Shown here: one piece after another, positions 1 through 64,000 of the stretch
Numbering within the stretch: the stretch's first letter is position 1
Layout of the letters: every line of letters begins with the position of its first letter
Assembly (NCBI GenBank): GCA_021779935.1
Contig: JAJXZT010000040.1
Location: 124,001 to 188,000 of the forward strand
DNA: 64,000 bases
Direction of reading: 5' to 3'
Source of the DNA: Acidobacteriota bacterium
GTDB lineage: Bacteria > Acidobacteriota > Terriglobia > Terriglobales > Acidobacteriaceae
The notes under the pieces: model-generated
Database searches by the model: none
What the model was told of the DNA's origin: nothing
The model's input: only the letters and a program-made list of their open reading frames with translations
Translations under genes and position numbers: made by a program

Positions 1-158
1 CGGAGAAGTCAACATACCCGGCCCTCTTCGGGCTTCCAAAGGCAGAGGAGATGGCCGACCGGCTCATCAACGAAGCATGCAGCGCTCTGGACAGTTTTGG
101 CGCTCGAGCCGAGACTCTGAAGGCCATCGCCCGGTATCTTGTCGAACGCAAGAAGTAG
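1..158 (+). CDS. Polyprenyl (farnesyl/geranylgeranyl-type) diphosphate synthase, C-terminal end
   Basis: Only the last 51 codons are inside the window (frame starting at base 3, stop TAG at 156-158). The fragment begins EKSTYPALFGL, the conserved C-terminal segment of short-chain trans-prenyl synthases, followed by a helical tail with ADRLINEACSALDSFG and an LVERKK end. Enzymes of this family condense isopentenyl diphosphate with allylic diphosphates in the cytoplasm, supplying quinone, carotenoid and undecaprenyl pathways. The DDxxD motifs lie outside the window, so product length cannot be judged. The next gene starts 3 bases after the stop on the same strand, so the two are probably co-transcribed. 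Confidence 0.8.
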   Translation, partial: EKSTYPALFGLPKAEEMADRLINEACSALDSFGARAETLKAIARYLVERKK

Positions 159-161
159 CTC

Positions 162-914
162 ATGAACATCGACATTCTGGCCATTGCGGCTCATCGCGAC
201 GACGTCGAACAGACGTGCGGGGGGACGCTCCTCAAGGCTGCGGAGCACGGTCAGCAAACGGGCATTCTGGACCTGACGCAGGGCGAGATGGGCACGCGAG
301 GTACTCGCGAGGATCGCGCTCGCGAAGCCGAGGAGGCCGCGCGCATCCTTCGCGTGGCGTGGCGAGAAGCACTCGACATCCCGGATGGACGAGTCGAGAA
401 CAACTGGGAAAACCGCATCAAGATTGCACGGGGAATTCGCGAACTGCGTCCCCGGGTCGTCATTCTCCCCTACTGGCAGGGTCGCCATCCTGACCACTAC
501 ACCTGTTCGACCCTCGGATACGAAGCATGCTTTCTCGCTGGACTGACGAAGCTCGGACAAACAGAGACATTTGAGGGAACGGACGATCTTCGCGCCCTGT
601 CGCTACTCCCGCCGCACCGGCCATTTAAGATCATCTACGCCAGTCTTTACTTCGATGTCCGACCGTCATTTGTCGTGGATATCACCGATCAGTTTGACCG
701 CCGGACCGATTCATTGCTCGCCTATCACTCACAATATGACAACCAGCAGGCCGGTTCCGGCATCTTTCCTGAGATGGATGAAATCCGCGAACGCCTGCAT
801 ACCCTGGCCTCCTTCTATGGACTGCTCGCGGGAGTGAAATACGCAGAGCCGTTTGTGCAGAAGGAAGTCGGCCTTGTGGAAGATCTTCTCGCGATTTCCG
901 TGAAGTCTCTTTGA
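162..914 (+). CDS. bshB1: Bacillithiol biosynthesis deacetylase BshB1 (PIG-L family)
   Basis: This 250-aa protein matches the PIG-L/LmbE deacetylase fold that removes acetate from GlcNAc-malate in bacillithiol synthesis. The metal site is visible as AHRDD (residues 10-14) and HPDH (109-112). The first motif has Arg where most relatives have Pro (AHPDD), but the ligands His11 and Asp14 are kept. GEMGTRGT (41-48), DIPDGRV (72-78) and the C-terminal VVDIT plus YHSQYDN segments are typical of the BshB1 branch. The start lies 3 bases after the upstream prenyl synthase. Family membership is secure; substrate is inferred from similarity. Bacillithiol use would fit the two DinB-fold proteins later in the window. 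Confidence 0.88.
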   Translation: MNIDILAIAAHRDDVEQTCGGTLLKAAEHGQQTGILDLTQGEMGTRGTREDRAREAEEAARILRVAWREALDIPDGRVENNWENRIKIARGIRELRPRVVILPYWQGRHPDHYTCSTLGYEACFLAGLTKLGQTETFEGTDDLRALSLLPPHRPFKIIYASLYFDVRPSFVVDITDQFDRRTDSLLAYHSQYDNQQAGSGIFPEMDEIRERLHTLASFYGLLAGVKYAEPFVQKEVGLVEDLLAISVKSL

Positions 915-985
915 TCCTGATCAGTCAGACGCCTTTGTCTGGCCAGCCTTAGTCTGAATTCAATTCGTGGCTATGGGACTTGCCG

Positions 986-2254
986 ATGACGCCTCAGATT
1001 GCGAAGACGCCCGAAGCAGCTTCACACAAAAAACGACTGATCTTTTCGGCTGTCGTCGCCGTGCTCATCCTCGTGCTCGGAACAGTCTTTCGGCCTGCGA
1101 GCCTTCGAACGTCCTTGAAAACAGAATCGGAAGTCACGGTCTCTCAGGCAGAGATCGAACAGATCCGCAAGATCGCTTCCAATACCGCAATCAGCTTTGT
1201 GTCAGGACGTTTTGCAGGAGCCGCTCAAATCGTCGATCCGTATCTCGGAGTCTTTCTCGGGTCTCACATGCCATTTGTTGCATGGAAGAATGGGATGGCT
1301 GTCAGCGCCATGCCAAACCAACCATTACCGGCTGAAGCGTTTGGCGTTACTTCTTCCGGGCCGGTAAACATGCAACCGATCCTTAACTCTTCCGCATTTC
1401 CAATTGCGGCTTTCAAGAGCGATCAACTGGCAGTTCCGAACATTGCGCTTAACTGGACGCCCACCGACGGAGCCTCCGTCATCCTGGCGACCAGGAGCAG
1501 CGAAGGGAAGGTAAGCTTTGTGCCCGGTAGCTTCATTGGCGCCGAGCCTTTCTCCTGTTCCGGAACGCCTTTGGAAGAACTCCGCACGACGGTTCCCGTC
1601 TCGGCGCGTTCCATCGGAAGTGTGCTTTTCGATACCAATGGCACTCTTCTTGGACTCGTCGTTTCCTGTCGCCAGTCTGCCGCTATCATCAGCGCCCTGG
1701 ATATCGATGGAATCATCAAAAAGGCAACTTCGGCGGAAGCCACGCTTCGAGCGCGCTACGGCATTGCCTCTTCCCCAGTCCCGCAAGTCAGCAAGAAGTT
1801 TTTTGACGTAGACGGACTGTTGGTTACCAATATCTGGAAAGGCCTCCCAGCCGCCGATGCCGGCTTCCTGCCGGGCGACATCATACTCTCCTCGAAGAAG
1901 CAACCGATTGCCACGCCTGCCGACCTTTTACAACTGCTTCAATCCTCCAGCACGACGAGTATCCCAATTCGAAGATTCGGCCGCCGCATCTATCTGCACT
2001 TCCCTCCCGCGAAGAACGCCAAGCTGCTGGATGCATTCGGATTTGATTACAGGCGAGAAGAAGGAGTCACGCTTGAGAACCTTGACGTGCGCGGCACGCT
2101 CTACGCCGCCGGTGTCCGCAATGGCGACAGGCTGCTTCAGGTCGATGGACAAGCTGCCAGTCCCGCTCTCCTGGCGCGCCTTGCTCCCAGCGTGCCGCAC
2201 TACTTCACCGTCCAGATTGGAAACCGCCTCAAGGGGGTATTCGTTACCCCATGA
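986..2254 (+). CDS. Membrane-anchored protein with degenerate trypsin-like domain and two PDZ domains
   Basis: A 422-aa protein with one N-terminal membrane segment (about 18-33), so most of it should lie in the periplasm. Residues 65-245 resemble an HtrA-type trypsin fold: IGSVLFDTNGTLLGLV (210-225) aligns with the end of the serine-protease core, but the usual GDSGSP is replaced by SARSIGS and no catalytic triad is evident. Two PDZ-like modules follow, about 276-338 (GLPAADAGFLPGDIIL) and 350-420 (GTLYAAGVRNGDRLLQVDG). It is probably a binding or adaptor protein rather than a protease. ATG 986 is preferred to TTG 980 because ATGGGA lies 7 bases upstream. It overlaps the antiporter gene by 4 bases (ATGA), so translation is likely coupled. 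Confidence 0.7.
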   Translation: MTPQIAKTPEAASHKKRLIFSAVVAVLILVLGTVFRPASLRTSLKTESEVTVSQAEIEQIRKIASNTAISFVSGRFAGAAQIVDPYLGVFLGSHMPFVAWKNGMAVSAMPNQPLPAEAFGVTSSGPVNMQPILNSSAFPIAAFKSDQLAVPNIALNWTPTDGASVILATRSSEGKVSFVPGSFIGAEPFSCSGTPLEELRTTVPVSARSIGSVLFDTNGTLLGLVVSCRQSAAIISALDIDGIIKKATSAEATLRARYGIASSPVPQVSKKFFDVDGLLVTNIWKGLPAADAGFLPGDIILSSKKQPIATPADLLQLLQSSSTTSIPIRRFGRRIYLHFPPAKNAKLLDAFGFDYRREEGVTLENLDVRGTLYAAGVRNGDRLLQVDGQAASPALLARLAPSVPHYFTVQIGNRLKGVFVTP

Positions 2255-3483
2255 ATCAGCTTGCCTCCCTGGGTTTCATTCTGTTGCTGGCACTGGTCGC
2301 CGGACACCTGGTCAAGTGGGTGCGCGTGCCCGAGGTCACTGGCTACATCCTGATGGGAGTCCTGATCGGCCCGTCGGTGCTCAGCCTCGTCAGCGGCTCC
2401 AATCTCGCAGCTCTCGGCATATTCAGTGACGTCGCACTAGGCCTGATTCTCTTTTCCATCGGATCGATCTTCGAGGTTAATAAGTTCCGTCACATAGGGC
2501 GTGACGTCATTCGCGTTGCCGTCACCGACGCTGTGGCCACGTTTCTCGCCATGTTGATGGTCATGAAGTTCGCTGGCCAGAGTTGGCAGGCCTCGGCAAT
2601 CATCGCCGCCATCGCCATTGAAACCGCGGCAGCGTCGACCCTGATGGTGATCCGCGAATTAAACGCAGAGGGTCCACTTACGGATGCCATCACCGGGACC
2701 ATCGCCCTGAATAACGTCATCTGCCTCACAACATTCACGCTCGTCGTGGGGCTCGTCCGCTACAGTCTCTCCGCCAACGGCACAACCGTCGCGGGCTCCA
2801 CGATTGCCTACGAAGCTGTTTACCGCTTCTTCTGGCAGATACTGGGCTCGGCGGCCCTCGGATACCTCGTTGGCCTTCTCCTTGGCGCATGGTCGGAGCA
2901 CGTTCACGAACAGGGCGAGATACTCATTCTCCTCATTGGTTGCGTCCTGCTCACCGTGGGGCTGGCTCTCGTGCTTCACCTCTCCACGCTGGTCGCCTCT
3001 CTTGCCGTGGGAGCCACGGCAGCCAACTATTCGGAGACCAGCCGCCGGGTTTTCCGGATTCAATCGCGCACCGACCCGCCGTTTTACGCAATCTTCTTCG
3101 TGCTGGCCGGAGCGAACCTCCATATTTCGCTGCTCAAGACACTTGGCATTGTGGGGATTTTCTATTTCCTGACACGCGGCGCGTCCAAGGTAATTTCGAT
3201 TGCGCTCTCCGCGCGCCGCACCAGCCTTTCTCCCCGCGCGCGCAGCAATTTTCCTCTCGCCATGTTCTCTCACGCCGGACTCGCTATCGGACTTGTGCTT
3301 ACTCTCGAACGGCGCTTGCCGGAGATTGCCGCTCCAATCACAACCATCGTTTTATCTTCCGTTCTAATTTATGAATTGATCGGTCCCCTTACGACGAAGT
3401 TCGCCCTTTTGCGCGCAGGAGAGGCGCAGCAATCACTCGACATCCAGCCTGCCGATCTGGCAGCGGAGCCCCGCGAATCCTGA
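2251..3483 (+). CDS. CPA2-family cation:proton antiporter (KefB/NapA-like membrane domain)
   Basis: A 410-aa, strongly hydrophobic protein with about 12 predicted membrane helices and no C-terminal RCK/TrkA domain. The N-terminus (GHLVKWVRVPEVTGYILMG) and the GLILFSIGSIFE segment near residue 75 are characteristic of the monovalent cation:proton antiporter-2 family, which exchanges Na+ or K+ for protons across the inner membrane. Ion selectivity cannot be read from sequence. Its start codon overlaps the stop of the PDZ protein gene, which suggests a functional pair in which the periplasmic PDZ protein may act on or sense something for the transporter (inference). A non-coding region follows the stop. 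Confidence 0.85.
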   Translation: MNQLASLGFILLLALVAGHLVKWVRVPEVTGYILMGVLIGPSVLSLVSGSNLAALGIFSDVALGLILFSIGSIFEVNKFRHIGRDVIRVAVTDAVATFLAMLMVMKFAGQSWQASAIIAAIAIETAAASTLMVIRELNAEGPLTDAITGTIALNNVICLTTFTLVVGLVRYSLSANGTTVAGSTIAYEAVYRFFWQILGSAALGYLVGLLLGAWSEHVHEQGEILILLIGCVLLTVGLALVLHLSTLVASLAVGATAANYSETSRRVFRIQSRTDPPFYAIFFVLAGANLHISLLKTLGIVGIFYFLTRGASKVISIALSARRTSLSPRARSNFPLAMFSHAGLAIGLVLTLERRLPEIAAPITTIVLSSVLIYELIGPLTTKFALLRAGEAQQSLDIQPADLAAEPRES

Positions 3484-3580
3484 TGAACTGGGATAGTCTG
3501 ACCACTTTTGGGAATGGATGCGTTCGAGACGATTACGGGAGGGAGCTGCGGATGAAATTCGCCTGCCGCATTTTTTCAAC

Positions 3581-3602
3581 ACAAATACGAAACAAATACG
3601 AA
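3581..3602. repeat. Tandem 11-bp repeat, two copies
   Basis: ACAAATACGAA occurs twice head to tail without a gap (3581-3591, 3592-3602). It sits beside an A/T-rich TTTTTTC run, in an otherwise GC-rich intergenic region. No function can be assigned; it could be an iteron-like binding site or replication slippage. Confidence 0.6.
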
Positions 3603-3626
3603 TCCCGAGGTTAGCTAATCTTTTCG

Positions 3627-3825
3627 CCTCGACCAGCAGCTCGCGTTAGACCCTTGCCGAACCTGCGCTCGTTGCTTCCAGCTCACGCTGGCCGCCTCGT
3701 GCGGTTCTTGCTTGGGCTCCGGGCTCGCCGACCAACCGGGCAAATCCGATTAGCGCCTCGGGACTCATTCTTGCCTTCAGCAGTTTCCTGTTCTCCTCGA
3801 CCAGCAGCTTGCTATAGACCCTTGC
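3627..3825. repeat. Pair of imperfect 31-bp direct repeats 168 bp apart
   Basis: Copy one is 3627-3657 and copy two 3795-3825. Both begin CCTCGACCAGCAGCT and end TAGACCCTTGC, with 28 of 31 positions identical by eye. The 137 bases between them show no gene. The right copy ends about 45 bases before the first hairpin of the array, so the repeats may border or belong to that element. No inverted ends or transposase gene are present nearby. Confidence 0.65.
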
Positions 3826-3871
3826 TGCCCCTCCGAGTATCACGGGCCTGAATGTCGTCGCCGGCGTCGGT

Positions 3872-4223
3872 CTGAAGACCGCCGTCTTCTGACCCCCATC
3901 AGTTTGCGGCTGATAGGCTTACCGGCTTGCGTGCCGGCAAGTTTTCCTGTCGACTTTCGTCTTCAGGATCGCCCGTCGGTTTGCCGCCAACGGGCCCCCA
4001 TCGATTGCTCAATAGGGCTCGCTGGTTTGCGGCCAGCGGGGTGCTACTAGCTTGCGACCAGTAGCGCTCGCTGAGATCCGTCGATCTCAGCTCGGCGAAA
4101 ACTTTCGTTCTCGCTTTGCAGGGACCGCCGTCCCTTGGTGCCCGGTAACTGCCGTTACCGGACTGCCGACGACTTCCATCCGGGTGTGTACTCCGGTGAG
4201 CGGGCTTGAGCCCCGGACTCACC
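3872..4223 (-). repeat. Array of about 12 close-packed hairpins with unrelated stems; possible structured RNA
   Basis: Hairpin centres lie at about 3881, 3906, 3929, 3956, 3983, 4008 (weak), 4029, 4054, 4080, 4104, 4127 and 4151, a mean pitch near 24.5 bases, with a longer compound hairpin at 4195-4223. Stems of 5-9 bp all differ in sequence (for example GCTGAGATC/GATCTCAGC at 4070-4091 and CCGGTAAC/GTTACCGG at 4142-4161), joined by 3-8 base linkers. Four stems carry a single A-C mismatch on the plus strand (3918-3941, 3972-3994, 4043-4065, 4095-4114); on the minus strand each becomes a G-U pair. Minus-strand loops are GAAA (twice), GCAA-containing (several), GGCG (twice), GGCA and GACG. This favours an RNA copied from the minus strand. 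I know no family with this description. Confidence 0.7.
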
Positions 4224-4653
4224 ACCAACCGGGAAAACTTCAGAAACTGTCAAAGAACGATTCTGGTTTTACGCTTCTCCTGATGGGAGTCAAGGTTTTC
4301 CGCGAAACTTTATCCCCTTTGTTTTCAATCGAGTGCAGCTCATCCACAGGCGGCTGCCAGAAAACAGTGCAACTCATTCCTGGAATTCGATTCGCGAGCG
4401 CTACGAACGGCGCCGTGCTCACCCTGGCATGTGATTTCCTCCGTAACGCTCAAACCCGCATGAATACTGCCTTCCAGCGATATGTCGACTACAATCCCTC
4501 GACTCTCGCCCACTCCGTGCGTCTGGCACATTCTCCCCTCCTGTTTCCGAGCACTTCGTGTGAAAAAGTCAGTGAAAACCGCATCTGGAGCAGGTTTGCA
4601 AAATTCAGAAAATCGAAATATGCGCGTTCGACTCTGGATTCAGGGCAAGAAAA
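4224..4653. other. Intergenic region between hairpin array and O-methyltransferase terminator
   Basis: No gene is supported. A plus-strand frame stays open through here to 4741, but it also crosses the hairpin array and the terminator of the neighbouring gene and has no family resemblance, so it is taken as chance. If the array is transcribed from the minus strand, its promoter should lie in this stretch. I could not find a convincing -35/-10 pair, although TTGACT occurs on the minus strand near 4290. Confidence 0.4.
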
Positions 4654-4676
4654 AGGCCAGCAAGTTCTGCTGGCCT
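4654..4676 (-). terminator. Intrinsic terminator of the O-methyltransferase gene
   Basis: A perfect 9-bp stem AGGCCAGCA/TGCTGGCCT with a 5-base loop is followed, on the minus strand, by TTTTTC. It lies about 20 bases after the stop codon of the minus-strand gene that ends at 4697. Confidence 0.85.
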
Positions 4677-4696
4677 GGATGGGTAAATTCCAGCTT

Positions 4697-5350
4697 CTAC
4701 AACCTGAGGGCCACACTCACACCATCACGCAACGGCATTAGCGTCGTAAACCACTCTTCGCTGGCGTATAGCGTCCGGTTGAAGTCCACGATTGCCCTGG
4801 TCGACTCCATTCGTATTACATTGCCCGTGCGCCCCGCCGCCAACTCCGCCGGTTCACCGCTCCACAGAGTGTTATCCGTAACAAATAGCCCGCCTTTGCG
4901 GACGCGCGGATTTACGAGACGCAGTACTCTCGGATAATCGTCTTTGTCGACGTCGTTGAATACAACATCGAAGGCATCTTTTTCCTCGCTCAGCAGTTCA
5001 AGCGCATCACCCACTCGGATTTCAACCCTCTCCAATACACCCGCGCGCTTCAGGTACTTTCGCGCTTCCTCGGCGTTTCTCCGGTCTCCGTCGGTGTAGA
5101 TGACCTTGCCACCTTCACCCACGGCCCTTGCCCACCAGATCGTCGAGTATCCGATGGCCGAGCCCATCTCAAAGACCGTCTTTGCGCCAATCATTCGCGC
5201 CAGTTGAAATAACATCCGTCCGACGGCTGGTCCCACGATTGGGATCTTCCGCTCCCGGGCCTGCTGTTCCATCTCGCTCAATACCTCGTCGCGCGCCGGC
5301 AACAGGTCATACAGATAGTGCTCTACCGCCTCGTTCGTAATCCCCGCCAT
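4697..5350 (-). CDS. SAM-dependent O-methyltransferase (caffeoyl-CoA OMT-like)
   Basis: A 217-aa soluble class I methyltransferase. The SAM-binding motif EMGSAIGYS is at 61-69, the acidic end of beta-2 at TDGD (86-89), and the metal/substrate motif FNDVDKDDY at 131-139, with TDN (158-160) completing the divalent-metal site typical of the cation-dependent OMT family. Relatives methylate catechol-like hydroxyls on small molecules; the substrate here is unknown. The start is placed at 5350 (MAGITNEAV), because GGGAG lies about 7 bases upstream and the longer open frame begins with an unlikely extension. It has its own terminator and is transcribed toward the hairpin array. Confidence 0.82.
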   Translation of the reverse strand: MAGITNEAVEHYLYDLLPARDEVLSEMEQQARERKIPIVGPAVGRMLFQLARMIGAKTVFEMGSAIGYSTIWWARAVGEGGKVIYTDGDRRNAEEARKYLKRAGVLERVEIRVGDALELLSEEKDAFDVVFNDVDKDDYPRVLRLVNPRVRKGGLFVTDNTLWSGEPAELAAGRTGNVIRMESTRAIVDFNRTLYASEEWFTTLMPLRDGVSVALRL

Positions 5351-5413
5351 CTGCCAACTCCCTTTGCGAAAAAAGGCCCAACCCTCACGCCGCATTCTAC
5401 AAAGCTTGTTCCA

Positions 5414-6127
5414 CTACTTCTTCCGCAGCTCTCTACGCTCTCCCGGCTTCAGGTCCAACACTTCAAAACCCAGTTTTTCTGCCGCCGGTTTCAGTTCGCT
5501 TGGCTTGCCGTGCAACAGCGGAAACGTTCCAAAGTGCATGGGAATAACAGTTTTCGGACGAAGCAACTCACAAGCAAATGCCACTTCACGAGGCCCCATG
5601 GTGAAGTGGTCACCGATCGGCAGCATGGCAACCTGCGGAGCATACAGTTCCGCAATCACCTTGAAATCCATCATCGGCCCCGTGTCGCCAGCGTGGTACA
5701 CCTTCAGGCCATCCGAGAACTCCATTACATATCCGCAGGCTTCACCGCCATAAATGATCGATCCATCGTCATCCTGGATTCCACACGAGTGGATGGCATG
5801 AACCATCGTGACTTTTACGCCTTCTACTTCCTGCGTGCCTCCCTTGTTCATCGGCGAGATATTCTTCGCTCCTTTGCTGCCCAGCCACGATGCCAATTCG
5901 AAGATCGCTACAACTTTGGGCTGGTGGTGCTTAATGATCCCGACCGCGTCACCAATGTGGTCGAAGTGTCCGTGAGTGCAAAGCACAGCATCCACCTTCT
6001 TCTGCTGCTTCTCCGCTTCAGGACACATCGGGTTTCCCATTAACCAAGGGTCAACAAGAAACACCTTGCCTTCCGGTGTCTCAATCTTGAATGTCGCATG
6101 TCCGAGCCACGTCACATGTATGGACAT
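5414..6127 (-). CDS. Metal-dependent hydrolase of the metallo-beta-lactamase fold (UPF0173 family)
   Basis: A 237-aa cytoplasmic protein with the complete MBL metal signature: THGHFDH at 51-57, a later metal-ligand region around His110/His113, HAGDTG at 145-150 (Asp148) and PMHFG at 197-201 (His198). It resembles the UPF0173/UlaG-like branch, whose members hydrolyse small molecules such as lactones or cyclic phosphodiesters; no specific substrate can be named. Length is normal for the family. AAAGG lies 9 bases before the ATG. It is followed at 63 bases by the O-methyltransferase gene on the same strand, possibly one transcript. Confidence 0.85.
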   Translation of the reverse strand: MSIHVTWLGHATFKIETPEGKVFLVDPWLMGNPMCPEAEKQQKKVDAVLCTHGHFDHIGDAVGIIKHHQPKVVAIFELASWLGSKGAKNISPMNKGGTQEVEGVKVTMVHAIHSCGIQDDDGSIIYGGEACGYVMEFSDGLKVYHAGDTGPMMDFKVIAELYAPQVAMLPIGDHFTMGPREVAFACELLRPKTVIPMHFGTFPLLHGKPSELKPAAEKLGFEVLDLKPGERRELRKK

Positions 6128-6364
6128 ATAGCCAGCCTTTCTATCTCCATCGTCTTCTTCCGTCCCCTTGACTCTCGCATTCTAGTTTCCTTCACTTCCC
6201 CCCGCAACGGCACCAGTTTGCGATGCCTATTCGGCCCCCGGAAATCCACAGTCCCTTCGCTTGTGACCGGGATACCCGATGATAGAATCCCCTAACCAGC
6301 CCATCTCCGGCTCGCATTCTCCGCCGGTCTGGCTCCATTCAGTGCGGAATTTCTTGCTGGTATC

Positions 6365-8140
6365 ATGAACGAGACACTCATGACACAACCAGGCGACAAA
6401 ACGCCCGCGAAAATAGACGCGTTCCTGCTCGAAGTCGCCGACGTTGTCAACGCGACACTCGATCTGGAGACGCTGCTTCGTCGTGTCTCTGAATTGGTTC
6501 GCCGCGTCATCGATTACGAGATTTTCGCCATTATGCTCCTGAACGAGAAGACTCAGGAGTTGCGTATTCGTTACCAGGTGGGACATCCTCCGGAGATCGC
6601 CGAGCGCATTCGCGTCAAGGTGGGCCAGGGGATCACCGGCCTGGCCGCCGAACGCCGCGAAGCCGTTCTCGTCAACGACGTGCAGAACAGCGAGCATTAC
6701 ATCTCCAGCGGCGCCGTCGCGCGTTCGGAGTTGGCCGTCCCACTCATCATTAAGAATCGAGTCATCGGCGTTATCGACATCGAGGCCCCTCAGACTAACT
6801 ACTTCACCGAAGAGCACAAGTTCGTCCTTTCGCTCGTCGCGTCACGGGTGGCCATCGGAGTAGAGAATGCCCGTCTGTACACACGGGTTGCGCGCCAGGC
6901 CAAGACGCTGGGGCTACTCAACGAGATCAGCCGCGACCTGACGTCGATCCTGAACCTCGACCAGCTCCTGAAACGCGTTGGCGAGTCGCTTGCACGGCTT
7001 ATCGATTACCAGATGTTTTCCGTTCTTCTGCTTGATGCCTCGGAGACAAAGCTTCAGCACCGTTTTTCGCTGCGCTTCAACGAGAGCATTCACCTCAAGC
7101 ACGACATTCCGATGGGCCTTGGGCTGGTTGGTCACGCCGCAAAGAACAATGAGGCGGTTCTCGTCCCCGACGTCACCAAGGACCCGCGCTATATCAAGCT
7201 GAATCCCGAAACACGCTCGGAGCTTTGCGTCCCGCTTGTGTACAAAGATAAGGTCATCGGCGTACTTGATCTCGAACACACGCGCCGTGGCTTCTTCACC
7301 GATGAGCATCGCCGCACGGTCACAACGCTGGCAGCGCAGATCGCCGTTGCGATTGAGAACGCACGCCTCTATGAGCGTATTCATCGCCAGGAACAGCGCC
7401 TGGAGAAGGACCTCTCGCTGGCGCGCGAGTTGCAATACCGTCTACTGCCGCAATGCTGCCCGGTTCTTCCCCACGGCGAACTCGCGGCGCGATTCACTCC
7501 CGCCCGAGCCATCGGCGGCGACCTCTATGACTTCATCTCTTATGCCGGAGATTCGGTAAGCGCCATCGCCATCGGCGACGTCAGTGGCAAGGGAGCGCCA
7601 GCAGCGATCTATGCAGCACTGGTGAGCGGAATCCTTCGCTCACACGCGGCCGAGGAGCCCGGCGCTGCCGAGATGCTCTCTGCCATCAACCTCTCTCTCG
7701 CGGAGCGCCCTATTGACGGCCAGTTTGTCTCCATGATCTATGCCATCTGGAGCGACCGCGACAAGGTCATTCAAATCGCAAACTCCGGACTTCCGCGGCC
7801 CATATATTGCCATCATGGGAAGATAGAGCGCATTGAGGCGACCGGCCTTCCGCTCGGACTTTTCCCTACCGCTGAATACGACGAGTTGACCTACAACGCC
7901 CATGCTGGCGATGTCTTTGTATTCTTCAGTGACGGCATCCTTGACGCTAGCAATCCCGCTGGCCAGCTCTTCGGGCGCGACGGAGTCACCGAGATCGTTC
8001 AACGCAACTGGGAACGCACCGCCGACGAAATCGTCACTGCCATTTTCGACGCCGTAAACAAGCACGTTGCCGGCGGCGAAGCCTTCGACGACCAGACGGT
8101 TGTCGCCATCAAGGTTAAGGAACATAAAAAGAAGAAGTGA
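6365..8140 (+). CDS. GAF-GAF-PP2C (RsbU/SpoIIE-type) serine phosphatase
   Basis: A 591-aa cytoplasmic signalling protein. Two GAF sensor domains (about 20-171 and 190-335) each end in a helical VENARLY-type linker. A PP2C/SpoIIE phosphatase domain (about 375-585) follows, with the Mn-binding motifs IGGDLYDF (383-390), GDVSGKG (404-410), FSDGI (521-525) and FDDQT (574-578) intact. Relatives dephosphorylate anti-anti-sigma factors in partner-switching stress responses. No kinase or STAS partner is encoded nearby. The last 4 bases overlap the start of lysA (GTGA), so the two are translationally coupled, an unusual pairing. The Lys-rich tail (KEHKKKK) is odd but short. Confidence 0.88.
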   Translation: MNETLMTQPGDKTPAKIDAFLLEVADVVNATLDLETLLRRVSELVRRVIDYEIFAIMLLNEKTQELRIRYQVGHPPEIAERIRVKVGQGITGLAAERREAVLVNDVQNSEHYISSGAVARSELAVPLIIKNRVIGVIDIEAPQTNYFTEEHKFVLSLVASRVAIGVENARLYTRVARQAKTLGLLNEISRDLTSILNLDQLLKRVGESLARLIDYQMFSVLLLDASETKLQHRFSLRFNESIHLKHDIPMGLGLVGHAAKNNEAVLVPDVTKDPRYIKLNPETRSELCVPLVYKDKVIGVLDLEHTRRGFFTDEHRRTVTTLAAQIAVAIENARLYERIHRQEQRLEKDLSLARELQYRLLPQCCPVLPHGELAARFTPARAIGGDLYDFISYAGDSVSAIAIGDVSGKGAPAAIYAALVSGILRSHAAEEPGAAEMLSAINLSLAERPIDGQFVSMIYAIWSDRDKVIQIANSGLPRPIYCHHGKIERIEATGLPLGLFPTAEYDELTYNAHAGDVFVFFSDGILDASNPAGQLFGRDGVTEIVQRNWERTADEIVTAIFDAVNKHVAGGEAFDDQTVVAIKVKEHKKKK

Positions 8141-9471
8141 AAACCACTCAGTCGAAACCCGTTGGCCGCCCCCCAGCCTTTTCCTACCTCAAAACCTCCC
8201 GTTCACCGGAAGGACGCGTTCTCCATTGCGATCAGGCTTCGCTCACGGCCCTTGCGGAAAAGTACGGGACGCCGCTCTATGTCTATTCGGCCTCGACCAT
8301 ACGCGCCCGTTATGCTGAGTTTGAGAGTGCATTCGCTCGGCATCCGCACACTATTTGTTACTCGGTAAAAGCGAACTCAAATCTCTCAATCCTTAAGCTG
8401 CTCGCATCGCTCGGTTCCGGGTTTGACGTAGTCTCGGGAGGCGAGCTGGAGCGCGTACTTCGCGCCAGTAAGAAATCCGCGAAGAAGGTCGTTTTTTCCG
8501 GCGTAGGCAAGACCGCGGAAGAGATGGACGCCGCCATTCGTGCCGGCATCCTGATGTTCAATCTTGAAAGCGAAGAGGAACTCCACCTGCTTGCCGAGCG
8601 CGCTTCTCGCCTGCGCAAAACTGCGCGGATCGCCTTCCGCGTCAATCCCGACGTAAAGGCCGAGACGCATCCATACATCAGCACAGGGCTTCGGGAGCAT
8701 AAGTTCGGCGTGCCCATCGAGCGCGCCCGCGAGCTTTACGCACTGGCCGCCGAGCAGGATTATCTCGAACCAGCCGGTGTGAGCGTACACATCGGATCAC
8801 AGATCACCGACATCGCGCCATTTGGTGAAACCATGCAGCGCGTCGTCGCCCTGGTTCGCCAGTTGCTCGCCGACGGCCTCAACATCGGTTACGTCGATGC
8901 TGGAGGTGGACTTGGCATTACCTATCACGGCAATTCCAACGCCACCCTCCGCAAGTCCGTTCGTGCCTATGCCGCAACACTCATTGAGCAGCTCCGTGAC
9001 ACGGATCTTCATCTTTTACTTGAACCCGGACGCTCGATCATCGCCCCTGCTGGCGCGCTCCTCACCCGAGCGCTCTATTCCAAGATGAATGGCAACAAGC
9101 GATTTCTGATCGTCGACGCCGCCATGAACGACCTCATCCGGCCATCGCTCTATCACGCCTATCACGAGATCGTCCCCGTCGTTCAGGCGTCGGGAAGGAA
9201 AGGTGCATCGCACGGAAGCAGTGAACTGGCAGTCCTGGATGTAGTCGGGCCGGTCTGCGAATCTGGCGATTTCTTCGCCCATGACCGCACACTGCCGAAT
9301 GTCGCCCCCGGTGATCTGCTTGCTATCCTCGACGCCGGCGCCTACGGCATGTCACTCGCGTCCAACTACAACACGCGACCCCGGTCAACCGAACTGCTTG
9401 TCGACGGTACGCGCGTGCGCCAGATCCGACGCAGAGAAACGTTTGCTGATCTGATCCGCAGCGAGATCTAG
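8137..9471 (+). CDS. lysA: Diaminopimelate decarboxylase
   Basis: A 444-aa fold-III PLP enzyme that decarboxylates meso-diaminopimelate to L-lysine, the last step of lysine synthesis. Visible hallmarks are the PLP lysine in YSVKAN (Lys78), the phosphate-binding GGGLG (256-260), EPGRS (296-300), the active-site Cys in GPVCES (Cys374) and the C-terminal YGMSLASNYN. The start is GTG at 8137, overlapping the stop of the phosphatase gene. It is followed by a bidirectional terminator. Length is slightly above the usual 420 because of an N-terminal extension of about 20 residues. dapF, mpl and ldcA elsewhere in the window handle the same metabolite. Confidence 0.95.
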   Translation: MKTTQSKPVGRPPAFSYLKTSRSPEGRVLHCDQASLTALAEKYGTPLYVYSASTIRARYAEFESAFARHPHTICYSVKANSNLSILKLLASLGSGFDVVSGGELERVLRASKKSAKKVVFSGVGKTAEEMDAAIRAGILMFNLESEEELHLLAERASRLRKTARIAFRVNPDVKAETHPYISTGLREHKFGVPIERARELYALAAEQDYLEPAGVSVHIGSQITDIAPFGETMQRVVALVRQLLADGLNIGYVDAGGGLGITYHGNSNATLRKSVRAYAATLIEQLRDTDLHLLLEPGRSIIAPAGALLTRALYSKMNGNKRFLIVDAAMNDLIRPSLYHAYHEIVPVVQASGRKGASHGSSELAVLDVVGPVCESGDFFAHDRTLPNVAPGDLLAILDAGAYGMSLASNYNTRPRSTELLVDGTRVRQIRRRETFADLIRSEI

Positions 9472-9493
9472 GCGCGTCAAGTACACAAACAAA

Positions 9494-9516
9494 ACAGGCT
9501 GCTCTGCGCAGCCTGT
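9494..9516. terminator. Bidirectional terminator between lysA and nadK
   Basis: A perfect 9-bp stem ACAGGCTGC/GCAGCCTGT with a 5-base loop, flanked by AAACAAAA on the left and GCTTTTA on the right. It sits between two convergent genes and can serve both strands. Confidence 0.85.
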
Positions 9517-9548
9517 GCTTTTACTTCACGCTTTTTACTCTTTGCTTC

Positions 9549-10403
9549 TCATCTTTGTCCCCACTTCAATTTACTGCGCAGCACACCGAAGAACGCCCGA
9601 CGCATGCGCAGCAGTTGCACGGAGTACTCCGCCTTGCGGCAAACGATTCTGTCGCCGTGTCCCAGGGGAACGCCAACCTGTCCGTCGATACTGAGGAAGC
9701 CCTTCTCGCCGCTGGTTTCCACTACCACTTCTACTTCCACGTCGTCCCTCACAACGAGTGGACGGTGCGTGAGCGAGTGCGGACAGACTGGAGTAATCAC
9801 GAACGCGTCCACCCAGGGGGAGAGGACCGGCCCTCCCGCTGCCAGTGAATACGCAGTCGAACCCGTTGGCGTGGAGACGATCAGTCCGTCGGCCTTCGTG
9901 TTGAAGACAAACTCGCCGTTGATTCTCACCTGGAAGCCAACCAGCCGGGCGATCGCGCCCTTGTTCACCACAGCTTCGTTCAGAGCGTACCACTCGTTCA
10001 ACTTTGTCCCATTGCGCTGAAGTTCGCAGCGCAACACCGCGCGGTGCTCCACCGGACATCTTCCCTCGTCGACCGCTGCCAGCGTCTCATACATCTCTCC
10101 CAGCGGCACTTCTGTCAGGAATCCCATGGAGCCGAGATTCACTGCCAGGATCGGAATACCCGCCGGCGACACGCTACGAGCGGCTGAGAGAAGTGTCCCA
10201 TCGCCTCCCAGTACCAACGCCAAGTCCAGATTTTGCGTGCCTAGTTCCGCTCTCGGAAATACACTTCCATTTGACTGATACGCGGCAGTTTCTTCGTCCA
10301 TCAGAACCGTGTACTCTCGCGCGGAAAACCATTCCAACAACTTTTCGACGATTTCTTTCAGCTCCGGTTTTGCGGGCTTCGATATGAGTGCGACTCTTTT
10401 CAC
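9549..10403 (-). CDS. nadK: NAD kinase
   Basis: A 284-aa protein of the NAD/diacylglycerol-kinase superfamily, which phosphorylates NAD to NADP in the cytoplasm. The nucleotide-binding GGDGT is at 66-70. The NLGSMGFLTE segment follows near residue 90, and the conserved ALNEAV plus GSTAYSLAAGGP motifs are present. Start codon is GTG at 10403, with GGAGG about 6 bases upstream. It follows tlyA on the same strand with a 68-base gap, an arrangement seen in many bacteria (tlyA-nadK), so the two are probably one operon. Confidence 0.95.
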   Translation of the reverse strand: MKRVALISKPAKPELKEIVEKLLEWFSAREYTVLMDEETAAYQSNGSVFPRAELGTQNLDLALVLGGDGTLLSAARSVSPAGIPILAVNLGSMGFLTEVPLGEMYETLAAVDEGRCPVEHRAVLRCELQRNGTKLNEWYALNEAVVNKGAIARLVGFQVRINGEFVFNTKADGLIVSTPTGSTAYSLAAGGPVLSPWVDAFVITPVCPHSLTHRPLVVRDDVEVEVVVETSGEKGFLSIDGQVGVPLGHGDRIVCRKAEYSVQLLRMRRAFFGVLRSKLKWGQR

Positions 10404-10471
10404 GCTATCCTCCGGCTTGCCTTGAGGTTATGAGCAAAGCCGAAACAATCTCTTCATCTCTCTTGCGAATG

Positions 10472-11221
10472 TCACTGAAACTTTGCGTGCAGTAAAAACT
10501 CCCGGTTCCCTTCTGTCCCCAGAATCGGCGATTCGATTACATCCATTTCGCAGGCGCCAAGAACTTCAACCGTCGCTTTCACTTTCTCTACCGCCGCCTG
10601 TTGTGCATCGCGATCTCGCACGATTCCGCCCTTGCCGACGTGTTCGCGTCCCACCTCGAACTGCGGCTTCACCAGTACGACGAGCTCCTTGCGGGGAACG
10701 CTCTTTCCGCCCCATGCCGCGTCCACAACTGCCGGGAGCACGAGTGTAGCAGAGATGAACGACACGTCCATCACCACCATTTCCACCGGCTCCGGAACGC
10801 CTTCCGGCTCAAGGTAGCGGGCGTTTGTCTTCTCCATCAGGCGCACTCGAGCGTCGCCTCGCAGCCTTGCGTCAATCTGTCCGTAGCCCGTGTCCACGGC
10901 CACCACCAGCGCAGCGCCGTGCTGCAAGAGGCAGTCGGTGAATCCACCGGTCGAGGTTCCCACATCCATGCATGTTGCGCCGGCTACATTTATTTTCCAG
11001 TACTCCAGAGCGCGTTCCAGTTTCAGTCCCCCGCGGCTCACATAACGCATTTCGTCGCCGAGCAGCCTGATGGTTACTTCGCTGTCGACCGCTGTACCCG
11101 ACTTCTCGACTTTCTGTTCGTTCACCAATACGCGGCCCGCCAGAATCATCGCTTGCGCCCGTTCACGGCTCACAACAAGGCCCCGCTCCACAAGCAATCG
11201 GTCAATTCTAGTTTTGCGCAT
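10472..11221 (-). CDS. tlyA: TlyA-family rRNA 2'-O-methyltransferase (hemolysin A-like)
   Basis: A 249-aa protein with an N-terminal S4 RNA-binding domain (about 5-60, containing RIDRLLVERGL) joined to an FtsJ-type methyltransferase domain. The SAM loop DVGTSTGGF is at 86-94, MDVSFI at 151-156, and the conserved LVKPQFE at 183-189. Characterised TlyA proteins methylate cytidines in 16S and/or 23S rRNA; the hemolysin name is historical. GAGG lies about 8 bases before the ATG. It is the first gene of a minus-strand pair with nadK and is divergent from the E1-like gene. Confidence 0.92.
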   Translation of the reverse strand: MRKTRIDRLLVERGLVVSRERAQAMILAGRVLVNEQKVEKSGTAVDSEVTIRLLGDEMRYVSRGGLKLERALEYWKINVAGATCMDVGTSTGGFTDCLLQHGAALVVAVDTGYGQIDARLRGDARVRLMEKTNARYLEPEGVPEPVEMVVMDVSFISATLVLPAVVDAAWGGKSVPRKELVVLVKPQFEVGREHVGKGGIVRDRDAQQAAVEKVKATVEVLGACEMDVIESPILGTEGNREFLLHAKFQ

Positions 11222-11477
11222 GGCATTACCTCAGAATCTCACGTCGTATTAAAAATCTCGCACCATCATTTGTGCAAAATGGAGAATACCGCATCGTTAC
11301 TTGGGTTGCTGGCGACTGCACGGTCTTTTTCACGTGGATTTCCACACTCGTGTTGAAAATCGAAGTCCTCTCTGGCAAGTGAATTGTAACGGAGTGATCG
11401 CTTCTTCTCCCGCGCTCGCACCGTCCTGAACCGGGTTACAATATGTTGACTCTCATTCTGGAATCTCAGTCGACTTC

Positions 11478-12296
11478 ATGGCCATCCCCAATTCCGCATC
11501 CGCCGCGCAACCAAGCGCCGCCCAGCACACTACTGAGCCTGGCGAGGGTTTCTCCCTCGTACGCCGCTCCATTCAGCGCGAAATGTACTCCCTCGTCCAT
11601 CGCGCACAACTGCTTCGCCAGCGCCTCGGACTGAGTGACACTGGCAATGACGTCGCTGAAATCGCGGCTTGCAGCGCACTTCGCGCCCATGATGTGGTCA
11701 TCGCTTCTCCGCAGGCCCTCGGAGCGCACATCGCCCGTGGCGTTCCGCTGACGGAAATCGCTACGAACGCCATCCATATGGAGACTTCCGGAAACTCCGG
11801 CACAAGCGGCGCGCAATCCCTGGCGGTCGCGACCGGGCAGGCAGTCACACAACTCGTCGGACACTCGAGCAGCGTCGCGCTTGTCTGTTGTGAAAGTTTC
11901 GAAGGCGATCACGAATGGAGGTCCGTGCTCCGCTTTGCCGGACAGCATAAACTTCCGGTCCTCTTCATCTTCCGCAATCACCAGTCTGCCACCGGCGCAC
12001 GCATGTTCGATCTACGCAGCACATACGCCGAGTTCGGCGTTCCGGCCATCACGGTCGACGCGGTCGATGCAGTTGCCGTGTACCGTGTTGCCACAGAGGC
12101 ATGCCACAACGCGCGCATCGGCCGGGGCGCCACCATCATCGACGCGATCTCTATCGATTCGGCGTCACGATTCGCTTCTGGCAACCCTCTGGTTCTGCTT
12201 GAGTCGTACATGCGGCGTCACTCCGCCTGGAGCGACACCTGGCTTCTGGACATGCAGGCGTCCGAGCGCCGCGCCATTGAAAGCATCAAGATTTAG
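11478..12296 (+). CDS. Degenerate E1-alpha (thiamine-diphosphate dehydrogenase)-like protein
   Basis: A 272-aa protein that follows the 2-oxoacid dehydrogenase E1-alpha pattern. GNSGTSGAQSLAVATGQA (105-122) matches the segment before the cofactor site, and VALVCCESFEGDHEWRSVLR (133-152), then LPVLFIFRN (159-167), matches the cofactor loop. The obligatory GDG of the ThDP/Mg motif is replaced by CES (138-140), while a following Asn (167) is kept. The protein is also about 60-100 residues shorter than usual, and no E1-beta or E2 gene adjoins it. Catalysis is doubtful; a regulatory or scaffolding role is possible. The long disordered N-terminus (1-25) is also atypical. Confidence 0.6.
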   Translation: MAIPNSASAAQPSAAQHTTEPGEGFSLVRRSIQREMYSLVHRAQLLRQRLGLSDTGNDVAEIAACSALRAHDVVIASPQALGAHIARGVPLTEIATNAIHMETSGNSGTSGAQSLAVATGQAVTQLVGHSSSVALVCCESFEGDHEWRSVLRFAGQHKLPVLFIFRNHQSATGARMFDLRSTYAEFGVPAITVDAVDAVAVYRVATEACHNARIGRGATIIDAISIDSASRFASGNPLVLLESYMRRHSAWSDTWLLDMQASERRAIESIKI

Positions 12297-12320
12297 GTAT
12301 GGCACAGGCTGCCGTGCTGG

Positions 12321-12509
12321 TTATTTCTGCACCGGATCCAGCACGACAATGAGTAATGTTGCGATCGGGCCAAGAAGCAGTGATGTAAGCCACCATAAGA
12401 ATCCACTGCGATTCTTCGACTGCGCGAGCCCGGCATTGATCAAAGCCAGCGTTCCCCATCCAATGCCATAGGCAGACCTGGCCGAAACTATGTTAAGTGG
12501 CACGATCAT
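12321..12509 (-). CDS. Small two-helix membrane protein, unknown function
   Basis: A 62-aa hydrophobic protein with two likely membrane helices (about 12-28 and 37-57), separated by the polar turn QSKNRSG, and ending LDPVQK. The start at 12509 is chosen because GGAGGAA lies 5 bases upstream of this ATG on the minus strand; longer versions of the frame lack a ribosome site. It is convergent with the E1-like gene, 24 bases away. No family is recognised; such short inner-membrane proteins often associate with larger complexes, but nothing here shows a partner. Confidence 0.5.
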   Translation of the reverse strand: MIVPLNIVSARSAYGIGWGTLALINAGLAQSKNRSGFLWWLTSLLLGPIATLLIVVLDPVQK

Positions 12510-12664
12510 CCGTTCCTCCATCGATCGTTTTAGAAGTCCGCCGAAATATACGCCGCGCCAACCTACGCTACCATCGCAATACACAGGAGAAACATCTCAA
12601 CTTCCCGTTCCTGAATCTTTCCCCGTACGCGCAACTTCCGTTCTGGTTGCCGGTTTTACACTCC

Positions 12665-12829
12665 ATGCAGTGGCCCCCCACAATCCTCATGCGGTTGGCG
12701 ATTTTCTTCCTGCTGCTATGCATTGCAGCGCTCTTTATCGTTGCCACCCTCTGCCTCAGTGACAAGCCTGCCTCCAAAGGAGGGCCCGGCAGCTTCATCT
12801 TCCGGGTTCATCGCGTAACGCTTTCATAA
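12665..12829 (+). CDS. Possible 54-aa single-span membrane peptide
   Basis: An open frame starting ATG at 12665 would encode 54 residues with one convincing hydrophobic span (LAIFFLLLCIAALFIVATL, about 11-29), a short positively charged N-side, and a soluble tail ending VHRVTLS. There is no clear ribosome site, and the region is otherwise empty (12510-12855), so this may be chance. It is listed because it is the only plausible content of that gap. Confidence 0.2.
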   Translation: MQWPPTILMRLAIFFLLLCIAALFIVATLCLSDKPASKGGPGSFIFRVHRVTLS

Positions 12830-12855
12830 CTTCGGCTGCTCTCGAAAATGAAGAA

Positions 12856-12878
12856 AGCCGCAGGCATCGCCCGCGGCT
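12856..12878 (-). terminator. Terminator after the carboxypeptidase-regulatory-like gene
   Basis: An inverted repeat AGCCGC/GCGGCT with inner GG/CC pairs; the single A-C mismatch on the plus strand is a G-U pair in the minus-strand RNA. On that strand it is followed by TTTCTTC. It lies 23 bases past the stop at 12902. Confidence 0.7.
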
Positions 12879-12901
12879 CTTGTGTCGAAACTTGTCGCTG
12901 C

Positions 12902-13291
12902 TTAATAGATGGTGACTTGAGGCGCCGGAGGTTGCAGCTTGATCGTGATCACTTTGCTCGTTTCATCTATCTTGAAATCCTCGCCATAGGTGCGGAATCC
13001 ACGCGCAATCACCTGCACGCGAATCGTCCCATACGGAATATACGGGGCGTTCGTTTTGCCGTCGAGGTCGGTCTTCAGCTCGTAACCGCCCCGTTCCTGC
13101 TCTCCACGATCATTGACCGGATGAATAATTACAGCCGCGAACTTCACCGGCTTCCCGTTCGACGCCCTCACTACCAGGAAGTCAATATTTGCGACCTTCC
13201 CCTTGTCACTGTCCTTCTTTTTGTCGCGGGCGAACGCCACGGTCCCCAGCACCAGCAACACGGCAACAACCACGCGAACGGATGTTTTCAT
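12902..13291 (-). CDS. Secreted small protein with carboxypeptidase regulatory-like (CNA-B-type) fold
   Basis: A 129-aa protein with a signal peptide (1-21, ending VAFA-RD), a Lys/Asp-rich linker (DKKKDSDKGK) and a single beta-sandwich domain. The conserved strand pattern includes DFLVVRASNGKPVKFAAVII, LKTDLDGKT (72-80) and PYGTIRVQVIARGF, which are the hallmarks of carboxypeptidase regulatory-like or TonB-plug-associated domains that bind partner proteins. The start at 13291 is preferred to upstream ATGs because GGAG lies 7 bases ahead of it. It probably functions in the periplasm or at the cell surface; no partner is evident. A terminator follows. Confidence 0.65.
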   Translation of the reverse strand: MKTSVRVVVAVLLVLGTVAFARDKKKDSDKGKVANIDFLVVRASNGKPVKFAAVIIHPVNDRGEQERGGYELKTDLDGKTNAPYIPYGTIRVQVIARGFRTYGEDFKIDETSKVITIKLQPPAPQVTIY

Positions 13292-13352
13292 TGGGATCTC
13301 CAGTTGCTTCATTGTATGACGCTTCCCACCAGCGTTCCAGCCCACCAATTGA

Positions 13353-13901
13353 TTACTTTCTCCCAGGCACCCTGAGCCTTCGCGTATAGTGAATCTCCCA
13401 CATTATCTCCCACGTTTTGCCTCCGTTTCGCGACAGCTCCCAGCTCCAGTCCAGCGCATCTTTTTCGATGTTCTTCCACACCATGCGCTGCTTTATAGGG
13501 GCACCATTGTCCGATACAGACTCGCGCTCCAGAATCATTTTTCCGCCGTGCATCTCTCCCGCAAAGTCCAGGTAATCACCATGATTACCCACCCGCGTCT
13601 GCTGCCATTTATTCAGTCTCGTGTTGAACGTGGACAGGCTCTTACCCTCCAAATCTCCGGCTGGGAAGGAAAAGTCCTCCTCCACCACACAACCATCCAG
13701 AATCGCCGTGACGTGGTTTATTCCGGTTCCTGCCGGTATGGATTTTCCGGCATGCCACCGCAGGTTCCAGTCACCTTTCCAGAAGTCAAACTGCCGGAAC
13801 TCCGGCCGGTCACATGTACTTTTCGAAGGATTTACCTTCTCCGCCAGCATCACCGGTGCCATCAACACCACAACGATGACCATCACGCATACTTTCTGCA
13901 T
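13353..13901 (-). CDS. Secreted protein resembling DUF1579-type lipocalin-like domains
   Basis: A 182-aa protein with an N-terminal signal peptide (about 1-20, ending VMLA-EK). The mature part begins with the pattern FDFWKGDWNLRW (38-49) and continues with an LDGCVVEEDF segment, then repeated antiparallel beta strands containing WQQTRVGN and MILERESV. This arrangement is common in small secreted beta-barrel proteins annotated DUF1579 or as hypothetical; I cannot name a ligand. It lies about 60 bases upstream of the carboxypeptidase-regulatory-like gene on the same strand and may share its transcript. Confidence 0.55.
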   Translation of the reverse strand: MQKVCVMVIVVVLMAPVMLAEKVNPSKSTCDRPEFRQFDFWKGDWNLRWHAGKSIPAGTGINHVTAILDGCVVEEDFSFPAGDLEGKSLSTFNTRLNKWQQTRVGNHGDYLDFAGEMHGGKMILERESVSDNGAPIKQRMVWKNIEKDALDWSWELSRNGGKTWEIMWEIHYTRRLRVPGRK

Positions 13902-14191
13902 TGCTTACTCGTGTCGCCTTTCTGTGTGTTTGGGCCCGGGCCGGAAAAATTTGCTGGAATGAGACCTAATGCCTGATTGTTGGAAAGCTGAACGCGATGT
14001 TCTCGCAAGACCTTTGCCGCCGTTAGAAATTCATGCCTGGGGACTATTGCGCGGCCCGCTTCATTCAAGATGTCGATTGATTGCAGAATCTCCAAAATAT
14101 TTCATCGGACAAAAAGCTCTGCAATTCTTCCATAACATACTGATTCTATGATACATAGATGATATGTGAGTCAAATTAACTCAATTGTCGC
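13902..14191. other. AT-rich intergenic region upstream of groES
   Basis: No gene is seen. The stretch from about 14095 to 14190 is distinctly richer in A and T than its surroundings. It contains a short inverted repeat (GAGT/ACTC, 14168-14182) just upstream of the groES promoter. It may act as an upstream promoter element. Confidence 0.4.
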
Positions 14192-14220
14192 TTGACACTC
14201 GGTTGTCACTTCGGTAAATT
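14192..14220 (+). promoter_or_regulatory. Sigma70-type promoter of groES-groEL
   Basis: TTGACA at 14192-14197 and TAAATT at 14215-14220 are separated by exactly 17 bases. The -10 box overlaps the left arm of the CIRCE operator, the expected geometry for HrcA repression. Transcription should start near 14227, giving a leader of about 130 bases. Confidence 0.85.
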
Positions 14221-14245
14221 AGCACTCGTGCGGGTGGAGTGCTAA
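14219..14245 (+). promoter_or_regulatory. CIRCE operator (HrcA binding site)
   Basis: A perfect TTAGCACTC-N9-GAGTGCTAA inverted repeat, matching the CIRCE consensus at every position. HrcA bound here represses groESL until heat or unfolded protein titrates GroEL away from HrcA. hrcA itself is not in the window. Confidence 0.97.
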
Positions 14246-14356
14246 CAGCTCCTCCCAATTGGGCATCCCGCGCGGGTTTTCCGCAGTACCAAGCGTCAAT
14301 TGAAGTACCAAAATTTCTCGATTTCATTCGTATGAACGTTTGAAAGGAGTTCCAGA

Positions 14357-14668
14357 ATGGCAGCAAAGCTTACCCCGCTGCACGACCGTATCCTGGTTCG
14401 CCGCGTGGAAGAATCTGAAACCACCCGTGGCGGCATCATCATCCCTGACAGCGCAAAGGACAAGCCACAGGAAGGCGAAGTCATCACAGTCGGGAAAGGC
14501 AAGTCCAACGACGAAGGCAAGGTCTTCCCGCTCGACGTCAAGGCAGGGGATCGCATCCTTTTCGGAAAGTACGCAGGCACCGAAATCAAGATCGATGGCG
14601 AAGAGCTCCTCATCATGCGTGAGGAAGAAGTCCTCGGCATCCTCGAAGGCACCACGAAGAAGAAGTAA
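14357..14668 (+). CDS. groES: Co-chaperonin GroES
   Basis: A 103-aa cpn10 protein: [12 protein letters not shown] at the start, the mobile loop [17 protein letters not shown] (residues 20-36), and the [16 protein letters not shown] signature. It caps GroEL and closes the folding chamber in the cytoplasm. AAAGGAG lies about 7 bases before the ATG. It is the first gene after the CIRCE-controlled promoter; groEL follows 143 bases downstream with its own strong ribosome site. Confidence 0.98.
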
Positions 14669-14784
14669 CTTCGTGGGCTGTCACTCCACGCGGCGATTCG
14701 CACGACTCGGCATCATGAGCTGACGCGATTCAGGCCCGGGACCCAGCAGCCTGAAGTTTTCAAGTATGCGCACAGCGCAATTAG

Positions 14785-16473
<1,689 letters not shown>

Positions 16474-16514
16474 ACACAACGATTGGCGACTGCAAGTTGG
16501 TTGCCTGCAAGACA

Positions 16515-16543
16515 AACGGCCTGCACCTAACGTGCGGGCCGTT
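16515..16543 (+). terminator. Terminator of groESL
   Basis: A hairpin AACGGCC..GTGC with complement GGCCGTT, loop CTAAC, followed by TTTTTTAT. Strong intrinsic terminator for the groESL transcript. Confidence 0.9.
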
Positions 16544-16668
16544 TTTTATAGAGCTGATCTCCGGTTCGAATTCGCACTACAGTCCAATTACCTCAGGTAT
16601 GTCTTTGGCGTTCGCATCCCGTTCTTCCGCGTAGCGTATACTTACATGACTTCCGAAAAGGAGAAATC

Positions 16669-16782
16669 ATGTCTTTAGTAAATGGAGACAAGTCTCGGCA
16701 GCATCGTCTCCGCAAGCAAAAGCTCCTCCGCCGCAAGAAGGCCGCAGCGGCAAAGGCGTTACGCGCGAAAGATAAAGCATAA
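16669..16782 (+). CDS. 37-aa highly basic protein
   Basis: A short gene with an almost ideal ribosome site (AAGGAGA, 5 bases before ATG). It encodes 37 residues beginning MSLVNGDKSRQHRLRKQ. About 15 of 37 residues are Lys or Arg and there is no acidic patch, so it should bind nucleic acid. I recall similar tiny basic proteins starting with a NGDK/R motif in other bacteria, but no function is known to me. It stands between the groESL terminator and a second small charged protein, in front of an RNA helicase gene, which may hint at a link to ribosomes or RNA (inference). Confidence 0.55.
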   Translation: MSLVNGDKSRQHRLRKQKLLRRKKAAAAKALRAKDKA

Positions 16783-16821
16783 TTCTGGAAATTCCTGGCA
16801 TCTATAGCCTTGGAGGCCAAT

Positions 16822-17013
16822 TTGGCTGGTAGTCGCACAAGTTTTACAAAGCGCTTAAAGGAACAGGTCCGAAACGAGAAGCGTCGCGAGAAAGAGGCCC
16901 GCAAGCAACAGCGCAAGCTGGAGAAGCAGAGCGGCGATCCCGACGCTGGCGTTGAATTCGGAGTGAACGAAACCATTGATGACACTCCGGCGGAAAACAC
17001 TTCTGCTGGGTAG
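16822..17013 (+). CDS. 63-aa charged coiled-coil-like protein
   Basis: The start is TTG at 16822, chosen because GGAGG lies exactly 5 bases upstream. An in-frame TTG at 16810 has no ribosome site. The product has a strongly charged helical middle (SFTKRLKEQVRNEKRREKEA, then KQQRKLEKQ) and an acidic, disordered tail ending ENTSAG. Proteins with this SRTSFTKR...EK..RE pattern are common small hypotheticals in acidobacteria and deltaproteobacteria. It lies 39 bases after the 37-aa basic gene and may be co-transcribed with it; no function is known. Confidence 0.6.
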   Translation: MAGSRTSFTKRLKEQVRNEKRREKEARKQQRKLEKQSGDPDAGVEFGVNETIDDTPAENTSAG

Positions 17014-17258
17014 CCTACATTGGCGATGGCGCGTGGCTCGATTTAAGGTGACGCGCCAATTGCCGCTTGATATACTAATTACACGTTGATTTCGCAGTTG
17101 TGGTGCGGTCCTTTCAGAAGAGACATACCCTGAGATTTCCCGCCTTTTGTCTCCTTCGTTGTTCAGCGTAATAAATCAATCTGGCGAAGCGCATGTGTGC
17201 GTGGCTGAGTCCGCGCAGGAGTTCTTGTGATTGTCGCCAGCAAAAAGAAAAGAGATTC

Positions 17259-18479
17259 ATGACGACATTTACAGAGCTTCCGCTTTCTCCCGCATTGCAG
17301 GAGAGGTTGGCGGCAGCGCATTTCGCAACACCCACCCCCGTGCAGGCCGCTTCCATTCCGGCCGCAATCGAGGGGAAAGATGTACTGGCCACTGCGGCCA
17401 CCGGCACCGGAAAGACACTTGCATACCTCCTCCCGGTGATGCAACAGCTTGAAAAGCAACCCACACGGGAAATCATGGCAGTCGTGCTCGTTCCCACGCG
17501 CGAATTGGCCATGCAGGTAGTCGATCAGTACGAAGCACTTCGCGGACGCAAGCTTCCGCCCGCTGCACTCGTTGTCGGCGGACTCTCCGAACGGCCACAA
17601 CTGATGGCTATCCGCAAGGGCGCCGGCCTCATGGTCGCCACTCCGGGACGCCTCGAAGATTTTATTTCGCGCCGCCTCATCAACCTCAGCCGCGTTCGCA
17701 TTCTCGTTCTCGATGAAGCCGATCGCATGCTCGACATGGGATTTGTCGAAGCTATCCGCCGGATCGTGAAGATCCTTCCGCAGAATCGCCAGACCCTGTG
17801 CTTCTCCGCGACGCTGGAAGCGTCCGTCGCTCATCTGGTCAAGGCCATCCTGCGCGACCCCGTTCGCCTTGCTTTCGGCTCCACCCTCAAGCCCGTTGAG
17901 AACGTCACCATCGAAGCCATTGAAGTCCACGAAGATCGCAAGAAGGAAGCGCTACACCACATTCTCTCGCGCGAAACCGGACGTTGCCTGATCTTTGCGC
18001 GTACAAAGCGTGGCACTGAACGCCTTGCGAAGAGCTTGATCCACGGCGGATTTTCCGCCGGCATGATTCACGGCGACCGCTCACAGAATCAGCGTACGGC
18101 GGCACTTCACGGTTTCCAGCAGGGACACATCCAGATCCTCGTTGCCACCGACGTCGCCTCGCGCGGCATCCATGTGCAGGACGTGGCTCACGTCATCAAC
18201 TACGACCTGCCGCAGATCGCGGAAGACTTCGTGCACCGCGTCGGACGTACGGCCCGCGCCGGTCGCACCGGCAAAGCCTCGACGCTCTTCGTGCGCCACG
18301 AAGCCCGCGAGCTTCGCAAGCTTGAGACCACGCTGGGTATCCGCATGGAACGCCGTTCGCTTGGGGTCCTCCCGGCGCTTCCCAGCGAGAAACCACAGGT
18401 CGTTCGTCGTTCCGTGTTGAACACGCGCCGCACTATCATTCGCCTTCCCGGCGAAAGCTTCCGCGAAGAATCGGCATAA
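17259..18479 (+). CDS. DEAD-box ATP-dependent RNA helicase (RhlE-like)
   Basis: A 406-aa superfamily 2 helicase with the Q motif (PTPVQ, 25-29), Walker A AATGTGKT (46-53), PTREL (79-83), TPGR (128-131), DEAD (152-155), SAT (183-185) and, in the second RecA domain, ATDVASRGIH and HRVGRTARAGR. The short C-terminal tail is basic (VVRRSVLNTRRT). It unwinds RNA duplexes during ribosome assembly or mRNA decay. The ATG at 17259 is chosen over upstream codons because AAAGAAAAGAGA precedes it. A leader of up to about 240 bases separates it from the 63-aa gene, a feature often linked to cold induction. A terminator follows. Confidence 0.93.
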   Translation: MTTFTELPLSPALQERLAAAHFATPTPVQAASIPAAIEGKDVLATAATGTGKTLAYLLPVMQQLEKQPTREIMAVVLVPTRELAMQVVDQYEALRGRKLPPAALVVGGLSERPQLMAIRKGAGLMVATPGRLEDFISRRLINLSRVRILVLDEADRMLDMGFVEAIRRIVKILPQNRQTLCFSATLEASVAHLVKAILRDPVRLAFGSTLKPVENVTIEAIEVHEDRKKEALHHILSRETGRCLIFARTKRGTERLAKSLIHGGFSAGMIHGDRSQNQRTAALHGFQQGHIQILVATDVASRGIHVQDVAHVINYDLPQIAEDFVHRVGRTARAGRTGKASTLFVRHEARELRKLETTLGIRMERRSLGVLPALPSEKPQVVRRSVLNTRRTIIRLPGESFREESA

Positions 18480-18512
18480 CACCAGTCGATCTCAAAACAA
18501 CTTGTTCCCTTC

Positions 18513-18550
18513 ACAACCCCATTCAAGCCGTCCAGCCTGAATGGGGTTGT
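18513..18550 (+). terminator. Terminator of the RNA helicase gene
   Basis: A 16-bp stem with one mismatch, ACAACCCCATTCA pairing with TGAATGGGGTTGT and an inner GC pair, loop of about 6, followed by TCCTTTG. It lies 34 bases after the stop. Confidence 0.8.
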
Positions 18551-18610
18551 TCCTTTGCTTGCGTCATCCGTTAGAATGTTTCCGCTGACTTCTTCATTCA
18601 GGAGATCCTC

Positions 18611-19135
18611 GTGAAGGCGTTTCGGTTCCTGCTCGTTTGCGTGATTCTTTGTGCGACATCCCTGGCGCAGCCGCCTGCCGCAAAACATGCACCCTCCAGT
18701 CGTTACCAACCCGTGCTGAAATATGATCCGGCGCGCAACCCCAGCGCCGACCTTCAGGCTGCCATCCAGGAAGCCCAGCGCACGGGACGCAATATTCTGA
18801 TTGATGTTGGCGGAAACTGGTGTGTCTGGTGCCGCGCCATGGATAATTTTTTCGAGAAGAATCCGGATGTCGCCGCACTTCGTGACAAGAATTTCGTCTG
18901 GATGAAGGTCAACTTCAGTCGCGAAAATACCAACCAGAAGTTTCTCTCGCAATATCCGCGAATCGCAGGCTATCCAAATATCTTTGTTCTCGATAACACT
19001 GGAGCATTGCTATACAACGAAGACACGTCCAATCTCGAAAGCAAACCGGCTCCGTCCTACAGCCGCGAAGCATTCATTAAGTTTCTGGAAAAGTGGTCTC
19101 CCAGTCAGACTCGCGGCATCCACCTCAAGCGGTAA
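18611..19135 (+). CDS. Secreted thioredoxin-fold protein
   Basis: A 174-aa protein with a signal peptide (1-19, ending TSLA-QP). The thioredoxin-like domain starts near residue 45 and carries GGNWCVWCRAMD, with the redox pair Cys71/Cys74 (WCVWC 70-74). The cis-proline region GYPNIFVLD follows near 120. The pattern resembles the thioredoxin-like family that reduces or isomerises disulfides in the periplasm. The start is GTG 18611 with AGGAGATCCTC just upstream. It stands alone between two terminators, so it is probably monocistronic. The exact redox role is unknown. Confidence 0.8.
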   Translation: MKAFRFLLVCVILCATSLAQPPAAKHAPSSRYQPVLKYDPARNPSADLQAAIQEAQRTGRNILIDVGGNWCVWCRAMDNFFEKNPDVAALRDKNFVWMKVNFSRENTNQKFLSQYPRIAGYPNIFVLDNTGALLYNEDTSNLESKPAPSYSREAFIKFLEKWSPSQTRGIHLKR

Positions 19136-19156
19136 TCAGCCGCTCCCAAACGCAAA

Positions 19157-19180
19157 AAAGGCTGCCCCCAGGCAGCCTTT
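19157..19180. terminator. Bidirectional terminator
   Basis: A perfect 9-bp stem AAGGCTGCC/GGCAGCCTT with loop CCCA, flanked by AAAAAA on the left and TTTTC on the right. It separates the thioredoxin gene (+) from the FKBP gene (-). Confidence 0.9.
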
Positions 19181-19198
19181 TCATTGCATTCATATTCT

Positions 19199-19669
19199 TC
19201 AATATGTTCCCAGCAGTTCCACGTCGAAGACGAGGGTCGAATTCGGCGGGATTTCCGCCCCCGAACCGCGCCTGCCGTATGCCATCTCCGGTGGCACCCT
19301 TACCTGGCGGATTCCGCCGACGCGCATTCCCTTCAGTCCTTCTTCCAGTCCGCGGATGACGTGATGCTTGCCGAGTTGAAATGTAAATGGCTCACCGCGG
19401 TCGAACGAACTGTCGAACTTCCTTCCATTCGTCAGCCAGCCCGTGTAGTGAACCTTCAGCCGCATTCCGGGTATGGCTGCCCCACCGGTTCCTTTGCGAA
19501 CATCCCAGTACTCTACACCTGAGGCCAACCGTACCGGCGGCCCATCTACCTTCAACGGAGCAACTGGCGCAGGTTGTGGAGAGGGAGAATTACGGCTTCG
19601 ACGCTGTGCAAGAAGCGAGCCCGAGACGACAATGAGGACGAGGAGGGCAATCCAGTACTTCGATCCCAT
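19199..19669 (-). CDS. FKBP-type peptidyl-prolyl cis-trans isomerase, secreted
   Basis: A 156-aa protein with a signal peptide or anchor (1-22, ending LLA-QR), a Pro/Ser-rich linker and one FKBP domain (about 50-155). Conserved segments include LKVHYTGWLTNGRKFDSS, QVIRG-like HHVIRGLEEGLKGMRVGGIRQV, PPEMAYG and the final strand LVFDVELL. It isomerises prolyl bonds during folding of exported proteins. GGAGG precedes the ATG. It is the last gene of the minus-strand run that includes carB, 32 bases downstream of it. Confidence 0.92.
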   Translation of the reverse strand: MGSKYWIALLVLIVVSGSLLAQRRSRNSPSPQPAPVAPLKVDGPPVRLASGVEYWDVRKGTGGAAIPGMRLKVHYTGWLTNGRKFDSSFDRGEPFTFQLGKHHVIRGLEEGLKGMRVGGIRQVRVPPEMAYGRRGSGAEIPPNSTLVFDVELLGTY

Positions 19670-19701
19670 GGAACCTCCAGCCGGAAAATTACCGCTCCAT
19701 T

Positions 19702-22700
19702 CTACTTCCTCAAAACTCCCCGTTCAGCATGCATTTCCTGTAAATTTCTCACCTTGATCTCGCCGCGCTGGAGCGACGCAATTCCTTCCGCCGCAGCGTG
19801 TGCTGCTGACAGCGTCGTAATCGTGGGGATCCGCGCCGTAATTGCCGCTCGCCGAATCGCTTTCTCGTCGAACCACGGCTCCACGCCATGCGGTGTATTG
19901 ATGATGAGCTGTATGCGGTCGCCCTTGATCAAGTCCACTACGTTCGGACGCCCTTCCATCACCTTGTACACTCGCTCCACGTGCATCTTCGCGGACTCAA
20001 GCACGTCGGCCGTGCCATGTGTCGCCACCAGCCTGAACCCGAGATCGACAAACTTCCGCGCCACTTCCACAATCTGCACTTTGTCGCGGTCGCTCACACT
20101 GACAAACACCGTTCCCCGCGTCGGCAACACCTGCCCCGCGGACAACTGCGCCTTCGAGAATGCCTCACCGAAATTCTCGCCTACACCCATTACTTCACCG
20201 GTTGAGCGCATCTCCGGGCCCAGCACTGTATCGACGCCAGGAAATTTTCCCCATGGAAACACGGGTGACTTCACGTAGAAGTAATCTCCCGTGCCAAGGT
20301 CCGTCGCCTTCTCCACGTTCTCCGGCAAAAACTCGCGCAGCTTCCGGCCCGTCATCAGGCGCGCGGCAATTTTCGCCATCGGAACTCCGGTCGCCTTCGA
20401 GACGTAGGGCACTGTGCGCGATGCTCGCGGATTCACCTCGATTACGTATACCTTGTCGCGCTGTATTCCGTACTGCACGTTCATCAGCCCAACGACCTTC
20501 AACGCACGCGCAAGACGGAATGTGTATTCGCGAATCGTTTGCAGCAGGTGAGCAGGTATATCGACGGCCGGCAACACGCAGGATGAGTCGCCTGAATGAA
20601 TGCCCGCCTCCTCAATATGCTGCATGATTCCGCCGATCACGACGTCTTCGCCATCGCACAACGCGTCCACATCAAGTTCCGTTGCTTCTTCGAGGAAGTG
20701 ATCGATCAGGATCGGCCTGTCCTGCGAGTACTCCACAGCCTGCTTCATGTACTCACGAACCGCGACTTCGTCATACGCGATCACCATCGCGCGCCCGCCC
20801 AGCACGTACGATGGCCGCACCAGCACCGGATACCCAATGCGCTCGGCCACCTTCAACGCTTCTTCCGCCGACGTCGCCGTTCCGCCCGACGGTTGCGGAA
20901 TGTCCAACTCCTCCAGCAGCTTTCCAAACCGCTTGCGGTCTTCCGCCAGATCAATCGACTCCGGCGAAGTCCCGATGATCGGAACTCCGGCGCCCTTCAG
21001 GGGCAGCGCAAGGTTCAGCGGTGTCTGTCCGCCGAACTGAACAATCACGCCAATCTCACCGCCCGTTTCCGACTCATGCTCATAGATTGCCATCACGTCT
21101 TCGAACGTCAGCGGTTCGAAATAGAGCCGGTCACTCGTGTCGTAGTCGGTGGAGACCGTCTCGGGATTGCAGTTCACCATTACCGTTTCGAAGCCGTCGT
21201 CGCGCAGAGCAAAAGCCGCATGGCAGCAGCAATAATCAAACTCAATTCCCTGCCCGATACGATTCGGCCCGCTGCCCAGGATGATGACTTTTTTCTTCGA
21301 CGTCGGTGTCGCCTCATCCTCTTCCTCATAGGTCGAGTACAAGTAAGGCGTGTGACTTTCAAATTCCGCCGCACACGTGTCTACGCGTTTGTAGACCGGT
21401 GTAACACCGTGCTTCTTGCGCAGTTGCCGAATCGTCTCTGAGCCGCTTTGACCGTCCCCGGCTTTTAGAAGCCGTGCCAGACGCGCATCGCTAAAGCCTT
21501 TGCGTTTTGCATCGCGCAGTTGCTCCGCACTCACCGCTTCCATGGAAGACTCGCCAAGCGCAATCTGTTCGTCCGAAATATCCTTCAGTTGACTGAGGAA
21601 CCACGGATCGATCCATGTCATTCGCGAAAGCTGCTGCACCGAGTACCCGTTGCGCAGTGCGTACCGCAGATACTGGAGCCGCTCCGGATGCGGAGATACC
21701 AATCGCTTCGTCAAGATGCGCGGTTCAACCTGCTCAGACCCGACTTTCTTTCCCGTCTCCAACGAACGCACGCCCTTCAGCAACGCCTCTTTGAACGTGC
21801 GGCCGATCGCCATCGCTTCGCCTACGGATTTCATCTGCGGCCCGAGGCTTTCATCCGCACCTGGAAATTTTTCGAACTGCCACTTCGGAATCTTCACCAC
21901 AACGTAGTCGAGCGTCGGCTCGAAGCAGGCCGGAGTTTTCTTCGTGATGTCGTTCGTGATCTCGTCGAGCGTGTATCCCACCGCGAGTTTTGCCGCAATT
22001 TTTGCGATCGGGAATCCTGTGGCCTTCGACGCCAACGCCGACGACCGCGACACGCGCGGGTTCATCTCGATAACGATCATCCGTCCGTTCGCGGGATTCA
22101 CCGCAAACTGAATATTCGATCCGCCAGTTTCCACGCCGATCTCGCGAATCACCTTAATCGCTGCGTCGCGCATTCGCTGATATTCACGGTCGGAAAGCGT
22201 CTGTGCCGGCGCAACCGTGATCGAGTCGCCTGTATGCACGCCCATCGGATCGAAGTTCTCGATGGAGCAGATGACGATGACGTTGTCTGCCAGATCGCGC
22301 ATCAACTCAAGCTCATATTCCTTCCAGCCAAGAAGGCTCTCTTCGATGAGCACTTCGTGCACCGGCGAAAGATCGAGACCGCGCGATAACAGTTCAAGCA
22401 GTTCTTCGCGGTTGTAGGCGATGCCTCCGCCCGAACCTCCCAGCGTGAATGATGGCCGCAGCACCACTGGGAAGCCAGTCTTTGCACTGAAGTCCAGCCC
22501 GTCCTTCAGGTTGTTGACCAGCGCCGAGCGCGCTGACTCCAAACCGATTGCCGTCATCGCGTCCTTGAACATCAGGCGATCTTCCGCTTTCTTGATCGCC
22601 TCCAACTGCGCGCCGATCAACTTCACCCCGTACTTTTCGAGCACTCCTTCGTCGGACAACTCCACTGCGAGGTTCAGCGCCGTCTGCCCGCCAACTGTCG

Positions 22701-22980
22701 GCAACACCGCCATCCCTTTTCCGACGCCGCGCTCCACCTCCAGCTTGATAATTTCTTCCAAATAGCGGCGTGTCAGCGGTTCAACGTAAGTGCGATCGGC
22801 CATCTCCGGATCGGTCATGATGGTCGCTGGATTGGAATTCACCAACACGACCTCAAAACCCTCGGCCTTCAACGCCTTGCAAGCTTGCGTACCGGAATAA
22901 TCGAACTCCGCGGATTGGCCAATGACAATCGGTCCCGAACCGATGATGAGAATCTTCGAAATATCTGTGCGACGTGGCAT
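19702..22980 (-). CDS. carB: Carbamoyl-phosphate synthase large chain
   Basis: A 1092-aa enzyme of normal length with duplicated ATP-grasp halves. The N-terminal [20 protein letters not shown] and the repeated [20 protein letters not shown] mark the two carboxy-phosphate and carbamate synthase domains. [21 protein letters not shown] and [21 protein letters not shown] are the matching metal-binding loops. The C-terminal MGS-like domain (about 950-1092) carries allosteric control. With CarA it makes carbamoyl phosphate for arginine and pyrimidines. The start has AAGGATAAG about 8 bases upstream. Unusually, carA lies 1.4 kb upstream, separated by two secreted-protein genes. Confidence 0.98.
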
Positions 22981-23078
22981 CGATTAATTCTTATCCTTCA
23001 ACAAATTCACAACTTGATCTTTGCTGTATTCATATTTGCCAATCCTCCGTTGAACCCAGTAGAGCGCTGCGATCTGCG

Positions 23079-23636
23079 CTATTTACTTGATTCCGGCTCC
23101 TTCGGAAGATCTGCAAATGGCAGTTCCTGAAAACTGTCGTACAACTTCGGCGCTGTCAGCGCCTTAAACTGCGCCGCATCGGCGGGCAGATCGTTCAGCT
23201 TCTTCTCGATGTCGTAGTACCCTTCACTCTCAACCTTGAGTACTCCCTCGCTGGACCACGCGACCGCGACGTACGTCCAACTTTCGTCACGATCGAGATC
23301 GGTCCGCCACCCGATCAGCTTTCCATCCGGCGCGAAGCAATAGTCGCGTACCAACCAGTAATCCGGCCCCTCCGACTGCGTGACGACGTAGCGGTTGGCT
23401 CCCGCATCGAACAGTGCCGCCGTCTGTGCCGCGCCGCCCTTTGTGTCCGGTTCGTCCTCCAGGGTCAAGTATTCCTCCCACCGCTTCCCGTTCGTGGTGG
23501 CGAATAACCTGGGCCTGGCATCGGGTTTCTTTCCACACCGCGCCGCGAATGCCTGCTGCGGAGGATATTGCGCAAACGTGAATACCGCCCCGAGCATCAT
23601 CGCCAGCAACGCTCCGAATCGAATCGCGTTTCGCAT
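23079..23636 (-). CDS. Secreted protein of unknown function, between carA and carB (downstream of a pair)
   Basis: A 185-aa protein with a clear signal peptide (1-23, ending FTFA-QY). The mature part contains a KRWEEYLTLEDE segment, then WLVRDYCFAPDGKLIGWRTD, then a Lys/Asp-rich helix and the ending LYDSFQELPFADL. The layout (CF..xG, a strand repeat, then xLPFxxF/L near the end) parallels the adjacent upstream protein, suggesting an old duplication. AAGGAGAAACGGCG precedes the ATG, overlapping the stop of the upstream gene region, so the two are closely coupled. No catalytic motif is recognised. Confidence 0.5.
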   Translation of the reverse strand: MRNAIRFGALLAMMLGAVFTFAQYPPQQAFAARCGKKPDARPRLFATTNGKRWEEYLTLEDEPDTKGGAAQTAALFDAGANRYVVTQSEGPDYWLVRDYCFAPDGKLIGWRTDLDRDESWTYVAVAWSSEGVLKVESEGYYDIEKKLNDLPADAAQFKALTAPKLYDSFQELPFADLPKEPESSK

Positions 23637-23648
23637 CGCCGTTTCTCC

Positions 23649-24284
23649 TTACTGCATTCCCTTCAGGAATCCCCAGAACGGCAACTGCTCTAGCTTCGTG
23701 TGTTCGAAAGGCGCCGGAAACATGCTCGCGCTCGCAGGCTTCGCAACCTTCTCTGGCGAATCGCCCTTGTAGAACGACTGCTCGCTCTTCACCAATTTTC
23801 CCGCAGCGTTGAAAGCGGATTCCGTCACGCGCATGCATCCACACTTCGGCATGTTGATGTACTTGTCCACGATTCTCGTGACGTTTCCCTTCTGGTTGAA
23901 GCACATGTCGGCGATGTGCATCGAATCGCCAGCCGCGTCAGCTTCCTGTACTTCCACTACCCACGCCTTCTCATGCCACGCACGCACCAGAGCAGAATCG
24001 GTGGGCGCAGCGGGCGCCGTCTTCGTCACTCGGCTCCAGGAGCCGCTGTTATTGCGGGTCAGAGTGATGGCGCGGCTCATGGATGGATTCGAAATGCCGC
24101 ACGCCTTGGCGAACTGTACGCGACTGGAAGACTTCATTCCGTGCGGGCCCGGCCCCATCGCGCCGTGCGCGGGCGCGTTGATGGCGGGTGCATGCGAGCT
24201 GACCTGCGCGAAGCAAGAGAGAGTGAAGACAGCGAGAACAAAAACAAATTTCAGGCTATTTGGAAATTTTTTTTCTTGTGTCAT
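23649..24284 (-). CDS. Secreted protein of unknown function, between carA and carB (upstream of a pair)
   Basis: A 211-aa protein with a signal peptide (about 10-26, ending SCFA-QV). It carries a His/Gly-rich region (HAPAINAPAHGAMGPGPHG), then a domain with four or five Cys residues including ADMCFNQKGNVTRIV and PKCGCMRVTESAF, and a C-terminal LEQLPFWGFLKG. The pattern matches the next gene downstream, and both lie in the carA-to-carB interval, 12 bases apart. AGGAAAAGCGA precedes the ATG. Function unknown; export implies no direct part in carbamoyl phosphate synthesis. Confidence 0.5.
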   Translation of the reverse strand: MTQEKKFPNSLKFVFVLAVFTLSCFAQVSSHAPAINAPAHGAMGPGPHGMKSSSRVQFAKACGISNPSMSRAITLTRNNSGSWSRVTKTAPAAPTDSALVRAWHEKAWVVEVQEADAAGDSMHIADMCFNQKGNVTRIVDKYINMPKCGCMRVTESAFNAAGKLVKSEQSFYKGDSPEKVAKPASASMFPAPFEHTKLEQLPFWGFLKGMQ

Positions 24285-24417
24285 TCGCTTTTCCTGACGA
24301 GCTAACCAACAGATAAAACCGTGATCCAGTAATGGATCTATAAACTTTTCTATTTACTGCCCAGTAACCGCCGGATGTTCATACAGTAAACAGCTCGGAT
24401 GTTCCGAGGCCGGCGGG

Positions 24418-25578
24418 TCATTTTCTCTTCCATTCGTCCATCAGCTTCACGAAGTCCGCGAACAGGTAGTGCGAGTCGTGCGGCCCGGGAGCGGCTTCGG
24501 GATGGTATTGCACGCTGAAGAGCGGATAAGTTCTGTGCCGCATGCCTTCCAGGGTGTTGTCGTTTAGATCGACATGCGTCAATTCAACTTCGCTCTGCTT
24601 GAGTGAGTCCGGATCGACGGCAAAGTTGTGGTTATGCGCCGTGATCTCCACCTTGCCGGTCAATAACTGCTTCACCGGATGATTGCCGCCGTGGTGTCCG
24701 AACTTCAGCTTGTAGGTCTTGCCCCCGAGCGCCAGTCCAATCAACTGATGTCCAAGGCAGATGCCGAACACCGGCACGCGTCCCATCAGCTTCTGGATGT
24801 TCTTCTGCGCGTACTCGACCGGTTCGGGATCGCCCGGGCCATTGGAGAGAAAGACGCCGTGCGGTTTCATTGCCAGCACGTCCTTTGCGCTGGTGTCCGC
24901 CGGAACCACGGTCACGTCACAGCCGGAACCGACGAGTTTCCGCAGGATGTTGTGCTTGATGCCGAAGTCGTATGCCACGACCTTGTACCGCCGCTCAGCC
25001 GGCTTTTCCACGGCATGGAGCGCACCGGCCTCGGCGGGTTCCTCAGCTTGGCGCTGCGCCACCACTTCACCTTTTGTCCAGTGGTAGGCTTCGTGGGTCG
25101 TCACGACGCTGGCGAGATCTGTGCCATCCATCTTCTTGATGGATCGCGCCCTGGCCACGAGCTTCTCCACGTCTTTTTCGGTCGTGGAAATCACGCCGCG
25201 CATCACGCCGTGATCGCGCAGATGCCGCACCAGCGCACGAGTGTCGATCTCCGCCAGCACTGGAATGTGGTGACGTTCAAGATACTCGTCCGCGACCTGG
25301 TGGGAGCGCCAGTTGGAGGCCACGCGCGAAAACTCGCGCACGATCAAACCTTCGATGTAGGGCTTACCTGACTCTTCGTCGTCGGGGTTGGTACCGTAAT
25401 TGCCGATTTCAGGATTTGTTAAAACGACGATCTGTCCAGCGTAGGAGGGATCCGTGAAGATTTCCTGATAGCCGGTGATGGAGGTGTTAAAAACTACTTC
25501 GCCGTAGCACTCGCCGCTGGCTCCGTAGCCTTTGCCGCGGAAGATTCTTCCATCTTCCAGAGCAAGGATCGCTTCCAT
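24418..25578 (-). CDS. carA: Carbamoyl-phosphate synthase small chain (glutaminase)
   Basis: A 386-aa protein with the CPSase small-subunit N-domain (about 1-150; TGYQEIFTDPSYAGQIV) and a class I glutamine amidotransferase domain (about 198-380). The catalytic triad is visible as Cys274 in GICLGHQ, His359 in QYHPE and Glu361. Residues 175-196 form a slightly longer linker (RQAEEPAEAGALHAVEKPA) than usual. It hydrolyses glutamine and channels ammonia to CarB. GGAGAAGC precedes the ATG. It is co-directional with carB, but two secreted-protein genes intervene. Confidence 0.97.
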   Translation of the reverse strand: MEAILALEDGRIFRGKGYGASGECYGEVVFNTSITGYQEIFTDPSYAGQIVVLTNPEIGNYGTNPDDEESGKPYIEGLIVREFSRVASNWRSHQVADEYLERHHIPVLAEIDTRALVRHLRDHGVMRGVISTTEKDVEKLVARARSIKKMDGTDLASVVTTHEAYHWTKGEVVAQRQAEEPAEAGALHAVEKPAERRYKVVAYDFGIKHNILRKLVGSGCDVTVVPADTSAKDVLAMKPHGVFLSNGPGDPEPVEYAQKNIQKLMGRVPVFGICLGHQLIGLALGGKTYKLKFGHHGGNHPVKQLLTGKVEITAHNHNFAVDPDSLKQSEVELTHVDLNDNTLEGMRHRTYPLFSVQYHPEAAPGPHDSHYLFADFVKLMDEWKRK

Positions 25579-25638
25579 TGCTTCTCCGGTGGGTGGATTT
25601 TTAAGATTCTATCAGGTGCTTGATCCTCCGAACAGTCC

Positions 25639-26265
25639 TCAGGAAGTAATTGTCGGGGCCTTGCATATCCACTCCCTGGCGCTGGCTTCATGCAGCATGA
25701 ATTCCGCGACGTCCGCCCGTGAGATATTCGCTCCCGCCTTGCAACGCAGCTTTTCTCCAACGGTGTAGTTCCCTGTCTTCGGACCGTCGGTCAACCGGGT
25801 TGGACGGACAATTGTCCACTCCAATCCGCTTTCTCGAATCATCGCTTCCTGCACTACCTTGTCCGAGTAGGGCACCCTGAGCATGGTTCGGAATACCAGC
25901 TTGGCGAACAGCGGCGCATCGTTGTAGCTCTCAGCAACACCAAACGAAGTTTCGCAGACCAACCGCTTTACGCCATGCTGCTTCATCACATCGAGAATCA
26001 GCCGCGTACCGCCCGAGAGCACGTGCAGGTTCTTCACCAGGTTTCGCTGCCCCAGGCAACTTAACACCACATCGGTGCCAAGCACGGTCTTCACCACCGA
26101 TTCCCGGTCGAGCACGTTGCCCAGGACAACACGCATCCTGTCGCTGGAAATGGGCAGTCGCGAGGGATTCCGCACCAGCACTCGAACCGAGTGCCCGGCG
26201 TCGAGCGCCTGTTGTGTAAGCGCGACTCCCGTTCCGCCGGTCGCGCCGAAAATTGCAAGCCGCAT
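25639..26265 (-). CDS. NAD(P)-binding oxidoreductase of the atypical SDR / NmrA-like family
   Basis: A 208-aa Rossmann-fold protein. The nucleotide-binding glycine motif FGATGGTG is at residues 8-15, and VLGNVLDRESV and VVLSCLGQRN follow in the positions expected for atypical SDR_a5 proteins. The usual catalytic Tyr-x3-Lys is not obvious, which is normal for this branch. Members act as redox sensors or small-molecule reductases. GGGAGAGAG precedes the ATG. It lies between the NTF2-like gene (21 bases upstream) and carA (60 bases downstream), in an apparently continuous minus-strand run. Confidence 0.8.
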   Translation of the reverse strand: MRLAIFGATGGTGVALTQQALDAGHSVRVLVRNPSRLPISSDRMRVVLGNVLDRESVVKTVLGTDVVLSCLGQRNLVKNLHVLSGGTRLILDVMKQHGVKRLVCETSFGVAESYNDAPLFAKLVFRTMLRVPYSDKVVQEAMIRESGLEWTIVRPTRLTDGPKTGNYTVGEKLRCKAGANISRADVAEFMLHEASAREWICKAPTITS

Positions 26266-26286
26266 GGTTTCGCTCTCTCCCGACGA

Positions 26287-26832
26287 CTATTGTACGTTCC
26301 GCTTGCTCGCCGGTTTTCGAGTGGTGGGCATCACCAAGGCTTCGGGGCCATCCGCACCGCCGTCCCAGATAATCTTCCACTTGCCATCCTTCTGTTTTCG
26401 CCAGACGGTGAGGTATTGGCCGGTTCCGATGCGCGGCTTGCCGGAGGCATCCAGGGTCTTTGACTCCCAGTAGCCCCAAGTGAATCCCATCGTCCCGCCC
26501 TCGAAAACGTGCGCACCGGTCGGTCTCCAGGTCAGCGAGAAATCAGGGTTTGCCCAGACCTTCTTCAAAGCTTCGCGGGCGGCCTCTTTGCCGACAATGG
26601 GCTGCGCGCGGTCCATCACCACGTTGTCCGCAAGGTAATCCATCCATGCAGCGTCTCGACGCTTCTGCGTCTCCCGGTTGAAATCGGCGTCCAACTGCAT
26701 CAGTTGGCTTTCGGGGGTGACCGCGCGTATTCGTTTATGGGTTTGAGATGGAGCTATTCTGTCGGGATTACCTTGTGCGAAGGCAAGGGCGGCAAAGCAG
26801 CAGACTAGAAACGCAACCCGGACAACTCGCAT
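26287..26832 (-). CDS. Secreted SnoaL/NTF2-like (DUF4440-type) protein
   Basis: A 181-aa protein with a signal peptide (1-20, ending LAFA-QG). The cone-shaped alpha+beta fold typical of SnoaL/DUF4440 proteins is indicated by DADFNRETQKRRDAAWMDYLADNVVM, then REALKKVWANPDFSLTW, the GFTWGYWES strand and YLTVWRKQKDGKWKIIWDGG at the end. Such domains bind small ligands or catalyse simple eliminations; none is identifiable. The start at 26832 is chosen because GGAGGAACT lies directly before that ATG; the longer frame has no ribosome site. Confidence 0.7.
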   Translation of the reverse strand: MRVVRVAFLVCCFAALAFAQGNPDRIAPSQTHKRIRAVTPESQLMQLDADFNRETQKRRDAAWMDYLADNVVMDRAQPIVGKEAAREALKKVWANPDFSLTWRPTGAHVFEGGTMGFTWGYWESKTLDASGKPRIGTGQYLTVWRKQKDGKWKIIWDGGADGPEALVMPTTRKPASKRNVQ

Positions 26833-26885
26833 AGTTCCTCCGGTTCGGCGCGAATTCACTGCTCTATTCTGACGGACAGCCTTTC

Positions 26886-27458
26886 CTAGTGTAACTTGCC
26901 GGCTTCATCGGCGGGCCAGTAAGCGAATACCGCCTTGCCGTAGATGAATCGGCGTTTCACAACGCCAAAGTCACGGCTGTCGCTCGACATGTTGCGATGA
27001 TCGCCCAGCACGAAATAGGAGTCGCGCGGCACAATGGTCTCCGGGTAAGACCGTTCGTCTTCGTACCTCTCCGGAACGTAAGGCTCATTGAGGAGCTTCC
27101 CGTTCAGATAGACCCTGCCCAGATCGATCTCAATCTTGTCGCCGGGAATACCAATGACGCGCTTGATATAGCTCTTGCTGGGATCGCCCGGATAGTGAAA
27201 CACGACAACATCGCCGCGATGGATCGGCTCCCAGTGGTAAACAAACTTGTTGATGAAGATGCGCTCCTGGTCCTGCAATCCAGGCATCATGCTTGTCCCT
27301 TCAACCTTGACCGGCTGATACACAAACACGATAAGAAACGCAGAAACGGCCAAGGAGATCACGAGATCGCGCACCCACACCCATGCCGAAATTCCCCGCG
27401 ACGGCGATGGCTGTGGCTCGTTTACTGTGGCAGGCTGATTGGGAAAATCATTCTCCAT
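26886..27458 (-). CDS. lepB: Signal peptidase I
   Basis: A 190-aa type I signal peptidase (S26). One membrane anchor (about 30-48) precedes the catalytic serine in GTSMMP (Ser56). The general base lysine is in YIKRVIGIPGD (Lys99), and the terminal box GDHRNMSSDSRDFG is intact. It removes signal peptides at the outer face of the inner membrane and so serves the several secreted proteins encoded around it. The ribosome site is weak. It is the first gene of the minus-strand run and is divergent from the TPR-yvcK-glmU operon, 326 bases away. Confidence 0.95.
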   Translation of the reverse strand: MENDFPNQPATVNEPQPSPSRGISAWVWVRDLVISLAVSAFLIVFVYQPVKVEGTSMMPGLQDQERIFINKFVYHWEPIHRGDVVVFHYPGDPSKSYIKRVIGIPGDKIEIDLGRVYLNGKLLNEPYVPERYEDERSYPETIVPRDSYFVLGDHRNMSSDSRDFGVVKRRFIYGKAVFAYWPADEAGKLH

Positions 27459-27671
27459 ACTTGTTCTATTATATGGAACACCGCTCGGTCAGATCAGTCG
27501 CATTTTCTCCATGGCACTTGTGGTCCAGACGCCAATTGAAACTCGCGTTACAATGAATATGTCGCAAATCAGGCGTTTGGCGACGCATTCTGTGCTTGAG
27601 TTGGTCCTCTCTGTGAAGAGATAGCACTAACATGCTATTTTGCTTTGAAGGCAGGGGCTTGAGTGGCGAAG
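27459..27671. other. Intergenic region between lepB and the TPR operon
   Basis: No gene larger than a 23-codon frame (27553-27624, no ribosome site) is seen. The region must carry the lepB promoter on the minus strand, which I could not assign; the plus-strand promoter lies at its right end. Confidence 0.4.
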
Positions 27672-27700
27672 TTGACGCATGTGCCTACAGGGGGTATAAA
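27672..27700 (+). promoter_or_regulatory. Sigma70-type promoter of the TPR-yvcK-glmU operon
   Basis: TTGACG at 27672-27677 and TATAAA at 27695-27700 are separated by exactly 17 bases. Transcription would start near 27707 and give a leader of about 78 bases before the TPR gene. Confidence 0.75.
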
Positions 27701-27784
27701 ACACTTCTCGTATGCATTGCGTAATTTGCTGACACCGTGGCTCTTTGGCGGAATGGGTGTCAGGGTTCACTTGGATAAAGGCCG

Positions 27785-28402
27785 ATGACAAAGAAACCTA
27801 TAGTAAAAGACAAAGGTTCATCATCTAAGCTAAACGTAAAAAAAGCAGTTACGTTAGCAAAGAATTCTACGAATGCGGCCCGGCATCAAGCTCCGACAAG
27901 GCTGAACGAGGATCCGCGATACGCGTCGGCGTTCCAGTCGTATGAGCAGGCCTTGAAGGCCATGCAGGTGCAGAAATTCGATAAGGCCAAGCCGTTATTC
28001 GAAAAGATCATCGCCTCCGGCTCCAAGGAACTGGCTGACCGAGCCTCAGTTCATCTCAATATTTGCAACCAGCAGCTTAATCGTGCGCAGACGCAGTTCA
28101 AGACGCCCGAAGAGCACTACGACTATGCGGTCTCCCTGATGAACATGGGGGACTTCGTGAGCGCCCGCGAGCACTTTGAGCAAATCTCGGGTAAATACCC
28201 AAATCTTGACTTTGCCTGGTATGGCCTTGCCGTGCTGGAGTGCCTCACCGGACACACCAACGAGTCTTTGCAACATCTTGCGGAAGCCATTCGTCTCTCC
28301 CCAAACAACCGCTTCCAGGCTCGAAACGACTCTGATTTCAAAAACATGGCCGAGGACCCTCGCTTCACCGAGTTGCTGTATCCAGAGGGAACCACAGCCT
28401 AG
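27785..28402 (+). CDS. Tetratricopeptide-repeat protein
   Basis: A 205-aa cytoplasmic protein with a Lys-rich disordered N-terminus (1-40) and about three TPR-like helical hairpins: SFQSYEQALKA-type at about 50, EEHYDYAVSLMNMGDFVSAREHFEQI near 105-130, and FAWYGLAVLECLTGHTNESLQHLAEAIRLSP near 140-170. TPRs mediate protein-protein contacts. It is the first gene of an operon with yvcK and glmU (15-base gap), so it may scaffold or regulate UDP-GlcNAc metabolism (inference). AAAGG lies 5 bases before ATG. No enzymatic motif is present. Confidence 0.75.
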   Translation: MTKKPIVKDKGSSSKLNVKKAVTLAKNSTNAARHQAPTRLNEDPRYASAFQSYEQALKAMQVQKFDKAKPLFEKIIASGSKELADRASVHLNICNQQLNRAQTQFKTPEEHYDYAVSLMNMGDFVSAREHFEQISGKYPNLDFAWYGLAVLECLTGHTNESLQHLAEAIRLSPNNRFQARNDSDFKNMAEDPRFTELLYPEGTTA

Positions 28403-28417
28403 TAATCCTTGATCGTG

Positions 28418-29488
28418 ATGGCACCTCTATCAGAAGTATTGCCTCCGACTCCCTCCCTCAACGTCGTAGCTATCGGCGGAGGGACGGGGCTTTCAAGCCT
28501 TCTTCGCGGGCTGAAGCATCACGTGGTGCTGCATGACGGCAAAGCGGAACTTCCCGGCCCAACGGTGGATAACCTCACAGCGGTTGTCACCGTAACCGAT
28601 GACGGCGGGTCCAGCGGACGCCTGCGAAATGAAATGGGAGTCCCTCCCCCGGGCGATATTCGCAACTGCATGACCGCCCTCTCGGAAGATGAGGCGCTGC
28701 TGTCAACACTCTTTCAATATCGCTTCTCCTGTGGGCAGGGTCTGGAAGGCCATAGCTTCGGCAACCTGTTTCTCTCCGCGCTTGCGGATATCACGGGCGA
28801 TTTCAGCGAGGCGGTGAAGCTCTCGTCCGCCATTCTCAAGACCCGCGGGGACATCTACCCCTCCACCAATGCTCTGGTCCAACTCGATGCCGAGATGGAT
28901 GACGGTTCACGCGTGCAGGGCGAGACCAACATCACGGCCAGCAAGCGCCGCATCGTTCGTCTCTTCCTGGTTCCGCCCGATGCTCCTCCCCTGCCGCAGA
29001 CGCTGAAGGCCATCGCCGAAGCAGACCTGATCACGGTTGGCCCCGGTTCACTTTTCACGAGCCTGGTCACGAATCTCCTGATCCCCGGCATTCCGGAGGC
29101 GCTGGTAAACTCGCGCGCACTTCGGGTGTATATCTGCAACCTGATGACGCAGGCCAATGAAAGCCTTGGACTCAGCGCTTCGGAACACATCCAGGCGCTC
29201 TTTAAGCACTCGGGACAGAAGATCTTCGACTACGCGTTGATCCACGATGGCAGGCTGCCGGCTGGAGTGCGGGCCAAGTACGCCGCATACGGAGCCACTC
29301 CCATCGAAGTAGATGAAGAACGGATTCGAGACCTTGGAGTCGAGCCGATTGTCGGTCACTACCTGGACGACAGCGGTCTTGCCCGTCATGACTCCAGCCG
29401 TCTGGCCGAAGAAGTTTTGCAGCTCGCTGCTCGTGTTGGCACTCCTCGCAGAACTTCCGCGGGCGGTACAATATGGGTCGATGCCTAA
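28418..29488 (+). CDS. yvcK: YvcK/GlmR-family gluconeogenesis factor (CofD-like fold)
   Basis: A 356-aa protein with the CofD/YvcK signature: VVAIGGGTGLSSLLRGLK (residues 16-33), TVTDDGGSSGRLR near 58, and LTVGPGSLFTSL near 207. In Bacillus the homologue (GlmR) binds UDP-sugars and stimulates amino-sugar synthesis under gluconeogenic growth; in mycobacteria CuvA aids wall growth. The ATG at 28418 is preferred to TTG 28409. The stop overlaps the glmU start by 8 bases, so the regulator is encoded in direct coupling with the UDP-GlcNAc synthase, which supports the GlmR-like role. Confidence 0.88.
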   Translation: MAPLSEVLPPTPSLNVVAIGGGTGLSSLLRGLKHHVVLHDGKAELPGPTVDNLTAVVTVTDDGGSSGRLRNEMGVPPPGDIRNCMTALSEDEALLSTLFQYRFSCGQGLEGHSFGNLFLSALADITGDFSEAVKLSSAILKTRGDIYPSTNALVQLDAEMDDGSRVQGETNITASKRRIVRLFLVPPDAPPLPQTLKAIAEADLITVGPGSLFTSLVTNLLIPGIPEALVNSRALRVYICNLMTQANESLGLSASEHIQALFKHSGQKIFDYALIHDGRLPAGVRAKYAAYGATPIEVDEERIRDLGVEPIVGHYLDDSGLARHDSSRLAEEVLQLAARVGTPRRTSAGGTIWVDA

Positions 29489-30935
29489 CCATTCCGATCA
29501 AACGGCTTTCACTTCCGCGGCTACTCGATTTGCAGTAGCCATTCTCGCCGCCGGTAAAGGCACCCGCCTCAAGTCGAAGCACCCCAAGGTTCTTCACGAG
29601 ATCGGTGGCCGTCCGCTGCTCGGGCATGTTATCCGTGCCGCCTCGGCTGTCGTCGAGCCAAAACATATCTTCTGCATCATCGGCCATGAAGCCGGGCGTG
29701 TCCGCACAGCCATTGAAGCGTATGGCACACAGTTCGTTGAACAGACCGAACAGCGCGGCACCGGCCATGCCATGATGCAATGCCGCCAGGCGCTGGCGGG
29801 TTATGACCATGTCATCGTGCTCTCCGGCGACGTCCCGCTGATCCAGCCGGAGACCATTGCGCGCGTTCGCGATTTTCACCTGGCGCAGAACGCCGCCATG
29901 ACCATCCTTACGGCCGAACCGCGCGATCCATTCGGCTACGGACGCATTCTTCGTCGTGTGCGCAACGGACATATTACCGACGAAGTGGAATCCATCGTCG
30001 AGCAGAAGCAGCTCACACCCGAACAAGCGTCAATCGGCGAAGTCAACTCCGGCATATACGCCTTCGATGTGAAGAAACTCTTCCAGCGGATAGACCTGCT
30101 CAACACCGACAATCCGCATGGCGAGTTCTACCTTACGGACATCGCGGCCATCCTGCAGCGCGACGGCGAAAGCGTGATGGCAGTCCGTGCCAAGAGTCCC
30201 GAGGAAGTTCTCGGCGTTAATACCCGCATTGAACTCGCGCTCCTCGACTCCTACCTTCGCGACCAGAAGACACGCGAGCTGATGACCAGCGGCGTTACCA
30301 TCTTCCGTCCGGAGACGTGCGTGATCGACTCGGATGTAACGGTCGGCACGGACACGGTGATCGAACCTTTCGTGCAGCTTCTCGGCAGCACTTCTATTGG
30401 CTCCGATTGCCGCATACGCTCCGGGACGGTGATGACCAATTGCCGGCTGGGCGACAACGTTACGGTCAAGCACGGCTGCATCATGGAAGACGCTGAGGTC
30501 GGCAATTTGGCTGTTCTTGGGCCCTATTCGCACCTCCGCCCAGCCAGCCAGATTGGCGAAGGCGCACACGTCGGCAACTTCGTGGAGACAAAAAAGACGC
30601 GGCTCGGCAAAGGCTCCAAGGCCAACCACCTCACCTACCTTGGCGATGCTGAAATCGGAGAAGGCGTCAACATCGGCGCGGGGACCATCACGTGCAACTA
30701 CGATGGCATCAACAAGTTCAAGACCATCATCGACGACGGAGTGTTCATCGGAAGTGACACCACGCTGGTTGCCCCGGTACGCATCGGCAAGGGAGCGTAC
30801 GTGGGCGCATCGTCGTGCATCACGCAGGATCTACCGGATGATTCACTTGGATTGACGCGCCCGCCGCTAGTCATCAAGGAAAACTGGGCAAGCGCAAAGC
30901 GGGAGAAGTTGAAGTCGAAGAAGCAGAAATCCTGA
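29481..30935 (+). CDS. glmU: Bifunctional N-acetylglucosamine-1-phosphate uridyltransferase / acetyltransferase
   Basis: A 484-aa enzyme with an N-terminal uridyltransferase domain (LAAGKGTRLKSKHPKVLH, 22-39) and a C-terminal left-handed beta-helix acetyltransferase (about 255-460, with repeated I/V-G-x-x-C/T hexapeptides and HLTYLGDAEIGEGVNIGAG). It acetylates GlcN-1-P and then makes UDP-GlcNAc for murein and lipid A. The start is ATG 29481 inside the end of yvcK; upstream in-frame codons lie within the yvcK coding sequence and give no match. The C-terminus ends in a Lys-rich tail. A terminator follows 27 bases downstream. Confidence 0.96.
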   Translation: MPNHSDQTAFTSAATRFAVAILAAGKGTRLKSKHPKVLHEIGGRPLLGHVIRAASAVVEPKHIFCIIGHEAGRVRTAIEAYGTQFVEQTEQRGTGHAMMQCRQALAGYDHVIVLSGDVPLIQPETIARVRDFHLAQNAAMTILTAEPRDPFGYGRILRRVRNGHITDEVESIVEQKQLTPEQASIGEVNSGIYAFDVKKLFQRIDLLNTDNPHGEFYLTDIAAILQRDGESVMAVRAKSPEEVLGVNTRIELALLDSYLRDQKTRELMTSGVTIFRPETCVIDSDVTVGTDTVIEPFVQLLGSTSIGSDCRIRSGTVMTNCRLGDNVTVKHGCIMEDAEVGNLAVLGPYSHLRPASQIGEGAHVGNFVETKKTRLGKGSKANHLTYLGDAEIGEGVNIGAGTITCNYDGINKFKTIIDDGVFIGSDTTLVAPVRIGKGAYVGASSCITQDLPDDSLGLTRPPLVIKENWASAKREKLKSKKQKS

Positions 30936-30962
30936 AATTCAACGCGAGAAGACAACGCAACA

Positions 30963-30986
30963 GGGCCGTTCGATTGACGACGGCCC
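30963..30986 (+). terminator. Terminator of the yvcK-glmU operon
   Basis: A 7-bp GGGCCGT/ACGGCCC stem with a 10-base loop, followed by GTTTTTATT. Confidence 0.8.
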
Positions 30987-30990
30987 GTTT

Positions 30991-31197
30991 TTATTCCGTC
31001 TTCTTCTTCCAGGCCGGCGCGGAGGCAGGCACCGTGCCCTCTTCCGTCTCCGAGCAGTCGCAGTACTCGAGGCTGCACTCGCGACAGTTGCAGACTTTCG
31101 GGTGCATGGTGGATGAAATCTTCGTTGGCTTGATGTCAGCGGCAGAGGCGGCTTCCGCCTGGGCAGCAATTCCCGGAACTCCCGTTTTCTTCGCCAT
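30991..31197 (-). CDS. 68-aa protein with a compact cysteine cluster
   Basis: The product begins MAKKTGVPGIAAQAEA and has five cysteines packed as CNCRECSLEYCDC (residues 36-48; spacing C-x-C-x2-C-x5-C-x-C), followed by an acidic run and a Lys-rich tail (APAWKKKTE). Such spacing suits a bound metal (metallothionein-like or zinc-ribbon half) or a crosslinked peptide. It lies 62 bases downstream of the radical SAM gene on the same strand. There is no strong ribosome site, and an alternative start at 31245 would add 16 residues. No family is recognised; the frame is supported by the cysteine pattern and codon use rather than by a known match. Confidence 0.5.
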   Translation of the reverse strand: MAKKTGVPGIAAQAEAASAADIKPTKISSTMHPKVCNCRECSLEYCDCSETEEGTVPASAPAWKKKTE

Positions 31198-31231
31198 GTT
31201 GCTATCTAATCGCGGCATTAACTTGCCAGCC

Positions 31232-31245
31232 GTGACGCACGTCAC
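31232..31245. promoter_or_regulatory. Perfect inverted repeat between radical SAM and Cys-cluster genes
   Basis: GTGACG-CA-CGTCAC, a 6-2-6 palindrome in the 62-base gap upstream of the 68-aa gene. It could be a dimeric regulator site or part of a leader; it is too tight to form a good RNA hairpin. Confidence 0.35.
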
Positions 31246-31259
31246 TGGACGATGTGAGC

Positions 31260-32567
31260 CTAGTTTGTGGCGGGCAGCACATCCATGAACGGGCTCACCG
31301 AGAATACAGCCTTACCTACGCCCGGCTCCCCGTATCCCTGGGGCGCACTCAGTCCGTGGCGGGCCATCGTGTCGCGATAGACCTCCAATAGCCGCAGATG
31401 ATACTCCAAGGGAGCGCCATCGGGATTCGAAATTCCCAGCGGCGTATTGGGTTCCGGACACCAGGTGGTAAACCGCGGCGTGATCCCCTTCGCCATGAAG
31501 AAGTCCAGGCCCTCCTGCGTCGACCGGACTGCAACTTCAACATCGTCGTACCCGTAGGGTTTTGCCATCTCGATTCCGGCTACAAAGTTCGGGATCACAT
31601 ACTGAGGCTCGAAAACCGTTGCGGCATCCACGATTCGTCGCATCCATTCGTCGCGTCCCACGTAGCGGTCCTTGCCGGGACACATCTTCGCGAACAACTC
31701 TCGATCCCAGATCTCATAATTCGGGTGATAGATCTTCGTCCCCGCAGCCTTCAGCCGTTTCACGTCTTCGACCGGCCAGGCTTGCGTCACAACCTTGCTG
31801 ATCCACCGTCCGGGGTAGCGCGACTCAATCGCTTCCACGTACTGCATGTAGAACTCAAGCTCGGTCATGCCGCCCAGTTTTGAAGTGATACTTCCGCCCG
31901 TAAGTGTGTAGGCCTTTGCCGGTCCATCCGTTGCGGCAATTCGATCCAAGGCCGCCAGGATGTCGTCCGGCTTCTTGACACCTGTGTAGGGGCGACCGGC
32001 TTTAATTTGTTCGCGATAGTTGTGGTTGATGTCGCAGAACTGGCACTCTTCCTTTTCGCCGAAGTACTGGCAGATACGGAAGACAGTGAGGTAAATCAAG
32101 TAGCCCCACTCAATGGTTGGCGCAATTTCCGCCACCGGACGGCCATCCGCCAATCGGTCGCGATAATGCGGAGGCATCGGCGGCAGCGTCACCTGCGAGA
32201 GCTTCTCCCCGTCCACGGTCAGCCAGCGCTGCCCTTCGATGACTGCCACGCGATAAGGCGACTCGGGGTTGAGCCGGACTGAAACCACGGTACGCCGCAA
32301 TCCGAGCGAACCGCCGTGCAACGCAATCTCTTCCGGAGCCTTCCACTGGCTGTGTTCGTCCAGCTCCGACTGCTTCACCATGTTGAAGGAGAAGATGAAA
32401 TAGGACTTCGGCTGGTGCGGGTCGGTGTCTCCCTGTCCCGGAGCGGGGATCAGGGCCTCCGGATCAAAAACCACGCCACGGCGCAGCAAATCTGCCTTAA
32501 TCACCGCCTCTGGAGGAAGGGTCGGGTGCGCCTCAATGTGCTGAAAGAGTAGCTGCTTCGTTTCCAT
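31260..32567 (-). CDS. Radical SAM superfamily protein with nonstandard cysteine spacing
   Basis: A 435-aa cytoplasmic protein. The cluster-binding motif is C166-x8-C175-x2-C178 (ICQYFGEKEECQFCDIN) instead of the usual C-x3-C-x2-C. It is followed by LTGGSIT (222-228), the GGE-like SAM-binding element, and a TIM-barrel-like C-terminal half (KIYHPNYEIWD, PNFVAGIEM, PRFTTWCPEPNTPLG). No SPASM or B12 domain is seen. It should cleave SAM reductively to start a radical reaction; substrate unknown. The 68-aa Cys-cluster gene lies directly downstream. It is divergent from the 32753 gene, with an inverted repeat between them. The N-terminal 150 residues have no recognised domain. Confidence 0.78.
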   Translation of the reverse strand: METKQLLFQHIEAHPTLPPEAVIKADLLRRGVVFDPEALIPAPGQGDTDPHQPKSYFIFSFNMVKQSELDEHSQWKAPEEIALHGGSLGLRRTVVSVRLNPESPYRVAVIEGQRWLTVDGEKLSQVTLPPMPPHYRDRLADGRPVAEIAPTIEWGYLIYLTVFRICQYFGEKEECQFCDINHNYREQIKAGRPYTGVKKPDDILAALDRIAATDGPAKAYTLTGGSITSKLGGMTELEFYMQYVEAIESRYPGRWISKVVTQAWPVEDVKRLKAAGTKIYHPNYEIWDRELFAKMCPGKDRYVGRDEWMRRIVDAATVFEPQYVIPNFVAGIEMAKPYGYDDVEVAVRSTQEGLDFFMAKGITPRFTTWCPEPNTPLGISNPDGAPLEYHLRLLEVYRDTMARHGLSAPQGYGEPGVGKAVFSVSPFMDVLPATN

Positions 32568-32681
32568 TGCTTTTCACAGTGTTACAGAATGCCGGGCGCT
32601 CGCGCAAATCGCCAGCTTCCCGGAAATCATCCCGCCAGTTCTCATCCCCGTTACCGTTTGGAGACGTTTTGTGGAACTTCG

Positions 32682-32704
32682 GCACCATTTGGCGTAAATG
32701 GTGC
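32682..32704. promoter_or_regulatory. Inverted repeat in the radical SAM / 32753 divergent region
   Basis: GCACCATTT-GGCGT-AAATGGTGC, a perfect 9-bp inverted repeat with a 5-base centre, 48 bases upstream of the plus-strand start and 114 bases from the radical SAM start. It is suited to binding a dimeric repressor that could control both genes, or to forming a leader hairpin for the plus-strand gene. Confidence 0.5.
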
Positions 32705-32752
32705 GACAATCATATTGCCTACTACTAATTGGGCCCGTTGGAAAGCATATCT

Positions 32753-33238
32753 ATGGCGTCTACCCACAAGAAGATCGTTGTCCGCAAAATGGATCGCGAC
32801 ACCGTTAACGGTTATGTCGCTGCGGGCGACTTCATTGTCGACGGCAAGCTTGAATTGCTGAACACCGCCGGCAACGTTGTTCTGATCGACTTGAAGGAGG
32901 TCAAGGGAGTCTATTTTGTCCGCGAATTCAGCGACTCCGAGTCCCTGACGCGCAAGACCTTTACGACCCGGCCTCGTATCGAAGGACTCTGGGTTCGCCT
33001 GCGCTTCCGCGACAACGAAACCGTGGAAGGCCTGATGCCCAACGATCTTACCCAGATCACACCTGACGGATTCTTCGTCAATCCGCCAGACACGCGCTCC
33101 AACACCCAGCGCATTTTCGTTCCCCGCACCGCTCTCTCCGAACTCACGGTTCTCGCCGTCATCGGGTCAGGGGCCCGTCGCCGCAAACAACCTGCGGCCA
33201 GTGACGCGCAACAGGCTCCCATGCTTTTCGAAGGCTGA
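32753..33238 (+). CDS. Conserved protein of unknown function with beta-rich N-terminal half
   Basis: A 161-aa soluble protein starting MASTHKKIVVRKMDRDTV. The first 115 residues alternate short beta strands: FIVDGKLELLN, VVLIDLKEVKGVYFVREF, GLWVRLRFRDNETVEGLMPNDL, then DGFFVNPPD. This layout is often annotated as a PilZ-adjacent or DUF6982-like protein in acidobacteria. The final 40 residues are basic and low in complexity (GARRRKQPAASDAQQ). The start is chosen at 32753 because no ribosome site supports upstream codons; GGAAAG lies 9 bases ahead. It may bind RNA or a cyclic nucleotide, but no key residues prove this. Confidence 0.5.
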   Translation: MASTHKKIVVRKMDRDTVNGYVAAGDFIVDGKLELLNTAGNVVLIDLKEVKGVYFVREFSDSESLTRKTFTTRPRIEGLWVRLRFRDNETVEGLMPNDLTQITPDGFFVNPPDTRSNTQRIFVPRTALSELTVLAVIGSGARRRKQPAASDAQQAPMLFEG

Positions 33239-33271
33239 TTCTCTCCTCACGGCCACCTGCAAAAAAGAAAA

Positions 33272-33300
33272 GCCGGCATGAGCAGTCAGCTCACACCGGC
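33272..33300 (-). terminator. Terminator of the collagen-like gene
   Basis: GCCGG..TGAGC pairs with GCTCA..CCGGC around a short loop. On the minus strand it is followed by TTTTCTTTTTT. It lies about 20 bases past the stop at 33322. Confidence 0.85.
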
Positions 33301-33321
33301 GGTTGCATTCTCTGGCTGGTC

Positions 33322-34311
33322 TCAGTACCACTTGGCAATGATCTTCCAGACGCCGTTTGTCGCGTATGTCGTCTGAAGGATTTTTACGTAGACGTTGTTG
33401 CCTGCATCTGCACCCACGCTGATGGTGTATCCGCCCTGTCCGCCGGTATCGGTCCTCAATGTCTGGATCGCCGTCGGAAGGTTCCAGTTGCGGTAGACCA
33501 GGTAGTCGCCCTGCAACACCGCCGAGTTGGTGTCCGAGTTTACGTCGTGCACCATCGCCCACACCTCAAGGTGCGTAGCGGACCAACCAGGCTGGTTGAA
33601 GATATTCTCCAGGGCTGTGTCACCCGTGTTGAGCAATGTTCCCGAGAAGACCGCCCCATTGCGACCGTCATTCCCGGCCGGACCAGCCGGACCTTGCGGA
33701 CCCTGAGGACCTTGGGGGCCTGTCGGACCGGCTGGACCAGAGGGTCCTGCAGGTCCCGTTGCGCCGGCGGCTCCGGTCGCTCCGGTCGGACCGATTGGTC
33801 CCACCGGGCCTTGTGGACCGGTCGCTCCGGTAGCTCCCGTCAGGCCGATCGGGCCCTGTGGCCCCGTAGCGCCCGTAGGACCTTGAGGCCCTTGTGGGCC
33901 AGTGAAACCCATTGGGCCCATTGGCCCCATCGGTCCGGTCGCGCCCGTTGGGCCCACCGCGCCGACTGTCAGCACGAAATTTGTTGTGTCGTCGTTATCG
34001 GCTTCATGCCCATTACGCTGCGTCCTTGCCACCGTCAACAGGTACGAGCCAGGATTGCTCGCCACGCTGGCTGGCAACGTTGCGACGATCTGGGTTGCCG
34101 TGTTGCTGGTAACTGCGATTGGCATCCCATTCAAACTTACCGTTACGTTCGCGGGGAAATTCGTTCCATCGACATACACGGTGTTGCTTGTAAGGTCGGC
34201 GGAAGCATTCACAATTGTGGTTCGATGACCATGGTCATCGGCTCGCGCTACGCTCAGCGTGCACAATACGAGCGCAAGTAAACTGAACACTGTCATGCAG
34301 CGTTGCTTCAT
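33322..34311 (-). CDS. Secreted collagen-like (Gly-X-Y) protein with IPT/TIG-like N-terminal domain
   Basis: A 329-aa protein with a signal peptide (1-23, ending SVARA-DD). Residues about 31-116 form an IPT/TIG-like beta domain ([20 protein letters not shown]). About 34 uninterrupted Gly-X-Y triplets follow (117-219), rich in Pro, Gln and Thr ([13 protein letters not shown] type), and then a C-terminal beta-rich domain (about 220-329, with [18 protein letters not shown]). Bacterial collagen-like proteins form triple-helical surface stalks, and the C-terminal domain usually trimerises. The start is ATG 34311, because GAGGAGA lies 5 bases upstream. It has its own promoter and terminator. Confidence 0.88.
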
Positions 34312-34394
34312 CAAGTTCTCCTCTCAATTCACTTGAAGTTGGGCAGGGTCGAAAACACCACGATTCATGGAAGACGAGTAACGCGTTGCTACAC

Positions 34395-34423
34395 ACGATA
34401 CGTATATTATCTAGAGCAGTCAA
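34395..34423 (-). promoter_or_regulatory. Possible promoter of the collagen-like gene
   Basis: On the minus strand TTGACT (34423-34418) and TATCGT (34400-34395) are 17 bases apart, within a locally AT-rich patch. The -10 is only a partial match. Confidence 0.45.
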
Positions 34424-34677
34424 TCCATATCTTGATATATCCAATAATTCTCCGCTGCACCCCGGCGGCACATTCCTCTGAGCATTCATCGAGGAGACCC
34501 AGGCCCATCAAGGGCTTTAATGAAAGAAGCAGAAGGTATTGATCACGGGGTAATCATGGACTATTGATGTTGGCATGGAGGTACTATCCCGGAGTCCGGC
34601 CACACGTAGTTGTTGGAGTGGTTAATCTCTGGAGCCTCGTCAGGTTAATCCTCGAGGCAATACCCGCTGGACACTCT
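34424..34677. other. Intergenic DNA with no visible feature
   Basis: Between the collagen-like gene promoter and the mycothiol-type DinB gene (ending 34678). No ribosome sites, hairpins or recognisable coding frames were found. Confidence 0.4.
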
Positions 34678-35523
34678 TTACCCGACAATCGCCAACATCT
34701 TCAGAACGTGCAGGCCAATATCCGCATTACCGCTCACCTGCACATGCTCTCGCGCCTCATGACGTCCAATTCCCTTGGTGAAGATCCGCCATGCGATTTC
34801 CTGGGGGATTGTGGTCTCCGCCACCAACTCTCCCGCAGGAGCACTTACCAGCCGCCAGTCTCTCTCGGTGCGAAGCAGATGCCAGCTTCCGCCGCACTCG
34901 CCAGAGACGTTGATTTGCACCCTGTTCCCGGCTTTAGCGGGAACGGGACGATAGGTAAAAGGCAACGCCCGCATGAAGCAATCCAGCACCGGATAATACA
35001 GTTCACGCGTCATGATCCCCGACCGCTCCACTGCAATCCTGATCTGCTGCTGGTGATGCCAGCGCTCGGTGTACTCACGCGCCACGTCGAACCAATTCGC
35101 CGACGCCATCTCTCCCGCCCAGGTCACCGCGAACTTCGCCGCACCGTAGGGATCCAGCGATGCAAAGTAGTCGCTCGTCTGCCGACACGCAACTTCCATG
35201 AGCGAGATCAGCACATCCGGACTCAGGCGCCGGTAGATGGCCACACCTTCGTCGTTCAACTTATTGATGTGAGCCACCAGGTCAGCGTACGAACCAATCT
35301 CCGCTGCCTCGGACTCATATCCGTCGCGTGCGATCGACAGACGACGAAGCTGCGTGTCCAGCAGATGCGCCGCCACGTCTTTCACCGTCCAATGGCCCGC
35401 CAGCGTTCTCCTGTCCCAGTCACTCGCCTCCAACGACCGCAACAACTCCACCAGCTTTGCGTCCAGCTTGCCAAAGAGATGCGACGTCAGTACCGGTTGC
35501 AGGGATTCGCTCGTTTCAGTCAT
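34678..35523 (-). CDS. DinB-fold / maleylpyruvate-isomerase-type thiol-dependent protein
   Basis: A 281-aa four-helix-bundle protein of the MDMPI/DinB superfamily. The N-terminal half carries HWTVKDVAAHLLD (44-56), whose His lies at the usual metal site, and EYTERWHHQQQIR (about 165-177) supplies the other His ligands. The C-terminal part (ECGGSWHLLR...TIPQEIAWRIFTKG) matches the SCP2-like lid seen in mycothiol-dependent enzymes. Relatives use mycothiol or bacillithiol as cofactor. Since bshB1 is in this window, bacillithiol is the likely thiol (inference). The reaction is unknown. It is divergent from the membrane protein gene at 35626. Confidence 0.75.
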   Translation of the reverse strand: MTETSESLQPVLTSHLFGKLDAKLVELLRSLEASDWDRRTLAGHWTVKDVAAHLLDTQLRRLSIARDGYESEAAEIGSYADLVAHINKLNDEGVAIYRRLSPDVLISLMEVACRQTSDYFASLDPYGAAKFAVTWAGEMASANWFDVAREYTERWHHQQQIRIAVERSGIMTRELYYPVLDCFMRALPFTYRPVPAKAGNRVQINVSGECGGSWHLLRTERDWRLVSAPAGELVAETTIPQEIAWRIFTKGIGRHEAREHVQVSGNADIGLHVLKMLAIVG

Positions 35524-35625
35524 GTCGCAATTCTACCTGTTCACGCTCATGTTCACTGCCTGCGTTCTTCATGATTGACGTTTCCATTCACCGTATATAT
35601 CTTTCGGGGTGCCGGACAGCCGACT

Positions 35626-36639
35626 ATGAAAATCACCCAACGTGATCTGGAACTCGCCGTTACCGATGCGGGGCTTCCCGCCGAAAATGCACATTCCATT
35701 TGGCAGAATCTTTTAACCCGCTCTGATGCCGAAGCGCACTTCGAGCCCGCTCATGTTGGCTATTACTTTGGAGCACTGCTAGTCATTGGGGCCATGGGTT
35801 GGTTTATGTCCGAGGGATGGGACTCATTTAGTGGCTGGCAACTTTCGACTATCTCTATTGGCTATGCGGTCATCTTTCTCATTGTTGCGAACAGGCTCGC
35901 GTCACAACCGCTTTTCCGTATTCCGTCCGGCTTACTTGCCACTATGGCGGTGTGCATGACTCCGTTGGCGGTTTACGGCATTGAACGGCAGTTCAACTTT
36001 TGGCCTACCATGGCTCCTGGCTCATATACCAATTTTCACCCATATATCAATGCCAACTGGGTCGCCATGGAAATTGCCACCGTCTGTGCGGCCTTTATCG
36101 CGCTTCGCTTCTTCAAGTTTCCGTTTCTGACGGCTCCGGCTGCGTATGCGATCTGGTATCTCTCCATGGATGCCACCGCTCTTATCTTTGGGCGCACCTG
36201 GAACTGGCGAGACCAATGCATGATTTCCGCCGTGCTTGGAGCCATCATGCTTCTTGTCTCCTACTGGTTCGATGGGAAATACAAGCTCGACTATTCGTTC
36301 TGGGGATATCTCTTCGGGCTCATGATGTTTACAGGCGGCTTGTCCTCCATGGGCCACGGCACACAACTCGGCAAGTTCGGATACCTCCTTGCTCACCTTG
36401 CATTGATTGCAGTGTCTCTCGTCCTCCGTCGCCGAGTCTTTTTAATCTTCGGAGCGTTGGGTGTGTTCATCTACCTCTGCGATGAGGCTTATACATACTT
36501 CCGCTTTTCCGTGGCCTTCCCATTTGTCTTGACCGGCATAGGTCTCGGACTGATTTTTGCCGCCATGCAGTACAAGAAACACGAAGTTGTACTGGAGCAA
36601 AAGATTCGCTCGCTACTTACCCGTAAGATCGCGGCATAG
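35626..36639 (+). CDS. Polytopic membrane protein of unknown function (DUF2157-like)
   Basis: A 337-aa protein with a cytoplasmic N-terminal helix (MKITQRDLELAVTDAGL) and about 8-9 membrane spans. Clear hydrophobic stretches include VGYYFGALLVIGAMGWFM (about 45-62), AVIFLIVANRLA, LLATMAVCMTPLAVYG, CMISAVLGAIMLLVSY and LTGIGLGLIFAAM. A short Lys-rich C-terminus follows. The pattern resembles DUF2157-type membrane proteins. The start at 35626 fits the conserved MKITQ opening; longer frames have no ribosome site. It lies ahead of lpxD on the same strand but 120 bases away, so co-transcription is uncertain. Confidence 0.6.
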   Translation: MKITQRDLELAVTDAGLPAENAHSIWQNLLTRSDAEAHFEPAHVGYYFGALLVIGAMGWFMSEGWDSFSGWQLSTISIGYAVIFLIVANRLASQPLFRIPSGLLATMAVCMTPLAVYGIERQFNFWPTMAPGSYTNFHPYINANWVAMEIATVCAAFIALRFFKFPFLTAPAAYAIWYLSMDATALIFGRTWNWRDQCMISAVLGAIMLLVSYWFDGKYKLDYSFWGYLFGLMMFTGGLSSMGHGTQLGKFGYLLAHLALIAVSLVLRRRVFLIFGALGVFIYLCDEAYTYFRFSVAFPFVLTGIGLGLIFAAMQYKKHEVVLEQKIRSLLTRKIAA

Positions 36640-36759
36640 ACTCAGCCGAGTACTGCCATGTGCGATGCGTGATTCACGCGCCCGGCAGGTTCCATCCATA
36701 TCCCTTTGACCTTTTCCTCACTGACACTCGCCCGTCCTCGTTGTACCCTATTCAGGATT

Positions 36760-37764
36760 ATGAAGCTCTCAGACATCGCATCCGCACTGGCTGTCACACT
36801 TGAGAATGTCTCCGGCGATCTGGACATTACCGGCGTTTCCGGGATCGAGGAGGCGGGGCCGTCGCAGCTCACCTTTATCGCGAATCCCAAATACGCCTCA
36901 GCCGCCCGAACAACCCAGGCCGCCGCGGTCATCGTCGCGCCCGACTTCCCTGCCGATGGGCGTCCCGTTGTCCGCTCCTCGAATCCTTATCTCACGTTTG
37001 CACGCGCCCTGGAACTTTTCTACCAACCGCCGGCTTACGCTCCGGGAATTCATCCAACGGCCGTCATCCATCCCTCCGCAAAGATTGGCGCCGGTGCGCA
37101 CATCGGACCTTACGTCACCGTCGATGAGAATGTGGTGATCGGCGAAGGTTGCGTGCTGCTCGCGCACGTCGTGATCTACCGGGGCGCGACGATCGGCAAC
37201 AACTTTTTCGCGCACGCTCACGCCATCGTCCGCGAGTATTGCCGGCTCGGCGACGGCGTCGTCCTCCAGAACGGCGTCATTATTGGCGCGGATGGCTTCG
37301 GTTTTGCCCGCGACGGCGCTCGCTGGCACAAAATTGTGCAGTCGGGAGTGACCGTGCTGGAAGACAATGTGGAAGTTCAGGCGAATGCCTGCGTCGACCG
37401 CGCCAGCATTGGCGAGACGCACATCGCCAACGGCGTACGCATCGACAATCTTGTGCAGGTCGGCCATGGATGCACGGTCGGCGCGAATACGATGCTCTGT
37501 TCGCAGGCTGGACTGGCCGGCTCCACCAAGGTGGGGAAAGATGTGATTCTGGCCGGGCAGGTTGGCGCAGCGGGCCACCTCACGATTGGAGACGGGGCCA
37601 TCGCCACCGCGCAAACCGGCATCCCGCATGATGTTGCGCCCAACACTATGGTCAGCGGATACCCCGCCATCGAAAACAAACAGTGGTTGCGCGCAGTCGC
37701 GGTATTCAATCGTCTGCCTGAAATCGCAAAAATTCTTCGCCGGCTCGAACGCGGAAAAGAATAA
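36760..37764 (+). CDS. lpxD: UDP-3-O-(3-hydroxymyristoyl)glucosamine N-acyltransferase
   Basis: A 334-aa enzyme with an N-terminal uridine-binding domain (about 1-100, MKLSDIASALAV...LTFIANPKY) and a left-handed beta-helix built of hexapeptide repeats (about 110-310, IGAGAHIGPYVTVDENVVIGEG). The catalytic histidine region GFGFARDGARWHKI is present. It adds the second 3-hydroxy acyl chain in lipid A synthesis, marking the organism as Gram-negative with LPS. The ATG at 36760 gives the family N-terminus; the longer frame does not. No other lpx gene is adjacent, unlike the classic lpxD-fabZ-lpxA cluster. Confidence 0.93.
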   Translation: MKLSDIASALAVTLENVSGDLDITGVSGIEEAGPSQLTFIANPKYASAARTTQAAAVIVAPDFPADGRPVVRSSNPYLTFARALELFYQPPAYAPGIHPTAVIHPSAKIGAGAHIGPYVTVDENVVIGEGCVLLAHVVIYRGATIGNNFFAHAHAIVREYCRLGDGVVLQNGVIIGADGFGFARDGARWHKIVQSGVTVLEDNVEVQANACVDRASIGETHIANGVRIDNLVQVGHGCTVGANTMLCSQAGLAGSTKVGKDVILAGQVGAAGHLTIGDGAIATAQTGIPHDVAPNTMVSGYPAIENKQWLRAVAVFNRLPEIAKILRRLERGKE

Positions 37765-37886
37765 GGGCTTTTCCGCATCACACAATTGCAAGCTCGACTT
37801 TAGTGCGTTTGCACGAGCACGAGGAACGCGCTTACATTAAAAGCAGCGTGGGTTCCCGCCTTGATTCGTTCATGTTGGAGGATTAC

Positions 37887-38255
37887 ATGCCCAAGAGGCT
37901 TTTGCGCTCTACTGTTGTCGCCGCTTTCGCGCTCGTTACGTTCGCTCTCGCAGCCTGTAACTACACCAAACCGTGGATGCACATCGACGTGGTGAACAAC
38001 AGCGGAGCGGAGATTCGTAACGTGGAAGTGGATTATCCAGGCGGGTCGTTCGGGCTATATCTTCTGGGCAACGAACAAACGCATCGGGAATTCGTGCAAG
38101 TCTCAGGGCCCTGCATTTTCAAGCTGCGAATGGCGGATAAGCAGGGCAATCAGAAAATCACCAAGGGGCTGGATTTCGGAGACAAGTGCCCGAACGAAAT
38201 CTCCTTCAATGTCGGCCCGAACCTCCTCATCAATGGGACAGTGACCCGCCCCTGA
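37887..38255 (+). CDS. Small lipoprotein of unknown function
   Basis: A 122-aa protein with a signal peptide ending in a lipobox (LAAC, Cys24). The mature part is a single beta-rich domain: MHIDVVNNSGAEIRNVEVDYPGG, QVSGPCIFKLRMADKQ and KCPNEISFNVGPNLLINGTV, with two further cysteines (in GPC and DKC) likely joined as a disulfide. GGAGG lies 7 bases before the ATG. The fold resembles small outer-membrane-associated beta sandwiches, but no family is recognised. It is convergent with plsC, only 3 bases apart. Confidence 0.6.
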   Translation: MPKRLLRSTVVAAFALVTFALAACNYTKPWMHIDVVNNSGAEIRNVEVDYPGGSFGLYLLGNEQTHREFVQVSGPCIFKLRMADKQGNQKITKGLDFGDKCPNEISFNVGPNLLINGTVTRP

Positions 38256-38258
38256 TTT

Positions 38259-38987
38259 TCAGCGCGCACGAACGTTGCTTCCACCGCGATACTGTTCTGG
38301 AAGTCCGCTCTCGATCGCATCGCGTACGGCATGCATCAGCGCCTCGCGGTCCGGGTAGTTTTTGGGATCAATCGGCGGGTGCACCTTGACCGTTACTGTT
38401 TGGGGATGCACGGTGAACGATCCTTTCGGCCATGCTTCGTGCGTACCGATCATCGTAATGGGCACTATAGGCACCCCCGACTCCATTGCCATGTGGAATG
38501 GCCCTTTTTTGAATGGCAGCAATTTGCCATCGCGCGAACGCGTGCCTTCCGGATAGACCAGCATCGAGTGTCCTGCACGCAGAACTGCCACGCCCTGCTT
38601 CACGCTTTCAATTGCGGCATCGCGGTTCCTGCGATCCACCGGCACAAGGTAGGCCATTCGCATCGCCGTGGAAAGAATCGGGATGCGGAACAGCTCCTTC
38701 TTCACCAGCACCGACATTTGCCTGTGCAACAGCGGCACAACAACTGGCGGGTCAAGGTTCGAGACGTGATTCGACATGAAGATGTATGCCTGAGCCGGAT
38801 CCATCTCGTTCCATCCATCCAGGCGCGCACGTACGCCGGAGAACCAGACTCCGCCGCGTGCTCCCCACATTCCGAGGCGCCACAGGAAATCGATGCGGCG
38901 CGTGATCAGAGTGACCGGAAACCCGATGAGTGCGCCCAGCGGCGTGTACAGCACCCAGAAGCTCACCGCCAGTAGAGCGCGGATCAA
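38259..38987 (-). CDS. plsC: 1-acyl-sn-glycerol-3-phosphate acyltransferase (PlsC family)
   Basis: A 242-aa membrane-associated acyltransferase. The catalytic H-x4-D motif is NHVSNLD (His74, Asp79), and the glycerol-phosphate box is VYPEGTRSRDG (about 140-150). An N-terminal hydrophobic helix (5-27) anchors it. It acylates lysophosphatidate in membrane lipid synthesis. The start codon is TTG (38987) overlapping the stop of the M61 peptidase gene as TTGA, so translation is coupled. It is the last gene of the dapF-ldcA-mpl-M61-plsC run. Confidence 0.88.
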   Translation of the reverse strand: MIRALLAVSFWVLYTPLGALIGFPVTLITRRIDFLWRLGMWGARGGVWFSGVRARLDGWNEMDPAQAYIFMSNHVSNLDPPVVVPLLHRQMSVLVKKELFRIPILSTAMRMAYLVPVDRRNRDAAIESVKQGVAVLRAGHSMLVYPEGTRSRDGKLLPFKKGPFHMAMESGVPIVPITMIGTHEAWPKGSFTVHPQTVTVKVHPPIDPKNYPDREALMHAVRDAIESGLPEQYRGGSNVRAR

Positions 38988-40855
38988 TTTGCCTTCCCCT
39001 GCACTGCCGCTTCATCGTCGCCGTGAATCCACGCAGCCCGGAGCGCCATCTGCCCGGCCGACACATCCGGCAGGTCTTCCAATGAATACCGATTTAACAT
39101 TTGCGCGCCCATTCTGACTTTCAATTCGCGTTCACCCATTGCTCCGCGTAGCGAGAGCATGATCATGTCGCCCGGTTTCGCATTCTCCAACTGCGACAGG
39201 AACTCCATCGCCGGTCTGCCATTGATTCCCGAGATCACATCGCCAGGTTGCACACCCGCGCGTTGCGCATCGCTTCCGTCCGACACTCGCGATACAACCA
39301 GGGTTCCGCCTGTTCTCCGCGACACGATAAACCCAGGGTACGGCGCTTCCACACTCTTCTTCACCAGGCGCAATCCGACAGTCGCGAAGAAATCGTCATA
39401 CGGGATGGGCGTTACCCCGGCGACATAGTTCCGGAAAAAGCTTCTGAAGTCAGCACCCGTCAGGGCTCCTGCTGCCTGTTGCACGCTTGCCGAGTCGTCA
39501 AAATATTTTCCCTGCTTCGCCCAATGGTCATTCATGTATTGGAAGAGATCTCGAATTGACCGTGTGCCGTTGGACGCGCGCAGCATCGCAAGGTCCAGCA
39601 TTTCGCCAAGTATCTGCCCTTTGTTGTAGTACGAAATGCTACGGTCGGGCTGGTTATACGCTGGATACTTGTCCAGCCATGTGTCCAGGCTCGATTCCTC
39701 CGCCGACTGCGTAAGCCGCGCTGGACGCGCCTCCAGCATCTCGATCTGGTCCGCCAATCGCCGCAGGAACTGCTGATCGTTCATCAACCCTGCGCGCACG
39801 AGGATGTGTTCGGCGACTGTACTTGTCATGCCTTCGCTGAACCACAGCGCCCGTGTGTAATTCTCCTTCGTGTAATCCACGGGTTCGAGCGACTGCGGAC
39901 GAATCCGCTTCACATTCCATAGATGGAAGAATTCATGCGCGGTCACGCTCGCAAACCCCAGCGATCCATCGTTCAGGCCCGACGCGCTCACGTCAATCGC
40001 CGTGCAGTTCGCGTGCTCCATCCCGCCGCCGCCCGGCCCACGCGGGAAGTGATAAATAAACGTGTACTCTGAGTAAGGCCGGTCGTGCATCCATTCGGTC
40101 TCGGCGCGCTCAATCTTCTCGTCCACCGTCTGCACCGTCTTCGCATCGTAGTCGCCGGGAATTGCATCGATCACCGTGCGATATTTCGCGCCGTTATCCG
40201 TCCACGTCAGAAGCTGGAATGTCCCGGCCTCAATCGGAGCATCAACCAACGCATCGTAGCTCGGCGCGCGAAACGTCCAGGCGCCAGACTGCGTATCCTC
40301 CGTGGTGGGCAGGGCCGCAATCGCCTTCCATTCCTTCGGGATGTCGGCCAGCGTCACGGTCGCCGGCAACCTACGCGACGCGTTTGAATAGACCAGCACT
40401 TGCGCCAGGTTCAGAAACGCGTGACGATCATTGACCTGAGCTCCAAACGGGCCGGCATCGTTCAGTTGAATGTCGTACTCAATCACGCCGCAACCGGTTG
40501 ACGGCCCAACCTGCCACGTCGTCTTGTCCAACTTCTTCACCGCCAGCGGTTGTCCCGCCGCGTCGTGTGCCGACAACCACTTTACGTTCGCTGCGAAGTC
40601 ACGTACTTCGTAAAGCGCATTCCACACCGGGAGCACGAAGTTTCGTGTTGTCCCCGTTCCTTCAAACTGCACGCTGACGTGCGCAATGTTGTTGTCGCGG
40701 TCGAGCGCCGAAATCATGTATCTAAGGCGCGCGTCCTTATCCTGTTGCGCGCAGTTGAATGTCGCCGGAACCGCGGCAAGCAGAGCCTCGCCAAAACAGA
40801 GAGTCGCCAGAAATATCAGCGTAGCCGCGAACTTCAGTGTCCACGTCTTCTTCAT
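38984..40855 (-). CDS. M61-family (glycyl aminopeptidase-like) metallopeptidase with PDZ domain, secreted
   Basis: A 623-aa protein with a signal peptide (about 1-28, ending LLAA-VP). It has a beta-rich N-domain, a peptidase domain with GGMEHANC (278-285) and the zinc motif HEFFH (307-311, within TAHEFFHLWNVKRIRP), and a PDZ domain near the C-terminus (about 505-580, GGTLVVSRVSDGSDAQRAGVQPGDVISGINGRPAM). The layout equals M61 peptidases, which cleave N-terminal glycine or alanine. Its start overlaps the stop of mpl by 4 bases, and its stop overlaps plsC. Placement beside mpl suggests a role in periplasmic murein or peptide turnover (inference). Confidence 0.9.
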   Translation of the reverse strand: MKKTWTLKFAATLIFLATLCFGEALLAAVPATFNCAQQDKDARLRYMISALDRDNNIAHVSVQFEGTGTTRNFVLPVWNALYEVRDFAANVKWLSAHDAAGQPLAVKKLDKTTWQVGPSTGCGVIEYDIQLNDAGPFGAQVNDRHAFLNLAQVLVYSNASRRLPATVTLADIPKEWKAIAALPTTEDTQSGAWTFRAPSYDALVDAPIEAGTFQLLTWTDNGAKYRTVIDAIPGDYDAKTVQTVDEKIERAETEWMHDRPYSEYTFIYHFPRGPGGGGMEHANCTAIDVSASGLNDGSLGFASVTAHEFFHLWNVKRIRPQSLEPVDYTKENYTRALWFSEGMTSTVAEHILVRAGLMNDQQFLRRLADQIEMLEARPARLTQSAEESSLDTWLDKYPAYNQPDRSISYYNKGQILGEMLDLAMLRASNGTRSIRDLFQYMNDHWAKQGKYFDDSASVQQAAGALTGADFRSFFRNYVAGVTPIPYDDFFATVGLRLVKKSVEAPYPGFIVSRRTGGTLVVSRVSDGSDAQRAGVQPGDVISGINGRPAMEFLSQLENAKPGDMIMLSLRGAMGERELKVRMGAQMLNRYSLEDLPDVSAGQMALRAAWIHGDDEAAVQGKAN

Positions 40856-42279
40856 CCGCGCCCTTCTTTGTGCAGCTCGGCAATCCTCGCCGGGAGCTTC
40901 TCGTAAATTCCCCCGAAGCCGCCGTTCGAAAGGATCGCCACCACGTCGCCAGCCTTCACTTCCGGAGCAATCGTCGCCACGATGTCGTCCGCATTCGCCA
41001 ATTGACGCGCGTGTTTCCCTGCTTGCTCCAACTGCCCTGTCAGTACCGTCACATCCAGTCGCTCTTCCGGTTTGAGCACATCCGTCTGCTTAAAGAACAC
41101 GCTCGCGATGACGATCTCATCCGCCACCGCAAGACTTTTTGCCAATTCGTTTTGGAAGACATTTCTCCGCAAGGTATTCGATCGCGGTTCGAGCACTGCC
41201 CACAGCCGCCGTCCAGCATAACGCACGCGTAACGCCTTCAATGTCTCGCCAATCGCCGTCGGATGATGAGCGAAGTCATCGACAATCGTCACTCCACCGA
41301 CTTCAGCCTTCACTTCCAACCGGCGCTTCACGCTCTTAAATGTTCGCAGCGCTTCCCTGATCGCTTCAACCGGCACACCATAATCGAACGCCAACGCTGC
41401 CGCAGCCGTCGCATTCAGGACGTTGTACTCACCGGCCAGACTGAACTCGAACTCAGCCCATGACTTCCCTTGCCGCAACACCTTCCATGATGTTTTCGAC
41501 GGCTCATAGATCGCATCCACGATCCGCCACTGAGAATCTTCGCCAAATCCATATCGCTCGACGGCGCAAAATGCGCGTTCCACACACTCGCTCACCGTCG
41601 CGCTTCCATCCCACGCGATGATTCTTCCGTTCCTCGGCACCAGGTTCACCAGCCGTCGAAAGGCAAACTTTACTGCCTCAAGGTCGCGGTAGATATCCGC
41701 GTGATCGAACTCAACGGAAGTCAGAATCACTCCGTCCGGAAAGTAGTGCAGGAACTTTGGACCTTTGTCGAAAAACGCCGTGTCGTACTCGTCGCCTTCG
41801 AGGATGAATTCGTTTCCATCCGTCACTGCAAAACTTGACCCGAAATTCTCCGCGATGCCGCCGATGAGGAATGACGGATTACGCCCGGCCACCTGGAATA
41901 TCCACGCCAGTATCGAAGTCGTTGTCGTCTTGCCATGGGTTCCAGCCACCACGAGTCGCTGCTTGCCCGGCAGGAATTCGTCGTGAATCACGGCCGGCAT
42001 AGAAGTAAACGGCAACCGTTCTTCCAGTACGTATTCCAGTTCTGGATTTCCGCGCGAAATCGCGTTCCCAACGATGACCATGTCAGGTCGCGGCGAAAGG
42101 TTGCGTGCATCGAAGGGTTGCGCCAGGGGAATTTCCAGGCTCGAAAGAAAGTCAGACATCGGCGGATATGCAGCCGCATCCGAACCGCGCACCGCGAAAC
42201 CGCGGCTCTTCAGCATTCCCGCCAGCGAAGCCATGGCCGTGCCACAGATACCTATCAGATGGATCGTTTTTCCGTTCAT
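40852..42279 (-). CDS. mpl: Murein tripeptide ligase Mpl
   Basis: A 475-aa Mur-ligase family enzyme. The N-terminal Rossmann motif MNGKTIHLIGICGTAMASLAG is at 1-21, the ATP-binding GTHGKTTT at 113-120, and the C-domain carries DDFAHHPTAI and EPRSNT. Mpl ligates recycled L-Ala-gamma-D-Glu-meso-Dap directly to UDP-MurNAc, saving de novo synthesis of wall precursors. The neighbours ldcA (cuts the recycled tetrapeptide) and dapF complete a murein recycling group. The C-terminal stop overlaps the M61 peptidase start. Confidence 0.93.
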   Translation of the reverse strand: MNGKTIHLIGICGTAMASLAGMLKSRGFAVRGSDAAAYPPMSDFLSSLEIPLAQPFDARNLSPRPDMVIVGNAISRGNPELEYVLEERLPFTSMPAVIHDEFLPGKQRLVVAGTHGKTTTTSILAWIFQVAGRNPSFLIGGIAENFGSSFAVTDGNEFILEGDEYDTAFFDKGPKFLHYFPDGVILTSVEFDHADIYRDLEAVKFAFRRLVNLVPRNGRIIAWDGSATVSECVERAFCAVERYGFGEDSQWRIVDAIYEPSKTSWKVLRQGKSWAEFEFSLAGEYNVLNATAAAALAFDYGVPVEAIREALRTFKSVKRRLEVKAEVGGVTIVDDFAHHPTAIGETLKALRVRYAGRRLWAVLEPRSNTLRRNVFQNELAKSLAVADEIVIASVFFKQTDVLKPEERLDVTVLTGQLEQAGKHARQLANADDIVATIAPEVKAGDVVAILSNGGFGGIYEKLPARIAELHKEGRG

Positions 42280-42294
42280 TCCATTCCATGGGTC

Positions 42295-43260
42295 TTACGG
42301 ATTCACTGCAACATCCACACGGAGGCTCGCGCCATCGCGTCGTGCGTCCAGTGTCACTTCGCCGCCAATCGGCAGCGTCACATTCTTTCCAGTCACATGG
42401 CCCGACGGCACGCCATAGATGACAGGTACTCCCAGTTGGCCAACCACACGCAAAATGACTTCTTCCAGCGTGTAATCCTGGCCACCCGGCTGCACGCACT
42501 CCTTCATCTCGCCGAAGACGAGCCCACGAAGGCCATCCAACTTTCCAGCCAGCTTCAGTTGCATCAGCATCCGGTCGATTTGATATGGCTTTGCGCCCAC
42601 ATCTTCGAAAAACAAAATCTTTCCTCGCGTCCGCACTTCGTACGGAGTCCCCAGCGATGCCGCGATCATCGACAGACACCCGCCATAGAGCTGCCCCGAC
42701 GCGCTTCCCTCCACCAGGGTCTTCATTCCGACCGTCGAAGCCGACTCGACTTCAAATAGTTCTCCGCGCAACGCCGCACTCCAGGATGCCAAATCAACGC
42801 TATCTGCCTGCGAGAAATCGCTTACCACCATCGGCCCGTGGAATGTCATCAGCCCATGGTCGCTGAACCATGTCAGCAACGTTGTTACATCACTATATCC
42901 GGCAAAGATTTTTGGGGATCGGAGAATGATCGATATATCTAAATGTTCGAGCAGGTAATTGCAGCCGTAACCGCCGCGAGCACAAAAAATCGCTTTCACT
43001 TCCGGACGCGCGAACATCTCCATGATCTCCCGCGCGCGCCGTTCAGCCGATCCAGCGAAATAGATGTCCTTCTCAAAGATCGAGTCATTGAAGAACGGCA
43101 CGTATCCCAGTGCGCGCAGTCTTGCACATCCCGCCTCGAATGCTGCCCTGTCGAATGCGCTCGCCGGAGCAACAATTCCGATTGTGTCGCCCGGCCGCAA
43201 CGCGTTTGGACGCGCCGGTACGCCCACAGGTTCCGCGTCACGATGGATGTCTTCGCTCAT
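42295..43260 (-). CDS. ldcA: LD-carboxypeptidase (S66 family)
   Basis: A 321-aa protein with the S66 hallmarks: CARGGYGCNYLLEHLD (93-108) and FAGYSDVTTLLTWF (119-132), whose Ser123 is the likely nucleophile, and later Glu and His motifs (GGCLSMIAASLGTPYE and GVPSGHVTGKN). It removes the terminal D-alanine from murein tetrapeptides in the cytoplasm, giving the tripeptide used by Mpl. It sits between dapF and mpl on the same strand with gaps of 24 and 15 bases. Length is normal. Confidence 0.9.
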   Translation of the reverse strand: MSEDIHRDAEPVGVPARPNALRPGDTIGIVAPASAFDRAAFEAGCARLRALGYVPFFNDSIFEKDIYFAGSAERRAREIMEMFARPEVKAIFCARGGYGCNYLLEHLDISIILRSPKIFAGYSDVTTLLTWFSDHGLMTFHGPMVVSDFSQADSVDLASWSAALRGELFEVESASTVGMKTLVEGSASGQLYGGCLSMIAASLGTPYEVRTRGKILFFEDVGAKPYQIDRMLMQLKLAGKLDGLRGLVFGEMKECVQPGGQDYTLEEVILRVVGQLGVPVIYGVPSGHVTGKNVTLPIGGEVTLDARRDGASLRVDVAVNP

Positions 43261-43284
43261 TCGCCTGCCATGGTAAATGAAAAC

Positions 43285-44085
43285 TCAGAGGAAATACTCG
43301 CCTTGCGCGATCAATCGTGCCGGGCCCTCCAGGAAAAGTTCGTCATGCCACTCGACCGTCTGCGAACCTCCCGGCGCCACCACCCTCACCCGCCGCTCCA
43401 CCCGTCCGCTGGCGATGGCCGCCGAGGCCGAGGCCGATGACCCCGTGCCCGACGATTGCGTCTCTCCGGCGCCGCGCTCGAAGATGCGAATTTCGATCTC
43501 GTCGCGACTCACCACGCGTGCGAACTCGACATTCACGCCCTCCGGAAACCGCGTCGTCTGCGCCTGGATTTGCGCCGCCAGCTCCCGCCATTCTTGCGGA
43601 AATTCCTTGCAGAACACGATGAACTGCGGGTTCCCCATCGAGACATACATCCCTCGAATCTCTTTGCCGCCCACCATCAATCGCTCTTCGTTGCTCACCT
43701 GCGGCCTGCCCATCGCGGTACGAAACTCGAACGTCTCGCCATTTCGCGACACCAACTCGCACGTCTTGATACCGGCATCCGTCGCAATCACTACCCTTTG
43801 TTTGTCCGTCTGCGACACATGATGCGCGGCCACACAGCGAGTTCCGTTTCCTGATATTTCCGCGAAGGAGCCATCCGAGTTAATCAGCGATGCGCGAACG
43901 TCTGCGCCCTCGACCTCCGATATCAACTCCACGCCATCGGCGCCTACCCCGTAGTTACGGCTGCAAATTGCCCGCGTGAATTCCGCCTTGTCGCCGGAAA
44001 CATGGCGCGACTCAACCACGAGAAAATCGTTACCGCAGACCGTTGCTTTCACAAAAGGCACCGAATTGCTCTTCCGCTTCTCCAA
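43285..44085 (-). CDS. dapF: Diaminopimelate epimerase with Ser in place of one catalytic Cys
   Basis: A 266-aa protein of the DapF fold that converts LL- to meso-diaminopimelate. The first half carries the substrate loop SGNGTRCVA with Cys84. The second half motif, normally ACGTGA, reads SSGTGSS (211-217), so the second catalytic Cys is Ser212. ERGAGET and YGVGADG segments are otherwise typical. TTG 44085 is used here; GTG 44061 also has a ribosome-like site and would begin MPFVKATVCGNDF, nearer the usual N-terminus. It leads the wall-recycling run and is separated from pnp by a terminator. Confidence 0.85.
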   Translation of the reverse strand: MEKRKSNSVPFVKATVCGNDFLVVESRHVSGDKAEFTRAICSRNYGVGADGVELISEVEGADVRASLINSDGSFAEISGNGTRCVAAHHVSQTDKQRVVIATDAGIKTCELVSRNGETFEFRTAMGRPQVSNEERLMVGGKEIRGMYVSMGNPQFIVFCKEFPQEWRELAAQIQAQTTRFPEGVNVEFARVVSRDEIEIRIFERGAGETQSSGTGSSASASAAIASGRVERRVRVVAPGGSQTVEWHDELFLEGPARLIAQGEYFL

Positions 44086-44179
44086 GGACTGTCCCTCTCT
44101 CCGCGCCGCGAATTCTGCTGGATTCTATCATCCGCGCGCCACGCGGTTCGTCGCAGTCAGCTCTTTCAGGCAGCAAAAA

Positions 44180-44201
44180 AGCCACGGCGCGAACCGTGGC
44201 T
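44180..44201 (-). terminator. Terminator of pnp
   Basis: AGCCACGG/CCGTGGCT with a 6-base loop, followed on the minus strand by TTTTTTGC. It separates pnp from dapF. Confidence 0.88.
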
Positions 44202-44222
44202 TCTTCACTCACACTGTTGCGA

Positions 44223-46586
44223 CTACCGGCCGCCGCGATCTCCGCCCGGACGTCCGCCGCGTCCGCGACGACGCCGGTTGTTATTGCTGCGTCCACCGGG
44301 GCCTCCAGGACCGCCAGAACCGCTGTGCGGGCGGTGTTCACGTTGCTCGCCGCCAGCGCCACCTTCCACGCGGTTGAAGTTCGGCTCGTCGTCGGCGTCT
44401 TCGTGACCGCCCTCGAACGTCACAGGCTCGGTTGCGTCACCAGCCGGCACGGCCTCACCTTCCGCTTCGCCGCCGCCTGATGCCTGCGTCATTTTTGCGC
44501 GCTGCTCTTTCAGGATTGCCTTGCGCGAAAGCCGAATGCGATTGCCTTCCACAGCCAGTACCTTCACCAGCACCTGGTCGCCTTCGTTCAGTTCGTCCTT
44601 GATGTCCTTGATCCGGTGCTCTGCAACTTCGGAAATGTGCAGCAGACCATCCGTCCCCGGGAAAATCTCGACAAATGCGCCGAACTCGGCCAAACGCGTC
44701 ACGGTGCCAAGATACGTCTTGCCAACTTCCGGCACTGCCGTGATGTCGCCGATCATCTTGAGCGCCTTTTCCGCCGCAGCGCTGTCGCTCGACGCCACGC
44801 GTACCGTGCCGTCGTCTTCCACGTCGATCTTTACGCCCGTCGCTTCCACGATCCCGCGGATGACCTTGCCTCCCGGCCCGATCAATTCGCGGATCTTGTC
44901 CGTGGGAATCTTCAGCGTGTAGAACCGTGGCGCGAACTCGCTAACCATGGTGCGGCCCGAGCTGATCGTCTCGCTCATCTTGCCGAGAATGAACAGCCGT
45001 CCGCGCTTGGCCTGTGCCAGCGCCTCACGCATGATCTGCGGCGTGATGCCCATGATCTTGATGTCCATCTGGAGCGCCGTGATCCCTGCTTCCGTGCCAG
45101 CGACCTTGAAGTCCATGTCGCCGTAGTGATCCTCGGCACCCGCGATGTCGGTCAGGATGGCGTATGCGTCGCCTTCCTTTACGAGGCCCATTGCCACGCC
45201 AGCTACCGGCGCGCGCAGTGGAACGCCAGCATCCATCATGCTCAGCGAGCCGCCGCAAACCGTCGCCATCGACGACGATCCGTTCGACTCCAGGATGTCC
45301 GAAACCACGCGAATCGCGTAGGGGAAATCGTCCTCGGACGGCAGCACCGCCAACAGTGCGCGTTCCGCCAGGGCTCCGTGACCAATCTCTCGCCGTCCCG
45401 CTCCACGTAGGAAAGAAACCTCGCCCACCGAGAATGGTGGGAAGTTGTAATGCAGCATGAACCGCTTCTTCGCTTCGCCCTCGAAGCGCTCCAGCCGCTG
45501 CATGTCTTCGCCCGTGCCAAGCGTCGTTGTTACCAGTGCCTGCGTTTCGCCGCGGGTAAAGACTGCCGACCCGTGCGTGCGCGGCAATACACCCGCTTCA
45601 ATCCAGATGTCGCGGATCTGATCGAACGCGCGTCCATCCGGGCGACGCCGGTCCTTCGTTACCTGCTCGCGGAAGATTTCCTCGCGCAGCATCTCGTAAT
45701 ACTTGCCGAGCTTCGCGCGTCCTTCCACGTCTTCTTCGGGGATCTCGGCTTTCAGTTCGTCCTTGATCGCCTTGACCTTCGACTGGCTATCGAGCTTGGG
45801 ATACTTCTCCGTGTTGAGCGCGTCCGCGAGCCGCTCGCCAATCTTGGCGCGCAGCGCGTTCAGGTACTCGGCGTCAATCGCCACCGGCTCCACCACGCGC
45901 TTCTGCTTGCCCGCGCGCTGTGCCAGTTCGGTGATCGCCGCACAAATCTTCTTGATCTCGGCATGACCGAATTCGATGGCGTCGACCACTTTGTCTTCGT
46001 CCACTTCCTTCGCGCCCGCTTCGATCATCACGATGCCGTCGCTGGTTCCGACGACCATGATGTTCAGCTTGCTGTCGTGCTGGTCGCTATAAGTCGGGTT
46101 GATGACGAGCTCGTCGTTCACCAGGCCCACGCGCACCGCGCCAATCGGGCCCGCAAACGGAATATCCGACAGCGCCAAGGCCGCCGACGCTCCGTTGATT
46201 GCGGCGACGTCCGGATCGTTCTCCGTGTCCGCCGAAAGCACGAATGCAATTACCTGCGTCTCAGACCGGAATCCTTCCGGGAAGAGCGGGCGGATAGGAC
46301 GGTCAATCTGCCGGCTCGTCAGGATCTCGCGCTCACTTGGACGCCCTTCGCGCTTGATGAATCCGCCGGGAATTCTTCCTCCGGCGTACGTGTATTCGCG
46401 GTAGTCGACCGTGAGCGGGAAAAAGTCGATGCCCGCACGCGGTTCGGCGTTGGCGCAGGCCGTTGCCAGCACCACGTTGTCGCCCACGCGCACGATGCAT
46501 GATCCGTGCGCCTGCTTGGCGAGCTTTCCAGTTTCAAAACTGATGGCTTTTCCGCCGGCGAGTGTAACTGAGATTTCTTGTTTCAT
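44223..46586 (-). CDS. pnp: Polyribonucleotide nucleotidyltransferase (PNPase)
   Basis: A 787-aa enzyme with two RNase PH-like domains, a KH domain (TDKIRELIGPGGKVIRGIVEAT, about 560-590) and an S1 domain (VGKTYLGTVTRLAEFGAFVEI). The Gly/Arg-rich tail (RRRRGRGGRPGGDRGGR) is longer than in E. coli and probably binds RNA. It degrades RNA phosphorolytically and joins the degradosome. The start at 46586 (MKQEISVTL) has GGAAGG about 7 bases ahead; the longer frame does not match the family. It follows rpsO with a 321-base gap containing a strong hairpin. Confidence 0.97.
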   Translation of the reverse strand: MKQEISVTLAGGKAISFETGKLAKQAHGSCIVRVGDNVVLATACANAEPRAGIDFFPLTVDYREYTYAGGRIPGGFIKREGRPSEREILTSRQIDRPIRPLFPEGFRSETQVIAFVLSADTENDPDVAAINGASAALALSDIPFAGPIGAVRVGLVNDELVINPTYSDQHDSKLNIMVVGTSDGIVMIEAGAKEVDEDKVVDAIEFGHAEIKKICAAITELAQRAGKQKRVVEPVAIDAEYLNALRAKIGERLADALNTEKYPKLDSQSKVKAIKDELKAEIPEEDVEGRAKLGKYYEMLREEIFREQVTKDRRRPDGRAFDQIRDIWIEAGVLPRTHGSAVFTRGETQALVTTTLGTGEDMQRLERFEGEAKKRFMLHYNFPPFSVGEVSFLRGAGRREIGHGALAERALLAVLPSEDDFPYAIRVVSDILESNGSSSMATVCGGSLSMMDAGVPLRAPVAGVAMGLVKEGDAYAILTDIAGAEDHYGDMDFKVAGTEAGITALQMDIKIMGITPQIMREALAQAKRGRLFILGKMSETISSGRTMVSEFAPRFYTLKIPTDKIRELIGPGGKVIRGIVEATGVKIDVEDDGTVRVASSDSAAAEKALKMIGDITAVPEVGKTYLGTVTRLAEFGAFVEIFPGTDGLLHISEVAEHRIKDIKDELNEGDQVLVKVLAVEGNRIRLSRKAILKEQRAKMTQASGGGEAEGEAVPAGDATEPVTFEGGHEDADDEPNFNRVEGGAGGEQREHRPHSGSGGPGGPGGRSNNNRRRRGRGGRPGGDRGGR

Positions 46587-46907
46587 TTTGTTCCTTCCAG
46601 AGGTGCGCGTCCTGCAATGGGTTTCCACCTCGAGGTCTGCGACGATTCAATTCGCTTGCCGCAGTGCCGGGGGCTTCCGGTGTGTAACACCGGAAGATGG
46701 CGCGGTGGAGCCACAGGATGGGTGACGAGACCAGTCAGCACGATGCTCGATTCGATTGGACCTGCAACCACTAGCAGCCTGTCCCGTACGGGATGCCGCC
46801 AGGGCCACAGATTGCCACCCCCACCCGGGGATGGCGCAATGCACGTGTGCCGGTCCGGCCCGCAACGCCTCTCGGCGCAACTGTCCGTCCCGGCATGGAG
46901 GTCTTGC
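46587..46907. other. rpsO-pnp intergenic region (321 bases)
   Basis: No gene is seen. The region includes the hairpin at 46674-46696 and a 12-base palindrome TCCCGTACGGGA at 46783-46794 approximately. There is no T-run terminator after rpsO, so transcription may read through into pnp. Confidence 0.5.
46674..46696 (-). promoter_or_regulatory. Strong hairpin in the pnp leader
   Basis: A perfect 9-bp stem CTTCCGGTG/CACCGGAAG with a 5-base loop, about 90 bases upstream of the pnp start and without a T run. In enterobacteria the pnp leader forms a double-stranded RNase III site through which PNPase represses itself; this hairpin sits in a comparable place (inference). Confidence 0.5.
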
Positions 46908-47174
46908 TTATTTGCGGATTCCCAGCTTCTGGATAACGGTCTTGTACCGCTCGGCGTCATATTTCTTCAGATAGTCCAACAAGCTACGACGCTTGCTGAC
47001 CATCATCAGAAGACCTCTGCGGGAAGCGTGATCCTTCTTGTGCGTACGGAAATGTTCCGTAAGCTGCCCAATCCGTTCGCTCAACAGAGCGATCTGCACT
47101 TCGGGGCTACCGGTATCCGTTGTGTGGGTTTGATACGCGTTGATGATATTGGACTTCTGATCTCGTGCTAACAC
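46908..47174 (-). CDS. rpsO: 30S ribosomal protein S15
   Basis: An 88-aa protein with the complete S15 pattern: [14 protein letters not shown] (22-35), [18 protein letters not shown] (38-55) and [17 protein letters not shown] near the end. It binds the central domain of 16S rRNA early in 30S assembly. It stands in front of pnp, the order found in many bacteria. The start follows a stretch with AGCACGAG just upstream. No leader riboswitch is visible, though S15 often represses its own translation. Confidence 0.98.
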
Positions 47175-47311
47175 GGAAACTGACGCGCTCCTGCTTCTCT
47201 TTAATCAATCCTGTAACGAGAATCAGGGTATCACGCTTGGCGCGGAAGTGCAAAGCCACCTAGCACTTGCACATCTGCTGCACTGTAAACGCAACACCAT
47301 CTTCGCAATTT

Positions 47312-48676
47312 CTAAGTGTTCTGCTTCGCCATCGCAATCCGAATCATCTGGGTCGCCGGTGGCCGCGAAAATGTTGTAAACAAATTGATGGCGAACAGAG
47401 TGATCGCCGTCAGCTCGGTGAATGCCGAAATCGGCAGTACCTTCCACGCCCAGGCCGCGTATTCCTGGTACGCCAGCACCTCCGAGCTCACCCGCAACGC
47501 GCATCCGATGTTCAGCAGCAACAGCGCTGCAAACATCAACCTGGGGCTGAATAGCAATCGCATGCCTGAAAACGCCGGCAACACTCTCTGCCCCACAGCG
47601 AACACCATCGCTGCCAGGAACCCAACGGTCAGCGCGTGTCGCGATGCACCCCACACACCTTTCTCGTTCACGATTGCTGCCCACACTCCGAGGGCAGCCG
47701 CGACAATCGCCCATGCATATGCGATTCGTATAAATACCGGGTAGCTCGGATGGACGCCATTTACCTTGGCCGGACGCGCGGTCTTCTCGAAAAGTCTAAG
47801 CGCCAGCGGAGCCGTCATTGCCCCGGCCAATGCCAGCACTGCGCCTGTCTTCCCCGCACCCGCTCCGTCCAGAATCACGGCGGCTGCCGCCAGCAGGAAC
47901 GCCATCACCAGGGCTCGCTCCCGCGTCTCGCGTAACCCGAGAAAGACCGGCAGCCACTTTGCGCTGAATCCCCAAACGAACAGCACCAGGAATCCCCACG
48001 TAATCAGCGCCAGAAAGCTCTGGTCAAACCCGGGCGTAAACGCCGGGGTGGACGAATAGAGCGCCGCGCGGAAACATCCCACCAAGTTCATCACAACCGC
48101 AGCCAGCATTCCCACCGTTGCGCCGATGACAATCTTCGCCCACGTCTCGAAGTTTGGTTTTTTCTCAGCGTTTTGCTTCGCAGGTTTGTGCTGTGACACG
48201 TTGCGGAAAAAGATGAGGAACGCCGCCAGCTCCAGCACTGCGGACGCCGGCATCAGCACTCTCCACTCCCAACCGTATACGCAGGTCACCCAGCGCATTG
48301 CGACGCCAGCCGTCCACAGTGCCCAGCACGCCCGCGCTGCGCGCACGGCAACAGGTTCGCCGCCGCGCATTCTTGGAATCGAGTGGAAACCTATGCCAAG
48401 GATGAAGGTGCCGATCCAACCAAAGACCTGCGCATGCCCGTGAGCCTGCAACCACGCTGGTGAAATCGTATTCGCCATCTCCCGGCTGCTGATCTTGATG
48501 AGGTTCCACACGCCGAGGAACGTCCCCGGCAGCAGCATGAACGCCAGGCCCGTGCCGATGTAAAGCATCAGCATTCTCGACAGCCCAATCTCGCGCTGCC
48601 GCATCTTTTCGTACGCTTCATCAATCGCCGGTGTCGAACCGTCGAGCCTCGCTGGAGATGTCACTTGTGCAGCCAT
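47312..48676 (-). CDS. NnrS-like polytopic membrane protein
   Basis: A 454-aa protein with about 12 membrane helices. The N-terminal third contains LMLYIGTGLAFMLLPGTFLGVWNL and ISPAWLQAHGHAQVFGWIGTFILG, where AHGHAQ supplies histidines typical of NnrS-family and heme-copper-like membrane proteins. The middle carries ALITWGFLVLFVWGFSAKWLPVFLGL and the C-terminal third GVWGASRHALTVGFLAAMVFAVG with a further His. NnrS proteins protect against nitric oxide by an unsettled mechanism. It follows an FMN-barrel protein gene with a 61-base gap. Family is likely, role uncertain. Confidence 0.65.
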   Translation of the reverse strand: MAAQVTSPARLDGSTPAIDEAYEKMRQREIGLSRMLMLYIGTGLAFMLLPGTFLGVWNLIKISSREMANTISPAWLQAHGHAQVFGWIGTFILGIGFHSIPRMRGGEPVAVRAARACWALWTAGVAMRWVTCVYGWEWRVLMPASAVLELAAFLIFFRNVSQHKPAKQNAEKKPNFETWAKIVIGATVGMLAAVVMNLVGCFRAALYSSTPAFTPGFDQSFLALITWGFLVLFVWGFSAKWLPVFLGLRETRERALVMAFLLAAAAVILDGAGAGKTGAVLALAGAMTAPLALRLFEKTARPAKVNGVHPSYPVFIRIAYAWAIVAAALGVWAAIVNEKGVWGASRHALTVGFLAAMVFAVGQRVLPAFSGMRLLFSPRLMFAALLLLNIGCALRVSSEVLAYQEYAAWAWKVLPISAFTELTAITLFAINLFTTFSRPPATQMIRIAMAKQNT

Positions 48677-48737
48677 GGTTATAAACTACGCACGCCGCCC
48701 GCATAGCACGATGACTTATGTCACGCCCGAATCATGC

Positions 48738-49337
48738 TTATCGCGGGCCGTGCAAACCATCCGGCCATTGCACCACGCCACAGCTTCCCTGCGCCGTCTC
48801 GTCCGCGTCCTTCGGCCCCGCTGGTCCGCCGAACCGCGCCTTCGCACTCATCTCTTCTATGGCGATCTCCACTACCAATGTCGATTCCAGTTGCGCGACG
48901 GTCGCTGCTTCATAATCCACGCCCACACTTCTCCCCGAGTGATATCGCGCGATCATCGCATCAAGCAGGGCGGCTTTCTGCCGGCTATCGATCACCTCGC
49001 GTCCCCTGCCGAAGGCCACCACGCTGCGATAGTTCATCGAGTGATACATCGCCGACTTTGAATACACCAGCCCATCCACCATCGTTACCGTCACGCACAC
49101 CAGGCCACCTTCGCATAGTGTGCGCAGCAGACGGCTCGGGCGTCCGCCATGCAGATACAACTTCTCCGGGTGCGCCTGCGAGTACTGGTACGACATTGGA
49201 ATCACATATGGCTGCCCATCCACGCAGAATCCAACGTGCGCCACCGCGCCCAGCTCCAGAAACTCGCCAGCCCTCTCCGCAACGTCCCGGTCCATGTGCT
49301 GCCGCAACCTGCTCCGTTCACCAGCCATTTCTCCCAT
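48738..49337 (-). CDS. Pyridoxamine 5'-phosphate oxidase-family FMN-binding protein (NimA-like)
   Basis: A 199-aa split-barrel protein. The conserved FLELGAVAHVGFCVDGQPYVIPMSYQYS and LYLHGGRPSRLLRTL segments and VYSKSAMYHSMNYRSVVAFGRG match PNPOx-like / nitroimidazole-reductase proteins that bind FMN. The tail DADETAQGSCGVVQWPDGLHGPR is unusual. It is divergent from the MocR/PdxR-type regulator gene, 89 bases away, an arrangement that suggests the regulator controls it. Whether it oxidises a B6 vitamer or reduces another substrate cannot be decided from sequence. Confidence 0.72.
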   Translation of the reverse strand: MGEMAGERSRLRQHMDRDVAERAGEFLELGAVAHVGFCVDGQPYVIPMSYQYSQAHPEKLYLHGGRPSRLLRTLCEGGLVCVTVTMVDGLVYSKSAMYHSMNYRSVVAFGRGREVIDSRQKAALLDAMIARYHSGRSVGVDYEAATVAQLESTLVVEIAIEEMSAKARFGGPAGPKDADETAQGSCGVVQWPDGLHGPR

Positions 49338-49376
49338 GCTTCGTCACCTCTACTTCATCTTGTCTTCAAATTGGTG

Positions 49377-49405
49377 TTTGCAAAAGTACAGGATTTGCAT
49401 AAAGT
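49377..49405 (+). promoter_or_regulatory. Promoter with direct repeat for the MocR-type regulator
   Basis: TTTGCA occurs at 49377-49382 and again at 49394-49399, a direct repeat of 17-base period, followed by TAAAGT at 49400-49405. The first copy can act as -35 with a 17-base spacer to TAAAGT. MocR-type proteins bind direct repeats at their own promoters, so this is a candidate operator. Confidence 0.5.
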
Positions 49406-49426
49406 GAAGGAACCACTTTTTCTCTT

Positions 49427-50938
49427 ATGTCTCGCGATGCCGCATCCATCCCGCTCGCCATTTCCATCGATTACTCGTCGCGCCTCCCGCTGCATCGCCA
49501 GTTGTATGACGCTCTGCGCGCAGCCGTTTTATCGGGACGCCTCTCACCGGGGTTCCAACTTCCTTCGACGCGCCAGCTTGCCAGCGATCTCCAACTTTCA
49601 CGCAACACGGTTCTCAACGCCTACGACCAGCTTCTCGCCGAGGGTTACCTGGAAGGCCACGCTGGTTCGGGTACCTTCGTCGCTCGCGCCATTCCCGACT
49701 TCGTGCTGCGCGCCCAACCGGCTGCACCTGTGATTGCGTCCGACCGTCCCTCGGCTGCGCTTTCTTCCCGTGGACGCCAGTTCGTTTCCAACCAGGTTCG
49801 TCGCTTCCGCCGCACGGGAGCTCCCATTCCCTTTCGCATGGGCATCCCGGCGCTCGACGAGTTCCCTTTCGCCATCTGGTCGCGGCTTTTCGCACAGGAG
49901 TGGAAACATCATCCTGCGGGCCTGCTGCCCTATGGCGATTCCGCCGGATATTTGCCGCTTCGTCAGTCGGTCGCGACATATTTGCAGGTCGCCCGCGCCG
50001 TCCACTGTCGTCCCGAACAAGTCATCATCACGTCCGGAGCGCAGCAGGCACTGGACCTGGCCGCCCGCGTGCTCATCGACCCCGGTCAACCTGTCTGCAT
50101 TGAAGACCCCGGCTATATCGGCGCCCGCATCGCCTTTCAGTCCGCCGGTGCGCGTCTGATTCCTGTCCCAGTCGGCAGCGAAGGCCTTGAGATTGCCAAA
50201 GCGAAGAAATCCTGCCGCCGGCCGCGACTCATCTACGTGACCCCCTCGCACCAATACCCACTCGGCACGACAATGACCCTGGGCCGCCGCCTCGAACTCC
50301 TTCAGTGGGCACAGCGGGTCGGTTCCTGGATCATCGAAGATGACTATGACAGCGAATACCGGTACTCCAGCCGTCCGATCGCCTCGCTCCAGGGATTGGA
50401 TACCTCGGGGTCGGTTCTCTACACGGGGACTTTCAGCAAGGTCCTGTTTCCTTCGCTGAGGCTTGGATACATCGTGGTTCCGCCGGCGCTTCTCGAAGCT
50501 TTTGTCGCCGCTAAGGCCGCCGCCGACGGACAGTGCCCCGCGCTTGAACAAGCTGTCCTTGCACAATTCATGGCAGAGGGCCACTTCGGACGGCATATTC
50601 GTCGCATGAGGAAGCTTTACGAGCAGCGGCAGGCTGCTCTCATCGAGGCGCTTGAAAATGAATTACCGGGAATACTTACGGTCGGACAGCACGATGCCGG
50701 CATGCATGTAGTGGCCTGGCTTCCGGCTGGCATTTCCGACCGTCCCATCGCCGAGCTGGCGCTTCAGCAGGGTGTCGAGTTGCAGCCCCTATCTTCTTAT
50801 GGGCTTCGCCCGGTGCGCCGCGGCGGTTTTGTGATGGGCTATGCAGGTTACTCGCCTGCAGCCATGCGCCGGGCTGTCGCAGTGGTAGGAGATGTTGTTC
50901 GCCGCTCTCTGAAATCCGCCAGTCGCCCATCCGCTTAG
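49427..50938 (+). CDS. MocR/PdxR-type GntR-family regulator with aminotransferase domain
   Basis: A 503-aa protein with an N-terminal winged helix-turn-helix (about 20-90: LHRQLYDALRAAVLSGRLSPG, LPSTRQLASDLQLSRNTVLNAYDQL) and a fold-I aminotransferase-like domain (about 130-490). The PLP lysine is in GTFSKVLFP (Lys338), and EDDYDSEYRY near 305 and SGAQQALDLA near 203 are conserved. Such proteins sense PLP and activate vitamin B6 synthesis genes (PdxR) or related pathways. It is divergent from the PNPOx-like gene. No pdxST is nearby. Confidence 0.88.
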   Translation: MSRDAASIPLAISIDYSSRLPLHRQLYDALRAAVLSGRLSPGFQLPSTRQLASDLQLSRNTVLNAYDQLLAEGYLEGHAGSGTFVARAIPDFVLRAQPAAPVIASDRPSAALSSRGRQFVSNQVRRFRRTGAPIPFRMGIPALDEFPFAIWSRLFAQEWKHHPAGLLPYGDSAGYLPLRQSVATYLQVARAVHCRPEQVIITSGAQQALDLAARVLIDPGQPVCIEDPGYIGARIAFQSAGARLIPVPVGSEGLEIAKAKKSCRRPRLIYVTPSHQYPLGTTMTLGRRLELLQWAQRVGSWIIEDDYDSEYRYSSRPIASLQGLDTSGSVLYTGTFSKVLFPSLRLGYIVVPPALLEAFVAAKAAADGQCPALEQAVLAQFMAEGHFGRHIRRMRKLYEQRQAALIEALENELPGILTVGQHDAGMHVVAWLPAGISDRPIAELALQQGVELQPLSSYGLRPVRRGGFVMGYAGYSPAAMRRAVAVVGDVVRRSLKSASRPSA

Positions 50939-51165
50939 CTTCACGAATAGCCTTCCATTCCAGATCATCGCCTACAGCATCGTCCCAATAGGTTCACCGG
51001 CAAACTTTACTTTCCCGTATCGGGTCGCCAGAAACCCTCGTCCAGCAAGGATTTCCACGAATTGTGAATTCTGTGGTCGCTTTACTCTTTCCGGTCGCAC
51101 GTTACTTTGGTAAGTTGCCGCCATCCGTTTACAACACGTACCGTCGATGGCAATCCTATTGGTTC

Positions 51166-51189
51166 TGTGGCCAGACACGGTAGGCCACA
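51166..51189 (+). promoter_or_regulatory. Inverted repeat immediately upstream of the helix-turn-helix gene
   Basis: TGTGGCC-N10-GGCCACA, a perfect 7-bp inverted repeat whose right arm ends 2 bases before the start codon at 51192. It covers the place where the ribosome site should be, so it could be an operator bound by the small regulator or a hairpin that hides the start. Confidence 0.5.
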
Positions 51190-51191
51190 TA

Positions 51192-51371
51192 ATGCTCGAA
51201 AAAACAATTACCGCTACCGAAGTAGCGAAAATCCTGGGAATCGACCGAAGGACTGTAACGCGACTTGCGCAGAATGGCGAGATCCCCGCCATTAAGGTTG
51301 GTTTACGTTGGCGGTTTAACCTCGCGACCATCTTGGACTGGAAGAGACGGCGCGAACTTGCAAACGAATGA
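51192..51371 (+). CDS. 59-aa excisionase-type helix-turn-helix protein
   Basis: Sequence begins MLEKTITATEVAKILGIDRR, continues TVTRLAQNGEIPAIKVG and ends LDWKRRRELANE. The pattern ITATEVAKILGI-RRTVTRLAQNGEIPAIKVG-RWRF is the winged-helix DNA-binding motif of the excisionase/MerR-like family (often annotated helix-turn-helix domain-containing). These are stand-alone small DNA-binding proteins. No integrase or phage gene is present, so a chromosomal regulator is more likely. The inverted repeat directly ahead of the start may be its own site. No other gene is close on the same strand. Confidence 0.75.
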   Translation: MLEKTITATEVAKILGIDRRTVTRLAQNGEIPAIKVGLRWRFNLATILDWKRRRELANE

Positions 51372-51509
51372 GGACTCAGTCGCCGCCCATTGCGACATTT
51401 ATCAAGTCATCGTCGGAACGTTAATTCCACATCGTTACCCATACAATTCCAGGATTACTGCCCCTGACGTCGTATCTACGCGATGCTCCGGGCTGGAGGG
51501 CGTTCTGCG

Positions 51510-52409
51510 TCACTTCTTCTTTTCGCCGCGCAACGCAGCTTCCGCCTGTTTCAATTCCTTTTTCTTGGCCTCATCCACTACCGGGTAGTGGAGCTTCAAT
51601 TCATCCAGCGCATGCACCACGGCGCCGGCCACTACCAGCCGCGCGAACCACTTGTTGTCGGCGGGAATCACGTACCACGGTGCAGATTTTGTCGCCGTGT
51701 GTTGGATCATCTCCTCGTACGCTTCCTGGTAATTGTCCCAGTAACCGCGCTCTTTCACATCTGCCGAAGAAAATTTCCAGTTCTTTTCCGGAGTATCCAA
51801 TCTTTCCAGAAACCTCTTTCGCTGCTCTTCTTTCGAAAGATGCAGAAAGAACTTCCTGATCACGGTTCCGTTGTTCGTCGCGTAGTTCTCGAAGTTCCTG
51901 ATATCCTCATACCGCTGCTTCCAGATATGCTTGCCCAGCAGTTTCCTCGGCAGTTTCTCTGCCTCCAGCAGTTCAGGATGCACTCGCACTACCAGCACTT
52001 CCTCGTAATACGATCTATTGAAGATCCCTATTCGCCCACGCTCCGGCATGCATCGAGTGGTCCGCCATAGATAGTCGTGCTCCAGATCTTCTTGCGATGG
52101 CGCCTTGAACGAATACACCTGGCATCCCTCGGGATTCACCCCGGACATCACGTGTTTGATGGTGCCATCTTTGCCCGCGGCATCCATCGCCTGGAAAACC
52201 AGCAGCAGCGCGTGGCTGTCCTGGGCGTAGAGTTTGCCCTGTAATTGTTCCAGGCGTTCCACGCCTTTCTGCAGCAATTCTTGCGCTTTGGGCTTCGACT
52301 CCGCGCCCAACCCGGCCGTATCTGCCGGATCGAAGTCCCTCAGCCGAAAACCCTTTCCACTCCTCACCTCGTACGGTTTCACATACCGGGTGATGTCCTT
52401 TGTCTTCAT
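51510..52409 (-). CDS. ppk2: Polyphosphate kinase 2 family protein
   Basis: A 299-aa PPK2 of the single-domain type. Walker A is FQAMDAAGKDGT (72-83) and Walker B-like GIFNRSYYEEV (128-138), and the lid segments EEQRKRFLERLDTPEKNWKFS and RGYWDNYQEAYEEM are conserved. It transfers phosphate between polyphosphate and nucleotides in the cytoplasm; class I, II or III cannot be told with certainty. The start at 52409 follows GGAGGAGCGA. Together with the DUF47-Pit pair 3 kb away it points to phosphate storage and salvage, although not in one operon. Confidence 0.88.
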   Translation of the reverse strand: MKTKDITRYVKPYEVRSGKGFRLRDFDPADTAGLGAESKPKAQELLQKGVERLEQLQGKLYAQDSHALLLVFQAMDAAGKDGTIKHVMSGVNPEGCQVYSFKAPSQEDLEHDYLWRTTRCMPERGRIGIFNRSYYEEVLVVRVHPELLEAEKLPRKLLGKHIWKQRYEDIRNFENYATNNGTVIRKFFLHLSKEEQRKRFLERLDTPEKNWKFSSADVKERGYWDNYQEAYEEMIQHTATKSAPWYVIPADNKWFARLVVAGAVVHALDELKLHYPVVDEAKKKELKQAEAALRGEKKK

Positions 52410-52534
52410 TCGCTCCTCCACGCCGCTGATCATATCGCGAGCCGGGGTTCTTGCGCTTACATCCGAACCGGCAGACACGTCTGCCGACAACACCATTTCA
52501 TGGAAGTTAGAGTGGCAATCTATCCAAATAACAC

Positions 52535-52562
52535 GAGCGGCTCGCCATCCAGCGAGCCGCTC
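52535..52562 (-). terminator. Terminator of the 52.6-54.1 kb operon
   Basis: A perfect 11-bp stem GAGCGGCTCGC/GCGAGCCGCTC with a 6-base loop, followed on the minus strand by GTGTTATTT. It lies 20 bases past the stop of the last gene. Confidence 0.85.
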
Positions 52563-52582
52563 AGTGAACTCATTCCGGTAGA

Positions 52583-53125
52583 TTACGCGATACGCGAATA
52601 ACCCTGCGCTTCTGGCGCACGCGTCAGCACTCCGATGGTCGTCATGCGGGACGCTGCGTATTGATACTTCGTCAACAGGCTTCCAACCTGCATATCCAGC
52701 GAGGGCATAAGGACACCGAGGTACAACTGCGCCATTGCAAATAGTGCCGTAAGCCGAACCGTCATCGCGGTATCCACCACTTCCCGCGCCTCGTCCCTGT
52801 AAGCAGCCAACTCGGGGCTAAGAAGTGCCGCGCGGCTCCAACTGAGCAGAACTGTCGAGTTGTCCGCGATCCGTTTCACGTATTCCAAGCAGACGCGGTT
52901 ACGCATCCGCTCCAGGTAAGCGAAGTCATGCCTGCTCAGGCGTGATCGCAAATATTCTCTTTGTGCTGGATCGATCAGATTGGCTAACGCCGGAAGATCA
53001 ATCTGCGTCATCCTTGCCGTTGCTTCGGCGATGCTGCTGATTGGCTCCGTGCGACCACGCACCACGCGTCCCATAAAGAGGACCGCGGAGAGACCGACCA
53101 AGACGAATAATAGTGTTGTAATCAT
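52583..53125 (-). CDS. Membrane-anchored helical protein of unknown function
   Basis: A 180-aa protein with one N-terminal membrane segment (about 3-21, LLFVLVGLSAVLFMGRVV) and a long helical cytoplasmic or periplasmic part containing REYLRSRLSRHDFAYLERMRNRVCLEYVKRIADNS. A second hydrophobic stretch (TALFAMAQLYLGVLMPSL) may be amphipathic. No domain is recognised. It overlaps the upstream membrane-protein gene by 4 bases and ends before a strong terminator, so it closes the operon that begins at 54094. Confidence 0.55.
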   Translation of the reverse strand: MITTLLFVLVGLSAVLFMGRVVRGRTEPISSIAEATARMTQIDLPALANLIDPAQREYLRSRLSRHDFAYLERMRNRVCLEYVKRIADNSTVLLSWSRAALLSPELAAYRDEAREVVDTAMTVRLTALFAMAQLYLGVLMPSLDMQVGSLLTKYQYAASRMTTIGVLTRAPEAQGYSRIA

Positions 53126-53877
53126 CGTAAAAATCCCGACAGTGCTCGATTCCAGCTTCGTAGCTGTTCTACATCAGGCAGTCCTTCCACCCGCCGCTGG
53201 CGTTCAGGACCTACCATCGTAATGAACCAGACGATCACTCCGACGTTATAGCCGCCGGAATAAATAATTGCGTAGACCGGCCCCCAGGTTCCCAGGTAGA
53301 TACGCAGAGCCCACGCAACTAGAACGATGCTCGTCGAAAGCCCCATCCCAGCTGCAATTCCCCATACATAGTCACGCCAATCCAGGGCAAACACTGCGCC
53401 GAGGATAAACAGCAGGAAGAGCAGCCCAGCTTCCACCATGTTCGCACTGCGTTCCATGATGGTCAGCCATCGCAGCAACATGTCCAGTTTCATTGCGGTT
53501 CCCGGAACTGCGGCCGCCGCCAAGATACATATTCCGATCAGTACCATCGTCGCCCATCGGAATACCTGCGCCCCCAGTCGCCGAATCGACTGATACGGAT
53601 TGAACACATGTACAAACACCTCCTGCACTACTGCAAGAGTGAAGAAAACGTCCAACAGTTCGTACGTCCAGAACGCCACAAAGAGCGTCTTCGGCATCTT
53701 CTGTACGCTGAACGTCACCAGAAACTGTGAGATGTGGAACAACGTATACCAGAAGAACACCGGAAACTCCCGGTGTAGCTTCCGCTTCCACATCACCACG
53801 GCGATCCAAACCTGCAGAGCTGGCCCTAGAACCCACAGGAACATCTGTATGGCGTGTATCGTCGGGTTTTGGAACAT
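53122..53877 (-). CDS. Polytopic membrane protein of unknown function
   Basis: A 251-aa protein with about six or seven membrane helices: AIQMFLWVLGPALQVWIAVVMW at the N-terminus, then FFWYTLFHISQFLVTFSV, VAFWTYELLDVFFTLAVVQEVFVHVF, MVLIGICILAAAAVPG, MVEAGLLFLLFILGAVFAL, MGLSTSIVLVAWALRIYLG and a Trp-rich YNVGVIVWFITMV. Sequence resembles small membrane proteins seen in acidobacteria without assigned roles. It stands between the 59-aa secreted peptide gene (37 bases upstream) and the anchored helical protein (4-base overlap), forming a three-gene unit. Confidence 0.6.
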   Translation of the reverse strand: MFQNPTIHAIQMFLWVLGPALQVWIAVVMWKRKLHREFPVFFWYTLFHISQFLVTFSVQKMPKTLFVAFWTYELLDVFFTLAVVQEVFVHVFNPYQSIRRLGAQVFRWATMVLIGICILAAAAVPGTAMKLDMLLRWLTIMERSANMVEAGLLFLLFILGAVFALDWRDYVWGIAAGMGLSTSIVLVAWALRIYLGTWGPVYAIIYSGGYNVGVIVWFITMVGPERQRRVEGLPDVEQLRSWNRALSGFLR

Positions 53878-53914
53878 ACGTTATTGGGTGCTCCCTCCGA
53901 AAAACTGCGCACGC

Positions 53915-54094
53915 CTACGAACAGGTCTGCACAAACGGATTACATCCACCGGAAGGCGGCGCGGTTCCATTATCCGGCTGAACGGTGGTGTTTGTCTTCG
54001 GTGATGTGGAGGCCGAGCCCGTCGAACTTGTAGTCGGCGTTCCGGAAAGCAACGTCGCCAAAATTCCCAAAATGATCCAAACTGTAATCTGCAC
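53915..54094 (-). CDS. 59-aa secreted Thr/Ser-rich peptide (short gene missed by length filters)
   Basis: Start GTG at 54094 with AAAGGAG about 8 bases ahead. The product opens with a signal-type helix (ITVWIILGILATLLSG, ending near residue 18), then a Thr/Ser/Pro-rich spacer (TPTTSSTGSASTSPKTNTT) and a short C-terminal part ending GGCNPFVQTCS with two cysteines. A longer frame in another register overlaps it but has no ribosome site. It heads a three-gene minus-strand operon. The two cysteines could form a disulfide or attach lipid; no family is recognised. Confidence 0.6.
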   Translation of the reverse strand: MQITVWIILGILATLLSGTPTTSSTGSASTSPKTNTTVQPDNGTAPPSGGCNPFVQTCS

Positions 54095-54679
54095 GAAGAA
54101 ACTCCTTTCGTACTCACTCTAGATTCTGGATTTTACGCCACGTTGCGAGGATGGGCAGATGCCTTTCGTAACCTCTCCCACAACAGATGTTACAGGCGAC
54201 ACCTTAAAAATCACTACTCTCGCGCCGTGCTGAGTCTACAAGAATACGCTAAACCTTGATTGCGGGGACTACATTTTCAACGAGTCTACCCCTTGCCGTG
54301 CTATTTGCAAATACCCAAGACGATACATGCTTGATGCCTATTCCGAGAGTTCCGTCGACTCCACTGGAACCGTCTAGCGGCTCCCGTCGAAGCTCTAGCG
54401 ACGATTCACTGGATGAGCGGCATTCATTAAGTTAGGAGATATCCTCCGCGTCCAGTGGAAACCTCAACCGTGGTATTTCCGCAACAGTCAATACAACCTT
54501 CGTAGACCCTGCACTCCTACAATTTTTAGGAGTTAGGTGTTTTCTTGACTCGACATCCCATATCCCGGCTGAGTCATTCCACCAGTAACAAGCTGAAATG
54601 AAACGTATTAAACTAATGCCCGAGATATCCATTACTTCATAGGTGAACCTATTATTTTTCGCATACGATCATTTTTTGG
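54095..54679. other. Long non-coding region (585 bases)
   Basis: No gene with a ribosome site was found; a 66-codon minus-strand frame (54432-54632) lacks one. The stretch is less GC-rich than the rest of the window. It holds a 7-bp hairpin ACTCCTA/TAGGAGT at 54513-54533 and a GATA-centred palindrome (AGGA/TCCT) near 54436. It must contain the promoter of the 54094 operon. Confidence 0.4.
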
Positions 54680-54708
54680 TTGAATTGCTGCGTTTTTCAT
54701 CGTAGAAT
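54680..54708 (+). promoter_or_regulatory. Promoter of the 75-aa protein gene
   Basis: TTGAAT (54680-54685) and TAGAAT (54703-54708) with a 17-base spacer. Transcription would begin near 54715, giving a leader of about 155 bases before the gene at 54870. Confidence 0.55.
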
Positions 54709-54869
54709 GTATTGATTTGATTTCACCGTTTGGCCCGTTCATGAACTGGCCGACAGGAATCAGGATGCACCGAGTCTTAGTTTGCCGGGTTGCGTCCAAA
54801 GGCTATACGCGGCTAAGGGGTCTGTACCCTTCATTCGGCCACATCTCATCGCAGAGGCAGGAAATTTTC

Positions 54870-55097
54870 ATGGCAAAGAGACGCGGTAATCCTAACTGGG
54901 GCAAACCCGAGCCGATTGGCCCGATCACTCCAACCATCACAGAATTTGAGCAAATCGTCCGTGAGTTCAAACTTTCTCCGGATCAATACATTCGTTCCAC
55001 TCGGCTTCGCGAGTGGGCGCGTCGTAACAAGAATTCCAAGTACATTCCCGAGCCTCTCCTCGAAGCTTGGGGCTTCGAAATCGAATCAACACTCTGA
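54870..55097 (+). CDS. 75-aa conserved hypothetical protein
   Basis: A soluble protein beginning MAKRRGNPNWGKPEPIGP. The middle TEFEQIVREFKLSPDQYI and SRLREWARRNKNSKYIPEPLLEAWGF form two helices with a basic and a Trp-rich patch. I recall similar acidobacterial hypotheticals with the NPNWGKP opening; no function is known. GGCAGGAAA lies ahead of the start. It has a candidate promoter at 54680 and a terminator at 55117, so it is probably monocistronic. Confidence 0.65.
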   Translation: MAKRRGNPNWGKPEPIGPITPTITEFEQIVREFKLSPDQYIRSTRLREWARRNKNSKYIPEPLLEAWGFEIESTL

Positions 55098-55116
55098 TCC
55101 CAAGTCGCTCCCTCCC

Positions 55117-55138
55117 AGGGCCGCCATTTGGTGGCCCT
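55117..55138 (+). terminator. Terminator of the 75-aa protein gene
   Basis: AGGGCC with inner GCCA pairs with TGGTGGCCCT (one G-U pair), followed by TATTCTTTGTGTTTTTC. Confidence 0.75.
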
Positions 55139-55361
55139 TATTCTTTGTGTTTTTCAATTTCTTTGAAGTTTTTTTGTTGATAGTGTCTCGCCCCTTCTCT
55201 CGAACCTTCGCTTCACATTCTTCTTCCTCCGATTCTTCCTCTTCGTTTCGTTGACGCCTTCCTCTTCGAATGAGATATTCGATTGTTACAGCCACGTTAA
55301 TGCTAAATTCAGGCTGAACATGCACCGCCAGAGTGCAGCTTTGAGAGGAAATCCAACTCCC

Positions 55362-55976
55362 ATGTTTCGAATTATTCCCCACGACACCAAGTTCTTTGAT
55401 CTTTTTGCCGACATGGCAGACAACCTTACGGAAGGCGCACGTCTGCTTCGCGAACTGCTTCGTAACTACGATGATGTCACCGCTACCGTACAGAAGATCA
55501 AGGGCGTGGAGCACAAGGGCGACGACATCGCCCACGCCGTTTTCGTCAAGCTGAACCAGAGCTTCATCACTCCCTTTGACCGCGAAGATATTCACATGCT
55601 CGCCTCGCAGATTGACGACGTACTCGACTACATCAACTCTGCTGCCGACCGCCTTGTCATTTACAAGATCCACAATCCGCCGGCCGCCGCCTTCGACCTC
55701 GCCACGATCATCCTCCGCCAGGCCGAGGAGCTCTCCAAGGCCGTCGGACTCATCGAGAAGGGCCAGAAGTTGCTCGAACACTGCGTCGAGGTCAACCGGC
55801 TGGAGAACGAAGCGGACATGATCAGCCGCAACGCCATTGGCGCCCTCTTTGAACACGAAAAGGACCCGATTCAGCTCATCAAGATCAAGGAATTAATCGA
55901 GGTTCTGGAAACTGCCACCGACAAGGCCGAGGATGTTGCCAACGTCCTCGAGACCGTCGTGCTGAAGAGCGCCTGA
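55362..55976 (+). CDS. DUF47-family phosphate transport accessory protein
   Basis: A 204-aa all-helical PhoU-like protein. FFDLFADMADNLTEGARLLRELL (11-33) and the repeated IKGVEHKGDDIAHAVFVKLNQSFITPFDREDIHMLASQIDDVLDYINSAA are the hallmarks of the DUF47/YkaA group, found almost always beside pit genes. The C-terminal half mirrors the first (VNRLENEADMISR). It probably controls Pit activity or complex formation. The ATG at 55362 follows GAGAGGAAA. The pit gene starts 73 bases later. Confidence 0.88.
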   Translation: MFRIIPHDTKFFDLFADMADNLTEGARLLRELLRNYDDVTATVQKIKGVEHKGDDIAHAVFVKLNQSFITPFDREDIHMLASQIDDVLDYINSAADRLVIYKIHNPPAAAFDLATIILRQAEELSKAVGLIEKGQKLLEHCVEVNRLENEADMISRNAIGALFEHEKDPIQLIKIKELIEVLETATDKAEDVANVLETVVLKSA

Positions 55977-56049
55977 TGACGCACGATGTTGCGGTTAAGC
56001 CAGCAATCCTGATTGCAGTGACCTTCGTGCAACAGAGGGAAAATATCCG

Positions 56050-57099
56050 GTGAGTACAGGACTACTTCTCGTCGCTTTTACCGTTCTAGTCGCCCTCGTT
56101 TTCGACTTTTTCAACGGCTTTCATGATGCCGCCAACAGCATTGCCACGGTGGTTTCCACTCGCGTGCTTTCTCCGCGCCTGGCTGTCGTTTGGGCGGCAT
56201 TCTTTAACTTCGCCGCCGCATTCCTTTTCGGCACTGCTGTTGCCCATACGATCGGCAAGGGAATGATCCGGCTCGATATCGTCACCCAGTACGTGGTGCT
56301 CGCCGGATTGCTTGGCGCCATTGTCTGGGATCTCCTCACATGGCTGTGGGGATTGCCTACTTCCTCTTCGCACGCGCTGATAGGCGGCTATGCTGGTGCG
56401 GCCATCGCCCGTGCAACCATCCTCCACGGATGGTCCAATGCCTTCAGCGTCATCATCCCGGGTGGGTGGACAAAGACCGTTCTGTTCATTTTCATTGCGC
56501 CAGTCATGGGCTTGGTTCTCGGCTTCATTTTCATGATTGCCATCTACTGGATCTTCCAGCGCAAGTCGCCGCACCAGGTCGACACATGGTTCCGCAAGCT
56601 CCAGCTACTCTCCGCCGCCGCTTACTCCCTCGGACACGGCGGGAATGACGCGCAGAAGACAATGGGCATCGTCGCCGGTGCGCTCTATGCCGGGGGACTC
56701 ATGTCCAAGGCTGACATGATCGGCTCCTGGGGACACTACAAGTGGCCCATCATTCTTGCTGCCCACACTGCCATTGCTCTCGGCACCTACTTCGGCGGCT
56801 GGCGCATTGTCCACACGATGGGAAGCAAGATCACCAAACTTAAGCCTGTGGGCGGATTCTGCGCCGAGGCTGCCGGGGCCATCACTCTGTTCGGCACCGC
56901 GCTCGCCGGAATCCCAGTCTCCACGACGCACACCATCACCGGAGCAATCGTTGGAGTTGGCACTACGCATCGTCTCTCCGCCGTCCGTTGGGGAGTGGCC
57001 ACTCGCATCATATGGGCGTGGGTACTGACGATCCCGGCTTCCGCAGCGGTGGCCGCCGGTACCTTCTGGGTCGTCCGTTACTTCCTTCCAACGGCCTGA
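56050..57099 (+). CDS. pit: Inorganic phosphate transporter (Pit family)
   Basis: A 349-aa inner-membrane carrier with about 9-10 helices and the duplicated PHO4 signature: DFFNGFHDAANSIATVVSTRVLSPR near the N-terminus and HGGNDAQKTMGIVAG near residue 200. It takes up phosphate (usually as a metal-phosphate complex) with protons. The start is GTG 56050, with GAGGGAAAA ahead. It follows the DUF47 gene as the usual pair. The C-terminal end VRYFLPTA is normal. Confidence 0.95.
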   Translation: MSTGLLLVAFTVLVALVFDFFNGFHDAANSIATVVSTRVLSPRLAVVWAAFFNFAAAFLFGTAVAHTIGKGMIRLDIVTQYVVLAGLLGAIVWDLLTWLWGLPTSSSHALIGGYAGAAIARATILHGWSNAFSVIIPGGWTKTVLFIFIAPVMGLVLGFIFMIAIYWIFQRKSPHQVDTWFRKLQLLSAAAYSLGHGGNDAQKTMGIVAGALYAGGLMSKADMIGSWGHYKWPIILAAHTAIALGTYFGGWRIVHTMGSKITKLKPVGGFCAEAAGAITLFGTALAGIPVSTTHTITGAIVGVGTTHRLSAVRWGVATRIIWAWVLTIPASAAVAAGTFWVVRYFLPTA

Positions 57100-57131
57100 G
57101 CAGATCAAGTTCTGCAAAGAGGTTTATGCAA

Positions 57132-57167
57132 AAAGGGCCTGTCCCGTTCCACCGGGGTAGGCCCTTT
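57132..57167. terminator. Bidirectional terminator between pit and the M13 peptidase
   Basis: AAAGGGCCT/AGGCCCTTT with an inner CCG/CGG stem, flanked by AAA on the left and TTTCCG on the right. Confidence 0.85.
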
Positions 57168-57207
57168 CCGTAGCAAATCGCAAGCAGCCAGCAGCTCGCG
57201 ACTTCCC

Positions 57208-59286
57208 TTACCAGACTCTGCACGCCGGCGCGTGCACCATCGGCTTCCCTGCCTTGCATCCAAAGGCCTTGGCAAACTCCGCCGAATTCGACATTGGAAA
57301 ATCGACGCGATACTGCGGAAGCGAGTGCGGATTCGTCGCAATCTGTAATCGCGCGGCATCGGGACGCTCGTTCCCGCACCAGATGAATGCCGCTGACAGG
57401 TAGAACCTCTGCCGCGGGGTAATTCCATCCGGCCCCGGCGTGTCGAGTGACTTCCCTTCCTTCTTGTAGAGATTCTCCAGCGCCAACATCGCCAGGTGGA
57501 TGCCGCCGTTGTCCGCCGTGTCCTCGCCTTGTGTCATCCGCCCATTCGTTTTCACGCCCAGGCCGGGTACTTCGTGCGTGTACTGGTTTGCAATGCAATT
57601 GCCCCGCTCGTCATATGCCTTCGCATCCGCTGCCGTCCACCAGTCGCGGAGGTCTCCCTTGGCGTCGAACTTCCGTCCCTGGTCGTCAAATCCGTGAATG
57701 ACCTCGTGCCCAATCACCATTCCAATGGCTCCGAAATTCGCCGCATCCGGCTGATTCGGATCAAAGAATGGAGGCTGTAGAATTCCCGCCGGGAAGTTGA
57801 TCGTATTGTTCTGTCCATCGTTGTAGGCATCGATCGTCTGCGGCGTCATCATCCAGTCCATCTTGTCCGCCGGTTTGTTCACCTTCGCCAACTGGCGCTT
57901 CATTTCGAAGGCGTTGGCAGCCTCCAGGTTTTCCAGGTAGTTGTTAGAGACGATTTTTACCGAGCTATAGTCACGCCATTTATCCGGATACCCGATCTTT
58001 TCAATCATCCCGTTGAGCTTAGCGATTGCCTGCTGTTTGGTCGCGTCGCTCATCCATGTTAGTTGTCCAATGTCCTCTCTCAGCGCGTTCCGGATCTCCC
58101 CCACCAGTTGCAGCGCCTTCTGCTTGCTCGCGGGCGGGAACGCAACTTTCACGTACTCCTTGCCCAGCGCCTCTCCAAGTTCCATGTTTGCCGTTGCCAC
58201 GCATCTGCGCCACTGCGGCAGCATGGTCTGCACGCCGACCAGCACCTTGCCGTAGAAGTCGAAATTTGCCTGCTCCATTTCCGGCGTGGTGAAATTCGCC
58301 GCCGAATGGATCGTCCACCAGCGTAAGTAGCTCTTCCATTCGCTCAGCGAACGGGTCTTGATCTGCTCGTCCAATGCCGGCAGGAACTTCGGCGCGGAGA
58401 CGATGTAGAACGGTGGTTGCGGGACGCCAACCAATTTTTCGTATTCCGCGAAATCGAAATCCGGCATCGCGGCCTTTATCTGTACCAGTGAACGCTTGTG
58501 ATAAGTCTGGAGCGGATCGCGTCGCGAAACGGCATCCATCTGCGCCTGTGCCAGCGCCGTCTCAATCGCCATCACGGCATCGGATTCTTTCGCGGCTTGC
58601 TGCGCGCTGTCGCCCGCCAGTTGAAACATCTTTGCCACATGCGTCTTGTACTCCGCGCGAATTCTCTCCGAGTGTCCGTCCGTACTCAGGTAGAAACTCC
58701 GCGACGGCAATCCCAGCCCTCCCTGGTCGATTCCCACGACAACCTCGCTGGAATTCTTCAGATCCTGCGCCGGCCCAAACCCGAACATCGGCGCCCCAGT
58801 CTGGTTGTCTCCAGGCGCATATGCTGCCGGAAAGCGCATGTGCATTGACGCCAACACACTTGCCAGATCGTGTTTTGACTTCATCTCATTCACGGGTTTG
58901 AGAGCCTGAGACAACCAGGTTTTCCCGTCGGCCTCGCGAGCGTTGTTATCCATGCAACTTGTCCAGTAGGCGCCAATCTGCCTTTCTGTTCCGCTCGCAT
59001 TGGGATTTGCCGCCGCTTTTTCCATCGCGTCACGCAGCACTTGCTGGTTCCAGAAAAAGAGCGGCGTCGAAGTGGAATTTCTCGCCAAGTCCGGCGGAAT
59101 CGGGTGCGCTGCCTGCCACTTGGAACATGCGTATTGATAGAAATCCACGCACGGGTCCTTTGTCTTGTCGACCAGTGAAGCGTTGAAATGTTCCAGCTTG
59201 GCCGCCTGCTGCGCCCACCCTTGCAGACAGAACATCGCCATCGCGGCCGCCCATAAGGTAGCCGTCTTCCAGGTCATTCCATGCAT
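57208..59286 (-). CDS. M13-family (neprilysin-like) zinc endopeptidase, secreted
   Basis: A 692-aa protein with a signal peptide (about 1-25, ending GWAQQ). The catalytic part has the substrate-binding region around AYND, then HEVIHGFDDQGRKFDAKG (HExxH at 527-531) and GEDTADNGG (587-595, Glu588 as third zinc ligand and Asp592). The C-terminus ends CRVW, the typical M13 end. Cysteines near the N-terminus (CVDFYQYACSKW) form the family disulfide. It cleaves peptides outside the cell. The start at 59286 gives a proper signal peptide, with GTGGGGA ahead. Confidence 0.95.
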   Translation of the reverse strand: MHGMTWKTATLWAAAMAMFCLQGWAQQAAKLEHFNASLVDKTKDPCVDFYQYACSKWQAAHPIPPDLARNSTSTPLFFWNQQVLRDAMEKAAANPNASGTERQIGAYWTSCMDNNAREADGKTWLSQALKPVNEMKSKHDLASVLASMHMRFPAAYAPGDNQTGAPMFGFGPAQDLKNSSEVVVGIDQGGLGLPSRSFYLSTDGHSERIRAEYKTHVAKMFQLAGDSAQQAAKESDAVMAIETALAQAQMDAVSRRDPLQTYHKRSLVQIKAAMPDFDFAEYEKLVGVPQPPFYIVSAPKFLPALDEQIKTRSLSEWKSYLRWWTIHSAANFTTPEMEQANFDFYGKVLVGVQTMLPQWRRCVATANMELGEALGKEYVKVAFPPASKQKALQLVGEIRNALREDIGQLTWMSDATKQQAIAKLNGMIEKIGYPDKWRDYSSVKIVSNNYLENLEAANAFEMKRQLAKVNKPADKMDWMMTPQTIDAYNDGQNNTINFPAGILQPPFFDPNQPDAANFGAIGMVIGHEVIHGFDDQGRKFDAKGDLRDWWTAADAKAYDERGNCIANQYTHEVPGLGVKTNGRMTQGEDTADNGGIHLAMLALENLYKKEGKSLDTPGPDGITPRQRFYLSAAFIWCGNERPDAARLQIATNPHSLPQYRVDFPMSNSAEFAKAFGCKAGKPMVHAPACRVW

Positions 59287-59414
59287 GCGGTTGTCCCCAC
59301 TTGAATGCGGATACGTCCGGTGCAGAATTCTACCGTGAGTTATGTTCCGGACACAGTCATTTCCCAGCTTTGTTAGAATCGTGTCAGGCGCTCTGTTCGC
59401 GTGCCGCAAAATGT

Positions 59415-60581
59415 ATGACTTCTGCTTCTCCATTCTGTGACGTTCCCACCGCGCTTGAAGAAATTCGCGCCGGGCGGATGATTGTGGTTGTCGATGACGA
59501 GGACCGCGAAAACGAAGGCGACCTCACGATGGCCGCCGAAAAGATCACGCCCGAGGCCATCAACTTCATGGCCAAGTACGGTCGCGGCCTTATCTGTCTC
59601 GCCATGACCGAGGAGCGTCTCGACTATCTCCGCCTTGGGCCCATGAGTCTGGAGAACACTTCACAGTTCGGCACTGCTTTCACGGAATCCATCGATGCTC
59701 GCGAAGGCGTCACCACCGGCATCAGCGCCTACGACCGCGCTCACACCATCAAGGTGGCCATTGATCCCTCAACCACATGGCGCGATCTGGCGCGTCCCGG
59801 CCACACCTTCCCCTTGCGCGCACGCAAGGGCGGAGTTCTCGTCCGCGCCGGTCAGACTGAAGCCTCCGTCGATCTCGCGCGTCTCGCCGGACTCATCTCT
59901 GCCGGCGTCATCTGCGAAATCATGAACGACGACGGCACCATGTCGCGCGTCCCTCATCTCGTCGACTTCTGCCGCCAGCACAACATGAAAATGCTCACCG
60001 TTGCCGAAGTCATCCGCTACCGGATGCAGAACGAGCGATACATTGTGCGGCAGGGTGAAGCAACCGTTCCTACACGCTTCGGCGAATTCCGCCTGATCGC
60101 CTACGCCTCTGAGATCGACCACCAATCGCACGTCGCCATCGTCAAGGGCGACCTGGAACATCTTGCCGAGCAACCTACACTGGTTCGCATGCACACCCAT
60201 TGCCTCGCCGGCGACGTTTTCGGCGCTACATGGTGCGAGTGCCGCAGTATTCTCGAACAATCCATGCGGATGATCGAAGCCGAAGGTCGCGGCGCCATCA
60301 TCTATCTGCACCAGACCTCGCAGGGTTTCTCCATTGAACCTCTCGGCGACAAAACTACGCTTCAGTTCCACAAGGAGCGTCAACTTCCCACGCTGCCGGA
60401 CAATCAGCGCAAGACCCAGCGCGATATAGGCATCGGCGCGCAAATTCTCTCCGACCTTAATCTGCGCCGCATCCGGCTCTTGACAAATCGTCCTCGAAAA
60501 GTCGCGGCGCTCGAAGGCTTCGGCCTCGAAATCGTCGAACAAGTACCCGTCCCTGTCACCGCCACCGCCTGCCAGGACTAA
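59415..60581 (+). CDS. ribB: RibBA-type protein: 3,4-DHBP synthase with degenerate GTP cyclohydrolase II domain
   Basis: A 388-aa protein. The N-terminal half (1-205) is an intact 3,4-dihydroxy-2-butanone-4-phosphate synthase: [11 protein letters not shown] (27-37) and [10 protein letters not shown] (127-136). The C-terminal half keeps the GTP cyclohydrolase II zinc cysteines (Cys263, Cys274, Cys276), but the RQEGRGIGL loop reads HQTSQGFSI, the YALQDxGxDTVEAN segment is missing, and the Asp of the catalytic Asp-x-Arg is Thr (TQR). It is likely inactive as RibA (a RibBX-like form). The start at 59415 matches the family; another ribA must supply the first riboflavin step. Confidence 0.85.
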
Positions 60582-60668
60582 GCCGATTCAAGGCGGGCGC
60601 TCCTGCTCGCGACCGCTCCACACTAAGTTTCCATTCTGTTCGGCGTCAATTCGTACTATCTTTTTCCC

Positions 60669-61535
60669 ATGTCGCGTCTTCTGACCATCGTCTTCTTCAC
60701 CACGTTCTCTGTCGGCCTCTTCGCCCAAAGCACCATCCTTCTCTGGCCCAACGGAGCCCCGGGAGCGCTCGGCAACGAACCCGCCGATAAGCCCTCGATC
60801 ACGGTTTACTTGCCGAAGAAGACTCCTCCCGTCGCGGCCGTTCTCATCTGTCCCGGAGGTGCTTATTCACACCTCGCCGTCGATAAAGAAGGAACGCAGG
60901 TTGCTCAATGGTTCAATGGATATGGAGTCGCGGCGTTTGTTCTTCAATACCGGCTCGGCAAGCGTTATCACTATCCGGTTGAATTCGAGGACGCACAACG
61001 CGCCATGCGATACGTGCGCTCCCATGCCGCCGAGTACAACCTGCCGCTCGATCACATTGGCGTTGTTGGCTTCTCCGCCGGTGGACATCTCGCCTCGCTC
61101 CTCGGCACGCACTTCGACTCCGGCAATCCGTCCTCGCCCGATCCGATTGAGCGCGTCACCGATCGCCCGGATTTCATGGTCCTTGGCTATCCGGTGATCG
61201 ATGAGAACGGTCCCGGAGCCAAAGCCTCATTTGAGTATCTTCTTGGAGATAACCCTGACCCTACTCTTCTCCACAGCCTCTTTACCGACACGCAGGTCAC
61301 AGCGCAGACTCCGCCAGCTTTTCTTGTCCTTGCCGACGACGACAGATCCGTTTCACCCGAGAACGGAGTTGGATTTTTTCTCGCTCTGCTCCGCGCAGGG
61401 GTTCCCGCCGAGCTCCACGTCTATCAGTCCGGCGGGCATGGATTCGGGCTCGCGACGTACACTCCCGCTTTGTCAACCTGGACGCGACGTCTCGCGGACT
61501 GGCTTCGCGGCCGCGGCATCCTCGATCCGCGGTAA
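60669..61535 (+). CDS. Secreted alpha/beta-hydrolase, acetyl-esterase-like
   Basis: A 288-aa protein with a signal peptide (1-19, ending LFAQ). It has CPGGAYSHLA (61-70, oxyanion-hole glycine loop) and the nucleophile elbow GFSAGGHLA (134-142, Ser136). The acid is in the LADDDRSVS region and the catalytic His in SGGHGFG. This is the BD-FAE-like carbohydrate-esterase pattern, suggesting deacetylation of plant polysaccharides or similar esters outside the cell. It follows ribBA by 87 bases, with no shared features. Confidence 0.85.
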   Translation: MSRLLTIVFFTTFSVGLFAQSTILLWPNGAPGALGNEPADKPSITVYLPKKTPPVAAVLICPGGAYSHLAVDKEGTQVAQWFNGYGVAAFVLQYRLGKRYHYPVEFEDAQRAMRYVRSHAAEYNLPLDHIGVVGFSAGGHLASLLGTHFDSGNPSSPDPIERVTDRPDFMVLGYPVIDENGPGAKASFEYLLGDNPDPTLLHSLFTDTQVTAQTPPAFLVLADDDRSVSPENGVGFFLALLRAGVPAELHVYQSGGHGFGLATYTPALSTWTRRLADWLRGRGILDPR

Positions 61536-61574
61536 TCTTCGCTAAATTCTCCGCGTGGTGTAACCTCTCATCCG

Positions 61575-62117
61575 ATGCTCTCGCTCTGGCCCGACGAAGA
61601 CTGGCGTCCCGTCTCGCGCATTGCCGCGGTTGCATGGCTCGTCGTCTACACACTTTTCTTTCTCTACGCAGCCACTAACCACACGGGATTTCTCTTCATC
61701 GATAACGCGAACCTCGTCGTTCACGAAGGCGGACATCTTCTCTTTGGCTGGTTTGGAGAGACGCTGGGACTCTGGGGCGGCACGATTCTCCAGTGGCTTG
61801 TACCGCTGCTTCTGGCTGTCTACTTTTTCTCTGAGCGTCAGACGACGGCGTTCGTCTTTTGCCTCGTGGTTTTCTTTGAGAACTTCCTCTACACGGCGGC
61901 ATATATGGCTGACGCGCGCTCCATGTCGCTTCCGCTCGTCAGTGTTGGAGACCCTGACTTCGCAGGCCACGACTGGCATAGCATCTTCGCCAGCCTCGGC
62001 CTTCTCCAGTACGACACTCGCATCGCTGCCACCGTTCGATTCCTTGGCTGGATCGGGATGATCGCCACCACCTGTTGGTTTGCACTTCGCACCTGGCGGA
62101 CATCTTCAGAGCTGTAA
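61575..62117 (+). CDS. Membrane protein with HEGGH and GHDWH motifs, possibly zinc-dependent
   Basis: A 180-aa protein with four or five membrane spans. HEGGH (50-54) lies inside a hydrophobic segment (NLVVHEGGHLLFGWFG), matching the HExxH of M50-like intramembrane metalloproteases. A second conserved-looking element, GHDWH (131-135), is spaced as a possible ligand in the following loop. The family is not named with certainty; the HExxH could be a zinc site or chance. It lies 39 bases after the esterase and is convergent with the caspase-like gene. Confidence 0.55.
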   Translation: MLSLWPDEDWRPVSRIAAVAWLVVYTLFFLYAATNHTGFLFIDNANLVVHEGGHLLFGWFGETLGLWGGTILQWLVPLLLAVYFFSERQTTAFVFCLVVFFENFLYTAAYMADARSMSLPLVSVGDPDFAGHDWHSIFASLGLLQYDTRIAATVRFLGWIGMIATTCWFALRTWRTSSEL

Positions 62118-62132
62118 TCATCCGGGATGGAA

Positions 62133-63353
62133 TTACGGTCTGAGCGGATTCTCGCTCTCCCGCTTCACCAGTTCCGTATATTCCTGCTTCAATTTCGTGT
62201 CGTGGGACTCATTCAGGTCATGCGCCAGAACCACACTCTTCACCAAGCGCGCGAATCGCAGCACCTTGGCATCCCACAATTCGTCGCGTCCGAATTTCCG
62301 CCGCCCTTTTCCATTGAGTATGTCAAAGGCCTCCAGCGGACTCCGGTCGCCCGAAAACTTCAGTTCCGCTGCCAGCGCCTCCAGCGCCGCCCGTTGCGCC
62401 GGCGTCGCCCATCGCAGCACAAGCGAGAAACTCTGCGCGAAGGTCACTACATCCGCGGTGTTTACAAATCGCCGCAGAAATACATCGGATGTATCCACCG
62501 GCGTGTCGATTGAATCGTCATGTATCAATGTATAAGCGAAGGCTTCATCCATTCCGACCTTGCCGTCGTGGTTGTAATCCGCGCCGGTCACCGGGTTTCC
62601 CATGCGGTCCACACCCGTCAGCGCGGCAAAAAAGTAGGTTGTAAAGTCGTGATAGTTGGCCTCATTCACTTCCGCCGTGCACCCTGCCGCGGGCCACTCT
62701 GCAATGCTCGCGAAAAAGGCCGCAATGGGCCTGTCTTCAAACTCACCCTTCGGGTCCGCGTTTTTGAACAGTATGTTGCCGAACCCTCCCGAAAAGCACT
62801 GCACCATCACCAGCGTTAACGGCGTCTCTTTTGGAAACTGATCGATCTCCGTCGCCAGGTCTTTCACCGTCAGACGTTGGTTCCCCCATAGACCAAACCA
62901 GTTGTTATCAAAATCCCGACGCCTCCCCGGATCTCCATGCCCCGTGAAGTAGAGCAGAGTCGGAGTGGCTGCCTGCTTTTTATCACTCGCCAATGCTTCC
63001 AGTTCTGCACGAACCTCGCTCTCCGTGGAAGGCCCATCGATCTGTGGCAGGTTCGGTGTCCGAAATCTCGGTGTCTCCTTCTTGTCTCCCGGCTCCACGT
63101 ACACAACCGTGGCTGAATCTGCCTTGCCATCCGCGAAAAGCACGCGCCGAGGCGTCCCGTGTGGGAGGATGTGGTCGACATAGCGAACATTGCTCTCGAT
63201 GCCCACCTCGTTCATCATCCTGTTTGGCCCTCCACCCACGATCAGCGTGCGAAGGGTTGTGCCCGGTTGCGCCAGTCCCGAAGCAGGGAAAAAGAAGAAT
63301 ATCGCGGCGGCCAAGGTCAGCGTTGCCGGCCGCATGCTGTCACGGAGAGTCAT
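62133..63353 (-). CDS. Secreted caspase/legumain-like (clan CD) peptidase with an EF-hand
   Basis: A 406-aa protein with a signal peptide (about 10-29, ending GLAQ). LYFTGHGDPG (134-143, His139) and VMVQCFSGG (182-190, Cys186) match the His-Cys dyad of clan CD proteases such as caspases, gingipains and legumain. A canonical 12-residue EF-hand loop, DYNHDGKVGMDE (259-270), follows, suggesting calcium control. The C-terminal 120 residues are helical and unassigned. AAGGATC precedes the ATG. Secreted clan CD proteases are rare in free-living bacteria; the substrate is unknown. Confidence 0.8.
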   Translation of the reverse strand: MTLRDSMRPATLTLAAAIFFFFPASGLAQPGTTLRTLIVGGGPNRMMNEVGIESNVRYVDHILPHGTPRRVLFADGKADSATVVYVEPGDKKETPRFRTPNLPQIDGPSTESEVRAELEALASDKKQAATPTLLYFTGHGDPGRRRDFDNNWFGLWGNQRLTVKDLATEIDQFPKETPLTLVMVQCFSGGFGNILFKNADPKGEFEDRPIAAFFASIAEWPAAGCTAEVNEANYHDFTTYFFAALTGVDRMGNPVTGADYNHDGKVGMDEAFAYTLIHDDSIDTPVDTSDVFLRRFVNTADVVTFAQSFSLVLRWATPAQRAALEALAAELKFSGDRSPLEAFDILNGKGRRKFGRDELWDAKVLRFARLVKSVVLAHDLNESHDTKLKQEYTELVKRESENPLRP

Positions 63354-63517
63354 CTGAGATCCTTTTGTGAATGGGCGTGTCGCTTATATTGACGCACATG
63401 CCGGAAAAAAGCTCGCAGCATTTTCACCATTCCCGCTCCTGCATCCATCGTCAATATCCTTCGCTCACCACGTCGGGCATCGGCGATAATGTTCTCACGC
63501 CCTTCGAAAGAGGAATC

Positions 63518-64000
63518 ATGCAGACCGCCGACAATGTCTTCCGCATTCTTGCCGCGAACCTCCACACCATCGTCGAGCAGGTGGAACCGACTCTGCGCAA
63601 CTTGACGGAGGAGCAGGCCGCCGCGCCCGTCACTCCCGGCAACTGGTCTCCCAAGCAATGCATCGGACACCTGATCGACTCTGCGTGCAATAATCACGCG
63701 CGTTTTGTGCGCGCCCAGTTGGAAGGCAGTTTCAGCGGCTCAAGTTATGACGGCGATGGCTGGGTTCGTATCGGCAATTCTCAATCGGCTCCGTGGCCGC
63801 TCCTTATTGATCTCTGGTCAACCTATAACCTCTATCTCGCGCACATTTTTCGCCACATTCCCGCCGATGCTGCCGAATTGCAGTGCACGATCGGCAACGC
63901 CCCCGCGATCCCGCTCTCTCACCTCGCCGAGGAATATTTCCTGCACCTCGTTCACCATCTCGTCGGCATTGGCATCGTCGAAGAGGACACATATCCGCCC
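63518..64000 (+). CDS. DinB-fold protein (partial, runs off the window)
   Basis: The first 161 codons are present. The opening MQTADNVFRILAANLH and the WSPKQCIGHLIDSACNNHARF segment (His51) with LHLVHHLVGIG near the cut end match the DinB/YfiT superfamily, whose members bind a divalent metal with three histidines and often use bacillithiol. AAGAGGAATC lies ahead of ATG 63518. No stop is reached before base 64000. It is divergent from the caspase-like gene. With bshB1 and the 34.7 kb gene it is the third thiol-linked protein in the window. Confidence 0.75.
   Translation, partial: MQTADNVFRILAANLHTIVEQVEPTLRNLTEEQAAAPVTPGNWSPKQCIGHLIDSACNNHARFVRAQLEGSFSGSSYDGDGWVRIGNSQSAPWPLLIDLWSTYNLYLAHIFRHIPADAAELQCTIGNAPAIPLSHLAEEYFLHLVHHLVGIGIVEEDTYPP

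Follow-up and report, generated by a model that had tools for sequence, protein, structure and literature searches.

A covarying RNA element with two tandem domains and a length-variable hairpin array in one acidobacterial family-level group

Introduction

Bacteria have, to our knowledge, few large structured RNAs whose function is unknown. Among smaller RNAs, CsrB and RsmZ are runs of packed hairpins that titrate an RNA-binding protein, and the CsrA signature is a GGA in hairpin loops. The 6S RNA (RF00013) stands alone with a long imperfect stem, and rRNA leaders carry the boxA motif. The OLE, ROOL and GOLLD RNAs are hundreds of nucleotides long, have elaborate conserved folds and apparently stand alone, ROOL and GOLLD occurring in phages (PMC12286853). 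Acido-1 (RF01686) and Acido-Lenti-1 (RF01687) are structured RNAs of Acidobacteria (PMC2864571).

Here, we compare with these systems a locus in a 64-kb stretch of DNA, which we call the window. A first-pass annotation had placed about 12 regularly spaced hairpins at 3872–4223. These bounds proved too small, and the array is one insert in a longer minus-strand unit of ~670 nt, from ~4259 to ~3590, with two conserved tandem domains. That the RNA family itself exists is almost certain in our judgement. It resembles OLE, ROOL and GOLLD in size and fold but differs in matching no Rfam 15 model, in having tandem homologous domains and an expandable hairpin junction and, as to ROOL and GOLLD, in lacking any phage or viral match.

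Results

Minus-strand folding gives 12 terminal hairpins at window positions 4163–3874 with a mean pitch of 24.5 nt (sd 1.5 nt), reproducing the annotated count and spacing. The folding z-score of the array is −11.0 on the minus strand versus −4.9 on the plus strand, and the array reads best on the minus strand, as annotated. Its minus-strand loops include GAAA twice and GCAA-type several times, also as annotated. We shuffled 3872–4160 1000 times with dinucleotides preserved, counting as a hairpin any stem of at least 5 bp with a loop of at most 8 nt. The array has 11 clean hairpins versus a shuffled mean of 1.42 and maximum of 5, and its longest run at 20–30 nt pitch is 8 versus at most 3. 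Shuffled sequence of equal regularity, named beforehand as part of a possible refutation, was not seen. When the two strands of the 64-kb stretch were scanned as 880 overlapping 289-nt segments, the minus-strand segment at 3916 came out top for run length as well as for energy gain.

The stems had been described as mutually unrelated. This holds insofar as 300 shuffles give scores of up to 10.5 and the best hairpin-pair score of 8.0 falls among them, but hairpin 8 is similar to hairpins 6 and 11, and hairpins 6 and 8 form a 24-nt direct repeat with 79% identity. Kinship or duplication among the array hairpins is suggestive and not significant. An ORF overlapping the array (3899–4228, minus) has no Pfam family.

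The full-length unit folds with a z-score of −15.8 (20 shuffles), and its MFE and centroid structures are almost identical. All the parts below lie on the minus strand. Conservation across copies and their alignment mark promoter-like boxes at 4293–4288 (TTGACT) and 4272–4267 (GTAAAA), and the RNA would be expected to start at ~4259. Domain 1 is closed by the helix P1, whose 5′ strand is the boxA-like CGTTCTTTGACA (4259–4248) and whose partner is at 3783–3774. In alignment A4 this helix is 99.1% paired, with two of eight pairs changed on both sides. Next comes the conserved 5′ strand of domain 1 (4238–4196), supported by blast and HMM conservation and containing CCCGGTTGG at 4233–4225 and, further on, GTCCGGGGCTCAAGC. 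The variable insert V1 (4195–3835, 361 nt), defined by folding and by comparison of copies, consists of the closing helix of a multiway junction and the 12 hairpins. The conserved 3′ strand (block B, 3834–3774) is placed by conservation and the A4 pairs; it contains GCAAGGGTCTATAGC and, further on, GCTGCTGGTCGAGG at 3808–3795 and takes in the P1 3′ strand.

Domain 2 begins with a 5′ strand at 3763–3710, recognized by conservation, covariation and the header repeat D6, in which the closing helix TCCCGAGG (3763–3756) is followed by CCCGGTTGG again (3740–3732) and later by GAGCCCGGAGCCCAAGC. Its own variable insert V2 (3709–3665, 45 nt) folds into one hairpin with a GUGA loop. The conserved 3′ strand (block C, 3664–3603) ends in CCTCGGGA at 3610–3603, and the repeat D1 corresponds to the two domain tails. 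After the helix comes a terminator-like T-rich stretch (3602–3590), weak in the window copy, where other elements commonly have a T run.

Each tandem domain has its header, CCGGTTGG followed later by GTCCGGGGCTCAAGC or AGCCCGGAGCCCAAGC, and its tail, AAGGGTC followed later by CTGGTCGAG, and the direct repeats 3620/3788 and 3731/4224 are parts of the two domains. When copies were searched with a covariance model built on domain 2, many of them gave a further match on domain 1, with scores of, for instance, 171.1 and 73.6 bits in genome G048. Judged by these matches, the two tandem stem domains are homologous.

Covariation in the core was assessed with RNAalifold on 40 diverse short forms. The consensus structure has 91 pairs, of which 39 show a compensatory change. 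Paired cells make up 97.2% versus 92.0% in shuffles, and double-changed cells number 206 versus a shuffled mean of 53.3 and at most 66 in slid versions. The shuffle counts are no measure of probability, since the sequences share descent and since the alignment tested also supplied the structure and so favours it. A run of wobble pairs is nearly invariant, the four consecutive ones in domain 1 being present in 39, 40, 40 and 39 of 40 rows. The corresponding run in domain 2 has three consecutive wobbles (40, 40 and 39 of 40 rows), with a first position that is mostly G-C (34/40).

For V1, the pairs of a structure derived from a single sequence were counted in a related sequence, against a null of 2000 random placements of letters that ignores the transition excess, which keeps G-U pairs. 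From locus L179 to L162, all 48 pairs are kept and six are double-changed (null 37.7 and 0.4). From L150 to L009, 85 of 108 pairs are kept (null 58.5, maximum 75) with 16 double-changed (null 6.4, maximum 15). L131 to L107 keeps 25/25, above the null maximum, and L012 to L079 keeps 44/55, barely above the maximum of 43. The window structure on L009 keeps 71 of 109 pairs (null 52.0, maximum 67), its 15 double changes lying inside the null (9.7, maximum 19). Kept pairs are inside the null from the window to L150 (54/107, maximum 59), from the window to L010 (54/97, maximum 59) and from L010 to L011 (48/97, maximum 57).

Close pairs of long forms keep V1 pairing, and V1 conservation across genera is weak, on a null blind to transition bias. 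Therefore, these counts do not establish that individual hairpins are homologous between genera. As to compensatory changes in homologues, which the first-pass annotation had named as a check, they occur in the core and in V1 of close long forms but are weak in V1 across genera.

V1 sits at the tip of domain 1 and is only 19–31 nt long in 128 of 154 distinct copies. Longer inserts of 40 to 361 nt occur in 25, and the one remaining length is an artefact of Ns. The window copy has the longest V1 seen, followed by L150 (332 nt), L009 (326), L010 (309) and L011 (284), then by L012 (178), L079 (173), L162 (139), L179 (138) and L019 (100). By folding, L009 and L150 have 10 hairpins, L010 nine, L011 seven, L079, L179 and L162 four each and L019 three, and the closing helix is present in the predicted folds of the largest inserts. 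The conserved blocks gave a tree of 65 rows, in which only 12 of 62 inner branches are starred and the bootstrap is not settled. On it, the short or long state of V1 changes at least eight times; the starred branches alone force three changes for the short-V1 label.

GCAA-type and GNCG/GNCA-type loops recur across lineages. GCAA is found in V2 of 143 of 152 distinct copies, where its letters are invariant columns of A4, and in 63 of 128 short V1 inserts; it is absent from V2 of the window copy. We rely on GCAA alone and dropped the count of any GNRA in the inserts (136/141 and 169/170), because so loose a motif is frequent by chance in 25 bases. The loci L173–L178, in genomes of genus g91, form a divergent subgroup with a changed domain 2 header and a V1 of 40–52 nt (five copies measured whole).

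When 100 relatives were searched with 3830–4240, the significant matches covered almost only the array-flanking bases, at about 1–45 of the query. All 19 relatives' loci retained (L009–L027) have a conserved block on either side of the array, within 4372–4102 and 3859–3591 (blastn), and in 14 of them only 22–28 bases separate the two blocks. The window's own genome holds one confident copy of the element, and 3830–4240 finds no match beyond chance elsewhere in it (best other E 0.247).

A pattern scan of named genomes found at least 118 stretches. All 80 titles among the matches listed are Acidobacteriota, with names including Terriglobia, Sulfotelmatobacter, Angelobacter and Korobacter. In a sample of the window's family, a sequence-only model matches 92 of 200 genomes, spread over 48 of 79 genera, and 108 are without a match. 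The same model matches 25 of 399 genomes in the class sample and seven of 297 in the phylum sample, and a structural model 26 of 399 in the class, in searches whose filters lose weak matches; all these genomes belong to the window's family, which the two samples themselves include. Within the genomes sampled, the element is found in one acidobacterial family-level group. Carriers have 1–4 matches each, partial domain matches included, which we read as one or two full copies per genome. An origin in phages, plasmids or viruses was considered and set aside, as neither the phages and plasmids nor the viral contigs, these scanned with one exact pattern, gave any match.

Copies of the element carry their own box at a fixed distance, and it is predicted to act as a promoter. 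Of the 145 distinct copies whose upstream sequence is long enough, 144 have TTGAC 34–36 nt ahead of the first helix strand, the almost invariant GTTCTT; this count was made without the block-A filter (the filter-selected count had been 148/149). A T-rich run follows the closing helix of domain 2 in 109 of 146 elements, and by this feature the 3′ end often looks terminator-like, if weakly so in the window. Upstream of the promoter box, a conserved stretch CTGTGGATGAGCTGCACTCGATTGAAAAC (4349–4321, minus) recurs with changes in many relatives and could serve as an upstream site for promoter function or for a regulator.

The window copy lies between convergent genes, as had been annotated, namely a Na/H exchanger (2251–3483, plus) and an O-methyltransferase (4697–5395, minus). 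Directly after the latter, a hairpin and then a T run at 4675–4650 (minus) are likely a terminator separating the O-methyltransferase from the RNA. No neighbour gene is common to all copies, and 137 loci fall into 44 context groups, though one of these, with 75 loci, probably arose artificially by chaining and the grouping missed the window's own O-methyltransferase. Nor was a conserved partner protein found among the neighbour genes of the loci compared.

None of the Rfam 15 covariance models matches in the 64-kb window at its curated score. Within 3400–4800 there are only two chance-level matches (E 0.7 and 1.9), on the plus strand and outside the element, and the two found in six relatives (E 0.36 and 0.72) likewise do not touch the elements there. 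Acido-1 and Acido-Lenti-1, although likewise acidobacterial, are not among the matches at E ≤ 5 in 3400–4800 or at E ≤ 1 in the six relatives. No description of this RNA was recognized among the literature listings and abstract openings covered; a term search of the main text of PMC11109978 found no 'Acidobact', 'Koribacter' or 'Solibacter'.

Two further identities were rejected. The element is not 6S RNA, for which 11 of the 12 carriers compared have a separate RF00013 match at other places, in 10 cases above the cut-off, and which lies at C43:170145–170333 in the window's own genome. The resemblance of CGTTCTTTGACA to boxA needs no boxA reading, because CTTTGAC pairs with the downstream GTCAAAG as the 5′ strand of P1, with concerted changes on the two strands in L127 and L154. 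An additional boxA role may exist beside this pairing. Among 30 loci listed for GTTCTTTGAYA in six other genomes, only element copies were recognized as elements, one of them truncated where its contig stops. No 16S start was seen downstream, which carries little weight because a 16S search gave nothing in the window's own genome or in three relatives, probably since these stretches are missing from the sequences searched. A further exact GTTCTTTGACA in the window's own genome lies in apparent coding sequence.

Discussion

Comparison of its copies shows the unit to be an RNA gene that is conserved, covaries, is placed independently and has a hairpin array of variable length. The covariation, the promoter box at fixed spacing and the lack of an Rfam match give good support to the annotated idea of a minus-strand structured RNA outside described families. 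Two other ideas from the same source, a decayed palindromic element and an RNase-resistant 3′ region, fit poorly with copies that have their own promoter box, many gene contexts and kept pairs. A wholly DNA-level feature, whether such a decayed mobile palindrome, a cruciform array or a terminator shared by the convergent genes, could draw on the position of the window copy between those genes. Its probability is nonetheless close to negligible against the strand-asymmetric folding, the conserved G-U pairs with compensatory changes, the fixed spacing of the promoter box and the single copy in the window's genome.

We read the unit as a new stand-alone large structured RNA and give an even chance to its acting as a scaffold, a function predicted by analogy. 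The minus strand from 4259 to 3590, with approximate ends, would be transcribed as a stand-alone noncoding RNA of ~670 nt. Its core would form a rigid scaffold that a protein or a second RNA recognizes through the invariant wobble stretches, and the two domains would offer two binding sites. The tip of domain 1 is the insertion point, where lineages have anything between one short hairpin and 12 of them closed into one junction. The tetraloop-capped hairpins may be outward decorations that stabilize, space or dock the particle. They would be free to vary in number and sequence, much like rRNA expansion segments, because, we propose, mainly their shape matters.

The repeated hairpins could instead make the RNA a sponge that titrates an RNA-binding protein as CsrB and RsmZ do, with array length tuning the capacity. 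The loop types recurrent across lineages and the strongly variable array length speak for such a role. However, none of the 12 loops of the window array contains a GGA, one GGA only straddling the loop and stem of hairpin 4, and most copies have the short V1 whereas the conserved part is the double-domain core, so that we consider a sponge unlikely. Packing of the domains and tetraloop-capped hairpins into a homo-oligomeric, RNA-only particle or cage like those of OLE, ROOL and GOLLD seems to us decidedly unlikely. The size and ornate fold resemble these RNAs (PMC12286853), although ROOL and GOLLD differ by their phage occurrence. The sequence itself allows CCGGUUGG to pair with itself if wobbles are permitted. 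The GCAA loops so frequent in V2 and short V1 are of a type that can dock into helices, which would also suit such packing. A regulator that base-pairs with mRNA targets in trans would profit from the independent unit with its promoter box and often terminator-like end, but the predicted fold leaves the RNA mostly helical and 3830–4240 has no second site in its own genome beyond chance; this we rate as very improbable.

A bolder reading is a large RNA particle that would be a new class in bacteria, in which two tandem domains with a nearly invariant wobble core would self-assemble and each lineage would redesign the hairpin wheel, gaining and losing arms, with mainly the shape under selection. 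We regard this reading as speculative and unlikely to hold. If true, it would be a natural, evolving and modular RNA nanostructure. The 25 long-insert copies among the 154 distinct ones, about two dozen natural forms, separate the constant core from the tunable array.

A few minor observations complete the description. The second-best run of regular hairpins in the 64-kb scan, at 22911–23345 (plus), has a z-score of only −2.3 (22850–23350) and looks coding by eye. A 13-base inverted match (92%) joins 3890–3902 to 4280–4292, the last hairpins to the promoter region, and could be chance or self-regulation. Element copies are paired at contig ends on C2 and C9 of genome G182, there at equal positions, and on C12 and C27 of G027, which suggests near-identical copies inside one genome.
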